Positions 1-64,000 of a stretch of DNA of 64,000 nt are shown here, one piece after another. Position numbers and translations under genes: made by a program. The notes beneath the pieces are model-generated. The model was not told the DNA's origin, made no database searches, and saw nothing but the letters and a program-made list of their open reading frames with translations. Source of the DNA: Natronobacterium texcoconense (lineage in GTDB: Archaea; Halobacteriota; Halobacteria; Halobacteriales; Natrialbaceae); assembly GCF_900104065.1 (NCBI RefSeq), contig NZ_FNLC01000001.1, positions 310,001-374,000 of the forward strand, in the 5' to 3' direction. Numbering within the stretch: position 1 is the first letter of the stretch; every line of letters begins with the position of its first letter.

Positions 1-212
1 TCGACCGTACTGGCTTCCTCCTCGTCGACTTCCGTCTCGAGTAGCGGAGTCAACTGCTCGAGTATCTCGCCGCCGAAGATGAGTGCGAATATCGCCACGA
101 TGATCGCGATCGACGTCTCGATAGCCGCAAGTGCGACGAACGTCGCGAGAACGGCGACGATGACGATAGCTGCCGGCACCGAAATCCGGGCGTTCGGCCG
201 AGCGGTAGTCAT
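1..212 (-). CDS. Small membrane protein, C-terminus cut by window edge
   Basis: Read on the minus strand from an ATG at 210-212, this frame stays open to the window edge for 70 codons. After a short polar N-terminus there are two closely spaced hydrophobic segments (about residues 11-30 and 33-48), then a Glu/Asp-rich stretch, as in small haloarchaeal inner-membrane proteins. I do not recognise a family. It is divergently oriented to the flavoprotein at 379, and the 166 bp between them must hold both promoters. Codon use matches the neighbours, so it is probably real, but the C-terminus is not visible. Confidence 0.6.
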   Translation of the reverse strand, partial: MTTARPNARISVPAAIVIVAVLATFVALAAIETSIAIIVAIFALIFGGEILEQLTPLLETEVDEEEASTV

Positions 213-378
213 ACACTGATGTTCGCGGACCAACACAAAAACGCTGTCATCGGTTTCGTTCCGTACTGGTTGGTCACCGTGACCGTCGTCGACCGACATA
301 TTATGAATTCTACTGGGCCAAATATTGGCTATTAATAGAACAAAGGACTAAAATAATAAAGTGGTGTATCGTGGCTCG
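213..378. promoter_or_regulatory. Divergent intergenic region with two tandem TATA-like boxes
   Basis: An AT-rich stretch lies just before the flavoprotein. It has one TATA-like box near 330-337 and a second at 351-360. The first is placed for a leaderless transcript beginning at the in-frame GTG at 361, and the second for one beginning at the ATG at 379. This matches the leaderless transcription common in haloarchaea. Which box is used is not known. Confidence 0.4.
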
Positions 379-1596
379 ATGTACGAGTGCGTTATCGTCG
401 GTGGCGGCATCCACGGAACCTACCTGATCCAGCGGCTGCTCGAGGATACCGACCTCGAGCGCGAGGAGGTTCTGATCGTCGACCCACACAATCGGCTCCT
501 GGCCTCGTTCCGGCGGAAAGCTGCTGCCTGCGAGATGGACGAACTCCGGTCGACGTTCGTCCACCACGTCGGGACGGAGCCGTTCGGACTCGAGGACTTC
601 GCCGAGGCCCGCGGCCGCGAGGACGACCTCCTGCCGACGCCGGGCTATCCGCGCCGGCCGTCGCTGTCGCTGTTTCTCGACTACGCCGACTACGTGATCG
701 ACCGGGGCGAACTCGAGTCGCTTCGCCGGCAGGCGACCGTCGAGTCGATCCGTCGAGTAGCCGACTCGGGGGACAGCGTCGTTCTCGAAACCGCCGAAGC
801 GGGGACGATCCGGACGCGAACCTGCGTCCTCGCGATCGGTCACGGCGACCGCTATCATCGCCCGGCGTGGGCCGAAGACGTCGACGGAATCGCACACGTC
901 TGGGACTCCGAGTTCGACCCCGACGCGCCGGCCACCGAGACGGTCGTCGTCGGTGGCGGGATCACCGCCGCACAGCTTTCGACCTGTCTGGCCGAGCGAG
1001 AGTCGGTCACGTTGCTGTCGCGCCACGACCTCGAGGAGGCGGTCGTCGAGGCCGAGCCGCCCTGGATCAACTGGAATCACATCGAGAGACACCTCCACCG
1101 GCATCCACCCGGCTCGCAGGCTCGATACGAGGTGCTTCGAGAGGCGCGAAACGACGCCACGATCCCGCCGACGTTGCTCGAGCGCCTCGAGTCGGCTGCC
1201 GACGACGACGACCTCTCGATTCGTCACGGAGCGGTCCGTTCGGCTCGCACGGTCGACGGCGACGTCCGACTCCTCCTCGAGAACGGCGGCTGTCTCTCCG
1301 CGGCGCGAGTCGCCCTCGCGACCGGGTTCGACCCCGTTTTCGATCACCCGTTCGTCGACCGCGTCGCCGAGACACTCGACCTCGAGCGTGGCTATCGTGG
1401 GATGCCCGTCCTGGACGATCGGACGCTCGCCTGGTGCCATCCCGACGGCGAACGGAGTTCGATCCACGTCTCCGGTGCGCTGGCTGCCGGAACAGTCGGT
1501 CCGCTCGCTGGCAACGTCGCCGGTGCGCGGCGGGCGGCAGACCGGCTCACCGAGTCGATTACGGGCGATCCCCCGGAGGTCGTTTCCGCCGACTGA
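379..1596 (+). CDS. FAD-dependent oxidoreductase with two dinucleotide-binding motifs
   Basis: A 405-residue flavoprotein. The N-terminal Rossmann motif VIVGGGIHGTYL (about residues 5-16) should bind FAD. A second motif, VVVGGGITAAQL near residue 190, should bind NAD(P)H. This two-nucleotide layout is that of FAD/NAD(P)-binding reductases and flavin monooxygenases. The substrate cannot be read from sequence. The ATG at 379 puts the Rossmann strand right at the N-terminus, as usual for the fold; an in-frame GTG at 361 would add six residues. The rhodanese gene follows 55 bp downstream in the same direction, so a sulfur-related redox role is conceivable but only inferred. A lysine/ornithine N-hydroxylase-like enzyme is an alternative reading. 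Confidence 0.8.
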   Translation: MYECVIVGGGIHGTYLIQRLLEDTDLEREEVLIVDPHNRLLASFRRKAAACEMDELRSTFVHHVGTEPFGLEDFAEARGREDDLLPTPGYPRRPSLSLFLDYADYVIDRGELESLRRQATVESIRRVADSGDSVVLETAEAGTIRTRTCVLAIGHGDRYHRPAWAEDVDGIAHVWDSEFDPDAPATETVVVGGGITAAQLSTCLAERESVTLLSRHDLEEAVVEAEPPWINWNHIERHLHRHPPGSQARYEVLREARNDATIPPTLLERLESAADDDDLSIRHGAVRSARTVDGDVRLLLENGGCLSAARVALATGFDPVFDHPFVDRVAETLDLERGYRGMPVLDDRTLAWCHPDGERSSIHVSGALAAGTVGPLAGNVAGARRAADRLTESITGDPPEVVSAD

Positions 1597-1651
1597 CTTC
1601 CGATCGACGCGAAACCGGACCGTTTTGTACTCGTGTGCAGTATTGGATTCA

Positions 1652-2023
1652 ATGAGCAAGATACGTCCACCGGAACTCGAGGACCGACTCGAGGAGCAGA
1701 ACTCGCCATACGTCCTCGACATCCGGCCACGCGAATCGTACCAGCGCGACCGCATCGACGGGAGCCGGAACGTTCCCGTCTATCACGACCTCCGAAGTGG
1801 GGACGAGACCGAACTTCGCGAGGAGATCTCGAGGGCTCCCGACGACAAGACCGTCGTCACGGTCTGTAAGGCCGGTATCGTTGCCCGGAAAGCGACGGCT
1901 GTCCTCGAGGACGAGGGATACGACGCGGTCACGCTCGCGGGCGGGATGCGTCGGTGGAACGGGTACCAGAACGGGTCGATTGGGTACCGACTTCGTTCGG
2001 CGCTGTCCGCTCTGTTGCCGTAA
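1652..2023 (+). CDS. Single-domain rhodanese-like sulfurtransferase
   Basis: 123 residues forming one rhodanese domain. The N-terminal signature YVLDIRPRESY (about 20-30) precedes the active-site loop VCKAGIVARK, whose catalytic Cys is residue 72. The family moves sulfane sulfur through a Cys persulfide. The loop is CKAGIVA rather than the more common CxxGxRS form, so activity is likely but the donor and acceptor are unknown. It lies 55 bp downstream of the flavoprotein and 80 bp before purS. A T-rich stretch near 2075 suggests purS has its own promoter. Confidence 0.85.
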   Translation: MSKIRPPELEDRLEEQNSPYVLDIRPRESYQRDRIDGSRNVPVYHDLRSGDETELREEISRAPDDKTVVTVCKAGIVARKATAVLEDEGYDAVTLAGGMRRWNGYQNGSIGYRLRSALSALLP

Positions 2024-2103
2024 TCGACCTCGCTGTATTCACGATCGTGTATTACGCTCTCGAGTCGAAAGCGTTTTTGAGCACGGTTACGGGGTAACAG
2101 GTA

Positions 2104-2355
2104 ATGACCGCGTACACCGCGACGGTGACGGTTCGACTCAAACACGGCGTCCTGGATCCCGAGGCCGAGACGACCAAGCAGGCCTTAGAGCGACTGGGCT
2201 TCGAACTCGAGGACCTGCGTTCCGCGGATCGGTTCGAGGTCGACCTCGAGGCCGACTCCGCCGACGACGCGCGCGAGCGAGCGGACGAGATGGCCGAACG
2301 GCTGCTGGCGAACCCGACCATCCACGATTACGACGTGGAGGTCGACGAACGGTAG
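2104..2355 (+). CDS. purS: Phosphoribosylformylglycinamidine synthase subunit PurS
   Basis: 83 residues matching the small PurS fold from end to end: TVTVRLKHGVLDPE at the N-terminus, then the helix region TKQALERLGF and a C-terminal strand IHDYDVEVD. PurS bridges PurL and PurQ in the three-part FGAM synthase, which converts FGAR, glutamine and ATP to FGAM in purine synthesis. The start ATG leaves only two residues before the first strand, the usual family length. purQ begins 59 bp downstream, so the two probably form an operon; purL is not in the window. Confidence 0.95.
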   Translation: MTAYTATVTVRLKHGVLDPEAETTKQALERLGFELEDLRSADRFEVDLEADSADDARERADEMAERLLANPTIHDYDVEVDER

Positions 2356-2414
2356 ATGACCGTAGCACACACCACGATCGAAACCGTCGGTCGCACCACC
2401 AGGGGGTGGCGACT

Positions 2415-3098
2415 GTGACGGTTTCGATCGTCAGATTCGGCGGCTCGAACTGCGACCGCGACGCCGAACGCGCACTCGAGCACCTCGGCATCGACGCCGA
2501 GATCGTCTGGCACGAGGACGGCCTCCCGGAGAACACCACGGGCATCGTCCTGCCCGGCGGGTTCTCCTACGGCGACTACCTCCGTGCGGGAGCGATGGCG
2601 GCCCGCTCGCCGATTATGGCGGAGGTCCGCGAAGCCGCAGACGAGGGCGTTCCCGTGCTGGGTGTCTGTAACGGCGCACAGATCGGCTGCGAGTCCGGCC
2701 TCACCGAGGGCGCGTTTACGACAAACGAGAGCGCCCGCTTCCAGTGTGAACACGTCTACCTGCGGGTCGAACGCGACGATACGCCCTGGACCGAAGCCTA
2801 CGACGAAGGCGAGGTCATCGAGGTCCCCATCGCCCACGGCGAGGGTCGCTACGAGGTCGACGACGACCGTCTCGCGGAACTCGAGGACGACGACCGCGTC
2901 CTCTTCCGGTACTGCGACGAGAACGGCGAGACGGGGCCCGAGGTCAATCCCAACGGCTCGAAACACAACGTCGCTGGTGTCCTCGGTGACCGAGAGACCG
3001 TCGCCGTGTTGATGCCCCACCCCGAGCGCGCGACGCTGCCCGACGTCGGCCCGACGGACGGCCAGGGGATCCTCGAAGGGTTCGAGAAGAGCGCGTAG
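2415..3098 (+). CDS. purQ: Phosphoribosylformylglycinamidine synthase, glutaminase subunit PurQ
   Basis: 227 residues of class I glutamine amidotransferase. The nucleophile elbow GVCNGAQ places the catalytic Cys at residue 85, and PHPER near residues 201-205 gives the His and Glu of the triad. The start FGGSNCDRDAERAL is typical of archaeal PurQ. PurQ releases ammonia from glutamine for PurL. I chose the GTG at 2415 because it gives the family's N-terminus (VTVSIVRFGG); a GTG at 2406 would add three residues. The stop codon abuts the stop of the convergent RaSEA gene with no spacer. Confidence 0.96.
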   Translation: MTVSIVRFGGSNCDRDAERALEHLGIDAEIVWHEDGLPENTTGIVLPGGFSYGDYLRAGAMAARSPIMAEVREAADEGVPVLGVCNGAQIGCESGLTEGAFTTNESARFQCEHVYLRVERDDTPWTEAYDEGEVIEVPIAHGEGRYEVDDDRLAELEDDDRVLFRYCDENGETGPEVNPNGSKHNVAGVLGDRETVAVLMPHPERATLPDVGPTDGQGILEGFEKSA

Positions 3099-4196
3099 TT
3101 ACCGCGTCAGCGGCCCGTTGAAACCTCGTTCTCGCTCCATCACCGTCTCCCAGGTCAGTTCGCACTCACAGGAGACCTGCTCGAAGACCGACGGATCCTG
3201 TCGCAGGTCGAAGTCCTTGATCGCCTTCTGGACGAGATCGTCACACTCCGTGCAGTTGTGTGGCCCACGGTCGGAGCCGTGGCCGACGGGGTCGGAGACG
3301 ACGATAGCGTCGACGTCGGCGGTCTCCTCGAGCACGTGCGCGACCGACCACAGCCACGGCGGGCGGTAACCGTCGTTGAAGTAGAGTTCGTCGACCATGG
3401 TGTACCGCTGAACGTTACAGGGGTTCATCGAGACGGTGTGACAGCCGTCGACGTCGGCACAGCGTTCGATCGAGGCGATCATGTCCTCGACGGCCTCGGA
3501 CTCGGTGAGGAAGGGTGGCTTCATCAGCAGGTAGGCCTTGATACCGGCTTCGGCGTCGTCGGCTGCTGCGTCTGCTGCCGCAGCCTCCGCGCAGGCGTCC
3601 TCGAAGTCGGCGAAGTCGAAGTACTTGTTCACGCAGTCGTGACGCACGCGGTCGGTCGCGGTCTCGAGGCCGATCGCGACGTCGGTGTCGACGCCGTACT
3701 GGGTGAAATCAGCAATTTTCTCTCGGTCGACGAAGTCCGGCAGCGATTCGACGACCATGCGTTCGCGGTCGGCGAACGTCTCCGCGATCGCTTTGCGGGT
3801 TTCGGCACCGACCTCCCGCTCGTCGAGGAAGGACCCGGAGGTGTAGATCTTGATGAGGTCGGCGGTGTCGTCGGCGTTTTCGGCCTCGTGCTCGAGGCAG
3901 ACGTCGATCTGGTCCATCAGGGCCTCGTGGGAGACGCTGCCGCCGTCGACGCTCTCGGCGACGTAGCCACACATCGTACAGCCGCCGGCACGCGCCCAGC
4001 GACAGCCGCCCGTGTTGAGGATGATCGTCAGGCTCTCCTTGACGCCGTCGGGCGTGTTGTCCTCGTCGAGCCAGACGCGGGTCGGCTCGTGCGGGTCGTA
4101 GCTGGCTTCCTTGCGCGATCGGATCTCGCGCATCACCTGATTGTGGGCGTCCATGCCCTTGCCCTGCTCGTAGACCTCGGGCGTGGGTTGACTCAT
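3099..4196 (-). CDS. raSEA: Archaeosine biosynthesis radical SAM protein RaSEA
   Basis: 365 residues. The cluster motif reads GGCRWARAGGCTMCGY, with Cys 65, 73 and 76 (C-x7-C-x2-C), an unusual radical-SAM spacing found in the family once called TIGR01210 or Elp3-like. Family work assigns RaSEA to converting the lysine adduct on tRNA position 15 (the ArcS product) into archaeosine. Other expected signatures are the GIKAYLLMKPPF strand, the SMNPCNVQRYT motif and a Cys-rich C-terminus (HNCTECDD, CECELTW). It lies downstream of the peptide transporter on the same strand, but 59 bp and a different function argue for separate control. Its partners tgtA and arcS lie about 25 kb away in this window. 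Confidence 0.9.
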   Translation of the reverse strand: MSQPTPEVYEQGKGMDAHNQVMREIRSRKEASYDPHEPTRVWLDEDNTPDGVKESLTIILNTGGCRWARAGGCTMCGYVAESVDGGSVSHEALMDQIDVCLEHEAENADDTADLIKIYTSGSFLDEREVGAETRKAIAETFADRERMVVESLPDFVDREKIADFTQYGVDTDVAIGLETATDRVRHDCVNKYFDFADFEDACAEAAAADAAADDAEAGIKAYLLMKPPFLTESEAVEDMIASIERCADVDGCHTVSMNPCNVQRYTMVDELYFNDGYRPPWLWSVAHVLEETADVDAIVVSDPVGHGSDRGPHNCTECDDLVQKAIKDFDLRQDPSVFEQVSCECELTWETVMERERGFNGPLTR

Positions 4197-4255
4197 TATC
4201 GAGGCAAGGGGCCCGAACGCCTAAAGCGCCTTCGTCTGTGCCGGCCGCAGGCCGA

Positions 4256-5608
4256 TCACTCGGCCGGCCGGTCCAGCCGCTCGCGTCCCGTTTCGTCCGA
4301 ACTACCCGTCCAGTCGACGGTCGCGTGCTCGTCGACCAGGTGACAGGCCGTCCGGTGGTCGGTGGCGACCGCCTGAAGGTCCGGCGTCGCCCGCTGGCAG
4401 ACCGTCGTAAACTCCGACTCGAGGACGTCGCGTGCCGACTCGAGATCGCCCGACGCGAGCAGTTCGACGGCGCGCTCGAAGGTCGCTTCGGCGTCGGGGT
4501 CGCCGATCCCATCCGTGAGTTCGTACTCCGAGCGGAGCGCGGCGTCGACCTCGTCTGCGGGGAGTCGGTCGGGGACGGTCCGATCCTCGAGCGGTTCCTC
4601 CGGATGGACCAGGTCGTACACTTCCTCGAGGTCCATCCCCTCTTCGACCCGCTGCTTGAAATCGAGCAGCGCCCGCCAGGTGCGTTGCGCTACGTCGTAC
4701 TCCTCGGGCGGCACGACCTCGGGACACCGAGTGTGGAACCGACAGCCTCGAGGCGGGTTCGACGGATCGGGAACGTCCCCTTTCAGTCGCACTCGTTCGC
4801 CGCGGTCCGAGAGGTCGGTCGACGGAATCGCCGAGATCAGCGCCCGCGTGTAGGGGTGTTTCGGATCCGAGAACAGCTCTTTCGTCGGCCCGACTTCGAC
4901 GAACTCCCCGAGGTACATGACGCCCACCCGATCGCAGATGTGGCGAACGACCCCCAGGTTGTGGCTGATCAGCAGGATGCTCAGGCCGAACTCGTCTTGC
5001 AGGTCCTCCATCAACTGGAGGATCTCGGCCTGAACCGAGACGTCGAGTGCGCTGACCGGTTCGTCGGCGACGAGCAACCGCGGGTTCAACACGAGCGCCC
5101 GGGCGAGGCCGATCCGCTGTTTCTGGCCGCCGGAGAACTCGTGAGGATACCGATCGATGTCGTCTGCCTCCAGCCCGACACGGACGAGCAGTTTTTCGAT
5201 GATTTCTCGGCGGAGTTCCCGGTCGGCCATCCCGTGGACGATCAACGGTTCGGCCAGCGACTCGCCGACGCTCATCCGCGGATCGAAACTCGAGTCGGGA
5301 TCCTGGAAGATCATCTGGGCGTCCCGACGGAACCGTTTCAGCTCCGTCCGGTCGTACTCGGTGACGTCCTGACCGTCGAACCGGACGCTTCCGGCCGTCG
5401 GCTCCTCGAGACGGAGGATCGTCCGGGCTGCCGTCGATTTGCCACAGCCCGACTCGCCGACGATGCCGAACGTCTCGCCTTCCGCTATTTCGAACGAGAT
5501 TCCGTCGACGGCCTTCACGCGACCGATCTCGTCTTTCAGGACGCCACGGGTCATCGAGAAGTGCTTTTTCAGGTCGTCGACCTCGAGCAGCGGTCGTCCG
5601 GTACTCAT
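4256..5608 (-). CDS. Peptide ABC transporter ATP-binding protein, OppF/DppF type
   Basis: 450 residues. Walker A is GESGCGKST, the signature is FSGGQKQR, Walker B is LLVADEP and the His switch is LLISHN. The C-terminal oligopeptide/dipeptide region begins at GCRFHTRCP. An ATG at 5606-5608 overlaps the TGA of the preceding ATPase by four bases, so the two are translationally coupled. The family powers uptake of peptides or nickel together with a DppD-type partner. Odd feature: about 115 acidic residues are inserted between the RCP cysteine and the closing ACHL cysteine of the C-terminal motif, making the protein longer than the usual 320-350 residues. Confidence 0.93.
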
Positions 5609-6636
5609 CGTCCACCTCCGGTGGCGCTGGTCGTTTCGTACGCGTCCGTCGGTTCGGGAAGCCCACCGTTCCCGTCGAGCCAGTGAACACACGATACCTG
5701 ATGGTCGTCACCGATATCCGTCAGCGGCGGCTGGTCGCCGACGTGACACTCCTCGGTAGCGTACTCGCATCGGTCGTAAAACCGGCAGCCATCCGGTGGA
5801 TCGGTCGCATTCGGCAGGCTGCCGGGGATCGGCTCGAGGGCCGATTCTCCCGGGAGACACTCGAGCAGTGCCTCCGTGTAGGGGTGTGCGGGGTTCTCGA
5901 AGACGTCTTCGATGGCTCCGCTTTCCATCACTTTGCCGGCGTACATCACGACGACGCGGTCGGCGATTTCGGCGACGACGCCGAGGTCGTGCGTGATGAA
6001 GACGATGCTCATGTCGTACTCGTCCTGGAGGTCCCGCAGGAGATCGAGTATCTGGGCCTCGATCGTCACGTCCAGTGCGGTCGTCGGTTCGTCCGCGATC
6101 AACAGATCTGGCTCACAGGCCAGTGCGATCGCGATCACGACTCGCTGTTTCATCCCACCGGAGAACTCGTGTGGGTAGTCGTCGATGCGCGTGGCCGCCT
6201 CCGGAATGCCGACGTCCTCGAGCAGCGTGATCGCTCGCTGACGGGCCTCGGATTTCGAGACGTCGTGGTGGGCGTCGATCGCCTCCCGGATCTGGTAGCC
6301 GACGGTGTAGACCGGGTTGAGCGCCCCCTGCGGGTTCTGGAACACGTGGCCGATTCGACCGCCACGTAGCTCCCGTAGTTCGTCCTCGGAGAGCGCGGTA
6401 ACGTCTTGTCCGTCGAAGTACACCTCCCCGCCGGCGATCTCTCCCGGCGGCATGGGGATCAGTTGCGTGATCGATTCGCTCGTTACGGACTTTCCAGAGC
6501 CACTTTCGCCGACGATACAGACGGTTTCGCCGCGGTCGACGTCGAAACTGACGCCGTCGACCGCCCTGACTACGCCGTCGTCGGTGTGAAAGTGGGTCTG
6601 CAGGTTTCGGATCGAGAGTAGTGGTTCGTCAGTCAT
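5605..6636 (-). CDS. Peptide ABC transporter ATP-binding protein, OppD/DppD type
   Basis: 343 residues, the normal length for DppD. Walker A is GESGSGKSV, the signature FSGGMKQR, Walker B LLIADEP and the switch VFITHD. The C-terminal Cys motif ([21 protein letters not shown]) is the form linked to an Fe-S or metal site in peptide-importer ATPases. It sits in the cytoplasm against the permeases. The ATG follows the TAA of the OppC-like gene by two bases, and its own stop overlaps the next start, so the genes are one operon. Confidence 0.95.
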
Positions 6637-6638
6637 GG

Positions 6639-7808
6639 TTACCCGTGTCGTGGATCGAGTGCGTCTCGCAGCGCGTCGCCGAGGAAGTTGAACGCCAGTA
6701 CCGTCAGGAACAGGACCACGCCGGGGAAGGTCGCGACCCACCAGGCGTTTTGCAGGTCACCGCGCCCCTCGGAGATGACTCGGCCCCACGACCAGACGTT
6801 CGGATCGCCGAAGCCGAGAAACGCCAGCACTGCTTCGTAGAGGATCAGTGACGGAATCGCAAGGGTCGCGGCGGTGATGATCGTGTTCGAGACGTTCGGT
6901 ATCAGGTGGCGCGTGATGATCCAGCGTTCGCTCGCACCGACGTTTTTCGCGGCGTCGATGTACTGCTCTTCGGTCCGCTGGAGCGCCTCCGAACGGACTA
7001 GCCGCGACGTCGCCGTCCACGTCGTCAGCCCCAGGATGATGATGATGGTGAACAGATCACCACCGTAGAGGTAGACGACGAACAGGATGAGGAAGAACGT
7101 CGGGAACGTCAACATGATATCGACGAACCGCATCAGCACTTCGTCGACCAGTCCGCCGAAGTACGCGGCAGTCGTCCCGACGATGCTCGCCAGCACGACG
7201 ATCATCAGACAGCCGATGAGTCCGACCATCATACTCACTCGAGCGCCGATGACGGCGACCTGGAGAATGTCCTCTCCCGACTGCATCGTGCCGAGCGGGT
7301 GCTCCCAGGTCCCTCCTTCCAGGCCGGGGAGGTAGCTGTAGAACACCGGCGGCTGGTAGGCGTTCGTGACGTCCAGTTCGGGTCGACCGACGACGAACGG
7401 TCCGAACAGCGCCACCAGGAAGATGAACACGAGGAAGATCAGGCTCGCTACGGCGGCCTTGTTCTTCTTGAACTCTTTCCAGTAGTGTTTCGTTCGCCGC
7501 GGGTTCTGGTACAGCGGCACGATGCCGTAAAGGACTAGCACTGCGATGGTGAGCATGAACAGCCACTCGACGTTGCCAGGATTCGGGGCGAACTCGATCG
7601 GACCGAACTGATAGTCCACCAGCGGCTGACGGTGGTCCCCGTACAGGTAGTCGAGAATCCACCCGACGACGATTCCGCCCATCGTCAGGACGGCCGCGAT
7701 CCGCGTTCGGGTCAACTCGGGGCTACCTTCGTACGCTTCCCAGTCGATATCTTCGAAGCTGATGTCGTCGTGAACGTCGTTCTGGTCGCCGTGTGTTTCC
7801 GTACTCAT
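6639..7808 (-). CDS. Peptide ABC transporter permease, OppC/DppC type
   Basis: 389 residues. A haloarchaeal N-terminal extension holds two extra predicted membrane segments (about 35-55 and 83-102). The classic OppC core follows: the periplasmic start HPLGTMQSGEDI and the cytoplasmic coupling helix EALQRTEEQYIDAAKNVGAS, which contacts the ATPases. The C-terminal FNFLGDALRDALDPR is the standard end of the family. Its ATG overlaps the TAA of the OppB-like gene by one base. The substrate could be peptide, nickel or sugar; peptide is the default reading from the binding protein. Confidence 0.93.
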   Translation of the reverse strand: MSTETHGDQNDVHDDISFEDIDWEAYEGSPELTRTRIAAVLTMGGIVVGWILDYLYGDHRQPLVDYQFGPIEFAPNPGNVEWLFMLTIAVLVLYGIVPLYQNPRRTKHYWKEFKKNKAAVASLIFLVFIFLVALFGPFVVGRPELDVTNAYQPPVFYSYLPGLEGGTWEHPLGTMQSGEDILQVAVIGARVSMMVGLIGCLMIVVLASIVGTTAAYFGGLVDEVLMRFVDIMLTFPTFFLILFVVYLYGGDLFTIIIILGLTTWTATSRLVRSEALQRTEEQYIDAAKNVGASERWIITRHLIPNVSNTIITAATLAIPSLILYEAVLAFLGFGDPNVWSWGRVISEGRGDLQNAWWVATFPGVVLFLTVLAFNFLGDALRDALDPRHG

Positions 7809-8779
7809 TAGCGATCACCGAAGTCGATTCGTGGGTCGAGGACGGTGTAACAGATGTCCTGTATCAGGTTGCCGATAATCGCGATGAACACCGGTATCAA
7901 CACTGTTGCAAGCACGAGCGGCGTATCCTGCTGGATGATCGCCTGGTAACTGACGAGTCCGAGACCAGGAATCTGGAAGATCACCTCGATGACGTAGCCG
8001 CCGGCAAACAGCAGGCCGAGAATGTCGCCGACGAGAATCGTGATCAACGGCACCATCGCCGGTCTGAAGATGTGCCGAATCGTGACCTCGTTCTCGGAGA
8101 GCCCCTTTGCCCGCGCTGTCTTGACGAACTCCGCGTGAACGTACTCGAGCGATTCCGCCCGGGCGTACCGCATTTCCGAGGCGATCGCCGCCGTCGAGAG
8201 CACGATCACGGGGAGTATCAGTTGCTCCGCGTTCGCCCACGAGAGCAGGGGAACGTCGGTCGAGTAGTACGACGGTAGCCAGCCGAGCGTGGTGGCGAAG
8301 ATCAGTATCAGCATAATCGCGAACCAGAAGTTCGGCAGGCTGATCCCGGTAAACGCAAACAGCGTCGCGGCGTAGTCCTCTTTGGTGTACTGGTGGGTGG
8401 CCGAGTAGAGGCCGATCGCGAACCCGAGAACTACCGAGAGCACCGTCGCCGGGAAGACGTACTGGAACGAGTAGATCCAGGAGTTGGCGATGACGTCGAT
8501 GACTGGCTGATCGTACAACGACGACCAGCCCCAGTCGAACGTCGCCAGTCCCACCATGAAGTTGCTGTACCGTTCCCAGACGGTGTCTCCGTGCCCGAGC
8601 TGCTGTTGATACAGTTCTCGTGCCTCGTCGGCAGCCATTCCCTGCTGTACTTGCTGGTCGACGAACGAAGCGCCAGCCGCCGAAATTGGCGAGAAGTCGA
8701 GCAACAGGAACGTGATCGTCAGCGTGATCCAGGTCGCGAAGAAGGTCCACGCGATCCGCTTTGCGATGTACGCTTTCAT
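7808..8779 (-). CDS. Peptide ABC transporter permease, OppB/DppB type
   Basis: 323 residues with about six membrane helices. It starts YIAKRIAWTFFATWITLTITFLL-like, a typical OppB first helix. The coupling segment VHAEFVKTARAKGLSENEV and the C-terminal LIQDICYTVLDPRIDF are both diagnostic. It heteropairs with the OppC-type permease encoded directly downstream. A gap of 82 bp separates it from the binding-protein gene, in which I see no obvious terminator. Confidence 0.95.
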   Translation of the reverse strand: MKAYIAKRIAWTFFATWITLTITFLLLDFSPISAAGASFVDQQVQQGMAADEARELYQQQLGHGDTVWERYSNFMVGLATFDWGWSSLYDQPVIDVIANSWIYSFQYVFPATVLSVVLGFAIGLYSATHQYTKEDYAATLFAFTGISLPNFWFAIMLILIFATTLGWLPSYYSTDVPLLSWANAEQLILPVIVLSTAAIASEMRYARAESLEYVHAEFVKTARAKGLSENEVTIRHIFRPAMVPLITILVGDILGLLFAGGYVIEVIFQIPGLGLVSYQAIIQQDTPLVLATVLIPVFIAIIGNLIQDICYTVLDPRIDFGDR

Positions 8780-8861
8780 TGTTCGTGTCTATCGATATAC
8801 ATTGGCTGTGATCCCCGAGATTCGGGGACGGGTACTATAGTTCGGAGAGGGCGACCGGGTG

Positions 8862-10664
8862 TTACTGCTCGGCCTCGATCTCCCAGCGGTGGATGTCGTA
8901 GCCCCAGGAGATGCTCGGGTCCTCCGTCGGTTCGACGTGTGCGCGGTAGCCGTTGAGATCCTCCGGGAAGTAGAGGAAGTTCCACGGCTGTTCCTCGCTG
9001 AGGATACCGTACACTTCGGCGAGGTTCTCCTGGCGAGCCTCGGGATCGGTCTCCTGAGCGGATTCGGTGAGGATATCGGCGATACCGTGTGGATCGTCGT
9101 ATCCGTACGCGTTAGCGGTGTTCCACGGCTCGTCGGTCGCACGCCAGTAGCTCTCGGTTGCCTCCGGCGCTCGCGGATACGAGTTCCGTCCGATGCCGGC
9201 CATCAGGTCCCAGTCGCGGGCTTCCGCGGGTGACGTGTAGAAGAACTCGTTTAGCATCGAATTCCACGGGACCGGCTCGAGTTCGACCGCGAGTCCGAGG
9301 TTCTCGTCCAACTCGTCCTGGATGTACCGGGCCGTAATCTCGGTTGCCTCGGCCGAGTCCGAGAAGACGAAATCGAGGACGACCTCCTCGCCGTCGCCGT
9401 CGACGACCCGTCCGTCCGAGTAGCCGTAGGCACTAGGGAGGTTCTCCTCGAGACGCTCACGCGCACTGTCGGGATCGTAGTCCCACTGAACGACCTGGGA
9501 GTCGTCGTAGAACTCGGAGTACTCGGGCTGGAGGGTGTGGGCGACCGTCCCGTACCCGTACTGGATGTCCTCGACGATCGACTCCCTGTCGACGGCCATC
9601 GTGAGCGCCTGGCGCACCTCGGCAGTGTCGAGCGCGTCCCAGCCGTCGCTTCGCATGTTGTAGAACATACTCTGGCAGTAGACCGTCGGCGTGCCGATGA
9701 TCTGGACGTCGTCTCGCTCCTCGAACTCGTCGGCTCGCCGGGCCGGGATACCGGTGTTGGTAATCTCTCCGGACTGGATCGCCGACAGTCGCGTCGATTC
9801 TTCACGCATGACCTGGTACGTCCACTCGTCTATGTGCGGGGAGTCCTCGTGGCCGTCGTAGTTGCGAAGGTAGTAGTCGTCGTTGCGCGGGGCGTACATC
9901 CGCGCTTCGGTCTCGAGCACCTCGGGCGTGAACGCGCCGAGATTGCCGGTGTAGGCGAGGTTCTGAATCTCGTCGTCTTCGTTTAGTCCGTCGCCGTCGC
10001 GGTCCTCGACGTACGGTTCGGCGAGTTCCCTGGGAACGACTTCCTGAAAGCCCCAGATAATGGGTTCCTCGAGGAACGACGGATACGGCTCCGGCGTCTC
10101 GATCGTGAACTCGAACTCGCCGGTCTCTTCGACGTTGAACCACGCTTCGTCGCCGTCCTCGTCGGCGGGTTCGAAGCCGGATGGGACTTCATCGACGCCC
10201 ATTCGGAAGTCGTCGTCCATGGAGACGGCTGCCCAGTTGTCCTCGCCCTGGATGATCTCGGTGATGGAGTAGACCCAGTCCTCGGCGGTCATCTGGCCGT
10301 AGGGGTCGCTCCACTCGCCGTACTCCGTGAGCGTGAACGTGAACTCGGTGAAATCGTCGCTGACGTCGATGTCCCGGACGAGTCGATAGACGATGTCGTC
10401 GTTCTCGTCGAACACGTACGCCGGGTCCATCACCCGGGAGACGCGATTGCTGGAGGTCGTGTCGGTGATGCGGAAGACGTTGTAGTTGGGAGCCTCACTA
10501 CCCTGGGCACCAATCCAGTGTTTCGAGTCTCCATCGCTCGTCCCGTCGTCGGCTGCTGGAGCTTCTCCGTCGGAACAGCCAGCCAAAAACGCAATCCCAC
10601 CGACTGCAGTCGATTTCAGCACCGTTCTTCGGTTGATATTGCCTCTCGTGTTGTTGGATGGCAC
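8862..10664 (-). CDS. Extracellular solute-binding protein of peptide ABC transporter, Tat lipoprotein
   Basis: 600 residues of family 5 solute-binding protein. The N-terminus has a twin-arginine motif NRRTVLK and a lipobox LAGC with Cys near residue 30, followed by an acidic Ser/Asp linker. It should therefore be exported folded by Tat and lipid-anchored outside the cell, as is usual in haloarchaea. The mature part has the family's long two-lobed profile, for example VRQALTMAVDRESIV in the middle. The start is GTG at 10662-10664. It is first in the five-gene operon, giving the order binding protein, OppB, OppC, OppD, OppF. Confidence 0.93.
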   Translation of the reverse strand: MPSNNTRGNINRRTVLKSTAVGGIAFLAGCSDGEAPAADDGTSDGDSKHWIGAQGSEAPNYNVFRITDTTSSNRVSRVMDPAYVFDENDDIVYRLVRDIDVSDDFTEFTFTLTEYGEWSDPYGQMTAEDWVYSITEIIQGEDNWAAVSMDDDFRMGVDEVPSGFEPADEDGDEAWFNVEETGEFEFTIETPEPYPSFLEEPIIWGFQEVVPRELAEPYVEDRDGDGLNEDDEIQNLAYTGNLGAFTPEVLETEARMYAPRNDDYYLRNYDGHEDSPHIDEWTYQVMREESTRLSAIQSGEITNTGIPARRADEFEERDDVQIIGTPTVYCQSMFYNMRSDGWDALDTAEVRQALTMAVDRESIVEDIQYGYGTVAHTLQPEYSEFYDDSQVVQWDYDPDSARERLEENLPSAYGYSDGRVVDGDGEEVVLDFVFSDSAEATEITARYIQDELDENLGLAVELEPVPWNSMLNEFFYTSPAEARDWDLMAGIGRNSYPRAPEATESYWRATDEPWNTANAYGYDDPHGIADILTESAQETDPEARQENLAEVYGILSEEQPWNFLYFPEDLNGYRAHVEPTEDPSISWGYDIHRWEIEAEQ

Positions 10665-10800
10665 ACCAAATGATTAGAGAAAAAGAATATAATACTTTTC
10701 ATCTATTCAATTATTGACAGATGCAAGCATAGATAATCAACTTTTGATCTAACCAACACTAATTGTGCGGGTTCGATTACTGTGTTCCAGTGGCTCCCCA
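10665..10800. promoter_or_regulatory. AT-rich promoter region of the peptide-transporter operon
   Basis: This 136-bp gap is clearly richer in A and T than its surroundings. On the minus strand it contains several TATA-like words within 15-60 bp of the binding-protein start. It also follows the end of no other minus-strand gene except the small membrane protein at 10801. No repeat or operator palindrome could be picked out by eye. Confidence 0.4.
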
Positions 10801-11160
10801 CTACAGTACGCCGTACTGGACGAGAAAGGAAACGCAGAGTAACGTGGTGGCAACGAGTGCCAGCCGAATCCCAGTTCGGAGTTGACCTGCTGGTTTCCGA
10901 ACGTCGTGTCGGTCGTCGGAGTCAGTTTCTTCGGTCGCTTCTTCGACGGCCCGTCGACGCGAAACCGACGGCCGCGTCAGGATGACCGCAATAGCGAAGA
11001 GGCCAACGGCGAGGACGAACAGCGCGTCGACGACGAACACGAGCCCCCAGCCGAGCACTGCGCTCGTCCCGAGGACCACGGCGAGACACGCGGCGGTGAT
11101 CGTTCCCACCGATTTCGCGTGTACCAGATACCGATCGAACACGGTTGCTAGCGAGTACAC
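10801..11160 (-). CDS. Hypothetical small membrane protein
   Basis: 119 residues with three predicted membrane helices: about 19-38, 40-62 and 96-117. Between the second and third is a charged loop rich in Arg, Glu and Asp. No family is recognised. It starts with GTG (rc of 11158-11160), since no ATG lies upstream in frame near a plausible start. It is on the same strand as the downstream transporter operon but separated from it by an AT-rich promoter region, so it is probably a separate unit. Codon use is ordinary for this genome. Confidence 0.6.
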   Translation of the reverse strand: MYSLATVFDRYLVHAKSVGTITAACLAVVLGTSAVLGWGLVFVVDALFVLAVGLFAIAVILTRPSVSRRRAVEEATEETDSDDRHDVRKPAGQLRTGIRLALVATTLLCVSFLVQYGVL

Positions 11161-11264
11161 GACGTCGATCCGTTGTAGCTGTTTCGGAGAGTGGCTATTT
11201 CCGCTGGTTCACGTCGGTGGTTTCGACGGCGTTTTGGAGGGGTCGGGCGACGGAATTACGGCCG

Positions 11265-11687
11265 TCACCAGCCGTCCTTGTTCTTCCGTTTGAGCGTCTG
11301 TCTAACCTCGTCGACGCGTTCGGGTAGACAGCGAGCGACGTCGCTCATCGTCACCACGCCGACGAGTTCGATCCCCTCGAAAACGGGCAACTTCTTGACG
11401 TCGTGTTCCATCATCTTCTCGAGCGCCTCGATGACGTCGCTGGTCGGCGATATCCGGACGATCTCTTCGGACGTCATCGCGTCTTGCACTCGCAGGTCCT
11501 CGAGCCGTGCGCCGGTCCGGTGTTGCGTTCGGAGGATATCCGACCGGGTCACGATGCCGACCATTCCCGGATCGACGACGACGATGCTGCCGATCCGCTC
11601 TTCCAGCATCGTCTCGACGGCCTCGCGAAGCGTCGCCGACGGCGCGATCGTCACCGCCGGCGTGGACATGATCTGTCTGAGTAGCAT
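11265..11687 (-). CDS. Two-CBS-domain protein
   Basis: 140 residues made of a tandem CBS pair and nothing else. The first repeat runs from MSTPAVTIAPSATLREA to GIVTRSDIL. The second runs from AMTSEEIVRISPTSDVIEA to GVVTMSDVA. Such Bateman modules bind adenine nucleotides and sense energy state, usually by acting on a partner protein that cannot be named here. I chose the ATG at 11685-11687 because it begins four residues before the first CBS motif; longer upstream readings are not CBS-like. Confidence 0.9.
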   Translation of the reverse strand: MLLRQIMSTPAVTIAPSATLREAVETMLEERIGSIVVVDPGMVGIVTRSDILRTQHRTGARLEDLRVQDAMTSEEIVRISPTSDVIEALEKMMEHDVKKLPVFEGIELVGVVTMSDVARCLPERVDEVRQTLKRKNKDGW

Positions 11688-11937
11688 GGGTCTCGTGGTC
11701 GGCTGGCAGTCTTTCACTCGAGTGCTGGGTGGAGTCTCTACCCCGGTTCGATCTCCGACCTCTACATCCGTGTCATCACACCACAATTGTAAAATAATCG
11801 GCCGCTGTGTGAGGTTCAGTCCCTGGGTCGCTATAGTCGGTGTAGCCCCTCGAGGAGGGGTACGACGACCGATAGTCGCCAGTTCTCGGGCATAGGTGTT
11901 GGTGGCGCAAACGACTAATGTCGTCTCCGGGCGGTCC

Positions 11938-12141
11938 TCATCGAGGGCCGCTCGACAGGCGCATCTCCCGCGTCTCGACCGCGTCACAGGCCGGACAGAC
12001 GAACTGGTACTGGACCCGGTTTCCCGAGGTCGTCACTCGCCAGCCCCCGTCGGATGCGTGGTAGCCACACTGCCGACACTCGAGCTCCGAGCTGTCGAAC
12101 TTCTCGCGAAGCCGGTCGAACGGCGACCGATGGACTGACAT
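11938..12141 (-). CDS. Small zinc-ribbon protein
   Basis: 67 residues with two CxxC knuckles, ECRQCGYH and VCPACDA, separated by a Trp- and Val-containing beta region. This is the layout of haloarchaeal small zinc-finger proteins. The likely role is nucleic-acid or protein binding, but this is inference. The ATG at 12139-12141 is 97 bp from the divergent LOV-regulator gene, so the two may share a control region. A proline-rich N-terminal extension in the same frame is not convincing. Confidence 0.75.
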   Translation of the reverse strand: MSVHRSPFDRLREKFDSSELECRQCGYHASDGGWRVTTSGNRVQYQFVCPACDAVETREMRLSSGPR

Positions 12142-12238
12142 ACGGTACCGTACGTCGTGTGTGTTAATAACGTTCATGGTATTCAGTGCGACGGCAGAAT
12201 CGCCATGGTTCTTTGGCACGCTCTTCGTAGAGAGTGGT

Positions 12239-14086
12239 ATGAGTGATATCGATGCGGAGTCGACGTCGGAAGAACGTCCGTCCCCGTCGGCGGCTGCGCT
12301 CGAGCAGCTCGTCGATCCGGTCGTCGCCGTCGCCGACGGTCGGGTTACGTACGCGAACGAGGCAGCACGGAAGGCGTTCGGCGTTCCCGACGAAGCCACG
12401 GAACCGGCCGAGTTCGTAGCGGGATGGGATGTGCTCGGGGAAGCGATCGACGAAACCACCGTTGGAACGGCTCGACGGGTCGAACTCCAGGGGTCCGAGT
12501 ACGATGCACGGGTCCACCGTGACGACGACGGTGCGACGATCGTCTTCCGGTCGGACCGCGAGACCGAGGCGACGAGCGACCGCGTCGTCAAGGAACGAGC
12601 GATCAACGAGGCACCTGTCGGGATCACGATTTCGGACCCCGACCGCGAGGACAACCCGCTGGTCTACATCAACGACGCCTACCAGGAGATCACTGGCTAC
12701 AGTTATGACGACGTCGTCGGCCGCAACTGCCGGCTCCTCCAGGGACCCGACTCCGACGAGGAGACGATCGCAGAGATGGCCGCCGCGATCGACGAGGATC
12801 GCCCGGTCACCGTCGAGATCAGGAACTACCGCAAGGACGGCACCGAGTTCTGGAACGAGGTGACGATCGCACCCGTCCGCAACGACGCGGGCGAAGTCAC
12901 CAACTACGTCGGCTTCCAGAACGACATCACCGCGCGCAAAGAGGCCGAACTCGCACTCGAGCGCCGGACCGAAGAACTCGAGTACATCCTCGATCGCGTC
13001 GAGGGACTCGTCCAGGACGTCACGAGCGCAGTCGCTGGCTCGACCGACCGCGCGGAACTCGAGACGGTGGTCTGTGATCGGATCGCTGCGGAGGACGCCT
13101 ACGAGGGCGCCTGGATCGGCGAACGCAATCCGGCGACCAGGACGATCGAGGTCCGGGCGAGTACAGGGGTCTCGCCCGACCCGATCGCGACCGACGCCGA
13201 TCACCCGGCCGCGGCGACACTCCCGAACGAGGTCGTCGCCGTCGACACCGTCGACGGGACGACCCTGGCCTCGTTTCCGCTCTTCTACAACGATATCGAG
13301 TACGGCGTGTTGACCGTCCACGTCGACGGCGACCGCGAGGTCGACGACCGGGAGTCGGTCATCCTCTCGGCGCTCGCCCGGGCCGTCGCCAGCGGTATCA
13401 ACGCCCGCGAAACCAGCCGCGTCCTCGAGACCGACGCCGTGGTCGCCGTCGAACTCGAGATCGAAGACGAGACCATCGCTCCGGTCGCTCTCTCGGCCGA
13501 CACGGACTGTCGCTTCGAGTACCGACGGTCGGTTCACCGATCGGATGCCGGAACAGCCTCGTTGTTTTCCGTGACCGGCGACGTCGACGAACTCACCGAC
13601 GCGGCTGCGGCCCGGGACGGCGTCGACTGTCGGGTGATCGTCGAGCGCGACGATGGGTGTCTGGTGGAACTCTCCGGGGAGGACGATCCCGTCAGTTGGC
13701 TCTCCGAGCGAGGCGTTCGAACGACCGCTATCGAAGTCGACGACGGAAGTGCAACCCTGTCGCTCGAGATTCCACGTTCGGCGAACGTTCGATCGATCGT
13801 CGAAACCGCCGCGGATCGGTACACACGGACCGACGTTCGCTCGTTCCAGCCGCGAGATCGCGACGGCCGAAGCCAACAGGAGTTCGCTGCCGTCCTCGAG
13901 AGCGAACTCACCGATCGCCAGTTCGCCGCGTTACAGCGGGCCTATCTCGGCGGCTACTTCGAGTGGCCTCGTCCGACGACCGGGGAGGAACTCGCTCAAT
14001 CGATGGGCGTCTCGCGGCCGACGTTTCACGAGCACCTGCGATCGGCCGAGGAGAAACTCTGTCGGGCGTTTTTCGAGGACTGGTGA
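12239..14086 (+). CDS. LOV photosensor-GAF-HTH_10 regulator (Bat-like)
   Basis: 615 residues. A weak PAS-like stretch (about 20-105) precedes a LOV domain (about 118-235). LOV residues GRNCRLLQGP give the flavin-adduct Cys at 164, and NYRKDGTEFWNE and YVGFQNDITARK are also canonical. A GAF-like region follows (about 265-410), then a bacterioopsin-activator middle region and a C-terminal HTH_10 (about 560-615; ELTDRQFAALQRAYLGGYFEWPR). The LOV cysteine predicts blue-light sensing coupled to transcription. The ATG at 12239 is preferred because the upstream in-frame extension is hydrophobic and unlike the family. The target genes are not visible here. Confidence 0.9.
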   Translation: MSDIDAESTSEERPSPSAAALEQLVDPVVAVADGRVTYANEAARKAFGVPDEATEPAEFVAGWDVLGEAIDETTVGTARRVELQGSEYDARVHRDDDGATIVFRSDRETEATSDRVVKERAINEAPVGITISDPDREDNPLVYINDAYQEITGYSYDDVVGRNCRLLQGPDSDEETIAEMAAAIDEDRPVTVEIRNYRKDGTEFWNEVTIAPVRNDAGEVTNYVGFQNDITARKEAELALERRTEELEYILDRVEGLVQDVTSAVAGSTDRAELETVVCDRIAAEDAYEGAWIGERNPATRTIEVRASTGVSPDPIATDADHPAAATLPNEVVAVDTVDGTTLASFPLFYNDIEYGVLTVHVDGDREVDDRESVILSALARAVASGINARETSRVLETDAVVAVELEIEDETIAPVALSADTDCRFEYRRSVHRSDAGTASLFSVTGDVDELTDAAAARDGVDCRVIVERDDGCLVELSGEDDPVSWLSERGVRTTAIEVDDGSATLSLEIPRSANVRSIVETAADRYTRTDVRSFQPRDRDGRSQQEFAAVLESELTDRQFAALQRAYLGGYFEWPRPTTGEELAQSMGVSRPTFHEHLRSAEEKLCRAFFEDW

Positions 14087-14195
14087 ATCTTTCCCCTGGG
14101 AACCAGACCTTACTCACTGGCCCTGTCCTGTAGCCCCCCGTTAGCCGCTCGAACCGTGCCCGGCGTTTATATCTCCGGTCGTGATAGCCGGATCT

Positions 14196-14381
14196 ATGCT
14201 CGAGTTCGCAACTCCGTTACAGGCTGGTGGCGGCTTCCTGTACTGGGCGATCGTGTTTTTCGTCCTGGCAATCATCGCGGCGGCCGTCGGCGCACGCGGC
14301 GTCGCCGGTATCTCGATGGAGATCGCTCGTATCTTCGTCCTGATCTTCATCGTGCTGGCGATCGTGGCGTTGCTGTTGTAG
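14196..14381 (+). CDS. DUF1328-type two-helix membrane protein (YtjA-like)
   Basis: 61 residues, almost all membrane helix. The conserved pattern [17 protein letters not shown], then GARGVAG, then a second helix from [15 protein letters not shown] matches the small DUF1328/YtjA family found in bacteria and archaea. The function is unknown; bacterial relatives are tied loosely to stress. It stands alone between the LOV regulator and AOR, with about 109 bp upstream. Confidence 0.85.
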
Positions 14382-14569
14382 CCCGTGCAAGGCTGGTTAC
14401 GAAATCGCATCACTTGCCACAGCCATCAGTTCCGGCCCATATTGCTGGTTGTGCGATCGGAGGACTGAGCCACCGATATAGTAGCTCCCGAGTACGTAAC
14501 TGAAAGTGGTTTCGTGTAGTTGGCAATCTCTAACATGCTGGGGGCCGAAGATAATGGTGAGGCGTTACT

Positions 14570-16501
14570 ATGACAGAACTCGGCGGTTTTCAGGACAACG
14601 TCGCCCGCATCGATCTCTCCGAGGGGTCCGTCGCCTACGAGTCGATCGACGAGGACGACGCAAAGAAGTATATCGGTGCCCGGGGACTCGGGGTAAAGTA
14701 CGTCTTCGAACAGGGACCGGACGTGGATCCGCTCGGCCCCGACAATCTGCTTGCCTTCATGAACGGACCGCTGTCGGGCACGCAGGTCACCATGAGCGGC
14801 CGGATCGCGGTCTGTACGAAGTCGCCGCTGACCGGCACCGTCACCGACAGTCACCACGGTGGCTGGTCGGGCGCACGCCTGAAATGGGCAGGTTTCGACG
14901 GCCTGCTGTTCGAAGGTGAGGCCGACGACCCGGTCTACGCGGTCGTCGAGGACGGCGAGGTCGAACTGCGCGATGCTTCTCACGTATGGGGCAAGGGCGT
15001 CCACGAAGCCCGTGACACGCTCGAGGAGGAGGTAGACGGCTCCTACGGCAAGAACTTGAGCTTCATGGGGATCGGTCCCGGCGGCGAGAACGAGGTACGA
15101 TACGCCTGCATCATGAACGAGGACGACCGTTCCTCGGGTCGTGGTGGGACGGGCTGTGTGATGGGGTCGAAGAACCTCAAGGCGGTCGTCGTCAAATCGA
15201 GCACGAAGATGCCCCAGCCCGCGGACAAGGAGACGTTCATGGAGGGCCACCAGCAGGCGATGCAGGCCATCCAGGAGTCGGAGGTTACCGCACCCAACGA
15301 GGGTGGGCTCTCGCAGTTCGGGACGAACGTCCTGATGAACATCACCGAGGAGATGTCCGGTCTTCCCACGCGAAACGGGAAGTACACCTCGACGCGGGAC
15401 GCCCGCGAAGACGGCTTCGCCGACGACGAGTTCGACTCCGAGCAAGTCTCGGGCGAGAACGTCCGCGAGAACATCCTCGTCGACGAGCCGACCTGTCACT
15501 CCTGTCCGGTCGCCTGCAAGAAGGAGGTCGAGGTCCAGGCGATGCACAAGGGCGAGGAGATGAACGTTCGGATGGAATCCTACGAGTTCGAGTCGGCGTA
15601 CGCACTCGGGCCCAACTCCGGGAATACCGAACGCGACGACGTCGCCGTGATGATCGACCGCTGTAACGACATGGGCGTCGACACCATCGACACGGGCAAC
15701 ATGATGGCGATGGCCATGGAGATGACTGAAGAGGGCAAACTCGAGGACGTCGGCGGGTTAGACTGGGGTGACACCGAGACCATGATCGACATGATCGAGA
15801 AGATCGCCCATCGCGAGGGCGAACTTGCGGATCTGCTCGCGGAGGGTGCTCGCCGGGTCGCCGACGAGATCGGTGCACACGACAACTCGCTGGCCGTCAA
15901 AGGCCAGACGATCGCTGCCTACGACCCACGCTGCATGAAGGGGATGGGTATCGGCTACGCGACCTCGAATCGCGGTGCCTGCCACCTGCGTGGCTACACT
16001 CCTGCCGCCGAAATCCTCGGTATTCCCGAGAAAGTCGATCCCTACGAGTGGGAGGGCAAAGGCGAACTCACCGCCGAATTCCAGGATCTGCACGCCATCA
16101 GCGACTCCTTCGACATCTGCAAGTTCAACGCCTTCGCGGAAGGCATCGAGGAGTACGTCATGCAGTACAACGGCATGACCGGCCGCGACGTCACCGAGGA
16201 AGAGCTAATGGAGGCCGGCGAACGCGTCTACAACTTAGAGCGGTACTACAACAACCTCGTCGGCTTCGACGGCGACGACGACTCGCTGCCCGAGCGGTTC
16301 CTCGAGGACGGCATCCCCGGGCAGGGCGCCAGTGAAGGCGAGTACTGCGAACTCGAGCAGATGAAAGACGAGTACTACGACTACCGCGGCTGGGTCGACG
16401 GCGTCGTCCCCGACGAGAAACTCGAGGCACTCGAGATCGAGATCGGTCCCGGAACGGGCGTCAGCAGCGACGGCGGTGCCGCTGCACCCTCGGACGACTG
16501 A
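14570..16501 (+). CDS. Aldehyde:ferredoxin oxidoreductase, tungsten-pterin family
   Basis: 643 residues, full length for the AOR family. The N-terminal domain has GARGLGVKYV and the pterin-binding stretch MSGRIAVCTKSPLTGT. The Fe4S4 ligands are CHSCPVAC (C-x2-C-x3-C) plus a later Cys in SFDICKF. The family oxidises aldehydes to acids with ferredoxin as acceptor, using a tungstopterin cofactor in the cytoplasm. The ATG follows a short GGTGAG-like ribosome-binding sequence by about seven bases. It appears to be a single-gene unit, since no cofactor gene is adjacent. The physiological aldehyde is unknown. Confidence 0.94.
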   Translation: MTELGGFQDNVARIDLSEGSVAYESIDEDDAKKYIGARGLGVKYVFEQGPDVDPLGPDNLLAFMNGPLSGTQVTMSGRIAVCTKSPLTGTVTDSHHGGWSGARLKWAGFDGLLFEGEADDPVYAVVEDGEVELRDASHVWGKGVHEARDTLEEEVDGSYGKNLSFMGIGPGGENEVRYACIMNEDDRSSGRGGTGCVMGSKNLKAVVVKSSTKMPQPADKETFMEGHQQAMQAIQESEVTAPNEGGLSQFGTNVLMNITEEMSGLPTRNGKYTSTRDAREDGFADDEFDSEQVSGENVRENILVDEPTCHSCPVACKKEVEVQAMHKGEEMNVRMESYEFESAYALGPNSGNTERDDVAVMIDRCNDMGVDTIDTGNMMAMAMEMTEEGKLEDVGGLDWGDTETMIDMIEKIAHREGELADLLAEGARRVADEIGAHDNSLAVKGQTIAAYDPRCMKGMGIGYATSNRGACHLRGYTPAAEILGIPEKVDPYEWEGKGELTAEFQDLHAISDSFDICKFNAFAEGIEEYVMQYNGMTGRDVTEEELMEAGERVYNLERYYNNLVGFDGDDDSLPERFLEDGIPGQGASEGEYCELEQMKDEYYDYRGWVDGVVPDEKLEALEIEIGPGTGVSSDGGAAAPSDD

Positions 16502-16660
16502 CGCGACGCTACGGGCCGCGGACTGGCGAGCGGGGTTTGCCCCGTGAGCGTTTATCAACAGCCGTAGTACAGCGACGATTCGAAACGCCGTCTCGTGGAC
16601 AACGGAAGCCCTCGGTTTCTAGCCGGTAGCTATTTTCAGCATTGCTATAATTTTGGCTGC

Positions 16661-17197
16661 ATGGGATTTGTAAACCAGTGGAAGGGTATTAACTGGAGCA
16701 TCGTCAGGGACCCACACGATTTCTTGGCAGGGTACGATCAAACCAATTCGGCCGTCTTCCCAATTGCGTTCATGCTGGCGTCGTTCATCGCCGTCATGGT
16801 TCCGCTCGGGTCGCTCTCAGTCGTTCTCAATATTACAGCACCGGCCGACGCAGCCGTCGGTTTCGCTGCCTTTCTGTCAATCGGTATCGTGCTCTGGCTC
16901 ATCGCCCTCGTCGAAGCCCTCCTGGTGCACGGTATCGCATATCTGGCCGGTGCACGCGGCCTGACTACCACGCTCGAGGCCTACGCGTTCCCGACACTCG
17001 TCCGATACGCAGTGTGGTGGATTCCGCTAGTCAATTTCGCGTTCGGACTGTATGGCCTCTACCTCCAGATGAAGGGATTGGCGTCGTTTCACGACATTCC
17101 GATGGAACGAGCCGTGGTAGCCGTCCTTTTCGTGCCGTTCCTGTACATAGTTCTGTTTATCGCCGTTTTCGTCGCTGCGTTCGCTTCTGGGATCTAA
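16661..17197 (+). CDS. Yip1-like multi-helix membrane protein
   Basis: 178 residues with five hydrophobic segments in the Yip1 arrangement: an amphipathic N-terminus (RDPHDFLAGYD), then helices near 30-50, 62-85, 90-105, 122-140 and 155-178. YIP1-domain membrane proteins are common in haloarchaea, but their role there is not known. I use the ATG at 16661 because the 22 residues before it, from 16595, are Cys/aromatic-rich and not family-like. TATA-like AT runs lie at about 16629 and 16645. It runs in the same direction as the next gene, 140 bp away. Confidence 0.7.
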   Translation: MGFVNQWKGINWSIVRDPHDFLAGYDQTNSAVFPIAFMLASFIAVMVPLGSLSVVLNITAPADAAVGFAAFLSIGIVLWLIALVEALLVHGIAYLAGARGLTTTLEAYAFPTLVRYAVWWIPLVNFAFGLYGLYLQMKGLASFHDIPMERAVVAVLFVPFLYIVLFIAVFVAAFASGI

Positions 17198-17337
17198 TTC
17201 TCGAGCGGCACACCCGCCGCGGCGCTCGCGTTCGAACGTGTCGCGTAGTCGACGACGGTCTTTCCGACGCTCGAGTCGAACTCGAGCCACGCCGTGTTCG
17301 ATGAACATAAATCGCTGTCATTCGTACCCCGTTCAGT

Positions 17338-17919
17338 ATGATGGCTACGACCCACGTCTTCGTGGGCCTCGTTCTTGCCGCGGCCGTCGCAGCCACCGCG
17401 CCAGAATACGCCGGCTCTGTCGCGCTCGCCGCGATTCTCGGCGGCTTTTTTCCCGACCTCGACGTCTGTGCACAGCACCGCCAGACGCTGCACTTTCCGG
17501 TCTACTACTGGGTACTGGCCGTCCCATCGACGCTACTCGCCGTCCTCGCTCCGACGGCAGTGACCGTCGCGGTCGCCGTCTTCCTCCTGACGGCCGCCGC
17601 TCACGCGCTGTCCGACCACGTCGGCGGCGGTCTCGCAGCCCGCCCCTGGGAAGGTCGATCGCGACGCGCGGTCTACAGCCACTACCACGGCCGATGGCTC
17701 GAGCCGCGACGCTGGGTCGCCTACGACGGCTCGCCGGGCGACCTCGCGCTCGGCGCAGTGCTGTCGATTCCGGCGCTTTTCGTCTTCGATGGTGTCATCC
17801 GATCGATCGTGGTCGCGATGCTCGTCGTCTCGATCGGCTACGCGGTCTTCCGTCGATACTTCGCCGGCGTCGGCGAGCGAGTTCTCGAGGAGCCACGCTC
17901 CAGACACTCGGACGATTGA
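17338..17919 (+). CDS. Membrane-bound metal-dependent hydrolase, YdjM type
   Basis: 193 residues. The hallmark N-terminal TTHVFVGLVLA carries a His in the first helix, followed by the GGFFPDLD motif and a later AAHALSDH. These are putative metal ligands of the YdjM/LexA-regulated membrane hydrolase family (DUF457). The substrate is unknown. Five membrane segments are predicted. The ATG pair at 17338 and 17341 sits about 30 bp after a TATA-like AACATAAAT near 17304-17313, consistent with a very short leader. A second family member of this kind is at 50665. Confidence 0.8.
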   Translation: MMATTHVFVGLVLAAAVAATAPEYAGSVALAAILGGFFPDLDVCAQHRQTLHFPVYYWVLAVPSTLLAVLAPTAVTVAVAVFLLTAAAHALSDHVGGGLAARPWEGRSRRAVYSHYHGRWLEPRRWVAYDGSPGDLALGAVLSIPALFVFDGVIRSIVVAMLVVSIGYAVFRRYFAGVGERVLEEPRSRHSDD

Positions 17920-18009
17920 GTTGTAACGAAAACAGCCATCCCCCACCGGAAAGTGCTCGAGACGCCCGCTACGACGTCACCCGAGCAGTGCCGGTGTCGT
18001 ACCGGTCGA

Positions 18010-18393
18010 TCAGTCGCCGGCGATCGGGGCCGCCGAGCCGATGTTCGACTCGGTGTCGGGTCTGGTCAGCTCGAGTTCGACGCCGCCGTCGGCGACGGTG
18101 ACAACGACGTCGTCGAACGCCGTACGGTACTCCGTGGCGTGTTTGCCGGACGTGTTGATGCGGACCTTCTCCTCGACGAGTCCAGCCTCGGTCAGTTTCT
18201 CGACCTTGCGGTAGGCAGTCGAGGTGGGAATGTCACACTGCTCGGAGAGTTCGGTTGCAGTCAGGGTTTCCTCGCTCGCGGCCTCGAGGATCTCCCGGCA
18301 GGCGTCGTCGTCCAGTGCACCGAGCACGCTCCCGAGATCGGCGGTTTCGTCTTCAGTCGGCCATCCTCGCATCGTTGGGTTCGTAGCGGACAT
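18010..18393 (-). CDS. ArsR-like winged-helix transcriptional regulator
   Basis: 127 residues. The helical core SVLGALDDDACREILEAAS and the recognition region LTATELSEQCDIPTSTAYRKVEKL (about 44-67) form an ArsR-type winged helix, with the wing at GKHATEYRTAF. There are no metal-binding Cys pairs, so a metal sensor is unlikely. It is divergently transcribed from the HTH_10 regulator at 18601. In haloarchaea such ArsR/HTH_10 pairs often share control, which is inferred here. An AT-rich TATA-like box sits at 18453-18462 on this gene's side. Confidence 0.85.
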   Translation of the reverse strand: MSATNPTMRGWPTEDETADLGSVLGALDDDACREILEAASEETLTATELSEQCDIPTSTAYRKVEKLTEAGLVEEKVRINTSGKHATEYRTAFDDVVVTVADGGVELELTRPDTESNIGSAAPIAGD

Positions 18394-18452
18394 CGTTCAC
18401 TCTCTAGTAGCGGCGGAGCCCCCTCCAAATGAGTCCCAATAAATACAGGGTG

Positions 18453-18462
18453 CTTTATATAG
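18453..18462 (-). promoter_or_regulatory. TATA box of the ArsR-like regulator
   Basis: On the minus strand the word reads CTATATAAAG, a strong archaeal TATA box, about 60 bp upstream of the ATG. Counting 25-27 bp gives a start near 18432 and a leader of about 39 nt. That leader contains a GGAGGG-like ribosome-binding sequence. Confidence 0.55.
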
Positions 18463-18600
18463 GGTTGCGAATATCGGGCGAGTCGATGGTCGTACTCTGC
18501 GTTCTGTGCTAGCAGTTACCGTGGTTCGTTTCGACACCCCGCTGTTCGACGGCTCGGACCGAGGGTTTACGGGGGAGGGCTGCTCATCGATAGCCGTACT

Positions 18601-19272
18601 ATGACTTCGGGGATCCGTGCCGAAATCAAGATCGACGATCCGCCGTCCTGCGTCGTCAGCGACGCCGCTGCCGACGCCAGCGGAACGGTCCACTCGGTCT
18701 CGAAGAGCGCCGACCCCGCCGCGCCCGAACGCGTCACCGAGGAGTTCCTGCTCGAACCCGACGATCCCGACGACGAACCGGACCTCGAGCGCGTCGAACT
18801 GACGGAGATCTTCTCCTACGGCTCGAGTTCCACCTACCGGTTCGGTCGCGACCTCGGCCGGGGCTGTCCCTGCGAGGTCGTCGAGGGGTTCGACTGTCCG
18901 GTCGTCGACGTGCGCGCGAAGGGGTCGTCGCTGTACATCACCTTCCACGCGCCGGACATGCAGGGGCTCCAGGCGATCATCGGCGAACTGCAACAGCAGT
19001 GCGAGACGATCGACGTCCAGCGGCTGCTCCAGTCCCAGCAGGACCACTCCGAGCAGAACCTCGTCTTCGTCGACCGAAGCACGCTGACCGCACGGCAACT
19101 CGAGGTGCTCGAGACGGCCCACCGGATGGGCTACTTCGAGCATCCGAAGCGAGCGAACGCCGGCGAGGTCGCCGACGAACTGGGAATCACGAGCACGACG
19201 TTCACCGAACACCTCGCCGCAGCACAGACGAAGATTCTGGACGCGATCCTCGACCACGACGGGGGCGGATAA
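18601..19272 (+). CDS. HTH_10 transcriptional regulator, Bat/DmsR type
   Basis: 223 residues. The N-terminal half is a bacterioopsin-activator-like sensor region with a small Cys set (GRGCPCEVVEGFDCPV, about 88-103). The C-terminal HTH_10 reads LTARQLEVLETAHRMGYFEHP followed by GITSTTFTEHL. The ligand is unknown, though the Cys cluster could bind metal or sense redox. The gene is divergent from the ArsR-type regulator at 18010, with 207 bp between them. DmsR, a DMSO-reductase regulator, is the nearest type I recall, but no reductase gene is near. Confidence 0.85.
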   Translation: MTSGIRAEIKIDDPPSCVVSDAAADASGTVHSVSKSADPAAPERVTEEFLLEPDDPDDEPDLERVELTEIFSYGSSSTYRFGRDLGRGCPCEVVEGFDCPVVDVRAKGSSLYITFHAPDMQGLQAIIGELQQQCETIDVQRLLQSQQDHSEQNLVFVDRSTLTARQLEVLETAHRMGYFEHPKRANAGEVADELGITSTTFTEHLAAAQTKILDAILDHDGGG

Positions 19273-19327
19273 CTCGTGGTTCAAGAAGCCTTCGGGAACT
19301 ACTGGGTTCCGGAACCGAACCGCAATC

Positions 19328-19338
19328 CTATATATAAT
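19328..19338 (+). promoter_or_regulatory. TATA box upstream of the small zinc-ribbon gene
   Basis: The word CTATATATAAT is a near-perfect archaeal TATA box, 75 bp before the ATG at 19413. Predicted transcription starts near 19360. That would place it after the in-frame upstream ATG at 19341, which supports the shorter protein. Confidence 0.55.
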
Positions 19339-19412
19339 GGATGCACAGCTATGAACGTAGCCAACGCACGTCTCTATCGAGCTACCGAGCGAGAACGAAC
19401 ACGATCCCCGAT

Positions 19413-19562
19413 ATGAGCAGATACGAATTCACCTGCCCGGAGTGTGGGCAAGAGATCGAGGTCAACGAGTCGATGCAGGAGGCCACGTTGACACACGGCT
19501 GTCCCGTCTGTGGCTCCGACGTTACGGCGGCGGATTTCGCCGAGAAACAACAGCCGAACTAA
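19413..19562 (+). CDS. Small zinc-ribbon protein
   Basis: 49 residues with FTCPECGQEIEV and GCPVCGSDVT, two CxxC pairs 22 residues apart, a textbook zinc ribbon. Small zinc-binding proteins of this kind are abundant in haloarchaea and mostly uncharacterised. A longer in-frame reading starting at 19341 would add 24 basic residues. The TATA box position argues against it. The gene is convergent with the PNPOx-like gene, 65 bp away. Confidence 0.75.
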   Translation: MSRYEFTCPECGQEIEVNESMQEATLTHGCPVCGSDVTAADFAEKQQPN

Positions 19563-19627
19563 CGACGGCGAACGCTGCCCCCTTCGGTCTCCGTCTCAGT
19601 CCGGGCGAAGAATGTCGTCGTCCGTCC

Positions 19628-20080
19628 CTATCCCTCGCGGTCGACGACCGTGCGCCGTCCCTCGAGTGTCTCCGGCGCGAGGCGGTAGAGTTCGATGTTG
19701 AGGTCTTTTTTCGCCTGGGCCCAGATTTCGAACAGCGGCCGTTGTGCGTCGCCGTACTGGGCGATCTGGTCGGGCGTCAGTTCCGCTGGCGGAATGTTCT
19801 CCAGCGTCCCCGTGGCGACCACGCTCCGGTAGGTCGACCCGGAATCGTCGTAGATGACGAGCCGGCTCTCGGGCGTCGAATCGAGAAATTCGCGTTTCTC
19901 GCTTTCGGGTGTCGAGACGAGTCGCATGTAGAAGCTCTGATTCTCTTCGTCGTAGCCGTACGAGATCGGAATAGAGTAGGGCTCGTTCTCTCGCGCCAGC
20001 GAGAGGACGCCGGTCTCGTGACAACTCAGAAAGTCGTCGATCTCCGCGTCGGTCATTTCGGTCTCTTGGTCGATGGCCAT
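19628..20080 (-). CDS. Pyridoxamine 5'-phosphate oxidase-like FMN-binding split-barrel protein
   Basis: 150 residues. The signature is CHETGVLSLARENEPYSIPISYGYD, then FYMRLVSTPESEKREFLDSTP, a split barrel that binds FMN or F420. The family includes many proteins without a known substrate, so real pyridoxamine oxidase activity is unlikely. The ATG at 20078-20080 is preferred over the one at 20108-20110. The TATA box at 20114-20121 predicts transcription starting near 20090, after the longer start. Confidence 0.85.
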   Translation of the reverse strand: MAIDQETEMTDAEIDDFLSCHETGVLSLARENEPYSIPISYGYDEENQSFYMRLVSTPESEKREFLDSTPESRLVIYDDSGSTYRSVVATGTLENIPPAELTPDQIAQYGDAQRPLFEIWAQAKKDLNIELYRLAPETLEGRRTVVDREG

Positions 20081-20113
20081 CGTCTCGGTGCTTTCCTCAA
20101 GGTGAAACACGTT

Positions 20114-20121
20114 CTTTATAG
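20114..20121 (-). promoter_or_regulatory. TATA box of the PNPOx-like gene
   Basis: The minus-strand word CTATAAAG lies 34 bp upstream of the ATG. It gives a predicted start at about 20090 and a leader near 10 nt. This position excludes the alternative start at 20110. Confidence 0.5.
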
Positions 20122-20201
20122 TTTTGACCCTTCCCGAACGGCTTCGGTCCTCGATACTAACGGAACGTAATCGGCGACAGCCGCTCCACGCGTCGTTTCA
20201 G

Positions 20202-20271
20202 ACGGACGACTGTGAGTCGTTTCCGTCCCGACTGCGGGCCGTTCTGTGGTCGGGCCGGTAGATCGTCTCAC
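20202..20271. repeat. Degenerate copy of the 80-bp palindromic repeat, tandem with next copy
   Basis: Order of landmarks is the same as in the intact repeat: ACTGTGAGTCGTTTCC, a GC stem, then GGCCGGTAGATCGT. The stem words are CCCGAC and GTCGGG, different from the neighbour's but still complementary. The outer arms have drifted. It runs directly into the intact copy at 20272, so this is probably an old tandem duplication. Confidence 0.45.
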
Positions 20272-20351
20272 ACGGTTTACTGTAAGTCATTTCCGGCGCA
20301 ACCGCTGCACGGATCGCGGTTGCGCCGGTACATCGTTACAGCAATCCGTAT
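20272..20351. repeat. 80-bp palindromic dispersed repeat, copy 1
   Basis: Arms ACGGTTTACTGTAAGTCATT and the inverse of ATGTAACGATTGC-like sequence at the far end pair imperfectly. The inner stem is CCGGCGCAACC against GGTTGCGCCGG. Read on the minus strand, it begins exactly at the TGA of the gene at 20351-20758 (TGATACGG). Other copies are at 23352, 24631 and 57736. It could act as a terminator, a protein site or a small non-autonomous mobile element. Confidence 0.8.
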
Positions 20352-20758
20352 CAATCGTCGCTGGCTGCCGGACCGTCCCTGATTCCGATGAGAACCGGTT
20401 CACGGATCTCGAGTGCCGTCTCGAACTCCGCTTCCCGATCGGTCCGGCGACCGATCCGCAGGAGTTGTTCCTCGTGGGCGCGCCTGACCGCGGAGCGTTC
20501 GCGTGTGTCGAACCCCGCTTTCTCGCCGACCCTCTCCCAGTGGCCCCATTCGACCAGAAACGCCTCGACGGTCGTCGACTCGTCGTCTCCTTCACCCTCG
20601 ACGACGTCGACCTGTTCGTACTCGCGACGGTACCGTTGCAGTTGCGACTCGAGGACGTCCTGTGCCCGATCGACCAGCACGGGTAACTTGCTCGGCGGGA
20701 CGCTCGCTTTCGCCGCCGTGAGCACGAGTACCTGCCCCTCGATCGGTTGTGCGGCCAT
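20351..20758 (-). CDS. Conserved hypothetical protein, likely coupled to the upstream gene
   Basis: 135 residues, alpha-helical and charged, with no motif I can name. Candidate landmarks are LVLTAAKASVPPSKLPVLVDRAQ near the N-terminus, WGHWERVGEKAGFDTRERSAVRR in the middle and a conserved-looking IREPVLIGIRD end. The ATG at 20756-20758 is one base after the stop of the upstream gene; a GTG at 20767 is a possible alternative. Tight spacing suggests the two products work together. Its TGA is also the edge of a palindromic repeat. Confidence 0.7.
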   Translation of the reverse strand: MAAQPIEGQVLVLTAAKASVPPSKLPVLVDRAQDVLESQLQRYRREYEQVDVVEGEGDDESTTVEAFLVEWGHWERVGEKAGFDTRERSAVRRAHEEQLLRIGRRTDREAEFETALEIREPVLIGIRDGPAASDD

Positions 20759-20759
20759 C

Positions 20760-21026
20760 TTATCCACCCGCTCGCATCGCTTTCCGTGCGAAGTCCTCGA
20801 CGAGTTCCTCGAGCGCCTCCTCCTCGCCCTCGAAGACGACGGTGACCTCTGTCAGCGACAGCGAGGGGCCGATATCGACGCTCTCGCTCGAGAGCGTCGC
20901 CGACCACGTTCCGTCCGGTCCGTCGACGGTGTCGTCGTCGACCTGCTCGCCGCCCAGGTTCGTCAGGTACCGGATCGCAAGCCGTTCGGATATACCACGG
21001 AAGGATCGCTCGACGCGGGTCGTCAT
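20760..21026 (-). CDS. Conserved hypothetical small protein (KEOPS Pcc1-like size, unproven)
   Basis: 88 residues beginning TTRVERSFRGISERLAIRYL, then the strands TWSATLSSESVDI and EVTVVFEGEEEALEELVEDF. The alpha-beta-beta-beta-alpha order resembles small dimeric proteins such as Pcc1, but I see no diagnostic residues, so the function is left open. It is transcribed with the gene at 20351, separated by a single base. No RNA modification partner is adjacent to decide the matter. Confidence 0.65.
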   Translation of the reverse strand: MTTRVERSFRGISERLAIRYLTNLGGEQVDDDTVDGPDGTWSATLSSESVDIGPSLSLTEVTVVFEGEEEALEELVEDFARKAMRAGG

Positions 21027-21066
21027 ACTGGCTGTTCGGCCGCCGGAAGTAAATTCGTTCCCACAG

Positions 21067-21408
21067 TCAGGCGAGACCAAAACTCGCGAAAATCGTACGA
21101 AACGCCACGACCGCGAGGACGCCGCCACAGAGTGCAAGCAGGATGCTCGCCGTTCGCCACATGACGAGCAAGACGACGCCGGCTGCCGCCCACTCCGCCG
21201 GTCCGCCGGCCACGAGTTCCGGCCCAAGTACTGCGATCACGATCGCCCCGGGCAACACCGAGAGCCCGGCCTCTAAGCGATCGCTCACTTCGATCCGCCG
21301 GACCAGCCAGATTCCACCGACTTTCGCGAGAACTGTGACGGCGGCCATCGCCAGGACGACGGCGACGACGACGGGATCGAGTCCGAAGACGTCGACGTTA
21401 TCGATCAT
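21067..21408 (-). CDS. azlD: Branched-chain amino acid exporter small subunit AzlD
   Basis: 113 residues with four membrane helices. AzlD landmarks are VLAKVGGIWLVRRIEVS (about 27-43) and LSVLPGAIVIAVLGPELVAGG (about 49-69). AzlD works with AzlC to export branched-chain amino acids or their analogues through the membrane. The start overlaps the azlC stop by 11 bp, so translation is coupled. Confidence 0.92.
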   Translation of the reverse strand: MIDNVDVFGLDPVVVAVVLAMAAVTVLAKVGGIWLVRRIEVSDRLEAGLSVLPGAIVIAVLGPELVAGGPAEWAAAGVVLLVMWRTASILLALCGGVLAVVAFRTIFASFGLA

Positions 21409-22141
21409 ACCGAATCACCTCGACGGCGGCGGCGACGAGGCCGCCCAGCAGGATGTACCACCGGCCGGGAAGATACTGGGACGTGACGACGGCAGTTCCG
21501 AACGCGACGACCCACGGCACGAGCGACGGCTTCCCCTCCCAGAGTTCCGCCGCGAGCGCGACGAAGACGGCGACGAGTATGAAGTCGGCACCGTACTGGG
21601 TCGGATCACCGACGACGCCGCCGGCGACGACCCCGAGGATCGTCGATCCGACCCAGAAGACCCAGATCGCGATACCGCTGCCCAGCAGGAAGGCCCCGCG
21701 GCCGTTGCCAGCCTTCAGATCGCGCATCGTCAGCGCCCAGTTCTCGTCGGCCATGAAGAAGAGACTGCCGTAGACTTTCGTCCCGGAGAGACGCTCGAAC
21801 CACGGCTGGAGCGCTGCTCCCATCAGCGAGTACCGCAAGTTGATCGCGAACACGGTGGCGACGATCGTCGCGACCGGGATCGGATCGGCCCAGAGTTCGA
21901 TCGCGACGATCTGTGACGCACCGGCCAGAACGACGCCGCTCATCAGTGCTGCTTCGGCGACGCTCAGCCCGGCCTGGTTCGCGAGAACGCCGAACGCGAT
22001 CCCGTACCCGCCCACGCCGAGCGCGACCGGCAGACAGGTGAGAAAGCCAGACCGAACGCCGTCCCACTCGAACGTAACTGCGTCCGTCTCCGGCGCTGCT
22101 CGCTCCTCGAGCGTGTCGTCTCCGTCGAGATCGGCTCCCAT
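21398..22141 (-). CDS. azlC: Branched-chain amino acid exporter large subunit AzlC
   Basis: 247 residues. The core starts after an acidic 35-residue N-terminus, at FLTCLPVALGVGGYGIAFGV. Later AzlC landmarks are VLAGASQIVAIEL and FAINLRYSLMGAAL, with FFMADENWAL after them. It forms the main transport subunit with AzlD. The ATG at 22139-22141 is chosen; an in-frame start at 22210 would add a basic stretch unlike the family. No regulator is adjacent. Confidence 0.92.
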   Translation of the reverse strand: MGADLDGDDTLEERAAPETDAVTFEWDGVRSGFLTCLPVALGVGGYGIAFGVLANQAGLSVAEAALMSGVVLAGASQIVAIELWADPIPVATIVATVFAINLRYSLMGAALQPWFERLSGTKVYGSLFFMADENWALTMRDLKAGNGRGAFLLGSGIAIWVFWVGSTILGVVAGGVVGDPTQYGADFILVAVFVALAAELWEGKPSLVPWVVAFGTAVVTSQYLPGRWYILLGGLVAAAVEVIRYDR

Positions 22142-22234
22142 CGGTGCTACTTCCCTCTCGGGGTTTCGAACCGTAAAGCGCTCTCGAAACGGACGACACG
22201 TTCCTCCCACTCTCGACGAGCAGACTCCGAACGC

Positions 22235-22519
22235 TCAGCGACAGCCGCCGGCAACCGGCGGAAATACGGAGATAACGTCTCCGTCCTCGAGAGTCGTGCC
22301 GGTGCCGTCCATGTGGATCACGTCGCGACCGTTCTTCAGGACGCTCAGTTGCGGACGGATCGTTCCGTTCTCGAGCAACTGCCCCTCGAGCCCATCGTAC
22401 TCGTTCTCGAGAGCGACGAGCACGTCACCGACGGTCGCATTCTCGGAAAACTCGCGGCTCCGTTCTTTCTGGCCGACGGCGTCCCGGTAGGTCGCAAAGA
22501 ATCGCAGATCGATCTCCAT
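22235..22519 (-). CDS. MoaD/SAMP-type ubiquitin-like sulfur carrier with Gly-Gly-Cys-Arg end
   Basis: 94 residues of beta-grasp fold. LRFFATYRDAVGQKERSREF and ATVGDVLVALENEYDGLE match MoaD-like small archaeal modifiers, as does the DGDVISVFPPVAGG tail. MoaD and SAMPs work as C-terminal Gly-Gly thiocarboxylates or isopeptides, in molybdopterin synthesis or protein tagging. Here the frame continues two codons past the glycines, ending GGCR. Unless these are trimmed, the protein could not be adenylated in the usual way. The ATG is at 22517-22519. Confidence 0.88.
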   Translation of the reverse strand: MEIDLRFFATYRDAVGQKERSREFSENATVGDVLVALENEYDGLEGQLLENGTIRPQLSVLKNGRDVIHMDGTGTTLEDGDVISVFPPVAGGCR

Positions 22520-22568
22520 AGCTGGTTCTCGTCGCGTATCGACATAATACGGACGGTCAGACGACGAC

Positions 22569-22925
22569 CTACACTGCCGTCGCTGTCGGCGGTGCCGTAT
22601 ACGACACCGACTCGACGTCGGCGCTCTCGAGTGCGTCGTCGATTTCGCTGGCACCGGCTTCGGTTGCCCGCCGTTCGTCGTCGGCCTCGACGGTCACCGT
22701 GACCGTGAACGCAACGCTGATCGTGTGTGGATCGAACGGTGCCGTCGGTGGCTCGTACACCTCGGCGTCGGTCACCGCCCAGTCGGTGATCGCTCCCTCG
22801 TCGGCGAGCGTCTCGAGGGTCGTTTCCAGTTGCGTCGTCGCCTCGGTACGAGCAGTCGTGTCGCTTCCCGCCTGGAGCGTCACGAGCGCGGTTCCATCCC
22901 GCGAGACGGCGAACTCCATATTCAT
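22569..22925 (-). CDS. Hypothetical small alpha/beta protein
   Basis: 118 residues, beginning MNMEFAVSRDGTALVTLQAG. Helical patches rich in Thr and Glu are followed by a strand pair at HTISVAFTVTVTVEAD. No family is recognised. Two Met codons three residues apart are equally good starts. It is 49 bp upstream of the MoaD-like gene on the same strand, so co-transcription is plausible but no functional link can be shown. Confidence 0.6.
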   Translation of the reverse strand: MNMEFAVSRDGTALVTLQAGSDTTARTEATTQLETTLETLADEGAITDWAVTDAEVYEPPTAPFDPHTISVAFTVTVTVEADDERRATEAGASEIDDALESADVESVSYTAPPTATAV

Positions 22926-23067
22926 ACCGGTGGCTCTCGCCGAGAGGGTTTGAACCCTTGGGAGCGTTCCGACGGAGTTCTGGGAATCTGTCGTACGCAC
23001 TGTCTTGCACGCGAGTGTCGGCTATCGGCTTATCGCCCTCGAACGTTGACAGCCATTCGGAGGAAAT

Positions 23068-23307
23068 ATGACCCGCAATATCCGACGGACACGGCGACAG
23101 CTACTTGGCGTTGCTGGTGCGACGGCGTCGGCGATGCTCGTCGCCGGCTGTGCCGACGAACCAGAGGAAGAGGAAGAGAACGGCATCGAGCCCGAAGACG
23201 AAGACCCCGCCGACGAACCCGGTGAGGAAGAAGACGACCCCGAAGCCGAGGAAGGAACCGGAAACGGACAGGACATGGAAGACGAGGACGAAGACGAAGA
23301 CGACTGA
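23068..23307 (+). CDS. Short Tat-exported acidic lipoprotein
   Basis: 79 residues. The N-terminus has RRTRRQLLGVAGATASAMLVAGC, a twin-arginine signal and a lipobox whose Cys is near residue 28. Nearly all of what remains is Glu, Asp and Pro with no predicted fold. It would be a lipid-anchored acidic tail on the outer face of the membrane. The frame is unlikely to be chance because the signal and lipobox are both well placed. Function unknown. Confidence 0.7.
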   Translation: MTRNIRRTRRQLLGVAGATASAMLVAGCADEPEEEEENGIEPEDEDPADEPGEEEDDPEAEEGTGNGQDMEDEDEDEDD

Positions 23308-23351
23308 CCGGGTCACCGACGTTCGACGACCACGCGGTCTCCCGTCGGTTC

Positions 23352-23431
23352 ATACGGTTTACTGTAGTCCCTTACCGCCGATCGCCGACCCGCTCTGGCG
23401 ATCGTCGGTAAATAGTTACAGCAATCCGTAT
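23352..23431. repeat. 80-bp palindromic dispersed repeat, copy 2
   Basis: Outer arms begin ATACGGTTTACTGTA and end TTACAGCAATCCGTAT, as in copies 1 and 3. The inner stem is unlike the others: TACCGCCGATCGCC against GGCGATCGTCGGTA, 13 of 14 paired. It lies 44 bp after the stop of the acidic lipoprotein and does not touch it. Conserved pairing with changed bases is the main sign of structure. Confidence 0.8.
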
Positions 23432-23633
23432 CACCCCTCGGTCGAGGATCCGTGTAAACGGCGACCTACAGGAACGATCGGACTGCGTACGGCCATCCTT
23501 CTCGTAGACACGTCCCCCTACAGTGCTCGAGGTGGATAGTCGGTGTTCCCTATCGCTTCGTATCCGCACTACCTCGAGAGCAACAGCTGGACAGTTTCCA
23601 CTCACGCGTTTGGCCGCCGAAAACGCCGTCAGG

Positions 23634-23909
23634 TTACACGTCGACGTACTGGTCGACCCACTCCTGACGGCGCTGGAGCGCTCGTCGCCCTTTCGGGGTG
23701 AGCGCGTAGTAGTTCGTCCGCCGGTCTAACTGGCCTTTCTCGACGAGGTCTTTCTCGACGAGCGTGTCGAGATTCGGATACAACCGGCCGTGTGTCACCG
23801 GCTGGTCGATGTAGCGATTGATGTCGTCGAGAATCTCCTGTCCGGACGGTCGATCTTTTCCTGCGATGACGTACAGCAAGTCACGCTGGAACCCGGTTAG
23901 TTCGTCCAT
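23634..23909 (-). CDS. PadR-family transcriptional regulator
   Basis: 91 residues, close to the minimal PadR length. It starts FQRDLLYVIAGKDRPSGQEIL, then VTHGRLYPNLDTLVEKDLVEKG, the standard winged helix, and ends YYALTPKGRRAL. PadR proteins mostly repress, responding to small ligands; there is no ligand domain beyond the helix here. It has no linked operon, though the NUDIX gene at 24083 starts 174 bp away on the other strand. Confidence 0.93.
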   Translation of the reverse strand: MDELTGFQRDLLYVIAGKDRPSGQEILDDINRYIDQPVTHGRLYPNLDTLVEKDLVEKGQLDRRTNYYALTPKGRRALQRRQEWVDQYVDV

Positions 23910-24082
23910 GGATCACTCTCTGAGTATCGACGTTCATCGATTCGTGGCTTTGTTATAGAGCTGATACGATCGCATCGATAGCCCGAACGCGCTACATAGG
24001 CCGAGAACGTCCTCCCTGGGACGATCGAAGGCGGATCGAACCGTGACGCGACGTTTTTCACGGACTGCGTTCTACGGCCGAT
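23910..24082. promoter_or_regulatory. Divergent promoter region of PadR and NUDIX genes
   Basis: The region holds a minus-strand TATA-like CTCTATAAC near 23950. That is suitable for a PadR transcript starting close to 23925. On the plus side no strong TATA word could be placed before the ATG at 24083. A PadR operator could lie here, since these proteins often act on their own promoter. Confidence 0.4.
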
Positions 24083-24631
24083 ATGACCGACGAACTCGCC
24101 TGGGAGACGCAGGATCGTCGAGTAGCCTACACGTGTCCGGGTTTCGACGTCGTTAACGAATCCGTTCACCTGCCCGACGGTACCGAAACCGAGTTCGACT
24201 ACGTCTCGGAACCGGAGAGCGTCTGCATCCTGCCGTTTACGCCCGACGGCGACGTCGTCTGCATCGAGGAGTGGCGACAGGCCGTCTCCCGCGTCAGCCG
24301 CGGCCTCCCCGTTGGCGGCACCGAACCCGACGACGCCAATAGAGAGGCCGCCGCACGCCGGGAACTCGCCGAGGAGACCGGCCACGAGGCCGAAGCGATC
24401 GAACCACTGGTGACCGTCGAACCGGCAAACGGACTCGCAGACTCGGTCATGCACTTCTTCGTCGCCCGTGGCTGTCGACCGACCGCCGACCAGAACCTCG
24501 ATCACAACGAGAGTATTCGCGTCCGGACACGTCCCTTCGAGAACCTGCTCGAGGACATCCGCGCCGGCGAAATCCGCGACGGACGGGCGGTACTCGCCGT
24601 GTCGTACTATCGGCTGCTCGAGGATCACTGA
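24083..24631 (+). CDS. NUDIX hydrolase, ADP-ribose pyrophosphatase type
   Basis: 182 residues. The NUDIX box is complete: G-x5-E-x7-REL-x-EE-x-G at GGTEPDDANREAAARRELAEETG-like residues 74-96, containing the catalytic glutamates. Before it stands EEWRQAVSR, typical of ADP-ribose pyrophosphatases (NudF-type), which break nucleoside diphosphate derivatives into AMP and a phosphosugar. The TGA at 24629-24631 overlaps the first base of a palindromic repeat. The specific substrate is not proven. Confidence 0.9.
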   Translation: MTDELAWETQDRRVAYTCPGFDVVNESVHLPDGTETEFDYVSEPESVCILPFTPDGDVVCIEEWRQAVSRVSRGLPVGGTEPDDANREAAARRELAEETGHEAEAIEPLVTVEPANGLADSVMHFFVARGCRPTADQNLDHNESIRVRTRPFENLLEDIRAGEIRDGRAVLAVSYYRLLEDH

Positions 24632-24712
24632 TACGGTTTACTGTAAGTCATTTTCGGTGCAACCACACCCCGAACAGCGGTTGCACCGGTAAATCGTTAC
24701 AGCAATCCGTAT
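24631..24712. repeat. 82-bp palindromic dispersed repeat, copy 3
   Basis: The best-formed copy. Arms ATACGGTTTACTGTAA and TTACAGCAATCCGTAT pair at 14 of 16 positions. The inner stem CGGTGCAACC with GGTTGCACCG is perfect, and ATTT/AAAT continues it, giving about 34 pairable bases and an internal loop of about 15 nt. It starts with the last base of the NUDIX stop codon. The paralogous acidic gene lies 100 bp beyond. Confidence 0.85.
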
Positions 24713-24811
24713 GAGGCGGCGGCCTCGAGAAAACCGGCGTTCGGTCGCCGTTCGTTCCAGAAACGCGAGCGGTCGGCAGGATGGCAGCCGATCGCGTTAC
24801 GTTCACACGAC

Positions 24812-26152
24812 TCAGCTCAGCACGCCGATCGAGAGCTGATCGTCGTCTTCGTCCTCGTCGAGGTCGTTCTCGTCGTTCATTTCGTCGTCTTCGTCCATTT
24901 CGTCGTTCATCTCGTCGTCTTCATCGACGTCGTCGTCAGGGATCTCCTCGAGTTCCTGAATGTCGTCGAGAGTGATCGTATCGGCGTTCACGTTGTCGAT
25001 CGAGATTGCGGTGGCTGAGGCCTGGGAGACGGTTTCGGTCTCGGTGTCGGCTTCGTCGTTCTCGTCATCGGTGACGTCGTCCTCTTCTTCATCGTTCAGC
25101 GCGTCGTTTTCGTCGTCCTCGTTGTTCACCGCCTCGTCGTCTTCCGCGACGTCGTTTTCGTCAGCAACGTCGTTCTCATCGTCCTCCTCGTCGGCTTCCT
25201 GGAGTTCGTCGACCGTCATCGAGTCGATCGAGATCGACTCCACGTCGAACTGTTCGATCGTGAGCTCACCGATCTCCTGGGTGACTGCCTCGTCGTTCTC
25301 TTCGTCGACAACGACGCCGTTCTCCTCTTCGTCAGCTTCGTCGTTCTCGTCCTCGTCAGCGGCATCGTTCTCCTCTTCGTCAGCGGCGTCGTCGTTATCG
25401 TCATCGTCGAACAGTCCCTCGAAGAAGTCGCCGATCTGATCGAGGATACCGTCGTCGCCGACCTCGAGGTCCTGGATCGTCATCTGCTCGACATCCATCG
25501 TCTGGATGGTGAGTTCCTCGACGGTGAGTTCGTCAGCGTCCTCGTCGATCAGGTCCTGATCGTCAGCTTCGTCGTTCTCCTCCTCGTCGTCAACGCCGTT
25601 CTCTTCGTCCTCGTCGGCCTCGTCAGCTTCGTCGTTCTCCTCCTCGTCGTTAACGTCGTTCTCATCGGCTTCGTCCATCTCGTCATCTTCGTCTATTTGG
25701 TCGTCCTCGTCGAGTTCGAGGTCCTCGAAGGAGACGTTCTCGAATTCGAGCTCCTCGAACTCGACGTTCGAGAAGGTCACGTCCTGTGCAGTGTCGAGGT
25801 CTTCAGCCTCGTCGTTCTCGTCATCCTCGTCGTTCATCGCCTCGTCGTCTTCCGCTTCATCGTCAGCGACATCGTTCTCTTCATCCTCTTCCTCTTCTTC
25901 GATCTCCTCTTCGAGGTCTTCAGCGTCCATCTCGAGCTCGTCGACGTTCAGCTCCTCGATCGTGGCGTCGTCGATCGTCACGTCGTCGAGTTCGAGCGTC
26001 TCTACCTGTACGTTCTCGAGTGTTGCGCTCATGTCTCCGGCGTCGTCGGTCGCACTGGCGCTCGAGGTTGCTCCGGCGAGGGCGGGTCCTCCCGAGAGTA
26101 CAACCATCAGTGCGACGAAAACGACACCGAGTTTCTGTGGTCGTGAAACCAT
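24812..26152 (-). CDS. Secreted acidic pentapeptide-island protein, paralogue A
   Basis: 446 residues. A Sec signal peptide (about 1-27, ending ALAG) leads into an Asp/Glu/Asn-rich chain broken by five islands, near 44-74, 124-148, 207-231, 294-317 and 376-403. In each island hydrophobic residues recur in a pentapeptide pattern, for example VEFEE LEFEN VSFED LELDE. This suits a short right-handed beta-helix turn, as in pentapeptide-repeat proteins. Linkers are loops of EENDEADEA and similar. No membrane anchor, sorting signal or enzyme motif is visible. The tail LSIGVLS is shared with the neighbour. Function unknown; binding of divalent cations is a guess. Confidence 0.85.
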   Translation of the reverse strand: MVSRPQKLGVVFVALMVVLSGGPALAGATSSASATDDAGDMSATLENVQVETLELDDVTIDDATIEELNVDELEMDAEDLEEEIEEEEEDEENDVADDEAEDDEAMNDEDDENDEAEDLDTAQDVTFSNVEFEELEFENVSFEDLELDEDDQIDEDDEMDEADENDVNDEEENDEADEADEDEENGVDDEEENDEADDQDLIDEDADELTVEELTIQTMDVEQMTIQDLEVGDDGILDQIGDFFEGLFDDDDNDDAADEEENDAADEDENDEADEEENGVVVDEENDEAVTQEIGELTIEQFDVESISIDSMTVDELQEADEEDDENDVADENDVAEDDEAVNNEDDENDALNDEEEDDVTDDENDEADTETETVSQASATAISIDNVNADTITLDDIQELEEIPDDDVDEDDEMNDEMDEDDEMNDENDLDEDEDDDQLSIGVLS

Positions 26153-26667
26153 GCGCTCCGACTTACAGCCGTTTCCCGGCTAAAACGAAGAGACTGTTAC
26201 AGGATTATCTCGCCGATTCGCCACAACCTCCCGGAGAAACGCACAGTTGGAAACCGCGACCGCGTAGCTAATCGTGGGTTCATACTCTCCGGATCGATGA
26301 GTGTCGGTATTACCGACGAGAACGCCGAAACCGTCCCGAATCGGCATTGTGCTTGCGGTCGCCGCTGTATTATCGCATCGCCACTGGAACGAGGTTTTAC
26401 CGGTGTTTACGCTCGGGGGCTTCCCCAGCGGGTGGCGCTCGAGACGGGCTGGAATCGAGTACCATCGGTAGTGTCATGCGTCCATCGCCGCCTGATCGCA
26501 CAGCTACGGAGCAGAGTGGTACCGCTAGCTTCGGTCGCCGCGCTGACCCCGAGAGCGGTACTGGACGTGATCGCTCTAGCGGAGGCCCACACGTCGTGGT
26601 GGTCACTCGAGGGCAGCGACGGGTGCGAAAAAGAAACCGGGATGTCGACGGTCAGCGACCGCGCGGA
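26153..26667. other. 515-bp gap between the two acidic paralogues
   Basis: It begins with the promoter of paralogue A (conserved word at 26181-26208). I see no plausible gene in the rest: open frames on both strands are Arg/Cys-rich, lack motifs, and have no ribosome-binding signal. Base composition is close to that of spacer DNA elsewhere in the window. The gap may hold a terminator for paralogue B. Confidence 0.5.
26181..26208 (-). promoter_or_regulatory. Conserved promoter word upstream of paralogue A
   Basis: Minus strand: a GTAACAGTC word followed by CGTTTTA about 29-35 bp before the ATG. The same two words at the same spacing precede paralogue B. CGTTTTA is well placed for a TATA-like element, and GTAACAGTC may be an activator or BRE-type site. 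The conservation stands out because bases around it are not conserved. Confidence 0.5.
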
Positions 26668-28098
26668 TTAGCCGAGGATGCCGATCGACAGTTCGTTGTC
26701 GTCGTCATCCTCGTCGTCGAGTTCGTCGTCTTCGTCTTCAGCGTCGTCTAGGCCTTCCGCGTCACCGATGGTGAACGATTCGGCGGTCGCGTCACCGATG
26801 TCGATCGACGTCGCGGATGCCTCGGAGATAGTCTCCTCGTCGACGTCGTTCTCGTCATCGTAGTCGTTCTCGTCGTCCATCTCGTCGTCAGCAGCGTCGT
26901 CGTTCATCTCGTCATCGTCATCGAACACGCTGGTGTCGTCGTCATCGTTCTCGTCTTCGTCGTCGGCGAGGTCGTCATCTTCCTCGTTCATCTCGTCGTC
27001 ATCGTCCAGCGCGTCGTCCTCGTCGTCAGCGAGGTCGTCATCGTCCTCGTCGACTTCGTCGACGGACTCGACGGTCATCGAGTCGACCGTGATTTCGTCG
27101 ACGTCGAACTGCTCGATGGTGAGTTCGTCGATGTGCTGTTCCTCGACGTCTTCGTCATCCATCTCGTCGTCGTCCTCGAGTGCGTCGTCTTCGTCGTCAG
27201 CGACGTCGTTCTCGTCATCGTCGTTCATCTCGTCGTCATCGTCCAGCGCGTCGTCTTCGTCGTCGGCGACGTCGTTGTCATCGTCGTCGAGGGCGTCATC
27301 CTCGTCGTCCATCTCGTCTTCGTCGTCGGCGAGGTCGTCATCTTCCTCGTCGACCTCGTCGTCCTCGATGGTCAGTTCGTCGATAGTGAGCTGATCGACG
27401 TCCATGGACTCGATGGTGAGTTCCTCGACGGTGAGTTCGTCAGCGTCCTCGTCGATCAGGTCGTGTTCGTCGTTCTCGTCGTCGTAGTCGTTCTCGTCAG
27501 CAGCATCGTCATCGACGCCATCGTCGTTCATCTCGTCGTCATCGTCCAGCGCGTCGTCTTCGTCGTCGGCGACGTCGTTGTCGTCAGCGACGTCGTTGTC
27601 CAGCTCGTCGTCATCCATCTCGTCCTCGTCGAGGTCGAGGTCCTCGACCGTCACGTCTTCGAGTTCGAGGTGCTCGATCTCGATGTCGGAGAACATCACT
27701 TCTTCGCCGTCGGCGACGTCGTTGTCGTCGTTAACGTCGTTTTCGTCATCGACGCCGTTGTCCTCGTCGTCAGCGGCGTCGTTTTCGTCATCGTCGAGTG
27801 CATCGTCGTCATCGACGCCGTTGTCCTCGTCGTCAACGACGTCGTTCTCTTCCTCATCGACGAGCTCCTGAAGCTCGTCCTCGTCAGCGTCGAGCTCATC
27901 GACGTTTAGCTCCTCTATCGTCGCGTTCTCGACCGTCACGCTGTCGAGTTCGAGTGTCTCTACGTCTGTGTCTTCGAGTGTTGCGCCCATGTCTCCAGTG
28001 TCATCCGATGCAACTGCCGCGCCTACCAGGGCCGGACCCGATAGGGCTACTGTCAGTGCGATCAAGACGACACCGAGCGTCTGTGGTCGTGAAACCAT
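26668..28098 (-). CDS. Secreted acidic pentapeptide-island protein, paralogue B
   Basis: 476 residues, same plan as paralogue A: a signal peptide starting MVSRPQTLGVV and ending near ALVGA, then islands at about 38-69, 133-157, 219-246, 322-347 and 422-450, and the end ELSIGILG. Islands read, for example, LTVEE LTIES MDVDQ LTIDE LTIED. The linkers are longer and more regular than in A, with repeats such as DDALDDDDEMNDD. Islands align one to one between paralogues while linkers do not. The product is predicted to be soluble and outside the cell. Tandem duplication is the likely origin. Confidence 0.85.
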   Translation of the reverse strand: MVSRPQTLGVVLIALTVALSGPALVGAAVASDDTGDMGATLEDTDVETLELDSVTVENATIEELNVDELDADEDELQELVDEEENDVVDDEDNGVDDDDALDDDENDAADDEDNGVDDENDVNDDNDVADGEEVMFSDIEIEHLELEDVTVEDLDLDEDEMDDDELDNDVADDNDVADDEDDALDDDDEMNDDGVDDDAADENDYDDENDEHDLIDEDADELTVEELTIESMDVDQLTIDELTIEDDEVDEEDDDLADDEDEMDDEDDALDDDDNDVADDEDDALDDDDEMNDDDENDVADDEDDALEDDDEMDDEDVEEQHIDELTIEQFDVDEITVDSMTVESVDEVDEDDDDLADDEDDALDDDDEMNEEDDDLADDEDENDDDDTSVFDDDDEMNDDAADDEMDDENDYDDENDVDEETISEASATSIDIGDATAESFTIGDAEGLDDAEDEDDELDDEDDDDNELSIGILG

Positions 28099-28127
28099 GC
28101 AGGAGGATTTACCGTTCGTATCACGGG

Positions 28128-28152
28128 TAAAACGGAGCGACTGTTACGAGAT
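28128..28152 (-). promoter_or_regulatory. Conserved promoter word upstream of paralogue B
   Basis: Minus strand: GTAACAGTC then CGTTTTA about 30 bp before the ATG, matching the word upstream of paralogue A at 26181. Between this and the ATG is AGGAGG on the plus strand, which is not a ribosome-binding sequence for this gene. The two genes are probably controlled alike. Confidence 0.5.
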
Positions 28153-28351
28153 TGTCCCCAGCACAATTTCTGGTAGAAGTTCGGCACTGAACCGTAACCT
28201 CGTTTTCATTTCCTCCGAACTGATGACTATCATCGGAGTCGACGTATAGACGGTCTGTCGAGGGGAATTCCCCTTCTGCTTGCCGCTGCCGTCGCGTATC
28301 TATCTTACGGAGAACGGAACCCTTACCGCCGTGGTCGCTAATAGTCGGTCG

Positions 28352-29827
28352 ATGCGCGAGTGCTTCGAACTCAGGGACGCCGACGCTGGTGGCCGGATCG
28401 GTGAGCTCACCGTCCCGAGAGCCGAAACGACGGTCGAAACGCCTGCTCTCCTGCCGGTGATCAACCCGAATCTCGACACGATCAGTCCCCGCCGACTCGC
28501 CGAAGAGTTCGGTGCCGAGATTCTCATCACTAATTCCTACATCATCCACGGCACCGAGGACGTCCGTGAGCAGGCACTCGAGGAGGGACTCCACGAGATG
28601 CTGGAGTTCCCGGGTGCGATCATGACCGACTCCGGCTCTTTTCAGCTCTCCGAGTACGGTGACATCGACGTCACGACCGAGGAAATCCTCGAGTTCCAGC
28701 ACGCGATCGGGTCGGACATCGGAACGCCCGTCGACATCCCGACGCCGCCGGACGTCTCCCGCGAGCGCGCGGAAGACGAACTCGCGACCACCCAGGAACG
28801 ACTCGAGGTCGCCGAAGACGTCGAGACCGGCGATATGCTCGTCACCGCGCCGGTCCAGGGGTCGACCTACCCCGACCTGCGCGAGGAGGCGGGCCGGCAC
28901 GCCGACGCGACCGACCTCGACGTCTTCCCTGTCGGCGCGGTCGTTCCGCTGATGAACGACTATCGGTACGACGATATGGTCGATGCCGTCGCCGCCGCAA
29001 AGCGCGGGCTCGGCGCCGATGCGCCGGTCCACCTCTTCGGTGCCGGCCACCCCATGATGTTCGCGCTCGGCGTCGCGATGGGCTGTGACCTGTTCGACTC
29101 CGCCGCGTACGCTCTCTACGCCCGCGACGACCGCTATCTGACGGTTCGAGGCACACGCCAGCTCGAGGACCTCGAGTACTTCCCGTGTTCCTGTCCGGTC
29201 TGTACGAGCAACTCGCCCGACGACATCCGCGCACTACCCGATCGGGAGCGCGAGGAGGAACTCGCGGCCCACAACCTCCACGTCACCTTCGCCGAGATCC
29301 GCCGGATCAAGCAGGCGATCCGCGCCGGCAACCTGCTGGAACTCGTCGAGCAACGCGCCCGCGCACACCCGACGATGCTCGACGGCTACCGGACGCTGCT
29401 CGATCACGCCGCACAACTCGAGGGGTCCGACCCCGTCTCGAAGGGCGCGTTCTTCTACACCTCTCACGAGAGCGCGCGCCGACCCGAAGTTCTGCGCCAC
29501 CACCAGCGCCTCGACCGACTCGAGACGCCGGAGTCGCTGTTCCTGACGGAAGGCGAACCTGCTCGCGGCGACGAGTTCGACGACTCCTGGCGCGTCGAGC
29601 CACCGTTCGGTCCGTTCCCGCGGTCGCTCTCGAAGAGCTACCCGCTCACTGCGGAGGTTCCCGAACGGACGGATCGCGCGGCACTCGAGGCGGCCGCCGA
29701 AGGCATCTGCCGACTCGTCGAGGCCAACCCTGGGATGGACGTGGCGCTCGGTCACCGCGACTGGCCGTCCGAGGTGCTCGCGTTGCTTCCGGACGAGGTC
29801 GAACTGATCGACCTAACTGTCGCGTAG
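28352..29827 (+). CDS. tgtA: Archaeosine tRNA-guanine transglycosylase TgtA
   Basis: 491 residues. It exchanges guanine at tRNA position 15 for preQ0. [10 protein letters not shown] places the first catalytic Asp at residue 93, and [16 protein letters not shown] holds the nucleophile Asp. The zinc site is CSCPVC. Archaeal features include the N-terminus [15 protein letters not shown] and the long C-terminal region after the barrel. The ATG at 28352 gives the family's normal beginning; the ORF upstream lacks homology-like content. With arcS 709 bp downstream and RaSEA elsewhere in the window, all visible steps after preQ0 are present. Confidence 0.96.
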
Positions 29828-29869
29828 AGAACCAGAACAGCAAAGGGACGGGGGTACCCCCGTAGTGAC

Positions 29870-30262
29870 ATGCTCGACGGTGACATGCTCGGTACAGCGT
29901 CGCTCGTTCTTGCGGGCATCGTAATAGTCCTGAGTCTCATCCTGATCGTCCTCGTCGCCTCGTGGTTCGTGGGACAACTCCGTGGCGGGTCGGAAGAACG
30001 CAGCGAATCCTACGAACGCCACCGCGAGGCGCAGGCTCGCGATCCGCCGGTCGAGATCGGTGACGTTCACGAGGCAGGCGTCATCGACTTCTCGGATCAC
30101 CACTCCGGTGACCGCCAGGCCGTCTGCAAGATTCAGGGGTTCGTCGTCTTCGTCGAAGACCTTCCTGGCGACCTCGAGGTCGGCGATGTCGTTCGGTTCA
30201 GAGTCCTCTCGTTCAACCGCGGTCATACGTCGGCGACGGGGAAATTCATCGAACGTGCGTAG
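29870..30262 (+). CDS. Membrane-anchored TRAM-domain protein
   Basis: 130 residues. One strong membrane helix (about 9-36) is followed by a charged linker and a TRAM-like beta-barrel from about residue 62. The barrel pattern is GDVHEAGVIDF, then GFVVFVEDLPGDLEVGDVVRFRVLSF, ending ATGKFIERA. TRAM domains bind RNA or tRNA in modification and translation proteins. Here the domain sits on the cytoplasmic membrane, unlike typical free-standing haloarchaeal TRAM proteins. It lies 42 bp after tgtA, and a tRNA-related role is inferred from that. A second Met at 29885 is an alternative start. Confidence 0.8.
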   Translation: MLDGDMLGTASLVLAGIVIVLSLILIVLVASWFVGQLRGGSEERSESYERHREAQARDPPVEIGDVHEAGVIDFSDHHSGDRQAVCKIQGFVVFVEDLPGDLEVGDVVRFRVLSFNRGHTSATGKFIERA

Positions 30263-30269
30263 GATCGTT

Positions 30270-30404
30270 TCAGAGCCCCATCACTACCCGAAGAACGATC
30301 CCGAGCAGGATGACCAGTATACCCGAAACCGTCGCGATCGGCGGAATCGGGACGAAAAGCAGGACGATGCCGGCGAGGATGACGACGGTCGAGAGTCGGA
30401 CCAT
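30270..30404 (-). CDS. Small hydrophobic membrane protein
   Basis: 44 residues, too short for a standard ORF scan. The sequence is two membrane helices: about 8-22, then a VPIPPIATVSG turn and 27-44, with a basic end. Similar tiny hydrophobic proteins occur in haloarchaea, but I cannot name a family. It is convergent with the TRAM gene (7 bp between stops) and upstream of arcS on the other strand. Coding potential is plausible from the helix pattern, with no homolog evidence available here. Confidence 0.5.
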   Translation of the reverse strand: MVRLSTVVILAGIVLLFVPIPPIATVSGILVILLGIVLRVVMGL

Positions 30405-30535
30405 ATCCGTACTCGACCACGCGGGTCGACGTATGCGTGTGGCCAGCATTGTGCGATCGGCAATCGCCACCGGCGCGTGATCGACGACGAACCACGACCG
30501 ACAGCCTCTTTCGCTCGCCACCACCCATATCGGGT

Positions 30536-32311
30536 ATGACCGACTACTTCGAAGTTCACGAGCGCGACGGGGCCGCTCGAGTCGGCGAGTTGCGACTCGC
30601 CGACACCTGGACGACGCCCGCGCTCGTCGACGACCTCCTCGAGGACGCGGGGTCGCTCTGGTCGAGCGACCGTGAGGTTCCCGAGGGCGACGAGTCGAAA
30701 CTCACCGTTCTTCCCCACCGGTCGTTCCCCGGTGGGACTGCCGACGAGGTCCAGGAGTCGTTCGCGGTCGACTATCCCGACGTCGACTACCCGAGCGTTG
30801 CAGTCATCTCGAGTGAGAACGCCACTGACCACGGAACGGACGCCTACGCCGTCTCGGACGTCCAGTCGACCACGGGACACGGCGCGGCGCTCGTCGAGGC
30901 CGTCGTGAACGTCCGAGAGGAAATCCCCGCCGACACCGCCCTCCTCTTCTCGGGGGTCGCGACGCCGCGTAACGTCGCTCTGCTCGCCTACGCCGGCGTC
31001 GATCTGTTCGACGCGACCGCAGCCGTCGTGAAAGGGACCGAAGGGCGCTATCTCACCACGGACGAGGCCTACTTCCTCGAGGATCTCGAGGAACTCCCTT
31101 GCTCCTGTCCGGCCTGCCAGCAACCTCGCGAGGAGTTCACCCGCGAGGACTGTGCCGAACACAACCGCCACGCGCTCGAGGCTGAACTCGGCATCGTCCG
31201 CCGACGCATCCGTGACGGCCGCCTGCGGGACTATCTCGAAGGCCAGGCCCGCCACGACCAGTGGCTCACCGCAGCGATGCGCGAACTCGACACACAGTGG
31301 GGCTACCTCGAGGAACGGACGCCCATCCTCCGGGACGCCCAGATTTCGGCGGCGACCGAGGACACCCTGCGCCGCGTCGAGATCCAGCGGTTCGCAGACC
31401 GCGTCACGACGCGGTACCGCAACCGCTTCCAGAACCCGCTCGTGCTCGTCCCCTGTTCGGCGACCAAACCCTACAGCGAGTCCCAGAGCCACCGCCAGTT
31501 CCACGACGTCATCCAGTGGCGCGGCCACGTCGTCTCGATGACCAGTCCGATCGGCGTCGTTCCACAGGAACTCGAGACCACGTATCCGGCCCAGCACTAC
31601 GACACCGTCGTCACCGGCCGCTGGTCCGAAGACGAGAAAGAGTTCGTCGCCGAGGTGCTCAGACGGTACCTCGAGCGCAACGCCGACACCTACCCGTACG
31701 TCGTCGCACACGTTCCCGACGAAGGCTACCGCGACATCGTCGAACGGGTCGAAGAGTCGTGGGACGGCAACGAGGATCTCGACGTCACCTACACCGTTCC
31801 CGAAGGTGGCCACCCGACCGACGACGAATCCCTCTCGAACCTCGGCGAGGCGCTGTCGGGCGAACTCAAGTACTCCAAGCGCGAGCGCGAGCACAACACC
31901 GTCCGCGCCATCGCGGACTACCTGCTCGGCGACGGCGCAGGAAATGAACTCTTCGCGGACATCCAGACGACGAGTCGCTACCCCAAGATCCAGATCCGGG
32001 ACCGCGAAGATACCCAACTCGCGACGATGGTGCCCCAGTACGGAACGCTGTCGTTCACGCTCGAGGGAGCCCGCCGCTGGGTCGACAGCGACGCTCCGGT
32101 CAAACGCGTCGAAATCGACGGCTTCGTTCCCCACGGCAGCGTGCTCGCGCCGGGCGTCGTCGACGCTGACGAAGACATTCGAGTAGGCGACGAGGTCGTC
32201 GTCGAGGGACCGAATGCCTTCGCCGTTGGCCGAGCCGAGATGTTCGGCCACGAGATGGCCGAGAGCACGCGCGGCGTCGCCTGCGAGGTCCGCCACGTCG
32301 AAGAGAAGTGA
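30536..32311 (+). CDS. arcS: Archaeosine synthase ArcS
   Basis: 591 residues. The N-terminal half is a TGT-like barrel with the CSCPAC zinc region (about 189-194). A middle DUF5591-like domain carries the hallmark PCSATKPYSESQSH (about 305-318), and the C-terminal 75 residues are a PUA domain (VDSDAPVKRVEIDGFVPHGSVLAPGV onward). The enzyme adds lysine to preQ0 at tRNA position 15; RaSEA then completes archaeosine. The ATG at 30536 is preferred since the in-frame upstream part from 30437 is basic and Cys-rich. The gene is the second large tRNA-modification gene here after tgtA. Confidence 0.95.
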   Translation: MTDYFEVHERDGAARVGELRLADTWTTPALVDDLLEDAGSLWSSDREVPEGDESKLTVLPHRSFPGGTADEVQESFAVDYPDVDYPSVAVISSENATDHGTDAYAVSDVQSTTGHGAALVEAVVNVREEIPADTALLFSGVATPRNVALLAYAGVDLFDATAAVVKGTEGRYLTTDEAYFLEDLEELPCSCPACQQPREEFTREDCAEHNRHALEAELGIVRRRIRDGRLRDYLEGQARHDQWLTAAMRELDTQWGYLEERTPILRDAQISAATEDTLRRVEIQRFADRVTTRYRNRFQNPLVLVPCSATKPYSESQSHRQFHDVIQWRGHVVSMTSPIGVVPQELETTYPAQHYDTVVTGRWSEDEKEFVAEVLRRYLERNADTYPYVVAHVPDEGYRDIVERVEESWDGNEDLDVTYTVPEGGHPTDDESLSNLGEALSGELKYSKREREHNTVRAIADYLLGDGAGNELFADIQTTSRYPKIQIRDREDTQLATMVPQYGTLSFTLEGARRWVDSDAPVKRVEIDGFVPHGSVLAPGVVDADEDIRVGDEVVVEGPNAFAVGRAEMFGHEMAESTRGVACEVRHVEEK

Positions 32312-32415
32312 CCGCTCTGTGGCCCCCTAATCGCTCTTTCAAGCGTCTGAGGCGGCTGTCAATCCCATATTCGGACTGGTCGCAGTTCGCGATATACTGT
32401 CAAACAGCGAATCTG

Positions 32416-32423
32416 TTTTATAT
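32416..32423 (+). promoter_or_regulatory. TATA box upstream of the HdeD-like gene
   Basis: The word TTTTATAT is followed at about 27 bp by ATG (32447), the spacing expected for leaderless initiation. If this ATG is used, the protein is 201 rather than 189 residues. Confidence 0.5.
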
Positions 32424-32482
32424 CTATTCGCGGCGTACAGTACTCGATGACTCCAATTCATTCGATTTCGACCGGTGGTGAA

Positions 32483-33052
32483 ATGCCCGAATACACTCTC
32501 GAGCGTGGCTGGAAAACCCTCGCGATCGCCGGTGGCGTGGTCGGCCTGCTCGGTATCCTCGCGATCGCGTTCCCGCTCGTAACCGGGCTCTCGGTAGCGT
32601 TCGCGCTCGGAGCGGTGCTCGTCGTCAGTGGAATCGTCCACGCTGCACACGCGTTCACGGCCCGTGGCTGGAACGGCCGCCTCTGGCAGGTCGTACTCGC
32701 CGCCGTCTCGGTCGTTGCCGGCCTGCTTTTGCTGGCGAACCCGATCGTCGCGCTCGCGAGTCTGACGCTGCTCGTGATCGCGTACCTGCTTGTCGACGCC
32801 GTTGCAGAACTGTGGATGGCGATGCGGATGGCCGGCCAGCCCGGTCGGGCATCGATCGCCGCGAGTGGCCTGCTCTCGCTGGTCCTCGCCGGCCTCCTCT
32901 GGAGCGGCTTCCCCGCTGATGCAGCCTGGGCCGTCGGCCTGCTCGTTGGTGTCAGCCTCTTCGTGACCGGCCTCTCGATGGCGTTCGTCGCCATTAGTGG
33001 TCGGTCCGTCGGCGAAACGGAACAGCCCATGACCGAGCCACGCAAGGCCTGA
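32483..33052 (+). CDS. HdeD/DUF308 membrane protein
   Basis: 189 residues with six membrane helices in three hairpins. LAIAGGVVGLLGILAIAFPL and LLLANPIVALASLTLLVIAYLLVDAVAELW are characteristic of DUF308 (HdeD-like) proteins. Bacterial HdeD is linked to acid tolerance; the archaeal role is unknown. The chosen ATG at 32483 follows a GGTGGTG ribosome-binding sequence. The TATA box at 32416-32423 lies 24-31 bp from an in-frame ATG at 32447, so a leaderless start with 12 extra residues is a real alternative. Confidence 0.8.
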   Translation: MPEYTLERGWKTLAIAGGVVGLLGILAIAFPLVTGLSVAFALGAVLVVSGIVHAAHAFTARGWNGRLWQVVLAAVSVVAGLLLLANPIVALASLTLLVIAYLLVDAVAELWMAMRMAGQPGRASIAASGLLSLVLAGLLWSGFPADAAWAVGLLVGVSLFVTGLSMAFVAISGRSVGETEQPMTEPRKA

Positions 33053-33377
33053 ACGCCAGGTCTCGTAGCATTCCCGTCCAGCGATCGGTTTCTGTAGTCA
33101 GGTCGAGTACAGAGACGGTCGTCGTCCGATATCGCATTCGACCTTCGAAGCCAGTGACCGCTCAGTTCGGGGTATGAATCCCTGTACCTGTTACGGCGCT
33201 GCTGCAAACGGCAGGCCCGCTTTCGATCCCGGTGGAGTCCGAGACCGAACTGGCAGTCGACCGCAGGGATCGTCGTCGAAAACGACTGCCGACGGAAGTC
33301 CGTCGAACCCATTAAATAAAGGGTACCCATCCATCCACGGTCGGGGCGTCTATTCAAGTACAAGAGGTCAACTGATC
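33053..33377. other. 325-bp gap with a promoter for the DoxX gene
   Basis: I see no gene in it. Open frames have composition unlike the genome's proteins. Near its end, an AT-rich box ATTAAATAAA (33311-33320) precedes the DoxX-like gene by about 60 bp. An inverted pair around GATCGTCGTCGAAAACGACTGCCGAC (about 33270-33295) could fold into a small hairpin. Confidence 0.5.
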
Positions 33378-33944
33378 ATGTCCACTACTACTCGAAACAG
33401 ACTCGAAAGCCGGTATGCAGGAATCACCCTCGATGGACGCCCCCACGCGCTGACGGCGTGGTTCGTCGTCGCACTGCGGTTCGTGATGGGCGGAATGATA
33501 CTGTTCGCGGGACTGGGGAAGTTCGCGTTCGTTAGCGGGGAGCCGTTCGACGCGAGCGGCTTCCTGGTCCACGGCGTCGATCCAGCCAGCCCAGTCAGCG
33601 GACTCTACGCTGCGATGGCGGGCAACGCCGCGTTGATCGAGGTCATCAACGTAATCGTCCCGGCCACGCAGGTGCTGATCGGCATCGCGCTGATCGCAGG
33701 TGCGTTCGTTCGCCTGGCTGCCCTTGGTGGAGCCATGCAGATGATCATGTTCTACCTCGGTGGCTGGGAAGGACAGTGGCTCGCGCTGTTCGACTCGACG
33801 CTGATCTACGCGGTCGTCTTCCTGGCGCTGGGCGCACTCGCCGCGGGCCGCATCGCCGGACTCGACCGCTACATCGAACAGATCGATGTCGGTGGACAGC
33901 CACTGGTCGAGCGGTACCCGAAACTCCAGTACCTCCTCGGCTAA
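33378..33944 (+). CDS. DoxX-family membrane protein
   Basis: 188 residues with four or five membrane helices. VALRFVMGGMILFAGLGKFAFV (about 31-52) is the DoxX first-helix signature, and the region with Met-rich MQMIMFYLGGWE follows later. DoxX members include thiosulfate:quinone oxidoreductase subunits and small quinol-linked proteins, but this length and the absence of partners do not fix an activity. The ATG at 33378 follows an AGAGGTCA-like ribosome-binding sequence. Confidence 0.85.
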   Translation: MSTTTRNRLESRYAGITLDGRPHALTAWFVVALRFVMGGMILFAGLGKFAFVSGEPFDASGFLVHGVDPASPVSGLYAAMAGNAALIEVINVIVPATQVLIGIALIAGAFVRLAALGGAMQMIMFYLGGWEGQWLALFDSTLIYAVVFLALGALAAGRIAGLDRYIEQIDVGGQPLVERYPKLQYLLG

Positions 33945-34270
33945 CGCGAAACACCCCTTCTACTTCTGCCGAGACGTTCGAACACAGTTTCCGGTTCGAT
34001 CCGTCTATCCCTGCTAAAACCTTCGTCGAAGGGAAGACGACGATCGACAGACGTCGGCTCTATGTCGAAAAGGTCTCTCTATCGTAACAACTGCAACTTT
34101 AGCGAAGGAAGAACAAATATCTCGGACGACGCGGCCCTCTACCCGCCGAAACGTACTAACACTCGCAACGGTAGAAATCGCTTCTCTGTTCTCGGCAGAT
34201 CCGTCGCGCAAATCGTCGAGGGCTTCAACAGGGTCGACCGGACGTCATCCTCGCCGAGACTGGTCGACCG
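33945..34270. other. 326-bp gap without a recognised gene
   Basis: Stops of the DoxX gene and the regulator gene at 34271 face each other here. There are AT-rich words near 34085-34130, and short frames on both strands that look random. No repeat, hairpin or RNA gene was recognised. It may hold two terminators. Confidence 0.4.
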
Positions 34271-35983
34271 TCACTCACCGAGTACCGAATCGAAGAACTT
34301 CCGTTCTGCCGTTCGGAGATGCTGATTGAACGTCGCCGGCGAAATCCCGAGTCGCTCGGCGATCTCCTCGCCCGTGCTCTCGCGCGGCCAGTCGAAGTAG
34401 CCCGCGAAGTAAGCAGTCTCGAGTGCTGCCCGTTGCTTGTCGGTGAGATCTTCCTCGAGCACGGAGAGTGGGCTCGAGCCGTTCGAGACGCTCCGTTCGG
34501 CCGTTCGCTGTGCGAGGTAGGACGCGTCCGGGCGTTGCTCTTTGATGAGTTCGATTAGCTGGCGCGTGTCTCTGCCGCGTGGTAATTCGACGACGAACCG
34601 GAATTCGCCGTCCTCGATCGTGGCCGATTCGACGCGGCCGCCGTGGGTCGCGACCGTCTCGAACAGGGAGACGGCAACGGGCGAGACCAGTTCGAACTCG
34701 AACCCGTTGCGTCTGATCGAAAGAAACCGAACGTCGTCGATTCCGTCAGTGTCTTCGATCGTCTCCCGGAACGTCTCCTCGGAGACGTTTCGTGCCGAGC
34801 CATACGCCAGCAGGGTCTCGTCTCCGGGAACGAGTTGCTCGAACTCGATCGCACACGACTCCGCTGCCGACAGTTCGACGAGTTCCTCCGCCATCTCGTC
34901 CATCCGGAACTCGAGTTCGACGACGGCGTCGCTGACCAGAGCGTCGCGTCGCTCGATAGCAGTAATCGCATGGGCCATGACGTCGCCGATCCGCGAGAGA
35001 ATCGTCGTCTCCGTCTCTGTGAACACATCCGTCGACGACGCGTAGATGCCGAGAACGCCGTAGACGAGGTCCTCGTGAACGATCGGGATCGCAGCGATGG
35101 AGCGATATCCTCGCTCTCGGGCTTCCTCGTGCCAGGGCTCGAGTTGTTCGTCCGTCTGAATGTTGTTCGAGACCTGAACGTCGCCGGTTCGGATCGCGGT
35201 GCCGCCCGGCCCGTGACCGGTCGGTTCGTCCGCGTCCATGCTGATCTCGACGTCCTCGAGGTATCCGTCTTCGATGCCGGCAGCGGCCTTCGGGACGATC
35301 TCGTTACTCCCGGGATTGACCCCGCCGATCCACGCGAATCGGTAGGCGTCCGGTTCGGCGAGCCGATCACAGACCTGCTGTTCGAGTTCGGCCCGCGTCT
35401 CCGTCGTGATGACCGCGTGCGTGATGTCGTGAACGATCCGGTTGAGCCGGTTGATGGTCTCGAGTTGCTCGCGCTGGCGGCGCTGCTCTCGTTCCTGACG
35501 CGCACGCTCGATCGCGTGGTGAATCGTCCGGACCAGCAACTCGCTCGTCACTTCGTCTTTGACCAGGAAGTCCTGTGCTCCTTGCTGAATCGCCTTGACG
35601 CCGACTCCCTGGTCTCTGACGCCGGTCAACACGACGATCGGCGTCGCGTCGGTTTCCGCGTTGGCCGCCTCGAGCGTATCCAGTCCCGCACTGTCGGGCA
35701 GGTTCAGGTCGAGCAACACCACGTCGATCGGTTCGTTCTCGAGGGTCTCGAGGCCGTTTTCGAGCCGGTTCTCGCGGCTAATCTCTGGTGTTCGTCTCGT
35801 CTCTTCGGCTGGATCGATTCGCTGGGCGAGTTCTTCGGCGCCCTCGAGCATCTCCTCGATCAGCCGTGCATCGCCGGGGTTGTCCTCGATCAGGAGGATC
35901 TCGAGCGTTCCGGTGTCGTCGACCGTGTTATCGTCGGTTTCGACGTCCTCTCCGCCTCCAGTCTGTGTATTCTGATCGTTCAT
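34271..35983 (-). CDS. Response regulator-GAF-HTH_10 regulator
   Basis: 570 residues. A receiver domain (about 27-160) reads [13 protein letters not shown] then [11 protein letters not shown], where the Asp after VLL is the phosphoacceptor, and later LTGVRDQ. A GAF-like domain follows (about 180-330; [16 protein letters not shown]). The bacterioopsin-activator middle region and HTH_10 (about 515-570; [22 protein letters not shown]) close the protein. It should control transcription after phosphorylation. Its ATG overlaps the stop of the single-domain regulator by four bases. Confidence 0.92.
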
Positions 35984-36444
35984 TGTTCGTCGACCTCCGG
36001 GGGCAGACGGACGACCGTAAACCAGAACGTCTCGAACGCACGGATCGTCTCGATGAACTCGTCCGGATCGACGGGCTTCGTCAGATAGGCGTTTGCGTGT
36101 AGTTCGTACGATCTGGCGATGTCCTCTTCGGTCTGTGAACTGGTCAGGACGATCACCGGGATCGACCGCAGTTCCGGATCGTCCTTGAGCTCCCTGAGTA
36201 CTTCCTCTCCGTTGGTCCGTGGCAGGTTAAGATCCAGCAAGACGAGATCCGGGCGCGGTGCGTCCTCGTACTCGCCTCGCTGAGTGAGAAAGTCGAGCGC
36301 CTCGGCGCCGTCCGAGACGACGTGAAGATCGTTCTCGATTCGCCCCTGTTCGAACGCTTCCTTGGTCAGGCGAACGTCGCCGGGATTGTCCTCGACTAAC
36401 AGGATCTGTGCTGGCTCGGGTCGAACTGTCTCTGGTTCGGTCAT
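35980..36444 (-). CDS. Rcp1-like single-domain response regulator
   Basis: 154 residues, one receiver domain. [18 protein letters not shown] is the Rcp1 type, [17 protein letters not shown] holds the phosphoacceptor Asp near residue 71, and [10 protein letters not shown] and [11 protein letters not shown] give the Thr/Ser and Lys positions. Without an output domain it probably passes phosphate to or from a histidine kinase. Its stop overlaps the start of the regulator at 34271 (ATGA), so they form one operon. The expected kinase gene upstream is not intact. Confidence 0.92.
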
Positions 36445-38045
36445 CGTCTCGCTTGAAATTCCGTCGTCGTCTGGCCGTTCTGTTCAGTGTTCGTTCTCGA
36501 GAGCACCGTCTTCACACTGGAAGTCGAACCACAACGCGATCCGCTGGCGCGTCGCTCGAGCGGTCGACGACGGTGAACGAACCCGATTCCGTGCCCTGAA
36601 TTCTTCTCGACAGCGAGGAAACGATCGACCAGTTGGCAGCCCCGATCCCCGTCTGCGCCGAGACCATTACACCCTACCCCGTATCGAAACACGGGCTCCA
36701 TCTCGTCGCTTGCTCCTACGCGGACCGAACAGCCGTCGGACTGGGACGCGTACTGCCCGATTCCAGTGACGGCTCTCCGGTCTCCTCGTATGTGGTTGTT
36801 CGATTGATCGATCGTTTCCATCTCCGATTGCTGTTACAAGTCGACTGATGGGTATAAATGTGGTGCTCAGATAGTGTGAAGACCCTCGATAGGCGCTGTA
36901 ACACCAGCTATCTTTCTCGTGGCGGCCACCTCCTCAGGAGCCTTCGGTCCCGCTCGAGAGCAGTCTCTCGACCCCACTGCCGACTTCGTGTTGACTATTG
37001 GTGTTCTCTATAGCAATATAGAGTTCACATTCCTCCACTGGCCGAAATCAGCAGAAAAACCCGACGTGAACAGCTTCAGTCCGGTCACAGCAGGCATCCC
37101 GTGGCCGCCACTCGAGGGCGCAGCCGAAAGACGAAACTGTTGTTCGAAAACTCGGGTCGACGGCGCGATTAGTCGACGGGTTGTGGGACTCGAGCAAGAG
37201 TTCGACCTCCCTTCGCTGTACCAGTGTCGACGATCAGGGCCGTGCTCGATTGCGCCGTTTTTGGCTCTACGTCGGGATTGTGTCGCAGTGGACACTCGCT
37301 CGGCGAACATTCACGTCGTGGGAACCAGGTTCGTCGAACACGGACAGATCTCGAGACTCCGTTGCGGCGTTTCGGAGCTGAACTCGAGCAGACTGGGTCA
37401 CAGCTGTCGATGGACCTCGTAATCGAGCCCGATCAACCGACGATCGGAGTGGATTGCTCGAGGAATCGGACTGGAGGTCGGCTAATATATACCGTCGATA
37501 AATCCCTGCGCGCGCACGTGTCTCCGGACGTCCATACTGTGTGCCATCGGGCCGGGGCCAGTCGAAAAACGCTGGTATCGGTTCGCCGGACGACGGCGAA
37601 ACCCTTGTTTCACCGGTTTCAGCGCCGTTCGCTGGTGTTTTGCTGTCGGATACCTACGCGTCTGAGATATTCTTCGTCGATTACAGAGAACCCATACTCG
37701 CTGTTCGAACCCCCGGGGTTCGCTCCGGCGAAAGCCGGTCCTCGGGTGCGGACTCGATGGTGAAACTGGATTTGGCCCGCTTCGAGTGACTCGTTCCTGA
37801 ACTGGTTATCGGTGTTCGATTTCGGCATTGGTCTCGAGGCCGGTGCCCGGCCGTCCCGTTTGCCACTCGAGAATCCCCCTCGAAATCGATCGATAGCGCC
37901 CGTCGGCAGTTATTTTCGGCCTGTTCTCCGTAGTAAACTCTCGCGTTTTCCATCTCGTAAATCCTATACTGCGATATAGAATTGCGGTCGCTCGAGACGA
38001 TCCCCGTCATCGGGTTTCTTACCGCTGGCCGCGCTACCGACGTCT
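36445..38045. other. 1.6-kb region without an intact gene, possible degraded kinase end
   Basis: No open frame here is convincing. On the minus strand at about 36512-36660, two frames hold pieces like a histidine-kinase ATPase end: GHGIGF (compare GTGIGL) in one and RVVVRLPV plus stop in another. A kinase that has lost frame is one explanation, since kinase genes usually precede such regulator pairs. The rest (36900-38000) is AT-richer and low in coding signal. A stem-loop CCGGC-GAAA-GCCGG sits at 37725-37738. Confidence 0.4.
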
Positions 38046-38432
38046 ATGGAGGAAATTTCGCTGGGTGTTCCACAACCACTACTGGATCGACTGCCGGCCG
38101 ACGACGAAGTCGCCGCGGCGGACATGCAAGACGCCGTCGCTGGCTGGGAACGGAAACTCAACGAAGCAATCCGGGAAGCCGACGACGAGCAGGAAGCGGC
38201 CGGACGCGTACTCGAGGCGATCGACCGGTTCGAAGAACGGTACGAGACCTACGACGAACTGGTGCCGGAGCTACGCGCGTGGGGGCAGTCGCCGATCTAC
38301 GCGATCACGTGGCGGACGCTGTACGCGGACGTCATCGCACAGCTGTACGAACACGAGGAACTGGTCGATCACCTCGAGCGCGAACGGAACCGACGAATCG
38401 TCGCGGACGGGATTCGGCTGCAGGACCTGTAG
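38046..38432 (+). CDS. Hypothetical helical protein
   Basis: 128 residues, predicted mostly helical, beginning EEISLGVPQPLLDRLPADDE. Later helices are KLNEAIREADDEQEAAGRVLEAIDRFEERY and ADVIAQLYEHEELVDHLERERNRRI. No metal or catalytic motif is seen. I recall similar haloarchaeal proteins without a function. Its stop abuts the convergent aroD stop with no gap. Confidence 0.7.
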   Translation: MEEISLGVPQPLLDRLPADDEVAAADMQDAVAGWERKLNEAIREADDEQEAAGRVLEAIDRFEERYETYDELVPELRAWGQSPIYAITWRTLYADVIAQLYEHEELVDHLERERNRRIVADGIRLQDL

Positions 38433-39101
38433 TTACTCGAGGGAGTCGACCAGCCGAGAAAGCGTCTCGAGGTCGTACTGTCCCGGCGCGGTCGCCTTCT
38501 CTGGGTCGACGGGTGCGTAGCCGATTTTCGAACCGTAGACGGGTGCGACGGCGCGAGTGTGGCTGCCTGCTTCACCCATCGCCATCGTCGCGACGGTCTT
38601 CCCGTCGGCCGTAAGTCGGTGGGTAACCGACAGCAGGGCGAGCGTCTCCTCGCGGCTGTGGGCCGTCACCGCGAGTTTACCCACGTCCGCGTGCTCGCAG
38701 GCGTCGGCAAGCGTCTCGAGCATCTCCGATTCCGTGGGCGTCCCTTCGAAGTCGTGTGCCGAGGCGACGATCGAGACGTCTCGTTCGCGGGCCGTCTTCA
38801 GGACGGCTTCGGCGTCACCGTCGCGGATGGCGGCGAGTTCGACGTCGACCGCTTCGACGGCCTCGAACCGGGTCGCTTCCGTCAGTTCCTCGAGTCGTCC
38901 CTCGTCGCTCGCCTCGCCGCCTTCCCACTCCGCACGGTTCGTCGCCAGAATCGGAAGGTCGCCGTCGTACGCTTCGAGTGCGGCCAGTGGCTCCTCGGCG
39001 AGGTCCATCCGGAACTCGATGGCGTCGGCGTGGTCGCGAGCGGCTGACGCTTCGCCGAGGTCTGCAGTCGAGGCGGTCAGGACGAACGAGTCGAAGTTCA
39101 T
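38433..39101 (-). CDS. aroD: 3-dehydroquinate dehydratase, type I
   Basis: 222 residues. A TIM barrel that dehydrates 3-dehydroquinate to 3-dehydroshikimate through a Schiff-base Lys. IVASAHDFEGTP gives the His and VGKLAVTAHS the Lys; AIEFRMDLAEEPLAAL is the N-terminal Glu/Arg site. This length is normal for the archaeal enzyme. It follows DHQ synthase II, 5 kb away in the window, in the shikimate pathway. Confidence 0.95.
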   Translation of the reverse strand: MNFDSFVLTASTADLGEASAARDHADAIEFRMDLAEEPLAALEAYDGDLPILATNRAEWEGGEASDEGRLEELTEATRFEAVEAVDVELAAIRDGDAEAVLKTARERDVSIVASAHDFEGTPTESEMLETLADACEHADVGKLAVTAHSREETLALLSVTHRLTADGKTVATMAMGEAGSHTRAVAPVYGSKIGYAPVDPEKATAPGQYDLETLSRLVDSLE

Positions 39102-39140
39102 ACTCTCAAGAGAAGACGAACGGCGAAAAACGATGTCGTT

Positions 39141-40121
39141 CTATGCCATTCCGAGCGTCTCCTCGGCCTCGAGGAGTTCGTGGTAGCGGTTGCGGATCGT
39201 GACTTCGGAGATGTCCGCGACGTCGGAGACGGCAGCCTGGGTGGTCTTCTCGTTGGTCAGGAGTGCGGCGGCGTAGACGGCGGCGGCCGCGAGGCCGACC
39301 GGCGACTTGCCGGAGTGGACGCCCTTCTCCTTGGCGTTCTGCAGGAGCGCGCGGGCGCGGTGTTCGGCCTCGTCCGAGAGGTCGAGTCCGGAGGCAAAGC
39401 GGGGAACGTAGCTCTCGGGGTCGGCTGGCTGGACCTCGAGTCCCAGTTCTCGCACCACGTATCGATAGGTGCGAGCGATCTCGTTTTTCTCGACGCGGGA
39501 AACGTCGGCGATCTCGTCGAGCGAGCGGGGGACGCCAGCCTGTCGTGCAGCAGCGTAGACACAAGAAGTCGAGACGCCCTCGATAGAGCGGCCGGGCAGC
39601 AGGTCTTCGTCGAGTGCGCGTCGGTAGATGACCGAGGCGGTCTCGCGGACGTTGTTCGGCAGGCCGAGCGCGGAGGCCATGCGGTCGATCTCGCCGAGTG
39701 CCTGCTTCAGGTTGCGTTCCTTCGAGTCGCGGGTGCGAAAGCGCTCGTTCCACTTGCGCAGGCGCTGCATCTTCTCGCGCTGACGCGAGCCAAGCGAGTT
39801 GCCGTAGGCGTCCTTGTTGCGCCAGTCGATGTTCGTCGAGAGCCCCTTGTCGTGCATCGTGTTCGTGGTCGGGGCACCGACGCGGGACTTCTCGTTTTTC
39901 TCGGCGGCGTCGAAGGCACGCCACTCGGGGCCGCGGTCGACAGAGTCCTCCTCGACGACGAGACCACAGTCCTCACAGACGGTTTCGCCGTGTTCGTCGT
40001 CGACGACGAGGTTTCCCGCACACTCGGGGCAGGCCAGGTCGCTCGATTCGCTTTCGGTCGTCTCTTCAGTCGTTTCGTCTTCGTTACGCCGTACTCTCGT
40101 GTTCGATCGTGTGTTGGTCAT
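39141..40121 (-). CDS. tfb: Transcription initiation factor TFB
   Basis: 326 residues. The N-terminal zinc ribbon has Cys 31, 34, 49 and 52 (CPEC and CEDC), followed by the B-finger GPEWRAFDAAEKNEKSRVGAP. Two cyclin repeats follow, with EIDRMASALGLP and SVIYRRALDEDLLPGRSIEGV first, and EIADVSRVEKNEIARTYRYV in the second. TFB bridges the TATA-bound TBP and RNA polymerase. Haloarchaea have several, so this may be a specialised paralogue. The ATG at 40121 begins the typical acidic N-terminus; the GTG upstream adds 12 residues. Confidence 0.95.
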   Translation of the reverse strand: MTNTRSNTRVRRNEDETTEETTESESSDLACPECAGNLVVDDEHGETVCEDCGLVVEEDSVDRGPEWRAFDAAEKNEKSRVGAPTTNTMHDKGLSTNIDWRNKDAYGNSLGSRQREKMQRLRKWNERFRTRDSKERNLKQALGEIDRMASALGLPNNVRETASVIYRRALDEDLLPGRSIEGVSTSCVYAAARQAGVPRSLDEIADVSRVEKNEIARTYRYVVRELGLEVQPADPESYVPRFASGLDLSDEAEHRARALLQNAKEKGVHSGKSPVGLAAAAVYAAALLTNEKTTQAAVSDVADISEVTIRNRYHELLEAEETLGMA

Positions 40122-40346
40122 ACGATGGCAAGTGCTGTCCGGACGAACGGATCGCAAAAGCCCGGACGGAGTCGTTACCTACTGCGTTCAGAGGGCCAGT
40201 ACATAACGGTTTCGGAATCTCGGCCTTACAAACCTCGAAAACCGGTAATTCGTCCGGTTTGCTATTATCGATCAAAACATTCAAGCGGAGGAAGGGTTCG
40301 CATACCAAAACGGAGTTCCCAAAACCACACCGTTCTAACCGCCCGT

Positions 40347-40862
40347 ATGCACGTCGCAGTCGGGAGTACGAACCCGGTCAAGATCGAAGCCGTCGAACGA
40401 ACGCTCGAGCGGTTCGATCCAGACGTCGAGGCTGTCGGGGTCGATTCGGGCGTCGCCGAACAGCCGTGGTCGATCGAGGAAACCGTAACTGGTGCCGAGA
40501 ACCGTGCCAGGCGCTCGCTCGGGGCGACCGACGCGGCGTACGGCGTCGGACTCGAGGGCGGGGTCACCCGGTTCGACGACGCGCCAGGACTCTTCTTGAT
40601 CATGTGGGGTGCGGTCACCGACGGCCAGCGACTCGAGCGTGGGTCCGGGCCGGCACTACGCCTTCCCGACGACGTAGCCTGCCGACTCGAGGACGGCGCG
40701 GAACTCGGGCCGGTGATGGACGACGTTCTCGGAACCGACGGTATCGCGGAGTCCGAGGGCGCAGCAGGGGTACTCACGGACGGAATGACCGACCGCACGC
40801 GTGCGCTCGGTGAAGCTGTCGCGTCCGCGTTCGGCCCCTTCGTCTCGAGTTACTACGACTGA
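40347..40862 (+). CDS. Inosine/xanthosine triphosphatase (DUF84, YjjX type)
   Basis: 171 residues. HVAVGSTNPVKIEAVERTLERF is the family's N-terminal signature, and later YGVGLEGGVTRF and GTDGIAESEGAAGVLTDGM are typical. The enzyme clears ITP and XTP from the nucleotide pool. The ATG at 40347 gives the normal start. The upstream direction is divergent from TFB, with 225 bp between. It is followed directly by an IS-like relic. Confidence 0.9.
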   Translation: MHVAVGSTNPVKIEAVERTLERFDPDVEAVGVDSGVAEQPWSIEETVTGAENRARRSLGATDAAYGVGLEGGVTRFDDAPGLFLIMWGAVTDGQRLERGSGPALRLPDDVACRLEDGAELGPVMDDVLGTDGIAESEGAAGVLTDGMTDRTRALGEAVASAFGPFVSSYYD

Positions 40863-41135
40863 CCTCCTCCCACGACTGAAGTCGTGGGGTTCCCGTCACG
40901 GACGGGGGTCCCACAAGTTGGGGAGGTTCGCAAGTCCGTTCGAGTGCTCGAACGACTTGCGTTCTGGGTCGGGTCAGTACGACCCCCGGTCGAGATAGCG
41001 GGCTTCATCTACCCCGTATGGGTGCGTATCCTTACCTCGACCTCGGCACGTGGTAGTATTGTATGGCGTCTGATTAAATCTTATTCACTTCATTCCGCGA
41101 GTAAACTCGTGGGCTTTCACGCTGTTACTGTGTAA
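40862..41135. mobile_element. IS200/IS605-like end relic, heavily hairpinned
   Basis: No transposase is present. CCCACGAC-TGAA-GTCGTGGG (40869-40888) is a perfect 8-bp stem like the subterminal hairpins of haloarchaeal IS200/IS605 elements. CCCGTC-ACG-GACGGG, a 13-bp stem CAAGTC(C)GTTCGAG with CTCGAACGACTTG, and a GGGTCG/CGACCC pair follow. The far end has CGAGTAAACTCG and GTGGGCTTTC, an end word I associate with these elements. Either a non-autonomous MITE or a trace of a deleted element. Confidence 0.55.
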
Positions 41136-41336
41136 TTCGGCGGTAGAAACGCGCTATTAGCCGGCGAAACGATATCTTGTCGTGATAGTCACCGATTCGA
41201 ACTCGTTAACCGGCCGTACCAAGACGTCGTTTCGATAGCCGTATCCTGTGATTACTCTCAGAGAAAACCGCAGTACTGCGGCGGGTTAACCACGCGTACC
41301 AAACCCCCTAAGGGCGTTCCGATCATCTGGACGAGT
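41136..41336. other. 201-bp AT-rich gap before a small HTH gene
   Basis: The gap continues from the relic to the ATG at 41337. It holds several TATA-like AT words, for example near 41285-41300, but none could be matched clearly to the start. No coding frame or hairpin was found. Confidence 0.35.
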
Positions 41337-41570
41337 ATGAGCAGTGCAATGGCCCCCGACCTCACGAGTAAACAGCAGCAGATACTCCAGTATCTCCGGG
41401 AGAACGCTGCCACGAAGACCTACTTCAAGTCCCGACTCATCGCCCAGGAACTCGGGATGACGCCGAAAGAGGTCGGTTCGAACATCACCGCTCTCCAGGA
41501 CGACAACTACGACGTCGAGATCGAAAAGTGGGGATACTCCTCGAGCACTACCTGGAAAGTGAGCGTCTGA
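41337..41570 (+). CDS. Small winged-helix-like protein
   Basis: 77 residues. TSKQQQILQYLRENAATKTYFKSRLIAQELGMTPKEVGSNITAL is a helix-turn-helix (about 10-52), followed by the wing EKWGYSSSTTWKVSV. Haloarchaea have a family of this size (I recall it as DUF7123-type) that lacks a known target. A second Met four codons in is also possible. It lies 5 bp from the convergent HAD gene stop. Confidence 0.8.
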   Translation: MSSAMAPDLTSKQQQILQYLRENAATKTYFKSRLIAQELGMTPKEVGSNITALQDDNYDVEIEKWGYSSSTTWKVSV

Positions 41571-41575
41571 CTCTT

Positions 41576-42262
41576 CTAGACGATCGATTCGAGCGCCGAC
41601 AGCGACGATAGTTCGTACGTAGGCTGATGGTCGGTAGCGTCGGCTCCGTCTCCGGCGTCGACCAGCGCCGAATCGATTCCCATCGCGTTCGCTCCCGCAA
41701 TGTCGGCGTACGGTGAGTCACCGACGTGGATCGTATCGGCGGGTTCGACGCCGAGTTTCCCGAGTGCGTACTCGAAGGGTTCGGCGTTCGGCTTCGGATA
41801 AATACCCGCGCTTGGCTCCGTGAACACGCGAACGTCGAAGGCGTCCTCGATGCCGAGTGCCTGGAGTTTCCGGCTCTGGGTCTTCCGGCCGCCGTTGGTG
41901 ATGAGTCCGACGCGACCACGGTCGCGGGCGTACTCGAGCGCAGCCGCTGCGCCAGGCCGGAACGCCACGGCCGTCGGATCGCGGAGTTCGAGATACGCGG
42001 TCGTGAGCGAGGATACGGCCGACTCTCGAATCGTCCGATCTGTCCCGGCGCGGTCTGCAACCTCCCGGAACAACAGTTCGTGGAACTCCCGTTCCGTTTC
42101 GGCGACCGGCAGCGACGGCAGAACGGCACGGAGATCCACGGGCGTACAGAACTGCTCGACTCCGGCCCGATCGAACGCCGACTCGAGTAACGCCGTGGCG
42201 TCCTGAGTCGGCTCACAGAGGGTTCGATCGAGGTCGAAACAGATCGCGTCGTAGGCGGCCAT
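41576..42262 (-). CDS. HAD-superfamily hydrolase
   Basis: 228 residues. Motif I FDLDRT gives the nucleophile Asp, motif II is GLITNGG, and motif IV GDSPYADIAGANAMG carries the Mg-binding Asp. A cap domain sits between I and II. The shape is that of phosphatases and haloacid dehalogenases, e.g. phosphoglycolate phosphatase-like; a substrate cannot be named. A motif III Lys follows at GIYPKPNAEPF. Confidence 0.92.
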   Translation of the reverse strand: MAAYDAICFDLDRTLCEPTQDATALLESAFDRAGVEQFCTPVDLRAVLPSLPVAETEREFHELLFREVADRAGTDRTIRESAVSSLTTAYLELRDPTAVAFRPGAAAALEYARDRGRVGLITNGGRKTQSRKLQALGIEDAFDVRVFTEPSAGIYPKPNAEPFEYALGKLGVEPADTIHVGDSPYADIAGANAMGIDSALVDAGDGADATDHQPTYELSSLSALESIV

Positions 42263-42390
42263 CTGCTCCGTCCTACGAGCGTGAGTGTTCTGAAGGTTTC
42301 GCCGTGTGAGACGCTGCCACCAACCGCTGGTTTCCGCGACTGTCGACGGATACCGCCGGAAGTTATCTTCGTTGACACCAGTGGTGGGGT

Positions 42391-43233
42391 ATGGACGTCG
42401 TCAAACGAGTTCACGTCGTCCCGGTCGGCTACGAGTTCGACCGGATCCTCGAGCCGATTCGGGACCAGCGGGCCGACCTCGTCTACCTCCTCGAGCACGA
42501 ACCGGACGTGAAAGCCGCAACTGGGCGGACGGAGTCGAATCCTCCCGCGGAGTATCACGACGAACTGCGCGCCGAACTCGAGTCGATCGTCCCGGACGTA
42601 CGCAGCCGCTCCTGTGATCTCGGTGACGTCTACGACGTTCTCGGCGACGTGACGACCATCGCCTCGAACCACGCCGCCGACAGCGTCTACGTCAACGTCT
42701 CGAGCGCGGGGACGATCGCCGCGATCGGTGCGACGATCGCGTGTATGGACGTCTCGACGGACGCACACGCCTACTACGTCGAGCCGTCGACGTACGCTCA
42801 CGACGGAACGACCGAGCCGGCGTCGTCCGGCGTCGAGACGACCGAACCGATCCCGACGTATCCGATCGAGTCGCCGACGCGCGACCAGGTCGCGATCATG
42901 GAATTCCTCCGCGAACCGTCGGCGTGGGACGGGTACGACGACGCCCGAACGTCGCCGCCGAAGAAGAAAGACCTCATCGAGTACGCCAGGGATCGTGGCC
43001 TCTCTTTCATGGCCGATCGCCGACCGCCGGAGAATCGCGCCAGCGAGGATAAGGGAGCGTTTCGCGTCCTCGATACGCACGTCCTCGATCCGCTCGCCGA
43101 AGATGGATACGTGACCATCGAGTCGGTCGGTCGCCGCCGTGTCGTCGAACTGACCGAGCAGGGTGAAAACGCCTATCGAGCGTTCAAACACAAACTCAGC
43201 GATGACCGGATGGATGGGGAGGGCCGAAGCTAA
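42391..43233 (+). CDS. CARF-like N-terminus plus winged helix, HFX_2341-type regulator
   Basis: 280 residues. The N-terminal half is Rossmann-like: VVPVGYEFDRILEPIRDQRADLVYLLEHE, then the loop VYVNVSSAGTIAAIGATIACM (about 111-131), the NxSxGT pattern of CARF-type nucleotide-binding domains. The C-terminal half is a winged helix (SPPKKKDLIEYARDRGLSFM and DPLAEDGYVTIESVGRRRVVELTEQG). Family memory: HFX_2341/DUF6293 transcription regulators. No CRISPR genes are near. Ligand and targets unknown. Confidence 0.8.
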   Translation: MDVVKRVHVVPVGYEFDRILEPIRDQRADLVYLLEHEPDVKAATGRTESNPPAEYHDELRAELESIVPDVRSRSCDLGDVYDVLGDVTTIASNHAADSVYVNVSSAGTIAAIGATIACMDVSTDAHAYYVEPSTYAHDGTTEPASSGVETTEPIPTYPIESPTRDQVAIMEFLREPSAWDGYDDARTSPPKKKDLIEYARDRGLSFMADRRPPENRASEDKGAFRVLDTHVLDPLAEDGYVTIESVGRRRVVELTEQGENAYRAFKHKLSDDRMDGEGRS

Positions 43234-43253
43234 CAGGGCACTCGAGGCCGTTC

Positions 43254-43853
43254 TCACCGCTCGTCTTCGACCAGCGCGTACAGCGTCGTTCCCAGCCGTG
43301 CGAGCTCGAGGTCTCCCTCGAGTCGCTCGACGTGGGCGCGAAGCGCCGTCTCGTCGAATTCTGGGTCGGCGACGTCCTCGCAGTGGATGGAGCGGCCGTC
43401 CGCGCGGGCGAGCAGATCCGGCGCGGCGGCGGCGAGATACGAGCCGGGTAGCTCCGGCGTTTCCCGGCCCGCCTCGAGTGCAGCGAGGATTTCGCGGGCG
43501 ACGACGAGGCGGCGACGGATCGACCGGACGTCGTCCGGATCCGCCGGCGGGGAGATGGTTTCTGTCAGCAGCGACTCCGCACCGGTGAGACGGTCACGAT
43601 CGACATCGGCGACCGCTTCGATCTGCTGGAAGCCGACCGTCGACGTTTCGGTGCGGCGGCTCGCGAGCCGGACGGCGGCCAGGACGGTCGCGGCTCGTCC
43701 GTACTGACTGATCGCCGGGTCGCCTGCGTATTCGAGGGCAGCCCGGGCGACGTCCGTCGTGGACTCGACTCCGAGGCGTCGAGCAGCGGCTTCGATCGTT
43801 AGTCTGTCACGTCCACGCGTAATGGTCTCCGTCTCGGAGTGGCAGCGAGCCAT
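43254..43853 (-). CDS. Hypothetical helical protein, possibly cyclin-fold like TFB
   Basis: 199 residues, all helical by eye. The stretch RLTIEAAARRLGVESTTDVARAALEYAGDPAISQYGRAATVLAAVRLASRR is followed by another (GFQQIEAVADVDRDRLTGAESLL) that together resemble one TFB cyclin repeat, but no zinc ribbon or B-finger is present. The similarity is weak and may be only composition. It is convergent with the CARF-like gene (20 bp) and divergent from the DHQ synthase II gene. Confidence 0.65.
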   Translation of the reverse strand: MARCHSETETITRGRDRLTIEAAARRLGVESTTDVARAALEYAGDPAISQYGRAATVLAAVRLASRRTETSTVGFQQIEAVADVDRDRLTGAESLLTETISPPADPDDVRSIRRRLVVAREILAALEAGRETPELPGSYLAAAAPDLLARADGRSIHCEDVADPEFDETALRAHVERLEGDLELARLGTTLYALVEDER

Positions 43854-43993
43854 AATAATGGATACGGCCGGACGGGTATTACGTACTTCTGAGAAAGTAT
43901 CGATACTACCACTACTATCGTTACCTTCGTCGCCGGCCGCTCGGTCCTGCCCGATCCGCCACGTTCAAGCCGATTCCCTTCGAGCGTCGATGT

Positions 43994-45181
43994 ATGACTC
44001 GATCTGTCTGGATCAAGGCCGACGGTACCGTCGGCGACTGGGAGGACCGCCGGGCGCGGATCACCGCCGCGCTCGAGGCGGGTGTAGACTGGGTACTGGT
44101 CGACGAAACCGACGTCGGACGCGTCCGTGAACTCGGCGACATCAACGTCGCTGCGTTCCGAACCGGTGGGGACATGACGCTGGTCGACGACGCGGAAGCG
44201 GACGACGATGGAGCGTCGGGACCGGAACCCGACGCCGTCGTCGTCGGTAAGGACGGCGAGGGCGACGGGACGATCGATCTCCCCGAGGATCTGTCGGGTT
44301 CGGCGGACCTCTCGACGCTCCGTCGCGACGACGACCTGGAGCGGGGCGCCTACGTTCGTATCCTCGACAAGGAGTACGAGGCCTTCGCCGAAACTGCCGC
44401 CGAGGAAGCCGATCACACCATCGTTATCGGCGACGACTGGACGATTATCCCGCTCGAGAACCTGATCGCACGCATCGGCGAGGAGACGAACCTCGTCGCG
44501 GGCGTCACGAGCGCCGAGGAAGCGAAGACCGCCTTCGAGACGCTCGAGATCGGCAGCGACTCCGTCTTGCTCGATTCGGACGACCCCGACGAAATCCGCA
44601 AGACCGTCGAGGTCCGCGACGAGGCCGAACGCGAGACCCTCGAACTCGAGTACGCCGAGGTGCTCGACGTCGAACGCGTCGGCAGCGCCGATCGGGTCTG
44701 TATCGACACCGGCAACCTGCTCGAGCACGACGAGGGGATGCTCGTCGGTTCGATGGCTCGCGGACTCGTCTTCGTCCACGCCGAGACCGCCGAGTCGCCG
44801 TACGTCGCCTCGCGCCCTTTCAGAGTCAACGCCGGAGCAGTCCACGCCTACGTCCGGACGCCCGACGGCGGCACGAAGTACCTCTCGGAACTGCAAAGCG
44901 GCGACGAGGTGCAGGTCGTCGACACCGACGGCAACACTCGCGAGGCGATCGTCGGCCGCGTCAAGATCGAGAAGCGACCGATGTTCCGCATTGCACTCGA
45001 GACCGAGGACGGCGACCGCGTCGAGACGCTGCTGCAGAACGCCGAGACGATCAAGGTCGCGACCTCGGCGGGACGAACGGCTGTCACCGACCTCGAGGCC
45101 GGCGACGAACTCCTGCTGTACTACGAGGATACGGCCCGTCACTTCGGTGAGGCCGTCGAGGAGAGTATTATCGAGAAATAG
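43994..45181 (+). CDS. 3-dehydroquinate synthase II (archaeal shikimate route)
   Basis: 395 residues. This archaeal enzyme makes 3-dehydroquinate from the aldol product of aspartate semialdehyde and a deoxyketohexose phosphate, using NAD. Landmarks are SVWIKADGTVGDWEDRRARI at the start, the VLLDSDDPDEIRKTVEV middle part and the conserved region VCIDTGNLLEHDEGMLVGSMARGLVFVHAE. The protein is full length. It fits with aroD in the window, though no aldolase partner is here. Confidence 0.93.
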   Translation: MTRSVWIKADGTVGDWEDRRARITAALEAGVDWVLVDETDVGRVRELGDINVAAFRTGGDMTLVDDAEADDDGASGPEPDAVVVGKDGEGDGTIDLPEDLSGSADLSTLRRDDDLERGAYVRILDKEYEAFAETAAEEADHTIVIGDDWTIIPLENLIARIGEETNLVAGVTSAEEAKTAFETLEIGSDSVLLDSDDPDEIRKTVEVRDEAERETLELEYAEVLDVERVGSADRVCIDTGNLLEHDEGMLVGSMARGLVFVHAETAESPYVASRPFRVNAGAVHAYVRTPDGGTKYLSELQSGDEVQVVDTDGNTREAIVGRVKIEKRPMFRIALETEDGDRVETLLQNAETIKVATSAGRTAVTDLEAGDELLLYYEDTARHFGEAVEESIIEK

Positions 45182-45396
45182 GCAATTGTTTCTTCTTCCT
45201 GTCTGCTCGATATTGGTTATTGTTACCGTATAGCAGAACCACGCCGTTCGATCAGATATTGCGCTTCGACCAGTCAGTTAGCGATTGTGGTATACGATCG
45301 AACACTGATTTACGAGTAATATGGAATATTGTCGGTAATTTAGGCTGATTACAGACAAAATCTATTGCTTTTCATGTGGTATGTTCTCGTGGAACA
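45182..45396. promoter_or_regulatory. AT-rich spacer before the RnfC-like gene
   Basis: 215 bp, clearly richer in A and T than the flanking genes, with candidate TATA words such as TAATATG and ATTTAGG. It holds both the end of the DHQ synthase transcript and the promoter of the next gene. No hairpin or repeat recognised. Confidence 0.4.
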
Positions 45397-46626
45397 ATGA
45401 GCGTCCCGAAAGAGCAGGTACGGCAGTTCGAGGTACCAGAGTTCGCGGTCACCCTGCGAAACGCGGGTCTCGCCGGTGCGGGCGGAGCCGGATTCCCATC
45501 CTACGCCAAGTGGGAACACCTCGAGTCGGTCGACTCGCTGCTGGTCAACCACCAGGAGAGCGAGCCCAACTACTACATGGACAAGTGGCTTGGCCGGGAG
45601 CGGACCGAGGAACTGGCGGCGCTGTTCGACGGACTGCTCGAGTCGGCGTTCGACCGGGTCGTCGTCGCCGCCAAAGAGACCGACCGCGAGGAGTGGATCG
45701 AACCGCTCGAGGAGGCGACCGACGCGACGGTGTACGAACCCGCGGACCTCCCGGTCGACGAGGACGAGAGCGGGGTCGTCGTGGCCTACACCGACGACAG
45801 GTACGAGTACGGAATGGAAAGCGTCCTGATGCGACTCGTCGCCGGGGCCGTCGTGCAGGGCGAGGAGCTCCCAATGGATCACGGCTGGATCGTCCAGAAC
45901 ACCGAGACGCTCTGGAACGTCTTCCGGGCGCTCACCGCCGGCGAACCGATGACCCGGAAGTTCGTCCACGTCGACGGCCGCGTTCCCACCCACCGTTTCC
46001 TCGAGGTACCGGTCGGAACGTCGGCGACGGATCTCCTCGCAGCAGCGGGCCGAACGGATGGTCTCGACTCGAACGAGGTACTGCTGGACGGCGGGCCGGG
46101 CTGGTGTTTCGAGATCGACCGTTCGCCCGATCGGTTCGGTGTGCGCAAGCGAACGAACTGTCTGCTCGTGATGGAAGAATCCGTCGTCGAGGAGAACAAA
46201 CTCGGTGGGGACCGCGTCAACGTCCTGGCACCGGCGGCCTGGAAGGAATCGGTTCACGAAACCGAGCCGACGGAGACGCTCGCGCCCGATTACGTCGAAG
46301 TGTCGCGGATCACGAACCCGGCGCTCGAGGGCATCGTGACACCGAGCGAGCCGATCGTCCGGTCGGGCGACGAGGTCGAAGCGGGCGAGATGATCGCACG
46401 ACCAGCCGAGGGAATCAGCACCGCACAGCACGCGCCGATCGACGGAACGGTCGCCGACGTCGGCGACGAAACGATCCGTCTCGAGGCGACGGGAACGGAA
46501 GCGACGACGGAAATCGACGCGTATCGAATCTACTGGAGCTGGTGTGGCGACTGTGGGCGGTACCTCCCGGAGCCACAGCTCACGGCGGTCGACGCGAAGA
46601 CGTTCGTCTGTGACCGCTGTCGGTGA
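45397..46626 (+). CDS. RnfC/NuoF-like NADH-binding protein with C-terminal zinc ribbon
   Basis: 409 residues. AGLAGAGGAGFPSYAKW (about 22-38) matches the glycine-rich nucleotide site of NADH dehydrogenase F, RnfC and PduS proteins; a soluble-ligand-binding beta-grasp and a barrel-sandwich-like EGIVTPSEPIVRSGDEVEAGEMI follow. There are none of the Fe-S Cys clusters that such proteins usually carry. The C-terminus has CGDCGRYLPE and CDRCR, a zinc ribbon. The redox partner is unknown and no Rnf genes adjoin. ATG at 45397; a GTG at 45376 adds seven residues. Confidence 0.75.
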   Translation: MSVPKEQVRQFEVPEFAVTLRNAGLAGAGGAGFPSYAKWEHLESVDSLLVNHQESEPNYYMDKWLGRERTEELAALFDGLLESAFDRVVVAAKETDREEWIEPLEEATDATVYEPADLPVDEDESGVVVAYTDDRYEYGMESVLMRLVAGAVVQGEELPMDHGWIVQNTETLWNVFRALTAGEPMTRKFVHVDGRVPTHRFLEVPVGTSATDLLAAAGRTDGLDSNEVLLDGGPGWCFEIDRSPDRFGVRKRTNCLLVMEESVVEENKLGGDRVNVLAPAAWKESVHETEPTETLAPDYVEVSRITNPALEGIVTPSEPIVRSGDEVEAGEMIARPAEGISTAQHAPIDGTVADVGDETIRLEATGTEATTEIDAYRIYWSWCGDCGRYLPEPQLTAVDAKTFVCDRCR

Positions 46627-46654
46627 GCCGAAGGAAAACGTAGAGTGGGTCGGA

Positions 46655-46816
46655 CTACCGTCGACACGGCTCCAGGGCGCTCGACTGGCAGCGGACCCAG
46701 GCCGACGCGTTCCGACGGTCACAGATCACCAGCCCGTCTTCGTCCTCGTAACTCACGTACTGGTCGAACTCGACGCGGGGCTGTTCTCGAGGTCGATTGT
46801 CCTGTTCCGTTTTCAT
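46655..46816 (-). CDS. Short acidic protein (DUF7331-like)
   Basis: 53 residues. The ATG is at 46814-46816 and the stop at 46655-46657. The sequence includes QPRVEFDQYVSYEDEDGLVICDRR, then a Trp-containing region with Cys residues (WVRCQSS and LEPCRR). I recall a haloarchaeal DUF7331 family with this size and the phrase DGLVICDR. No function is known. It is convergent with the RnfC-like gene, 28 bp away. Confidence 0.7.
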   Translation of the reverse strand: MKTEQDNRPREQPRVEFDQYVSYEDEDGLVICDRRNASAWVRCQSSALEPCRR

Positions 46817-46954
46817 ATAGCGTAAACCGCCGCCACGAGGCGACGTTCGTTCGGTTGGTGACAGCGAGCGAACGGGGAAAAGGGCTCCGTGAGAACAGTA
46901 CTAGGGTGGTTATATTCCGGGGATCGAGTTCACAGGCCGCGTGATCGTCCGTGG

Positions 46955-47392
46955 TCAGTCCGGCCGCGTACTGACCGGCTCTTCCTGATCGTCGTCCTCG
47001 GCGGGCTCGAGTCGCGTCGTACACCAGTGACAGAACTCGAGGTCCTCGTCCAGTTCCTTGCCACACTCGGGGCAGGTCGGACCGTCGGTCGCGTCGGGGC
47101 CCTCCGGTGGGAATCCGAGGGCACGGAACGTCGCGTCGATCGCTGCAAAGAGAGCGACGAACATGAGGGCGAACTGCCCGATCGAATCGGTTCCCTCGGC
47201 GACGGTCTCTCCCATCTCGGTTATCGATTCCGCTGCAGTGACCTGTTCGGCAGGTGGGAGAAAGATTGCGACTGCAGAGAGATACAGGCCGGCGAAGACG
47301 AACGCTCGAAGCCAGTCCCGAATAAGCGCGTGGCCCGCTCCAGGAAAGAGAACCGAAAGCCCGCCGGCAGCGAGCGCGCGAAGCCATGTCAT
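46955..47392 (-). CDS. Membrane protein with C-terminal zinc ribbon
   Basis: 145 residues. Three membrane segments (about 5-20, 28-46 and 70-90), then CPECGKELDEDLEFCHWC, a CxxC pair set (about 106-123), and an acidic tail. Zinc-ribbon membrane proteins like this are frequent in haloarchaea and have no assigned role. The start ATG is well supported by the hydrophobic N-terminus. It is on the opposite strand from the HalOD1 gene downstream. Confidence 0.8.
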   Translation of the reverse strand: MTWLRALAAGGLSVLFPGAGHALIRDWLRAFVFAGLYLSAVAIFLPPAEQVTAAESITEMGETVAEGTDSIGQFALMFVALFAAIDATFRALGFPPEGPDATDGPTCPECGKELDEDLEFCHWCTTRLEPAEDDDQEEPVSTRPD

Positions 47393-47637
47393 CGGTATCT
47401 ACAACTATGAGAGAGCCAACGGGTTAACATTCCGATTCTGATCGAAGTCCAGTCTCACGGTCTCACCCCGACTGAACGGTCGATCGACAATAGCTGACCG
47501 ACGATCGGGACCGAATCGTTTCGAGACCCATTTCGACGATTCTCACTCGGTGCGGTCTCGACATCGTCAGACGCCTGGCAGACGTACGTCAGAAAATGAT
47601 CCCCCGGTCTTTTCTAGTGGTACGGTGGATCCCGAGT

Positions 47638-47919
47638 ATGGAACGGGGACGATCACCCTCAGTGAGCATTACCGTCGTAGAGGAGATTGCCAGACGCGAA
47701 GGCGTCGACCCGGTGGACCTGACGCCACCGTTGCACGACGTCGTCGATACTGACGCCCTCGACGCGTTGTTTCACACCTCCGGTCTCGAGGACGCGAACG
47801 GGAATCCGACCCTCGAGTTTTCGTACCACGGCTACCGAATTTGCGTCGATGGACCCGAAGCGATCGACGTCACGCCTGACGATCGGCGATCTGGTGCTTT
47901 CGGTTCGGGCGACAGTTGA
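47638..47919 (+). CDS. HalOD1 output-domain protein
   Basis: 93 residues, the typical size of a stand-alone HalOD1 domain. SVSITVVEEIARREGVDPVDLTPPLHDVVDTDALDALF is the conserved region (about 7-44), and it ends in a beta part, TLEFSYHGYRICVDG. HalOD1 proteins are a haloarchaeal signalling-output family with unknown partner. The ATG at 47638 has a TATA-like word at about 47608-47616, 25 bp upstream, fitting a leaderless start. Confidence 0.85.
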   Translation: MERGRSPSVSITVVEEIARREGVDPVDLTPPLHDVVDTDALDALFHTSGLEDANGNPTLEFSYHGYRICVDGPEAIDVTPDDRRSGAFGSGDS

Positions 47920-48190
47920 GGTTCGATCGGACTGACAGAAAACTGTCAACCTTTCTGGCTTGTGGCCTTTCAGTAAAAGTACACGAGCTCTCGAGTTACA
48001 ATATGAATGGACATACGTTTCGTTCAACTGAATGGTCTGCGAGTTAATTATATATGCTCTCGATTCACAGGATGATTTAGCACCAAAACGGGCGACGGGA
48101 AGGCGTGCCGGAGGTGGTCTCACTTCCGGCATGCGGTGGTTGCACAGGATACTGGTACTCTTTCCGACCGTTCTGGGTGCATCCATACAT
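47920..48190 (+). promoter_or_regulatory. Pilin promoter and structured leader
   Basis: TATA box TAATTATATAT at 48045-48055 gives a start near 48077 and a leader of about 110 nt. Inside it, a stem TGCCGGA with TCCGGCA (about 48106-48131) encloses a GGAGGTGG ribosome-binding-like word. An in-frame ATG at 48131, just after the stem, would lengthen the pilin by 20 residues. Confidence 0.45.
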
Positions 48191-48649
48191 ATGTTCGAAA
48201 CAGTAACGAAACGGTTGCACGGAAACGCGGACGAACGTGGTGTCTCACCCGTTATTGGAGTTATCCTCATGGTGGCGATTACCGTCATTCTGGCGGCTGT
48301 GATCGCGACGTTCGTCCTTGGCATCGGTGACGACATCCAGCAGGACCCACAGGCAGGCGTCTCCATAGATGACAGCGACTCGAGTGCCGTCGAAGTGTCG
48401 CTGACGTCGCTGGGGAACGCTGACGGTGTCGCTATCGTGGACGCTTCCGATGGTGGAGTTATTCCGGAGCCAGAGAGCGGCAACGCCGTCCTGAGTTCGA
48501 CCGGAATGACGGCGACGGTTACGGATGAAAACGTAAGCTACAGCGTTGTGGCGTACATCGGTGACGATTCCGAACTCGGCGAGAGCGACGTCCCTGACGA
48601 CGAACTCCGTTCGACGGCAGTGATCGACAGCTTCGAAGTCGAAGACTAG
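48191..48649 (+). CDS. Type IV pilin-like protein (archaeal PilA/Pilin_N)
   Basis: 152 residues. The prepilin leader [17 protein letters not shown] precedes the hydrophobic [20 protein letters not shown], the archaeal class III/PilA signal with cleavage expected after Gly 17. The mature part is acidic beta-rich. Adhesion pili are assembled with PilB/PilC, not present here. The ATG at 48191 gives the usual short leader; a longer in-frame start exists at 48131. Confidence 0.88.
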
Positions 48650-48706
48650 TTCCGCTTCTCGGGGGCACCGATATTTCGGTCGTTTTGGGCTCCCGCTCGA
48701 GCGCTC

Positions 48707-49459
48707 TCAGAAGTCCGTTAGCTTCGCTTCCGTCGACCCCTTCGCGTCGAGACCGAACTCCGAGAGGCCGACGAACTCGAGGCCGTTGTCCCGGAGCGCC
48801 CGCTTTACGCGCTCGGAGGCGGAGGGCGCGACGAGCATCCCGCGAACGTCGTCGTTGGTCTCTTCATACAGCGAAACGTACCGCTGTAGCTGATCGAAGT
48901 GGTTCAGCGTCGCCTGAATGCGTTTGACCTCGACGACGACGGGAGTACCGTCGCCGTCGACGGCGTAGAAGTCGATGAACCCATACTTCGTCTCGCGCTC
49001 GTGCTCCACGATCCGGAGCCCTTCCTCGAGGACATCGGGATTCTCGGCGATGTACTCGTGCATCTCGGCTTCGGTACCCGACTCCTCGTAGGTCGCGCCG
49101 TCGGTGGCGTCGAACCGAGTGAGGCCGTAACACTCGTGGATACGGGCCTCCACGCGCTCGGTCGGATTACTGCGTCGAGCGAGCAGTACTGCTTCGCCCT
49201 CACTGACGCGCGCGGAGACGCTGCCCCCACCCGGCATCCAGTTTACGGGCTTGTGGCCGGTCGGCTGGTGGACCAGAAAGGTACCGTCCGGCTTGGCGAC
49301 GAGAATCCGCTCGCCAGGGCCGAGATAGCCGCTGGTTCGCCCCTCGTACTCCACTTCACACTCGGCTTCGACCGTCAACATCGCGCCGTTCCGGAACGCA
49401 GTCTTCGCCGCCTCGACAAACGCATCCGGATCCGGCGACTCGAGTTGCTCGAGGACCAT
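48707..49459 (-). CDS. nucS: Mismatch endonuclease NucS/EndoMS
   Basis: 250 residues. The N-terminal DNA-binding domain is followed by the RecB-like nuclease core: FIDFYAVDGDGTPVVVEVKR, carrying the catalytic Asp and E-V-K residues (about 160-180). NucS cleaves both strands at mismatches and is the non-canonical mismatch repair enzyme of archaea and actinobacteria. The C-terminal segment EAKLTDF may bind the sliding clamp, as in related proteins, but the motif is weak. Confidence 0.93.
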   Translation of the reverse strand: MVLEQLESPDPDAFVEAAKTAFRNGAMLTVEAECEVEYEGRTSGYLGPGERILVAKPDGTFLVHQPTGHKPVNWMPGGGSVSARVSEGEAVLLARRSNPTERVEARIHECYGLTRFDATDGATYEESGTEAEMHEYIAENPDVLEEGLRIVEHERETKYGFIDFYAVDGDGTPVVVEVKRIQATLNHFDQLQRYVSLYEETNDDVRGMLVAPSASERVKRALRDNGLEFVGLSEFGLDAKGSTEAKLTDF

Positions 49460-49865
49460 TCGTGAAAGCGGTGGCTCACCACGAGAGCAAAAATGTATTC
49501 GTTCGTGATCGTCGGCCGGTCAACTTGTGAACTCACGCGTCGAGTCCCTCTACTCGGTAGCGAAGTCAGGGCTAGCGTCGTTCGAATACGGGACAACGGT
49601 CGCTCTCGCTTTGCTCGGCCGCTGCAACTTCCCTGCTCAAATCGTTATGGCTGCGTCGACTCCCGAACTCGAGTTGCCCTGCGATGCGCCGCTCGGTGGT
49701 GTATAGTGTGGGGAGAATAGGCCGGCGCAGATGTCGAACAGATGCGAGACGGTCGCGCTCACTGCGTTCGCGCGCTGCGACTCGCGTGTTCGAATCTGCT
49801 TGAATTCATTTCCCCGCATCGCAGACCGCTCGCTATCGCTCGCGAGTATTGCGATGCGGGAAAAG
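49460..49865. other. 406-bp gap between nucS and tRNA-Pro with partial tRNA copy
   Basis: No gene is seen. AT words near 49485-49495 suit the nucS promoter on the minus strand. At 49719-49738 a 20-bp word repeats the tRNA-Pro 3' end. Further downstream are short sequences resembling palindromic spacers, such as around CGCTCGCTATCGCTCGCGAG. Confidence 0.45.
49719..49738. repeat. Partial direct repeat of the tRNA-Pro 3' end
   Basis: GGCCGGCGCAGATGTCGAAC here differs from the tRNA-Pro 3' end on the same strand (49869-49887) by a single inserted G. It is about 148 bp downstream of the tRNA. Duplications of tRNA 3' ends are a mark of integrase-mediated insertions, so this may be an old att site. 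Confidence 0.5.
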
Positions 49866-49938
49866 TGGGCCGGCGCAGATTCGAACTGCGGTTACGGCCA
49901 CCCGAAGGCCGAAGGATACCAAGCTACCCCACCGGCCC
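49866..49938 (-). tRNA. tRNA-Pro, anticodon CGG
   Basis: 73 nt on the minus strand. Acceptor GGGCCGG pairs with CCGGCCC. The anticodon arm is CGGCC-TTCGGGT-GGCCG, a perfect 5-bp stem whose loop contains TT, CGG and GT, so the anticodon is CGG (proline, codon CCG). The T arm is CGCAG-TTCGAAT-CTGCG. The 3' CCA is not encoded. No intron is visible. Confidence 0.95.
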
Positions 49939-50020
49939 GCAGTCGAATCATGAGCGTCGGGCAGTTTAACGCTTCCGAAAGACGTCATTGCTCGAGAAGC
50001 GATAGCGTTCCCTCGAGCGA

Positions 50021-50617
50021 TTAGAACCGTTCGTACCCGTCGGTGTCCAGGAAGTGATGACCGATTGTCACTGCCTGATCCGCGTGTAGTAGTTCGGGTC
50101 CGAGACGAATCCGTCGGTCGACGACGGCCTCGAGCACGGCCGTTTCCTCGTCGGTGAAGTCCTGGTGGTCCGAGAGGACGAATACGGGATCGGTCTCGAG
50201 GAGTTCGTCGGCTTCGAGAACTGAATCACCGTTTTCGTGTAGTTGAACGATCGTTCCCTCGAGTTCCTCGAGCGTGGCCTCGAAGCCGCGACGGTACACT
50301 TCGATCCCCGGGCTGGGTTCGGCAGGTAGTGCGCCGATGGCTTCGTCGCGGTGCTCGAGTGCTTTCCGGACGAGTGCGGCGGTGCTGCGTTCGTCGGGGT
50401 TGAGTCGCCGGAGGTTGCTCCCGTCGAACGTGATCGTGAGTTCGTCCTGTACGATCAGGTGGACGCGAACGTCCTCGCGGATGCCGTGGGAGGTGACGAA
50501 CGCGGCCGTAATCGACCGACAGAGTGCGTCGAGACGGCCGGCACCGCTCGCGAGGTCGTCCAGCGAGAAGTCGGGTTCGGTCGGGATTTCGTGCCCGATG
50601 AGTACGAACTGGCGCAT
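50021..50617 (-). CDS. trmY: tRNA (pseudouridine54-N1)-methyltransferase TrmY
   Basis: 198 residues, the usual TrmY length. It starts MRQFVLIGHEIPTEPDFSLDDLASGAGRLD and shows the SPOUT core, including VFVLSDHQDFTDEE near the end, the motif around the cofactor knot. TrmY methylates pseudouridine 54 to m1-psi in archaeal tRNA, using S-adenosylmethionine. pus10, which makes pseudouridine 54, is 2.9 kb away. The ATG at 50617 gives the family's exact N-terminus. Confidence 0.95.
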   Translation of the reverse strand: MRQFVLIGHEIPTEPDFSLDDLASGAGRLDALCRSITAAFVTSHGIREDVRVHLIVQDELTITFDGSNLRRLNPDERSTAALVRKALEHRDEAIGALPAEPSPGIEVYRRGFEATLEELEGTIVQLHENGDSVLEADELLETDPVFVLSDHQDFTDEETAVLEAVVDRRIRLGPELLHADQAVTIGHHFLDTDGYERF

Positions 50618-50664
50618 ACGGGCGAAACGGCGACGAGGGGGATAGCCGCCACGGTTTGGCTTCG

Positions 50665-51231
50665 TTATCCCTGGGCCCGCGACTCTCGTGTCACGTACTC
50701 GAGCGTTCGGCGAGCGTACTCGAGGCCGGGAGCGCCGTCGCGATACCAGACGATCGCTGCGAGGACGAACAGTCCAAGCTGGAACCATTCGTACGGCCCC
50801 ATCGCGTAGTAGTGCAGGACGGCGTCGAGGATGCCACCGACCGGCTCCTCTTCGGGGGCGGCGACGAACGGCCACAGGAGGAACTCGGTTCCCGAGAGAT
50901 CACCGGTCAGGGCCGAGGGCGGGATATCCGCCGAGAGATGCGACAGGTGACCGATGACGAAGGCGATACCGACGTCACGTCGCTCGAGTCGAGCCGCGAG
51001 CAGGTAGACGGTGGGGACGAGGATCGCGGCGAACAAAAGCGAGTGGCCGAGCGTTCGACCGCCCGGGAGGACGCTGACGGTCCAGGCGAGGGGCTTGTCG
51101 ACCAGGTCGGGAAACTGCGAGCCGACGGCGAGTGCGATCGCCGGGGCTGCAAGCGGCGGTCGGTCGAATCGGCGGTGCGTGTAGGCGGTGTACAGCAGGT
51201 AGCCGACGGCGAGATGTCCCCAGGGCCACAT
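50665..51231 (-). CDS. Membrane-bound metal-dependent hydrolase, YdjM type
   Basis: 188 residues. WPWGHLAVGYLLYTAY has the N-terminal His; GSQFPDLVDKPLAW and FVIGHLSHLSADI are the other putative ligand motifs of the YdjM family. Five helices are predicted. It is probably transcribed apart from trmY, on the same strand and 47 bp upstream of it. A relative lies at 17338. The activity is not known. Confidence 0.85.
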   Translation of the reverse strand: MWPWGHLAVGYLLYTAYTHRRFDRPPLAAPAIALAVGSQFPDLVDKPLAWTVSVLPGGRTLGHSLLFAAILVPTVYLLAARLERRDVGIAFVIGHLSHLSADIPPSALTGDLSGTEFLLWPFVAAPEEEPVGGILDAVLHYYAMGPYEWFQLGLFVLAAIVWYRDGAPGLEYARRTLEYVTRESRAQG

Positions 51232-51350
51232 CCGGCGAACGTTCCTCGCTCGGCGAAATAGGTGCTTCGACTCGCCGCGGCGGGTCGAGTCCTCCCTGGG
51301 TTGCATACCCAGGGACAAGGCTTCCCCGTCGGCCCGTATGGGATAGTTGC

Positions 51351-51575
51351 ATGGCGAAGTCAGACCCTTCACGGGGTTCGGAAACGGAGGCAGAGGCGGA
51401 TACACGGAATCCGACCGAGGGAAAACGACGGCTCCTCTCGGCGCTCGAGGGGCAGACGTGTCCGTCCTGTGACGACGACGGGACGCTCGAGCGAGGCCGA
51501 TACAAGGGAAATAGAGCGGTCGTCTGTGACGCCTGCGATACGCCGCGAGTGCAGGTGTGGAACCCGTCTTTCTGA
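51351..51575 (+). CDS. HVO_A0556-type zinc-finger protein
   Basis: 74 residues. The C-terminal half has CPSCDDDGTLERGRYKGNRAVVCDACDTPRVQVWN, two CxxC knuckles in a single zinc ribbon. The N-terminal 35 residues are polar and charged. From memory the haloarchaeal HVO_A0556 family has this pattern. It is divergent from the YdjM-type gene, with 119 bp between. Confidence 0.8.
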   Translation: MAKSDPSRGSETEAEADTRNPTEGKRRLLSALEGQTCPSCDDDGTLERGRYKGNRAVVCDACDTPRVQVWNPSF

Positions 51576-51592
51576 CCAGCGACCTCCCCTCG

Positions 51593-51793
51593 CTATGGGG
51601 TTCCCGACCGCGAGTGCGGGTAGTCGTGTCCGACGACGAGCGCGACGACGTGCAAGACGACCAGCCCCAGGAAGATCGAAAAGCGGGTCATCGAGTCGAT
51701 CCCGGTCGCGAATACGGGAAGATAGGCCAGCGGTAACAGCGTTCCGATCCAGAAGCCAGCGGCCGTGACGGTACTTCCGAGGTGCATAGTCAT
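51593..51793 (-). CDS. Small two-helix membrane protein
   Basis: 66 residues with two membrane helices (about 9-30 and 37-54) and a short charged end. No family is recognised. It is convergent with the zinc-finger gene (17 bp) and directly follows the gene at 51797 on the same strand with a three-base gap, so the two are probably in an operon. Confidence 0.6.
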   Translation of the reverse strand: MTMHLGSTVTAAGFWIGTLLPLAYLPVFATGIDSMTRFSIFLGLVVLHVVALVVGHDYPHSRSGTP

Positions 51794-51796
51794 TGC

Positions 51797-52003
51797 CTAT
51801 CGCATCGACTCGAGGTCGACGAACGAGTGCTCCTGAGCGACGATCCAGCAATTCATCAGTTCTTCCTCGGATGCTTCTCGCGGAAAGACGGCGCATTCGT
51901 CCGGTGCGTCGTCGTTCTCGACAGTGACGTGATCGAGTTCGAGCGTGCAGTCGTCGGGAGAGCCGTCAGCGGGACCCGTATCGATTTCGTTTCCGTGTGA
52001 CAT
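51797..52003 (-). CDS. Small acidic protein (DUF7511-like)
   Basis: 68 residues: an acidic N-terminus (SHGNEIDTGPADGSPDDC), a short beta region LELDHVTVENDD and a helix EASEEELMNCWIVAQEHSFVDLESM. The phrase MNCWI and the overall size match a haloarchaeal DUF7511-type domain I recall. No function is known. It precedes the small membrane protein gene. Confidence 0.65.
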   Translation of the reverse strand: MSHGNEIDTGPADGSPDDCTLELDHVTVENDDAPDECAVFPREASEEELMNCWIVAQEHSFVDLESMR

Positions 52004-52283
52004 TGGCAGACCGGCGTATCGGTTTCGCCGAGCGTGGCTACCCCAGTATGGGGTATAGTTATCGACGATCTACTCGAGAAAACGGAACGGTAGCGTCCGT
52101 CTCGTCCCGGCTTCTGATCGTTTAATTCGGCGAAAAAGAACACAATTAGTGCTGACGTGTACGATATCGCTACTCGAGCGTTCGACGGCGTTACGCCTGA
52201 TCGTCGATTCTATAAGGAGCGATTACGAGCGACGCCGATCGGTTTGGCTGTCACTACCGCAGTTCACTCGAGGGCCGAGACGA

Positions 52284-53384
52284 TCATCGTTCACCGAGCG
52301 TCAGTTCCTCGTGGGTCTCGCTGCCGTTTCGCCAGAGCCGGAGGTCGATCGTCTGACCGGGACTCGTCTCGAGGGCGAGAAACGCCGAGAGGGCGTGTCG
52401 GTCCGGGATCGGCTGGCCGTCCATCTCGAGGATGACGTCGCCGCCGACGGGGATCGGTTCGCCGCTTCGCTGGACGGTCCTGTCGCTGCCCTGCAGGACG
52501 CCGTCGGCCGCCTCGCCGGAGACGACGTCGGTGACGATCACGCCGGTCGCCCGCTCGAGGTCGTTCTCCTCGGCGATGATCCGGTCGACGGAGGCGAGTC
52601 CGATCCCCATGAAGGAGTGGCGGTACTCGCCGTTTTCGATGAGCGATGGGACGACGCGACGGGTCAGCGCCGCCGAGATCGCGAACCCGATGTTATCGCC
52701 GCCCGTGGCGTTGACGACGCCGACGACGTTTCCGTCGAGGTCGACGAGCGGACCGCCGCTGTTGCCGGGGTTGACGGCGGCGTCGGTCTGGACGACGTTC
52801 GGGAGCGAGAACTGTCGTCCGGGCGGATCGACCGTCCGATTGACGCCGCTGACGATACCCTCCGTGAGCGTTCCCTCGAGGCCGTAGGGATTGCCGACTG
52901 CCACTACCTGCTGGCCGACGACGGGGAACTCCTCCGCCAGCGCGAGCGGCGTCGCTTCGTCGGGGACGTGATCGACTTCGAGAACGGCCAGGTCGCTGTA
53001 GCGGTCGCTGCCGACGAGGCGTGTGTTCGTCCAGTCGCCGTTGATGTACTGGAGGTCGGCCTCCTCGCCGCCGGCGACGACGTGGTCGTTCGTGACGACG
53101 TGGCTGTCGTCGACGAGAAAACCCGATCCCTGGCCGCGGCCTTCGTCGCCGGTAGCTGGATCGTCCACGCCCAGGACGCGGATCATCGTCACTGAATCGA
53201 TGACGGCCTCGTAGACGTCGGTAAAGGCCGATCCGTCGGCGAGGTTGTCTCGATCGATCTCGTGGGTCGAACCGCCCTCGATCGGCTGTCCGCTACGGGG
53301 TTCGGCACAGCCGGCGGCTGCACCGACGAGGCCGGCACTCGCGGCTGCGAGAAAGCGCCGCCGATCGAGTCGCGAGTCGTTCAT
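52284..53384 (-). CDS. HtrA-like trypsin-family protease, Tat lipoprotein
   Basis: 366 residues. The N-terminus RLDRRRFLAAASAGLVGAAAGC combines a twin-arginine signal with a lipobox, so the protease is anchored outside the cell. The triad is His 101 (VVTNDHV), Asp 131 (YSDLAVL) and Ser 209 (NPGNSGGPL). A single PDZ domain covers about 275-366. HtrA/DegP proteins degrade misfolded exported proteins. The length fits a one-PDZ member. Confidence 0.93.
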   Translation of the reverse strand: MNDSRLDRRRFLAAASAGLVGAAAGCAEPRSGQPIEGGSTHEIDRDNLADGSAFTDVYEAVIDSVTMIRVLGVDDPATGDEGRGQGSGFLVDDSHVVTNDHVVAGGEEADLQYINGDWTNTRLVGSDRYSDLAVLEVDHVPDEATPLALAEEFPVVGQQVVAVGNPYGLEGTLTEGIVSGVNRTVDPPGRQFSLPNVVQTDAAVNPGNSGGPLVDLDGNVVGVVNATGGDNIGFAISAALTRRVVPSLIENGEYRHSFMGIGLASVDRIIAEENDLERATGVIVTDVVSGEAADGVLQGSDRTVQRSGEPIPVGGDVILEMDGQPIPDRHALSAFLALETSPGQTIDLRLWRNGSETHEELTLGER

Positions 53385-53546
53385 GCTCGACGGCTAGGAC
53401 TCCACGTATTTCAAGCTCTGGAAACAATGAATCGGGGTTGAAGGGCTGGTGTCTGGCGATTTTCACCGCGTCGAACGCCGGTGCCAGTCGTCCCGGCGAC
53501 AGCCGAAGGGAAAACGTGTTACCCGCGGCCCCCCGATTCCCGGGAT

Positions 53547-54896
53547 ATGATCACGGAAGACGCCCGCGCGCTGCTCGAGACGGGAGCCGTCTGTGACTCC
53601 TGTCTCGGTCGGCCGTTCGCCGACCGGAGTTTCGGACTCACCAACGTCGAACGCGGCCGGGCGCTTCGAACGACGGTTGCGATGGAAGACGACGAGGACT
53701 TCGAGCCGACCGACCCGGCGGACTGCTGGGTCTGTGAGGGCTACTGTGGGACGTTCGACGCCATCGCGGACGCGATCGTCGACGCTCTCGAGGGAACGGA
53801 GTTCGGTACCTACCAGGTCGGGACCCAGGTTCCGCCGCTGGTCGAGGAGAACGAACGGCTCTTCCGCGAGGACGCGGGGCTCGAACCCGATGTCGGCGAG
53901 TCGGTCAAACGCGAAGTGAACCGCGAGGTCGGCCGGCGCGTCGGATCGAAGACCGGCGCAGAGGTCGACTTCGACCGACCGGACGTGCTCGCGGTCGTCG
54001 ACCTCGAGGGGTTCGACCCGCTCGAGGCGCTCGCGGACGGTACGGTCACGGGTCACGCGGTCGACGTGCAGGTCAACCCCGCGTTCGTCTACGGTCGCTA
54101 CCGCAAACTCGAGCGCGACATTCCCCAGACGGAGTGGCCGTGCCGGGAGTGTGGCGGTAGCGGCGTCCAGCTGGGCGACGACGGCGAGGAGCCCTGTGAC
54201 TACTGTGGCGGGTCGGGTTACATGTACGACACGAGCGTCGAACAGACCGTCCGCCCGCACGTCGTCGAGGCGATGGACGGCGACGAGGGAACCTTCCACG
54301 GCGCAGGACGCGAGGACGTCGACGCCCGGATGCTCGAGGGCGGACGGCCGTTCGTCCTCGAGGTGAAACGACCCCGGAAGCGCGACCCTGATCCGGCCAC
54401 ACTCGAGCGGGAGATCAACGAGGCCGCCGACGGCGTCGCGGTCGAGGGCCTGCGGCTGGCGAGCTACGAGATGGTCGAACGCGTCAAGGAACACGACGCG
54501 AGCAAGTACTACCGTGCGGACGTGGAGTTCGGCGATCCGATCGACGAAGCGGACTTCGAGGCAGCGATCGAGGAACTCGACGGCGCGACGCTCGCACAGG
54601 AGACGCCCGAGCGGGTCGACCACCGGCGAGCGAGTCTCACCCGCGAACGGACGGTCTACGACCTCGAGGGCGAACTCCGCTCTCCCACTGAAGCTGAAGT
54701 CCGACTCCACGGCGAGGGCGGTCTCTACGTCAAGGAGTTCGTCAGTAGCGACGGCGGCCGAACGAAGCCAAGTCTCGCTGGCGTGCTCGAGACCGAGGCC
54801 GTGGTGACGGCGCTCGACGTGACCGGCGTCGAGGGAGAAGACGAGCCGTTCGAACTCGAGGAGTACTTCGTGGACGAACCGCGCGACGACGCCTGA
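53547..54896 (+). CDS. pus10: tRNA pseudouridine synthase Pus10
   Basis: 449 residues. An N-terminal Cys-rich domain (CDSCLGRPF, CWVCEGYCG) and a THUMP-like region precede the catalytic domain, whose landmarks include HGAGREDVDARML with the catalytic Asp. Pus10 makes pseudouridine at tRNA positions 54 and 55 in archaea. Oddly, about residues 197-230 hold CRECGGSG and CDYCGGSGY, a DnaJ-like CxxCxGxG zinc insertion that I do not associate with non-haloarchaeal Pus10. The ATG at 53547 begins the standard ITEDARALLETGAVC. Confidence 0.93.
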   Translation: MITEDARALLETGAVCDSCLGRPFADRSFGLTNVERGRALRTTVAMEDDEDFEPTDPADCWVCEGYCGTFDAIADAIVDALEGTEFGTYQVGTQVPPLVEENERLFREDAGLEPDVGESVKREVNREVGRRVGSKTGAEVDFDRPDVLAVVDLEGFDPLEALADGTVTGHAVDVQVNPAFVYGRYRKLERDIPQTEWPCRECGGSGVQLGDDGEEPCDYCGGSGYMYDTSVEQTVRPHVVEAMDGDEGTFHGAGREDVDARMLEGGRPFVLEVKRPRKRDPDPATLEREINEAADGVAVEGLRLASYEMVERVKEHDASKYYRADVEFGDPIDEADFEAAIEELDGATLAQETPERVDHRRASLTRERTVYDLEGELRSPTEAEVRLHGEGGLYVKEFVSSDGGRTKPSLAGVLETEAVVTALDVTGVEGEDEPFELEEYFVDEPRDDA

Positions 54897-54903
54897 TTCG
54901 GGC

Positions 54904-56973
54904 TTACTCCGTCGACGACAACTTCTCTCGGGCCGGATCGTGCGTCTCGTACCACTCGAGTATCTGCTCGAGCCGGTGGATCGCCCGGTCCGGATCGCCG
55001 ACGTCGTGGTTCTCGTCGGGATAGACGACGAGTTTCGCGTCGACGTCCTGCTTGCGCGCCGCGACGTAGAACTGTTCGGACTGCGAGGGCGGACAGCGCC
55101 AGTCCTCGCCGCCGGCCATCACGAGCAGCGGCGTTTCGATTTCGTCGGCCTCGAGGATCGCGGAGGCGTCGTCGTACGTTTCGGGGTTCTCCCAGGGGAA
55201 CCCGAAGTCCGCTTCCGTCCAGTTGTGCGAGTCGCTGGTGCCGAACTCCGAGCGGAGATCGTAGATCCCGTGTTCGGGTGCGGCGGCGGTAAACAGGTCG
55301 GTCTGGGTGACGAGATATCCCTGCGCGATTCCGCCGTAGGAGAAGCCGTGCCCGAAGACGCGGTCGGGATCGACCCACCCGCGGTCGACGAGCGCCTCGA
55401 CGCCGGCGACGATGTCCTCGACCTCGGCCGTTCCCCATCGGCCTTTCAGTACCTCGGCGAACTCCCGGCCCCGCGAGGTGCCGCCGCGGTAGTTCGGCCG
55501 GAAGACGACGTAGCCACGGCTCGTCAGCGCCGCGTGGTCGAACCGGAACTCGGGTTCGTCGTACGACATCGGGCCGCCGTGGATCGCCACCACGAGCGGG
55601 TGCGGGCCGTCCTCGAGGTCGACGGCCGGATCGTGGTAGACGACGCCATCGAGCGTCCAGCCATCGGATTCCCACTCGACGCGACGCACTGCAGGCATCG
55701 GGTACGAGTCGATCAGGTCGGCGTTGACCTCGGAGAGTCGGCACAGTGACGCCGGTGGGTCGTCGGCCGCGAGGTCCTCGGTCGCGACCGCGTGGACGTC
55801 GAGCCCGTCACCTGGGTGCGAAAACAGGAGCGACGCCGTCTCCTCGTCGTCGGCGACGTCGAACCCCAGGATCGCGCGGTCGTCGCCCTGTGCCTCGAAG
55901 ACGCGCTCGACGGTTCCGTCGAGGTCTGCGCGGACGACCCTGGTCCGGCCCTCGTCGCCCACGAGGGTGTAGGCGGCGTCGCCGACCCACTCGATGGTTC
56001 CCCAGAAGGCGACCGTTCGATCGAGGTCGGCCGTCAACGACCGCGCTTCCTCGCCGTCGTGATAGTAGACTTCCGTGGGGCGACACCAGTTCTCCGGGTC
56101 GCGGGCGAGAAACCCGAGCGTTCCGTCCTCGCGCCACGATGGTCCCGAACACTGCCAGTCACCGTCGGTCAGCCGCTCCAGGTCGGCACCGTCCGGCGCG
56201 ATCGTGTAGACGTCCCGGACCAGCGTATCGTCGGGGCGCTCGAGCCGGCAGGAGGTGAACGCGATCCGGTCGGTCGGCCCCCAGCGCGGTTCCATCCCCG
56301 CAAGATCCTGGAACGCACCGCCGCCATAGGCGTCGTCGAGGCGCTCCGTCTCGCCCGAGTCGTAGTCCACGACGAACAGGTAGGTCGTCACCTCGTCCGT
56401 CCAGCCGGCGCCGTCGACCTTGTGCTGGAGTCGCGTCGTCTCGATCGGGCCGCCCTCGCGCACTTGCTCGAGGTACGTTTGCTCGTCCTCGGTCGGGTCT
56501 CTCGACGCAATCACCAACCGGTCGCCGTCCGGACTCCAGTCGAACGCCGAGACGCCCTCCTCGCGGTCGGTCACCTGCCGGGCGTCGCCGCCGCGCTCGA
56601 GGTCGAACGCCCAGACCTGCGGTTTCGGCTCCTCGTCGTTGCCGTTCTCGCCGTCACTGTCGTCGTCCGAATCGTCTTGCTCGCTTCGGCCGACGCGCCG
56701 TTGCACGTCAATCTCTCTCGCCGCGAGGAAGGCGAGTCGGTCTCCCGAGGGGCTCCAGGCCGGACTCGAGGCACCGTCGACGGTGGTCAGCCGGTGTGGT
56801 TCGCGGGAACCATCCGCGGGCACGACGAACAGGGAGGTGACGGCTTCCTCGGCCGCTTCGTCGTACTCCGTCGCCACGAACGCGATTCGATCGCCGTCCG
56901 GCGAGATCGTGAGTTCGGTGATGCGGGTGAGATCGTAGAACGCATCCAGGGGCAGCGAGTCCTCTGCAGTCAT
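54904..56973 (-). CDS. S9-family prolyl oligopeptidase-type serine peptidase
   Basis: 689 residues. The N-terminal half is a beta-propeller with repeats like SPDGDRIAFVA, typical of S9C acylaminoacyl peptidases. The C-terminal half is an alpha/beta hydrolase: GHGFSYGGIAQGY with the Ser, then GGEDWRCPP with the Asp, and DENHDV with the His. Such enzymes cleave small peptides in the cytoplasm. Convergent with pus10, 7 bp between. No signal peptide. Confidence 0.93.
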   Translation of the reverse strand: MTAEDSLPLDAFYDLTRITELTISPDGDRIAFVATEYDEAAEEAVTSLFVVPADGSREPHRLTTVDGASSPAWSPSGDRLAFLAAREIDVQRRVGRSEQDDSDDDSDGENGNDEEPKPQVWAFDLERGGDARQVTDREEGVSAFDWSPDGDRLVIASRDPTEDEQTYLEQVREGGPIETTRLQHKVDGAGWTDEVTTYLFVVDYDSGETERLDDAYGGGAFQDLAGMEPRWGPTDRIAFTSCRLERPDDTLVRDVYTIAPDGADLERLTDGDWQCSGPSWREDGTLGFLARDPENWCRPTEVYYHDGEEARSLTADLDRTVAFWGTIEWVGDAAYTLVGDEGRTRVVRADLDGTVERVFEAQGDDRAILGFDVADDEETASLLFSHPGDGLDVHAVATEDLAADDPPASLCRLSEVNADLIDSYPMPAVRRVEWESDGWTLDGVVYHDPAVDLEDGPHPLVVAIHGGPMSYDEPEFRFDHAALTSRGYVVFRPNYRGGTSRGREFAEVLKGRWGTAEVEDIVAGVEALVDRGWVDPDRVFGHGFSYGGIAQGYLVTQTDLFTAAAPEHGIYDLRSEFGTSDSHNWTEADFGFPWENPETYDDASAILEADEIETPLLVMAGGEDWRCPPSQSEQFYVAARKQDVDAKLVVYPDENHDVGDPDRAIHRLEQILEWYETHDPAREKLSSTE

Positions 56974-57059
56974 GACCGGTTCGTTTCAACGCAGCAGCAT
57001 ATACGTTTGGGTGTCGAGAGTCACAACCGTTATCTCTCGAGTCCACGACGCTTTCGCGT

Positions 57060-57734
57060 ATGCCCTTCGGCGTCGACGAGGCCGGCAAAGGACCGGCGCT
57101 TGGATCGATGTTCGCCGCGGCCGTCTACGCCCCAGAGTCGGCCGCTCTTCCCGACGGAATCGCGGATTCGAAACGCCTCGCGCCCGAACGCCGGGAAGAA
57201 CTCGCCGCGACACTGTACGAGGACGACCAGTTCGGGATCGGCGTCGCCGAAATCACGACCGATCGGATCGACGATCCGACGACGGACATGAACTCGCTGG
57301 CCGTCGAGGCACACGCGAACGCGATCGAGGGTGCACTCGAGGACGTCGACGACTCGCTCGAGGAGCCGATCAGCGGCCTCTGTGACGCCTGTGATACGGA
57401 CGCTGCGCGGTTCGCACGGCGGGTTTCCGATGCGACTTCGTTCTCCGGCGACCTCGCCCTCGACCTCGAGGCACGCCACGGCGCCGACGACGAGTCGGCG
57501 GTCGTGGGCGCAGCCAGCATCGTCGCCAAGGTCGAACGCGACGCCCACGTCGAGACCATCGCCGACGAGTACGGCGACGTGGGCAGTGGCTACCCCGGGG
57601 ACTCGACGACTCGCGAGTTCCTCGAGTCCTACGTCGACGACCACGGCGAGTTGCCACCGTTCGCCCGCAGTTCGTGGTCGACCTGCGAGAAACTGCTGGC
57701 GGAGGCACAGCAGACCGGACTCGAGCAGTTTTGA
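57060..57734 (+). CDS. rnhB: Ribonuclease HII
   Basis: 224 residues. It starts FGVDEAGKGPALGSMFAAAV with the first catalytic Asp-Glu, then IADSKRLAPERREEL. Other acidic residues belong to the VVGAASIVAKVERDAHVE region. RNase HII removes ribonucleotides and RNA from RNA-DNA hybrids. The stop is followed within a base by the palindromic repeat copy 4. The ATG is preceded by a short AT-rich stretch. Confidence 0.95.
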   Translation: MPFGVDEAGKGPALGSMFAAAVYAPESAALPDGIADSKRLAPERREELAATLYEDDQFGIGVAEITTDRIDDPTTDMNSLAVEAHANAIEGALEDVDDSLEEPISGLCDACDTDAARFARRVSDATSFSGDLALDLEARHGADDESAVVGAASIVAKVERDAHVETIADEYGDVGSGYPGDSTTREFLESYVDDHGELPPFARSSWSTCEKLLAEAQQTGLEQF

Positions 57735-57735
57735 G

Positions 57736-57815
57736 ACGGTCGACTGTAACGAGTTACCGGTGCAACCACGAGACGATTCGCGGTTGCGCCGTCGATGACT
57801 TGCAGTAGTCCGTAT
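57736..57815. repeat. 80-bp palindromic dispersed repeat, copy 4
   Basis: Arms begin ACGGTCGACTGTAACGAGT and end with the inverse of ATACGGACTACTGCAAG, more drifted than in copies 1-3. The inner stem CCGGTGCAACC pairs with GGTTGCGCC, using one G-U in RNA. It starts two bases after the rnhB TGA. Its 57772-57788 loop is short. Confidence 0.75.
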
Positions 57816-57874
57816 GAACGGCCCTGCAGATACAGCGTCGGTTCTTACTTCCTGTCCGGGCGAACGCGAGTCGT

Positions 57875-57979
57875 ATGCCGCTCTGTACGAACTGTGACCG
57901 GCCGGTGTCTATCGATTTTGCACGAACGAAGGGAAACGGCGAGAACGTCGAGTGGTGTCCGCGGTGTAGAAGCGAGTAG
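57875..57979 (+). CDS. Very short zinc-knuckle protein
   Basis: 34 residues: MPLCTNCDRPVSIDF and EWCPRCRSE, a complete two-CxxC zinc knuckle with an intervening charged loop. It is too short for usual scans but has every Cys in place and a stop directly after the second knuckle. It may belong to the haloarchaeal tiny zinc-finger families; the match is uncertain. It is convergent with secD, 4 bp away. Confidence 0.5.
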   Translation: MPLCTNCDRPVSIDFARTKGNGENVEWCPRCRSE

Positions 57980-57983
57980 TTCC

Positions 57984-59627
57984 TTACTTGTCCGTCATCA
58001 GCCGCTGGAGGATGTCACCGTAGGCGGGCCGGGTGATGAGCACGCCCACGAGCACGCCGAGGATCGTGATGATGGCGAACCCACGGAGGTCTCCGAGGCT
58101 CAGTACGGCGAGTGGCGACATCGCGATGATCGTCGTCGCGGCCGCGGCCCCGATGATCCAGAAGGCCTTGCGGAACCGCGACTCGAACACCCGCTGTGAG
58201 TTGACGTCGCCGTCGTCCATCACCTCGTCGGCGATGATCACGAGGTCGTCCACCCCGGTACCGACGACGGCGATGAAGCCGGCGACGTGCGAGAGGTCGA
58301 GCGGCATGCGTATCGCGGCCGCGAAGCCAAGCAGGATGACCACCTCTGCCATCGCCGTGGCGATCATCGGCAGGGCGACACGCTTGTCACGGTAACGCGT
58401 AAAGACCACGCCGCTGACGGTCAGGATCGACAGGGCACCGATCAGCAGCGAGTACTCCTTGAACTGGTCGGCGAGTGCCGGGCTGATCGAGTACCGCTGG
58501 TCCCGATCGAAGTCGAGCGGTGCGGTCAGCGCGCCGGAGTGGAGGTTGACCGCGAGCGTGTGAGCGGACTGCTGGTCAGGGACGATCATCCGGAACGTCG
58601 GGTTGGCCGACCACTCCTCGTTGTACATGCTCTCGGCGAGGCTGTCTCCCATCGGATGGGCGTCGACCACTTCGCCGTCGACCATGGTGAGTAGACACCA
58701 CTGCTGGTCATCGTCGGGGTGGTCGAAGCTGACCTCCCTGGTTGCGGGATCTTTGATCGTACACTGCCCGACTCCTGGCTGGGTGGTGAACCCGTATTCG
58801 TTCATCCGTGCCTGATACTCCTCGGCGGGGCTCGCTTCGTCTTCGCCGCTGGCGCTGTCGACAGTAATCGGGACGTAGTCTTCGCCGCGCCGGTCGTCGT
58901 AGGAGGCGGCTCCAATCTGGCTCATCTCGTCGCGGGTAAGCACGGTATCGTTCGTGTGCGTCCCGTCCTCGCCGCCTGGATGGTAGGCGTCGATCCGGAC
59001 GTCACCGCGGTCAGTGAGTAACTCGTGGAGTTCGTCCGCGGTCATTCCAGGCACTTCAGTGACGATGTAGTGCTCACCGCCGAGCGTCGACTCCTCGTAG
59101 GCAGTCCCGCCCGACAGCCCGGCTTCGTTGATCCGCAACTCGATGGTCTGGATCATCTCGTCGCGGGTCTCCTGGGTGACCCCCTGTTCGACGTCGTCTT
59201 CGGTGACGTCGACGCCGGCAGCCTGTAACGCCTCGGCGAACTGTGCTGACGTGACGTCTTCGTCGAACACTTCGGCGGTGAACCGATCACTGTCCTCGTG
59301 ATGGCGAACGACGACGTCCATCGCCTCGACCCCGAGCTCTTGCTGTACTTCCGACTGGACGTCAGTTCGTTCGTCGTACTCGATGTCGAGGCTGTCAACG
59401 GTCATCCCGACCGGCGGCGCGCTCACGCGTGCCCCGCCCTCGAGTCCGAGTCCGTACTCGAGGTTCGTCGGGTTCTCGTCGACGGTTTCGTTCTCTTCAT
59501 CCAGGACGATGTCGTCGCCGTCGCCCATGGCGAACCCGGGAGCGAACAGCGCGGCGAACGCGAGGGTTACGAAGACGATCAGCAGGAGGAACCGCCAGTA
59601 CTCCTTGACGAAGGCCTTCGGTCCCAT
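57984..59627 (-). CDS. secD: Protein translocase subunit SecD
   Basis: 547 residues. The first membrane helix is followed by a large extracellular domain with TIELRINEAGLSGGTAYEE, a conserved SecD region. The C-terminal five-helix membrane part includes HVAGFIAVVGTGVDDLVIIADEV. SecDF helps protein export after translocation, using a gradient; archaea lack the SecA motor it helps in bacteria. The ATG at 59625-59627 overlaps the secF stop (TAATG). Confidence 0.95.
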   Translation of the reverse strand: MGPKAFVKEYWRFLLLIVFVTLAFAALFAPGFAMGDGDDIVLDEENETVDENPTNLEYGLGLEGGARVSAPPVGMTVDSLDIEYDERTDVQSEVQQELGVEAMDVVVRHHEDSDRFTAEVFDEDVTSAQFAEALQAAGVDVTEDDVEQGVTQETRDEMIQTIELRINEAGLSGGTAYEESTLGGEHYIVTEVPGMTADELHELLTDRGDVRIDAYHPGGEDGTHTNDTVLTRDEMSQIGAASYDDRRGEDYVPITVDSASGEDEASPAEEYQARMNEYGFTTQPGVGQCTIKDPATREVSFDHPDDDQQWCLLTMVDGEVVDAHPMGDSLAESMYNEEWSANPTFRMIVPDQQSAHTLAVNLHSGALTAPLDFDRDQRYSISPALADQFKEYSLLIGALSILTVSGVVFTRYRDKRVALPMIATAMAEVVILLGFAAAIRMPLDLSHVAGFIAVVGTGVDDLVIIADEVMDDGDVNSQRVFESRFRKAFWIIGAAAATTIIAMSPLAVLSLGDLRGFAIITILGVLVGVLITRPAYGDILQRLMTDK

Positions 59628-60523
59628 TACGATCTCACCCCGTGGAACTTGTACCATCGAAGCAGGCTTACGTTCAACATATACGTGTTCATCAGGTCGG
59701 CCGCGAGACCGACGAAGAGGATGATACCGACCGACGCCAGCAGTTCGACGCCGAACAGCGACGCGGAGATCCCCATCACGAGCATCGCCATCATCGACGT
59801 GACGGTCATCGTGATACCGGTCCGCATCGCGCGGTGGGTGCTCTCGTAGAAGTCACCCTGTCTCCGCAGGACGTGGTTGTTCAACAGGATGTCCGAGTCG
59901 ACCGAGTAGCCGATCAACATTAGCAACGCGGCGACGGTTCCCAGCGAGAGCGGAATGTCGGCGATCGACATGAACGCGAGCGGGATCACGATGTCGGAAA
60001 AGGCCGACGCGACGATCGCGATCGACGGCACGAACGTTCGGAAGAGCAGGAACGCGATGACGCTCATGCCGACGAACGCGACGGCGATCCCCAGTAGCGC
60101 GGTCTCCTGGGTCTGTTCGGCGAAACTCGCCGATGCCGTCGATTCCGACTGGACGATCGCAGCGTCCCCGTCTTGCTCTAAGTTCGCTTCGGCCTGATTC
60201 GACAGGTCCGCGATCAGGTCGTCGTCCTCGACGCCGGCGAACTGGATCGTATACTGGTTATCGACGTCCGGTGCCTGGACGGCCTGGATCGAGTCCGGTT
60301 CGACCCCGAACGCATCCTGAATCTCGGCCTCGGACGACGTCGTCTGAACTGTCAACTGTGCTCCGCCTGCAAAGTCCATTCCCAGCGGAACGGGTGCACC
60401 AGTCATCACGAACGTCCCGCCGAGAACGAGCAACGCAACTGCAAGAACCGCAAGCGGTACCGCCACGAGCTGGCGGTTACTGTACCGGGTGTACTCTAAC
60501 TCCGGTACCTCGAAATTCCCCAT
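59627..60523 (-). CDS. secF: Protein translocase subunit SecF
   Basis: 298 residues with six membrane helices. GMDFAGGAQLTVQT (about 48-61) begins the extracellular domain; the membrane core contains ALLMLIGYSVDSDILLNNHVLRRQG, the SecF motif. It works in a complex with SecD, encoded directly downstream with a TAATG overlap. The ATG at 60523 is chosen; a GTG at 60535 adds four residues. Confidence 0.95.
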   Translation of the reverse strand: MGNFEVPELEYTRYSNRQLVAVPLAVLAVALLVLGGTFVMTGAPVPLGMDFAGGAQLTVQTTSSEAEIQDAFGVEPDSIQAVQAPDVDNQYTIQFAGVEDDDLIADLSNQAEANLEQDGDAAIVQSESTASASFAEQTQETALLGIAVAFVGMSVIAFLLFRTFVPSIAIVASAFSDIVIPLAFMSIADIPLSLGTVAALLMLIGYSVDSDILLNNHVLRRQGDFYESTHRAMRTGITMTVTSMMAMLVMGISASLFGVELLASVGIILFVGLAADLMNTYMLNVSLLRWYKFHGVRS

Positions 60524-60640
60524 GTACCCAACCACTGGTAGTCGGCCGAAGTAAGCCTTCTCAATTTCTCCAGCATATTTCTCGGAGAACAGAACTGGAA
60601 AATACGTCAGACTGAAACTCCTCGAGACCGTCGATCGGAT

Positions 60641-61012
60641 ATGGCGTCCAATCCAGGTCGCGACGGCGAACCCGAGGAGACCGCGGACCGAACGGCCGAC
60701 AGCCGTGCCGACCGGATCGTGGTGTCGTACCCGTCCGATCTCTCGGACTGGGGCCGGTTCCAGGTCGAGAAGCCCTCGTTTCGCGCCTTCCTCCGCAAGA
60801 CCCGCGAGGAGGCTCGCAAGGGCGACCAGTGGGAGGAGTTCGTCGGCGTCGGCTGCTGTGGCAACACGCTCGACGTTCCCCTTCGAGTCGAACGCGTCGA
60901 GGGCGGAACTCGAGTCGGCGACGACACCGAAATCGTCTACGAGGTCCGTGAAGCCTGCGGACTCGAGGGAAGCTGGCGCGTCCAGAGCCAGGGCGGGCCG
61001 GGACGCGCTTAG
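60641..61012 (+). CDS. Hypothetical haloarchaeal protein
   Basis: 123 residues. A charged, disordered N-terminus (about 1-25) is followed by IVVSYPSDLSDWGRFQVEKPSFRAFLRKTREEA, and a Cys pair, GVGCCGNTLDVPLRVERV, later. The C-terminal half is beta-rich, ending SWRVQSQGG. No family is known to me beyond haloarchaeal relatives. The stop overlaps the convergent DUF5812 stop by four bases. Confidence 0.7.
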   Translation: MASNPGRDGEPEETADRTADSRADRIVVSYPSDLSDWGRFQVEKPSFRAFLRKTREEARKGDQWEEFVGVGCCGNTLDVPLRVERVEGGTRVGDDTEIVYEVREACGLEGSWRVQSQGGPGRA

Positions 61013-61482
61013 TCCGGCAGGTAGCGGACGCTCAACACGCCGTCGTCGGCCGACCGACGTACTTCGACGCGAACCGCCTCGAGTCGCGCCGCCCGTGCGA
61101 TCGTCTCCTCGTCCTCTAAGACGTCGGTCGCGGCAGCCTCGACCTCGTCGCCGGGAACGGGGAAGACGTGTATCTCGCCGGTCCCGGCTCGCTCTTCTTT
61201 CACGATGTCACCGACGTCAGTCTCGGTTGCGAGCTCTTTCTCGTGCTGGGTCGGCTCGAGGTCGCTGTCGACCAGTTCGACCGACCGGCGCTCCTCGACG
61301 TCGACCACTTCCCATGCGACCTCGAGCGGCGGTTCTGGCGCAACGGTCGCCTCGAGGACGTCGTGGACCTCGAGGCCGGGATTCGAGGCGAGCGTGTGGA
61401 CCTGTGCGGTCTCGACGTCGCGGACGACGGCCGACTCGCTTTCGGCGTGCGTGACGACGAACGTACCCGTCTTTTCGGTCAT
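61009..61482 (-). CDS. DUF5812-family protein
   Basis: 157 residues. It starts GTFVVTHAESESAVVRDVETAQVHTL, then EPTQHEKELATETDVGDIVKEERAGTGEIHVFPVPGDEV and ends DGVLSVRYLPD. From memory this is the haloarchaeal DUF5812 family. Strand-rich, acidic, with no membrane segment. The function is unknown. It is convergent with the gene at 60641 by overlapping stops. Confidence 0.75.
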   Translation of the reverse strand: MTEKTGTFVVTHAESESAVVRDVETAQVHTLASNPGLEVHDVLEATVAPEPPLEVAWEVVDVEERRSVELVDSDLEPTQHEKELATETDVGDIVKEERAGTGEIHVFPVPGDEVEAAATDVLEDEETIARAARLEAVRVEVRRSADDGVLSVRYLPD

Positions 61483-61596
61483 GGGCGTTCGTAGACGGAG
61501 GACGGTTTTCCGGGTTTCGTCTTCGACGAAACGGGGACGTTCCCACCGGTCGACGACCGAAGCAAGCTTATTGACGTCGGAGCGGCACCGTTAGCT

Positions 61597-61899
61597 ATGG
61601 TCGTTTCGAAACTCCTGAAACTCTGTTACGCGGTAACCGTCCTGTACGGAAGCGTTACGGCACTCTCACCGAAACGCAGTCTCGCGGTATCGCTGCGCTG
61701 CTGGTACTGTGGCTTCGAGAACGTCTCGGAACTGGAACCGAAACCGTGGTACGTTCGCGCCACTCGAGCGGTCGGCGTCGGCATGATCGCTGCCGGGGTC
61801 GCCGGCTTCGTCCTCGAGGATCGGGCACGTGTGATCGAACCAGGAGAGGGGAAGAACGAGTCCCTCGAGTCGACCGAGACCGGTGACGTCGACACGTAA
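61597..61899 (+). CDS. Small membrane protein with a CxxC pair
   Basis: 100 residues. A first hydrophobic part (about 4-24), then CWYCGFEN, a CxxC, and a second membrane segment (AVGVGMIAAGVAGFVL, about 60-75), ending acidic. The pattern resembles other haloarchaeal small proteins but I cannot name it. The gene is 58 bp upstream of pgi in the same direction, so it may be co-transcribed. Confidence 0.65.
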   Translation: MVVSKLLKLCYAVTVLYGSVTALSPKRSLAVSLRCWYCGFENVSELEPKPWYVRATRAVGVGMIAAGVAGFVLEDRARVIEPGEGKNESLESTETGDVDT

Positions 61900-61956
61900 C
61901 TGAACGCCCGGCCGCGTGACGGAACGCCTTTGGCGACGGCGGTTGCCCTCTTCCGT

Positions 61957-63309
61957 ATGAACGTCGATATCGGTAACGCGCTCGCGTCCGAGGCGTCACC
62001 GGGCGTCTCGCGGGCGAGTCTCGAGCGCCTGGACGACCAGGTAGCCCAGGCCCACGAGCGGATCGAACGTGGCATGGAAAACGCCGAGCACGGCTACGAG
62101 GCGCTGAACCTTCCGGAACGGACGGATCCCGACGAGATCCGGACCGCCGTCGAACCGGTCGCCGACGCCGAGGCGCTGATCACCGTCGGCATCGGTGGCA
62201 GTTCGCTCGGTGCGGCGACGATCGTCGACGCGCTCGAAAGCGACACGGAGACCGTCTTCCTCGACAACGTCGACCCCGATTGGATCTCGCGGCGACTCGA
62301 GTCGCTGCCGCTCGAGGAGACGGCGATCAACGTCGTCTCCCGCTCGGGGACGACGGCGGAGACGCTGGCGAACTTCCTCGTCGTCCGCGAGGCCTTCGAG
62401 TCCGAAGGTGTCGACTGGACCGAGCGGACGATCGTTACGACCGGCGAATCCGGCCCGCTGCGGGACCTCGCTGACCGTCACGACCTCCCGTCGTTGAAGG
62501 TTCCCGACGGCGTTCCCGGCCGCTTCTCCGCGCTGTCTGCAGTCGGAATGGTCGCCGCCGCGGTCTGTGGCCACGACCTGGAGGCCTTGCTCGAGGGGGC
62601 CGCCGCCGAACGCGAGACGCTGACTGGATCGCTGTTCGACTGTCCGGCCTACGCCTACGGTGCGACGACCTACGCCCTCGACCAGCGCGGCGCGGGGACG
62701 AACGCCGTGATGCCGTACGCCGAGTCGCTCGAGACGTTCGCCGAGTGGTTCGCCCAGCTATGGGCCGAAAGTCTGGGCAAGGACGAACTCGGCCAGACGC
62801 CCGTCCGGGCGCTGGGCGTGACCGACCAGCACTCCCAGCTCCAGCTGTACCGTGCCGGCCCACGCGACAAGCTCGTCACGTTCCTCACCGCCGGAACCGA
62901 CGAGAATCGACCGATCCCCGAGACCGACGTCGAGGATCTCGCCTACCTCGGCGGATCGACGCTCGGCGACCTACTCGAGGCCGAGTTCGAGGCGACGGAG
63001 GCGAGTCTCGCCGCCGCAGGTCGGCCGAACGTCCGCCTCGAGATCGACCGCGTCGACGAGTACGAACTCGGCGGCCTGCTGTACGGGATGGAGGCAGCCT
63101 GCGTCCTCGCGGGCGAACTCTACGGCGTGAACACGTTCGAACAGCCGGCCGTCGAGTGGGCAAAGAAGGCGACTCGCGGCCTGCTGGGTGGAGGGGTCTC
63201 GGAATCGGATTCCGATTCCGAGGCTCGTCGGGACGCGGAGCGTTCAGACGGCGAGTTCGAGGAAGCCGAGGCCGTCGCCGAGAAGTCGGAGCTCCGCGTC
63301 GAACGATAG
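61957..63309 (+). CDS. pgi: Glucose-6-phosphate isomerase
   Basis: 450 residues. Sugar-isomerase (SIS) landmarks: TVGIGGSSLGAATIVDAL, then VVSRSGTTAETLANFLVV, and the C-terminal motif TDQHSQLQLYRAGPRDK. It interconverts glucose-6-phosphate and fructose-6-phosphate for gluconeogenesis. The last 40 residues are a Glu/Ser-rich tail (SESDSDSEARR) beyond the catalytic end, not expected in other PGIs. The ATG at 61957 fits the family start. Confidence 0.95.
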   Translation: MNVDIGNALASEASPGVSRASLERLDDQVAQAHERIERGMENAEHGYEALNLPERTDPDEIRTAVEPVADAEALITVGIGGSSLGAATIVDALESDTETVFLDNVDPDWISRRLESLPLEETAINVVSRSGTTAETLANFLVVREAFESEGVDWTERTIVTTGESGPLRDLADRHDLPSLKVPDGVPGRFSALSAVGMVAAAVCGHDLEALLEGAAAERETLTGSLFDCPAYAYGATTYALDQRGAGTNAVMPYAESLETFAEWFAQLWAESLGKDELGQTPVRALGVTDQHSQLQLYRAGPRDKLVTFLTAGTDENRPIPETDVEDLAYLGGSTLGDLLEAEFEATEASLAAAGRPNVRLEIDRVDEYELGGLLYGMEAACVLAGELYGVNTFEQPAVEWAKKATRGLLGGGVSESDSDSEARRDAERSDGEFEEAEAVAEKSELRVER

Positions 63310-63370
63310 ACCGTTCGATCCGTCGCGTTGCGGAGGTCATATGAGGATTCACACGAAATGGAGATAACGA

Positions 63371-64000
63371 ATGACCGATACTGTACGGGCCGACGACGCC
63401 GGCTCTGCCGGTTCCGACGCCGCCTCCGCCCTCGGGACGGGAATCGCGGCCGTGACGATGGCCGCTATCCTCGTGCCCGTTCGCCGCGGCGTCGACGAGC
63501 CGGCCGTCCTCGCCGCCGGTGGTTTTGCCCTCGCCGCCGTCCTCGCGTTTCTCGCACGCCGACACGCTGGTATCGACCACCGGAACGCTGCTATCGTCGC
63601 CTCCGTCTCGAGTCTCGCAGTCGTGTTGTTCTCCGGATACGCGCTGAACCGGGGACTTCTGGCGGTAGTCGAGATCCCGATCCCGTTGTCAGGGGGGGTG
63701 TGGTCGGTGTCGCTCGTCGTGGTCGCGTTTGCGCTTGCGGGGCTGGGTGTCGGACTCGGCGCTGCTGATTACTTCGGGGTCGGTGCGTCCGGACTCAAAC
63801 GACGAGCACTGCAGACGGCGCTGCTGTCGGGACTGGGAATCATCGGGCTGTTCGTCGCGGAGCTAGCGACGCTCGTCGTCGCGGTTCCAACCCTGATAAT
63901 GCTGGGGATACCGGAGCCGTCAGCCGTCCAGTTGATCGTCCTCAGCCAACTCGGAATGGCGCTCGGTACGGGCGCTCTTGCCGTGGGTTATCTCAGCCTC
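63371..64000 (+). CDS. CPBP-type membrane protease N-terminus, cut by window edge
   Basis: 210 codons open to the window end. Six hydrophobic segments are visible, and the last, SAVQLIVLSQLGMALGTGALAVGYL, resembles the start of haloarchaeal CPBP intramembrane metalloproteases. The catalytic EExxxR motif would be past the edge, so the assignment is tentative. ATG at 63371 is the likely start, after an AATGGAGATAACG leader. Confidence 0.6.
   Translation, partial: MTDTVRADDAGSAGSDAASALGTGIAAVTMAAILVPVRRGVDEPAVLAAGGFALAAVLAFLARRHAGIDHRNAAIVASVSSLAVVLFSGYALNRGLLAVVEIPIPLSGGVWSVSLVVVAFALAGLGVGLGAADYFGVGASGLKRRALQTALLSGLGIIGLFVAELATLVVAVPTLIMLGIPEPSAVQLIVLSQLGMALGTGALAVGYLSL

Follow-up and report, generated by a model that had tools for sequence, protein, structure and literature searches.

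We analyzed a 64,000-nt stretch of the Natronobacterium texcoconense genome (contig NZ_FNLC01000001.1, positions 310,001 to 374,000; hereafter the window) and found that it encodes a tandem pair of exported proteins from a previously undescribed family. In this family, five short islands of a five-residue repeat, kept in order and register under purifying selection, are separated by long hydrophilic linkers whose chemistry has been exchanged between lineages, and the genes are preceded by a promoter element of their own. To the explanation that we favor, a compact split solenoid core carrying disordered hydrophilic loops as a hydration or charge brush, we would give about an even chance of being right.

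The gene pair and its pentad islands

Gene A (P0001, 446 aa; ORF, translation, homologues and tree) occupies positions 24812..26152 of the window, and gene B (P0002, 476 aa; ORF and translation), its tandem paralogue, positions 26668..28098. Both genes and all of their features given below lie on the minus strand. The codon-position composition of the two ORFs (GC3 minus GC2 = 0.56 and 0.60) also supports the view that both are really coding. By inspection, each protein starts with a Sec-type signal peptide (P0001 residues 1-28, 26069..26152, kept in 40 homologues; P0002 residues 1-27, 28018..28098, conserved), in agreement with the two paired secreted proteins proposed by an earlier sequence-only reading. 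Neither sequence shows, on inspection, a lipobox cysteine, a Tat RR motif or a transmembrane anchor at its C-terminus, which speaks against a haloarchaeal lipoprotein or a C-terminally anchored surface protein. Cysteine is absent from both mature chains, and Asp, Glu and Asn make up 57-61% of them; the net charge is approximately -209 for P0001 and -249 for P0002. A short hydrophobic C-terminal tail of the SIGVLS or SIGILG type is present in the two proteins (24815-24835 and 26671-26691) and in most Natrialbaceae members.

Five islands of h-x-h-x-x pentads, separated by Asp/Glu/Asn linkers, were located in each protein. In P0001, homologue alignment together with an AlphaFold model placed island 1 (7 pentads, residues 43-77, 25922..26026, partly strand in the model), island 2 (5 pentads, residues 125-149, 25706..25780), island 3 (5 pentads, residues 209-233, 25454..25528) and island 4 (4-5 pentads, residues 297-316, 25205..25264), while island 5 (residues 378-397, 24962..25021) was assigned by alignment, model and an island-identity comparison. 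In P0002, island 1 (residues 39-73, 27880..27984) follows from homologue alignment, islands 2 (residues 134-158, 27625..27699), 3 (residues 222-246, 27361..27435) and 4 (residues 326-345, 27064..27123) from homologue pentad counts, and island 5 (residues 427-446, 26761..26820) from alignment and island identity. The subfamily of P0001, as well as some distant members, has an additional amphipathic helix after island 3 (GILDQIGDFFEGLF, residues 235-248, 25409..25450), which is helical in the model at low pLDDT; P0002 lacks it. Alignment of the two proteins (56% identity) pairs the islands one to one, and nearly all gaps fall in the linkers, just as the first reading had described.

Strict pentad runs at least four long occur four times in P0001 and four times in P0002, compared with averages of 0 to 0.0004 when residues were shuffled either globally or within 20-aa windows, and a chance origin of the pattern was thereby rejected. 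Moreover, 40 Natrialbaceae homologues extracted from 29 genomes keep the pentad spacing: all five islands appear in the same order, with the register at the same alignment columns and with fixed island lengths, whereas the linkers range from 14 to 147 aa. Even by a lenient count, no homologue has more than 8 contiguous pentads, and the longest run in P0001 and P0002 is 7. Across 802 pentads of these homologues, position i-2 is Leu (0.42), Val (0.23) or Met (0.12), i-1 is mainly Thr (0.48), i is Ile (0.40) or Val (0.36), and i+1 is Asp or Glu in 83%, the acidic position also noticed beforehand. Island 5, near the C-terminus, has weaker pentads yet is conserved. Islands of the same index share 47-74% identity against 18-45% for islands of different index, showing that they are position-specific and not interchangeable modules. 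In addition, dN/dS between orthologues is 0.08-0.26 for the islands and 0.20-0.63 for the linkers, indicating purifying selection that is tighter on the islands. In one 815-aa family member (L057:8663-11107), the linkers are enlarged and an island-4-like segment is duplicated.

Distribution, linker exchange and a family-specific promoter

Of the 63 Natrialbaceae sampled, 50 matched in a profile search, as did 29 genomes from five further haloarchaeal families. Among the 61 genomes searched, 30 of the 37 members of the window's own family matched, many with two adjacent copies and several with a single one; the genome of N. texcoconense has two copies only, P0001 and P0002. In a phylum-wide sample of 393 genomes, every match fell inside the window's order. 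The gene order tgtA, pair, NUDIX and PadR is retained in most relatives and plasmid records gave no match to the family, on which grounds a mobile or plasmid origin was rejected; taken with the dN/dS values, this synteny points to a vertically kept gene. In a tree of the islands, whose deep forks are moderately supported, the two genes fall into different groups, each together with copies from other genera, which suggests that the duplication predates the genus. Other features were noted near the pair: a candidate small acidic Tat-type lipoprotein of 79 aa (23068-23307, plus strand; MTRNIRRTRRQLLGVAGATASAMLVAGC followed by an Asp/Glu-rich tail), which would be a further exported hyperacidic protein, and the PadR-family regulator (23634-23909, minus strand), which is approximately 79-98% identical in most relatives and has very conserved upstream DNA. 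Many relatives (L041, L042, L044, L046, L048, L056, L060, L065 and others) also encode, within a few kb of the pair, an exported DUF4397-like protein that has a hyperacidic tail as well; its gene is absent from the window.

Other haloarchaeal families place the same ordered islands between linkers rich in N-glycosylation sequons or in Thr. The linkers of P0002 have an Asp+Glu fraction of 0.65 and no sequons, whereas those of sequon-rich Natrialbaceae members have 0.17-0.43 and approximately 7-14 N-x-S/T sequons per 100 residues; in some relatives the density is 10-14. Sequon-rich linkers are also found in one further family (f7), linkers rich in Thr, Pro and Glu in another (f4), and Thr-rich linkers of the ETTTMAEETTT type (Thr 0.22-0.31) in a third (f17). 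All 28 f17 genomes also encode a compact, almost linker-free paralogue. By profile comparison, it is homologous to the long members (hhalign probability 97.8, E 1.2e-12), the match spanning only the signal peptide and islands 1-2; its profile returned nothing significant against PDB sequences. The polyanionic chain, which the sequence-only reading had made the defining feature of these proteins, was accordingly rejected as such: given the linker-swapped homologues and the compact paralogue, the hyperacidic chain is the filler of one lineage. Loops that are acidic, glycosylatable or Thr-rich on one shared scaffold amount to a natural experiment, by which one could test whether surface acidity and glycosylation are interchangeable for hydration in brine.

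Further examination of the upstream regions revealed, before all 40 genes, a 23-nt element resembling GTAACAGTC-NNC-TCGTTTTAGCC, also written GTAACAGTC-N3-TCGTTTTA, in which the A of TTTTA lies 28 or 29 nt upstream of the ATG. It lies at 26178..26200 for gene A (approximately 28 nt before the ATG) and at 28125..28147 for gene B (approximately 29 nt). The exact motif occurs in the 4.0-Mb genome at these two genes only, and nearly all of its matches in the 61 genomes are at family loci, none being found in the genomes of other families. Most of the distant members, long and compact, have a relaxed form upstream (AACRGTY-N7-TTTA) with unchanged internal spacing. In f17 genomes this form is also found before a third compact pentad-repeat secreted paralogue (L191, L196) and before a secreted protein (L190) whose Ig-like C-terminus is similar; the motif shared at L191 and L196 suggests a small regulon of pentad-repeat proteins. 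In a control, the upstream DNA of the PadR neighbor proved even more conserved within Natrialbaceae, which tempers any claim that the conservation of the element is unique. What is remarkable is its exclusivity to family genes and its persistence across families, not conservation alone. Such a dedicated element would provide a handle on the regulator of the family.

A probable split solenoid and its alternatives

The AlphaFold model of P0001, built from 39 input sequences (alignments had only 39-40 rows), shows strands in each of the five islands, where block pLDDT is mostly 70-88 against approximately 50 or lower in the linkers, and its pTM is 0.45. For a natural homologue with short linkers (L105), block pLDDT reached 93, 53 residues were at or above 90, and pTM was 0.58. 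Confident strands are confined to the islands and under half of the residues are ordered, so that both pTM values exceed what the ordered fraction alone would give; this suggests that the islands are placed relative to each other in the predicted structures. AlphaFold can over-predict solenoids from repeats. For neither model did Foldseek find a significant match, PDB or viral, and the insignificant PDB hits, mostly right-handed beta-helix lyases and tailspikes at TM of approximately 0.05, carry no weight beyond consistency. With its 20-35 residues, a single island makes up at least one but fewer than two coils of a pentapeptide helix, which is not enough for independent folding and argues for pooling of the islands; pooled, their approximately 26 pentads would give roughly six coils at four pentads per coil. 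The five islands thus probably form one split beta-solenoid with disordered loops, a fold that is likely but unproven.

In the split-solenoid reading, each gene would have a conserved promoter to itself, probably a leaderless one, and its protein would be exported through the Sec pathway. All five islands would then pack together as a single short beta-solenoid in which every pentad turns its two hydrophobic positions inward, while the linkers would stay disordered as long loops emanating from the core, selected for length and strong hydrophilicity but not for sequence. The filler of these loops would vary by lineage, being hyperacidic in that of the window and rich in N-glycosylation sequons or Thr elsewhere. 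We infer from this arrangement a compact core with a hydration or charge brush, situated on the cell surface or in the matrix around the cell. If true, this would be a repeat fold interrupted to an extreme degree, by disordered loops that exceed it in length. A broader version, in which split solenoids of five islands are used across haloarchaea, with brush loops of exchangeable chemistry (polyacidic, N-glycan-bearing or Thr-rich) and a private promoter conserved across families, for one job of cell-surface hydration, is proposed tentatively; we would sooner doubt than accept it.

The folded staples on a polyanionic chain imagined in the sequence-only reading correspond to a different arrangement, in which each island folds by itself or upon binding of a partner, and the hyperacidic chain is the working part, acting as a cation buffer or in mineral or surface binding. 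The very high charge and the constraint that is also seen on the linkers would fit this arrangement. However, the islands are too short to fold alone and are position-specific, the pTM values suggest mutual placement, and in homologues the acidic chain gives way to linkers rich in sequons or Thr or is almost lost. We therefore consider separate folding unlikely, and one fold made from all islands the better inference.

It would be equally improbable that the proteins are subunits of an extracellular fiber or matrix polymer, analogous to CsgA of curli, in which solenoid ends stack between molecules and the two paralogues might co-assemble. Five repeats, secretion, the tandem pair and the lack of a visible capping domain would suit such a polymer, as open solenoid ends tend to stack. 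Nevertheless, the conserved neighborhood contains no recognizable secretion or nucleation partner genes, several genomes manage with one copy, and large loops of like charge would oppose stacking except in high salt. A binder of an envelope ligand or partner protein (e.g., the S-layer), using the pentad core as binding surface and the linkers only for solubility in saturated brine, would agree with the stronger conservation of islands and with the Ig-like domain (weak matches to NPCBM_assoc and Transglut_C) that several distant members add at the C-terminus, but is very unlikely, as neither a catalytic nor a polar surface set of conserved residues stands out apart from the pentads and, housekeeping neighbors aside, no partner gene is conserved next to the family gene.

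Comparison with known systems

No model or sequence in Pfam, NCBIfam or PDB covers the family above cut-off, and literature searches found no description of it, so the earlier impression of an undescribed family was upheld. CsgA, the curli subunit, is secreted and forms a beta-solenoid of five imperfect repeats. The likeness to the present proteins, for which the solenoid is predicted, is one of principle only: the repeat is a different one, CsgA has no long charged loops, and neither curli export genes nor other csg genes were found at the pair, whose conserved neighbors are TGT, NUDIX and PadR, nor was there a CsgA repeat match in Pfam or NCBIfam. Halomucin, from the haloarchaeon Haloquadratum walsbyi, is likewise secreted and hydrophilic, and a protective role has been proposed for it (PMC4378361); compared by its description in that source, it is a mucin-like protein of 9159 aa, in contrast to approximately 450 aa with pentad islands here.

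The closest comparison is with pentapeptide repeat proteins (Pfam PF00805/PF13599/PF13576; reviewed in PMC8145042), which share the five-residue repeat with two inward hydrophobic positions and are known to tolerate short loop insertions (PMC8145042). The sequence-only reading had likened the islands to right-handed beta-helices of this class. The resemblance of the repeats held, in that Pentapeptide_4 matched 13 of the 40 members below cut-off (best E 2.5e-4), whereas Foldseek gave no confirmation of a right-handed beta-helix geometry. P0001 scores 17.4 bits against the curated cut-off of 38 and P0002 gives no match, although elsewhere in haloarchaeal genomes the same model does exceed its cut-off. 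The 802 pentads also depart from the A(D/N)LXX consensus: i-2 is Leu, Val or Met and not mainly small, i-1 is mostly Thr and not Asp or Asn, and i is Ile or Val and not Leu or Phe. Furthermore, the window's proteins have at most 7 contiguous pentads in five islands, with loops of 14-147 aa family-wide. By three defining tests on its sequences, the family is pentapeptide-like but stands outside the Pfam pentapeptide families.
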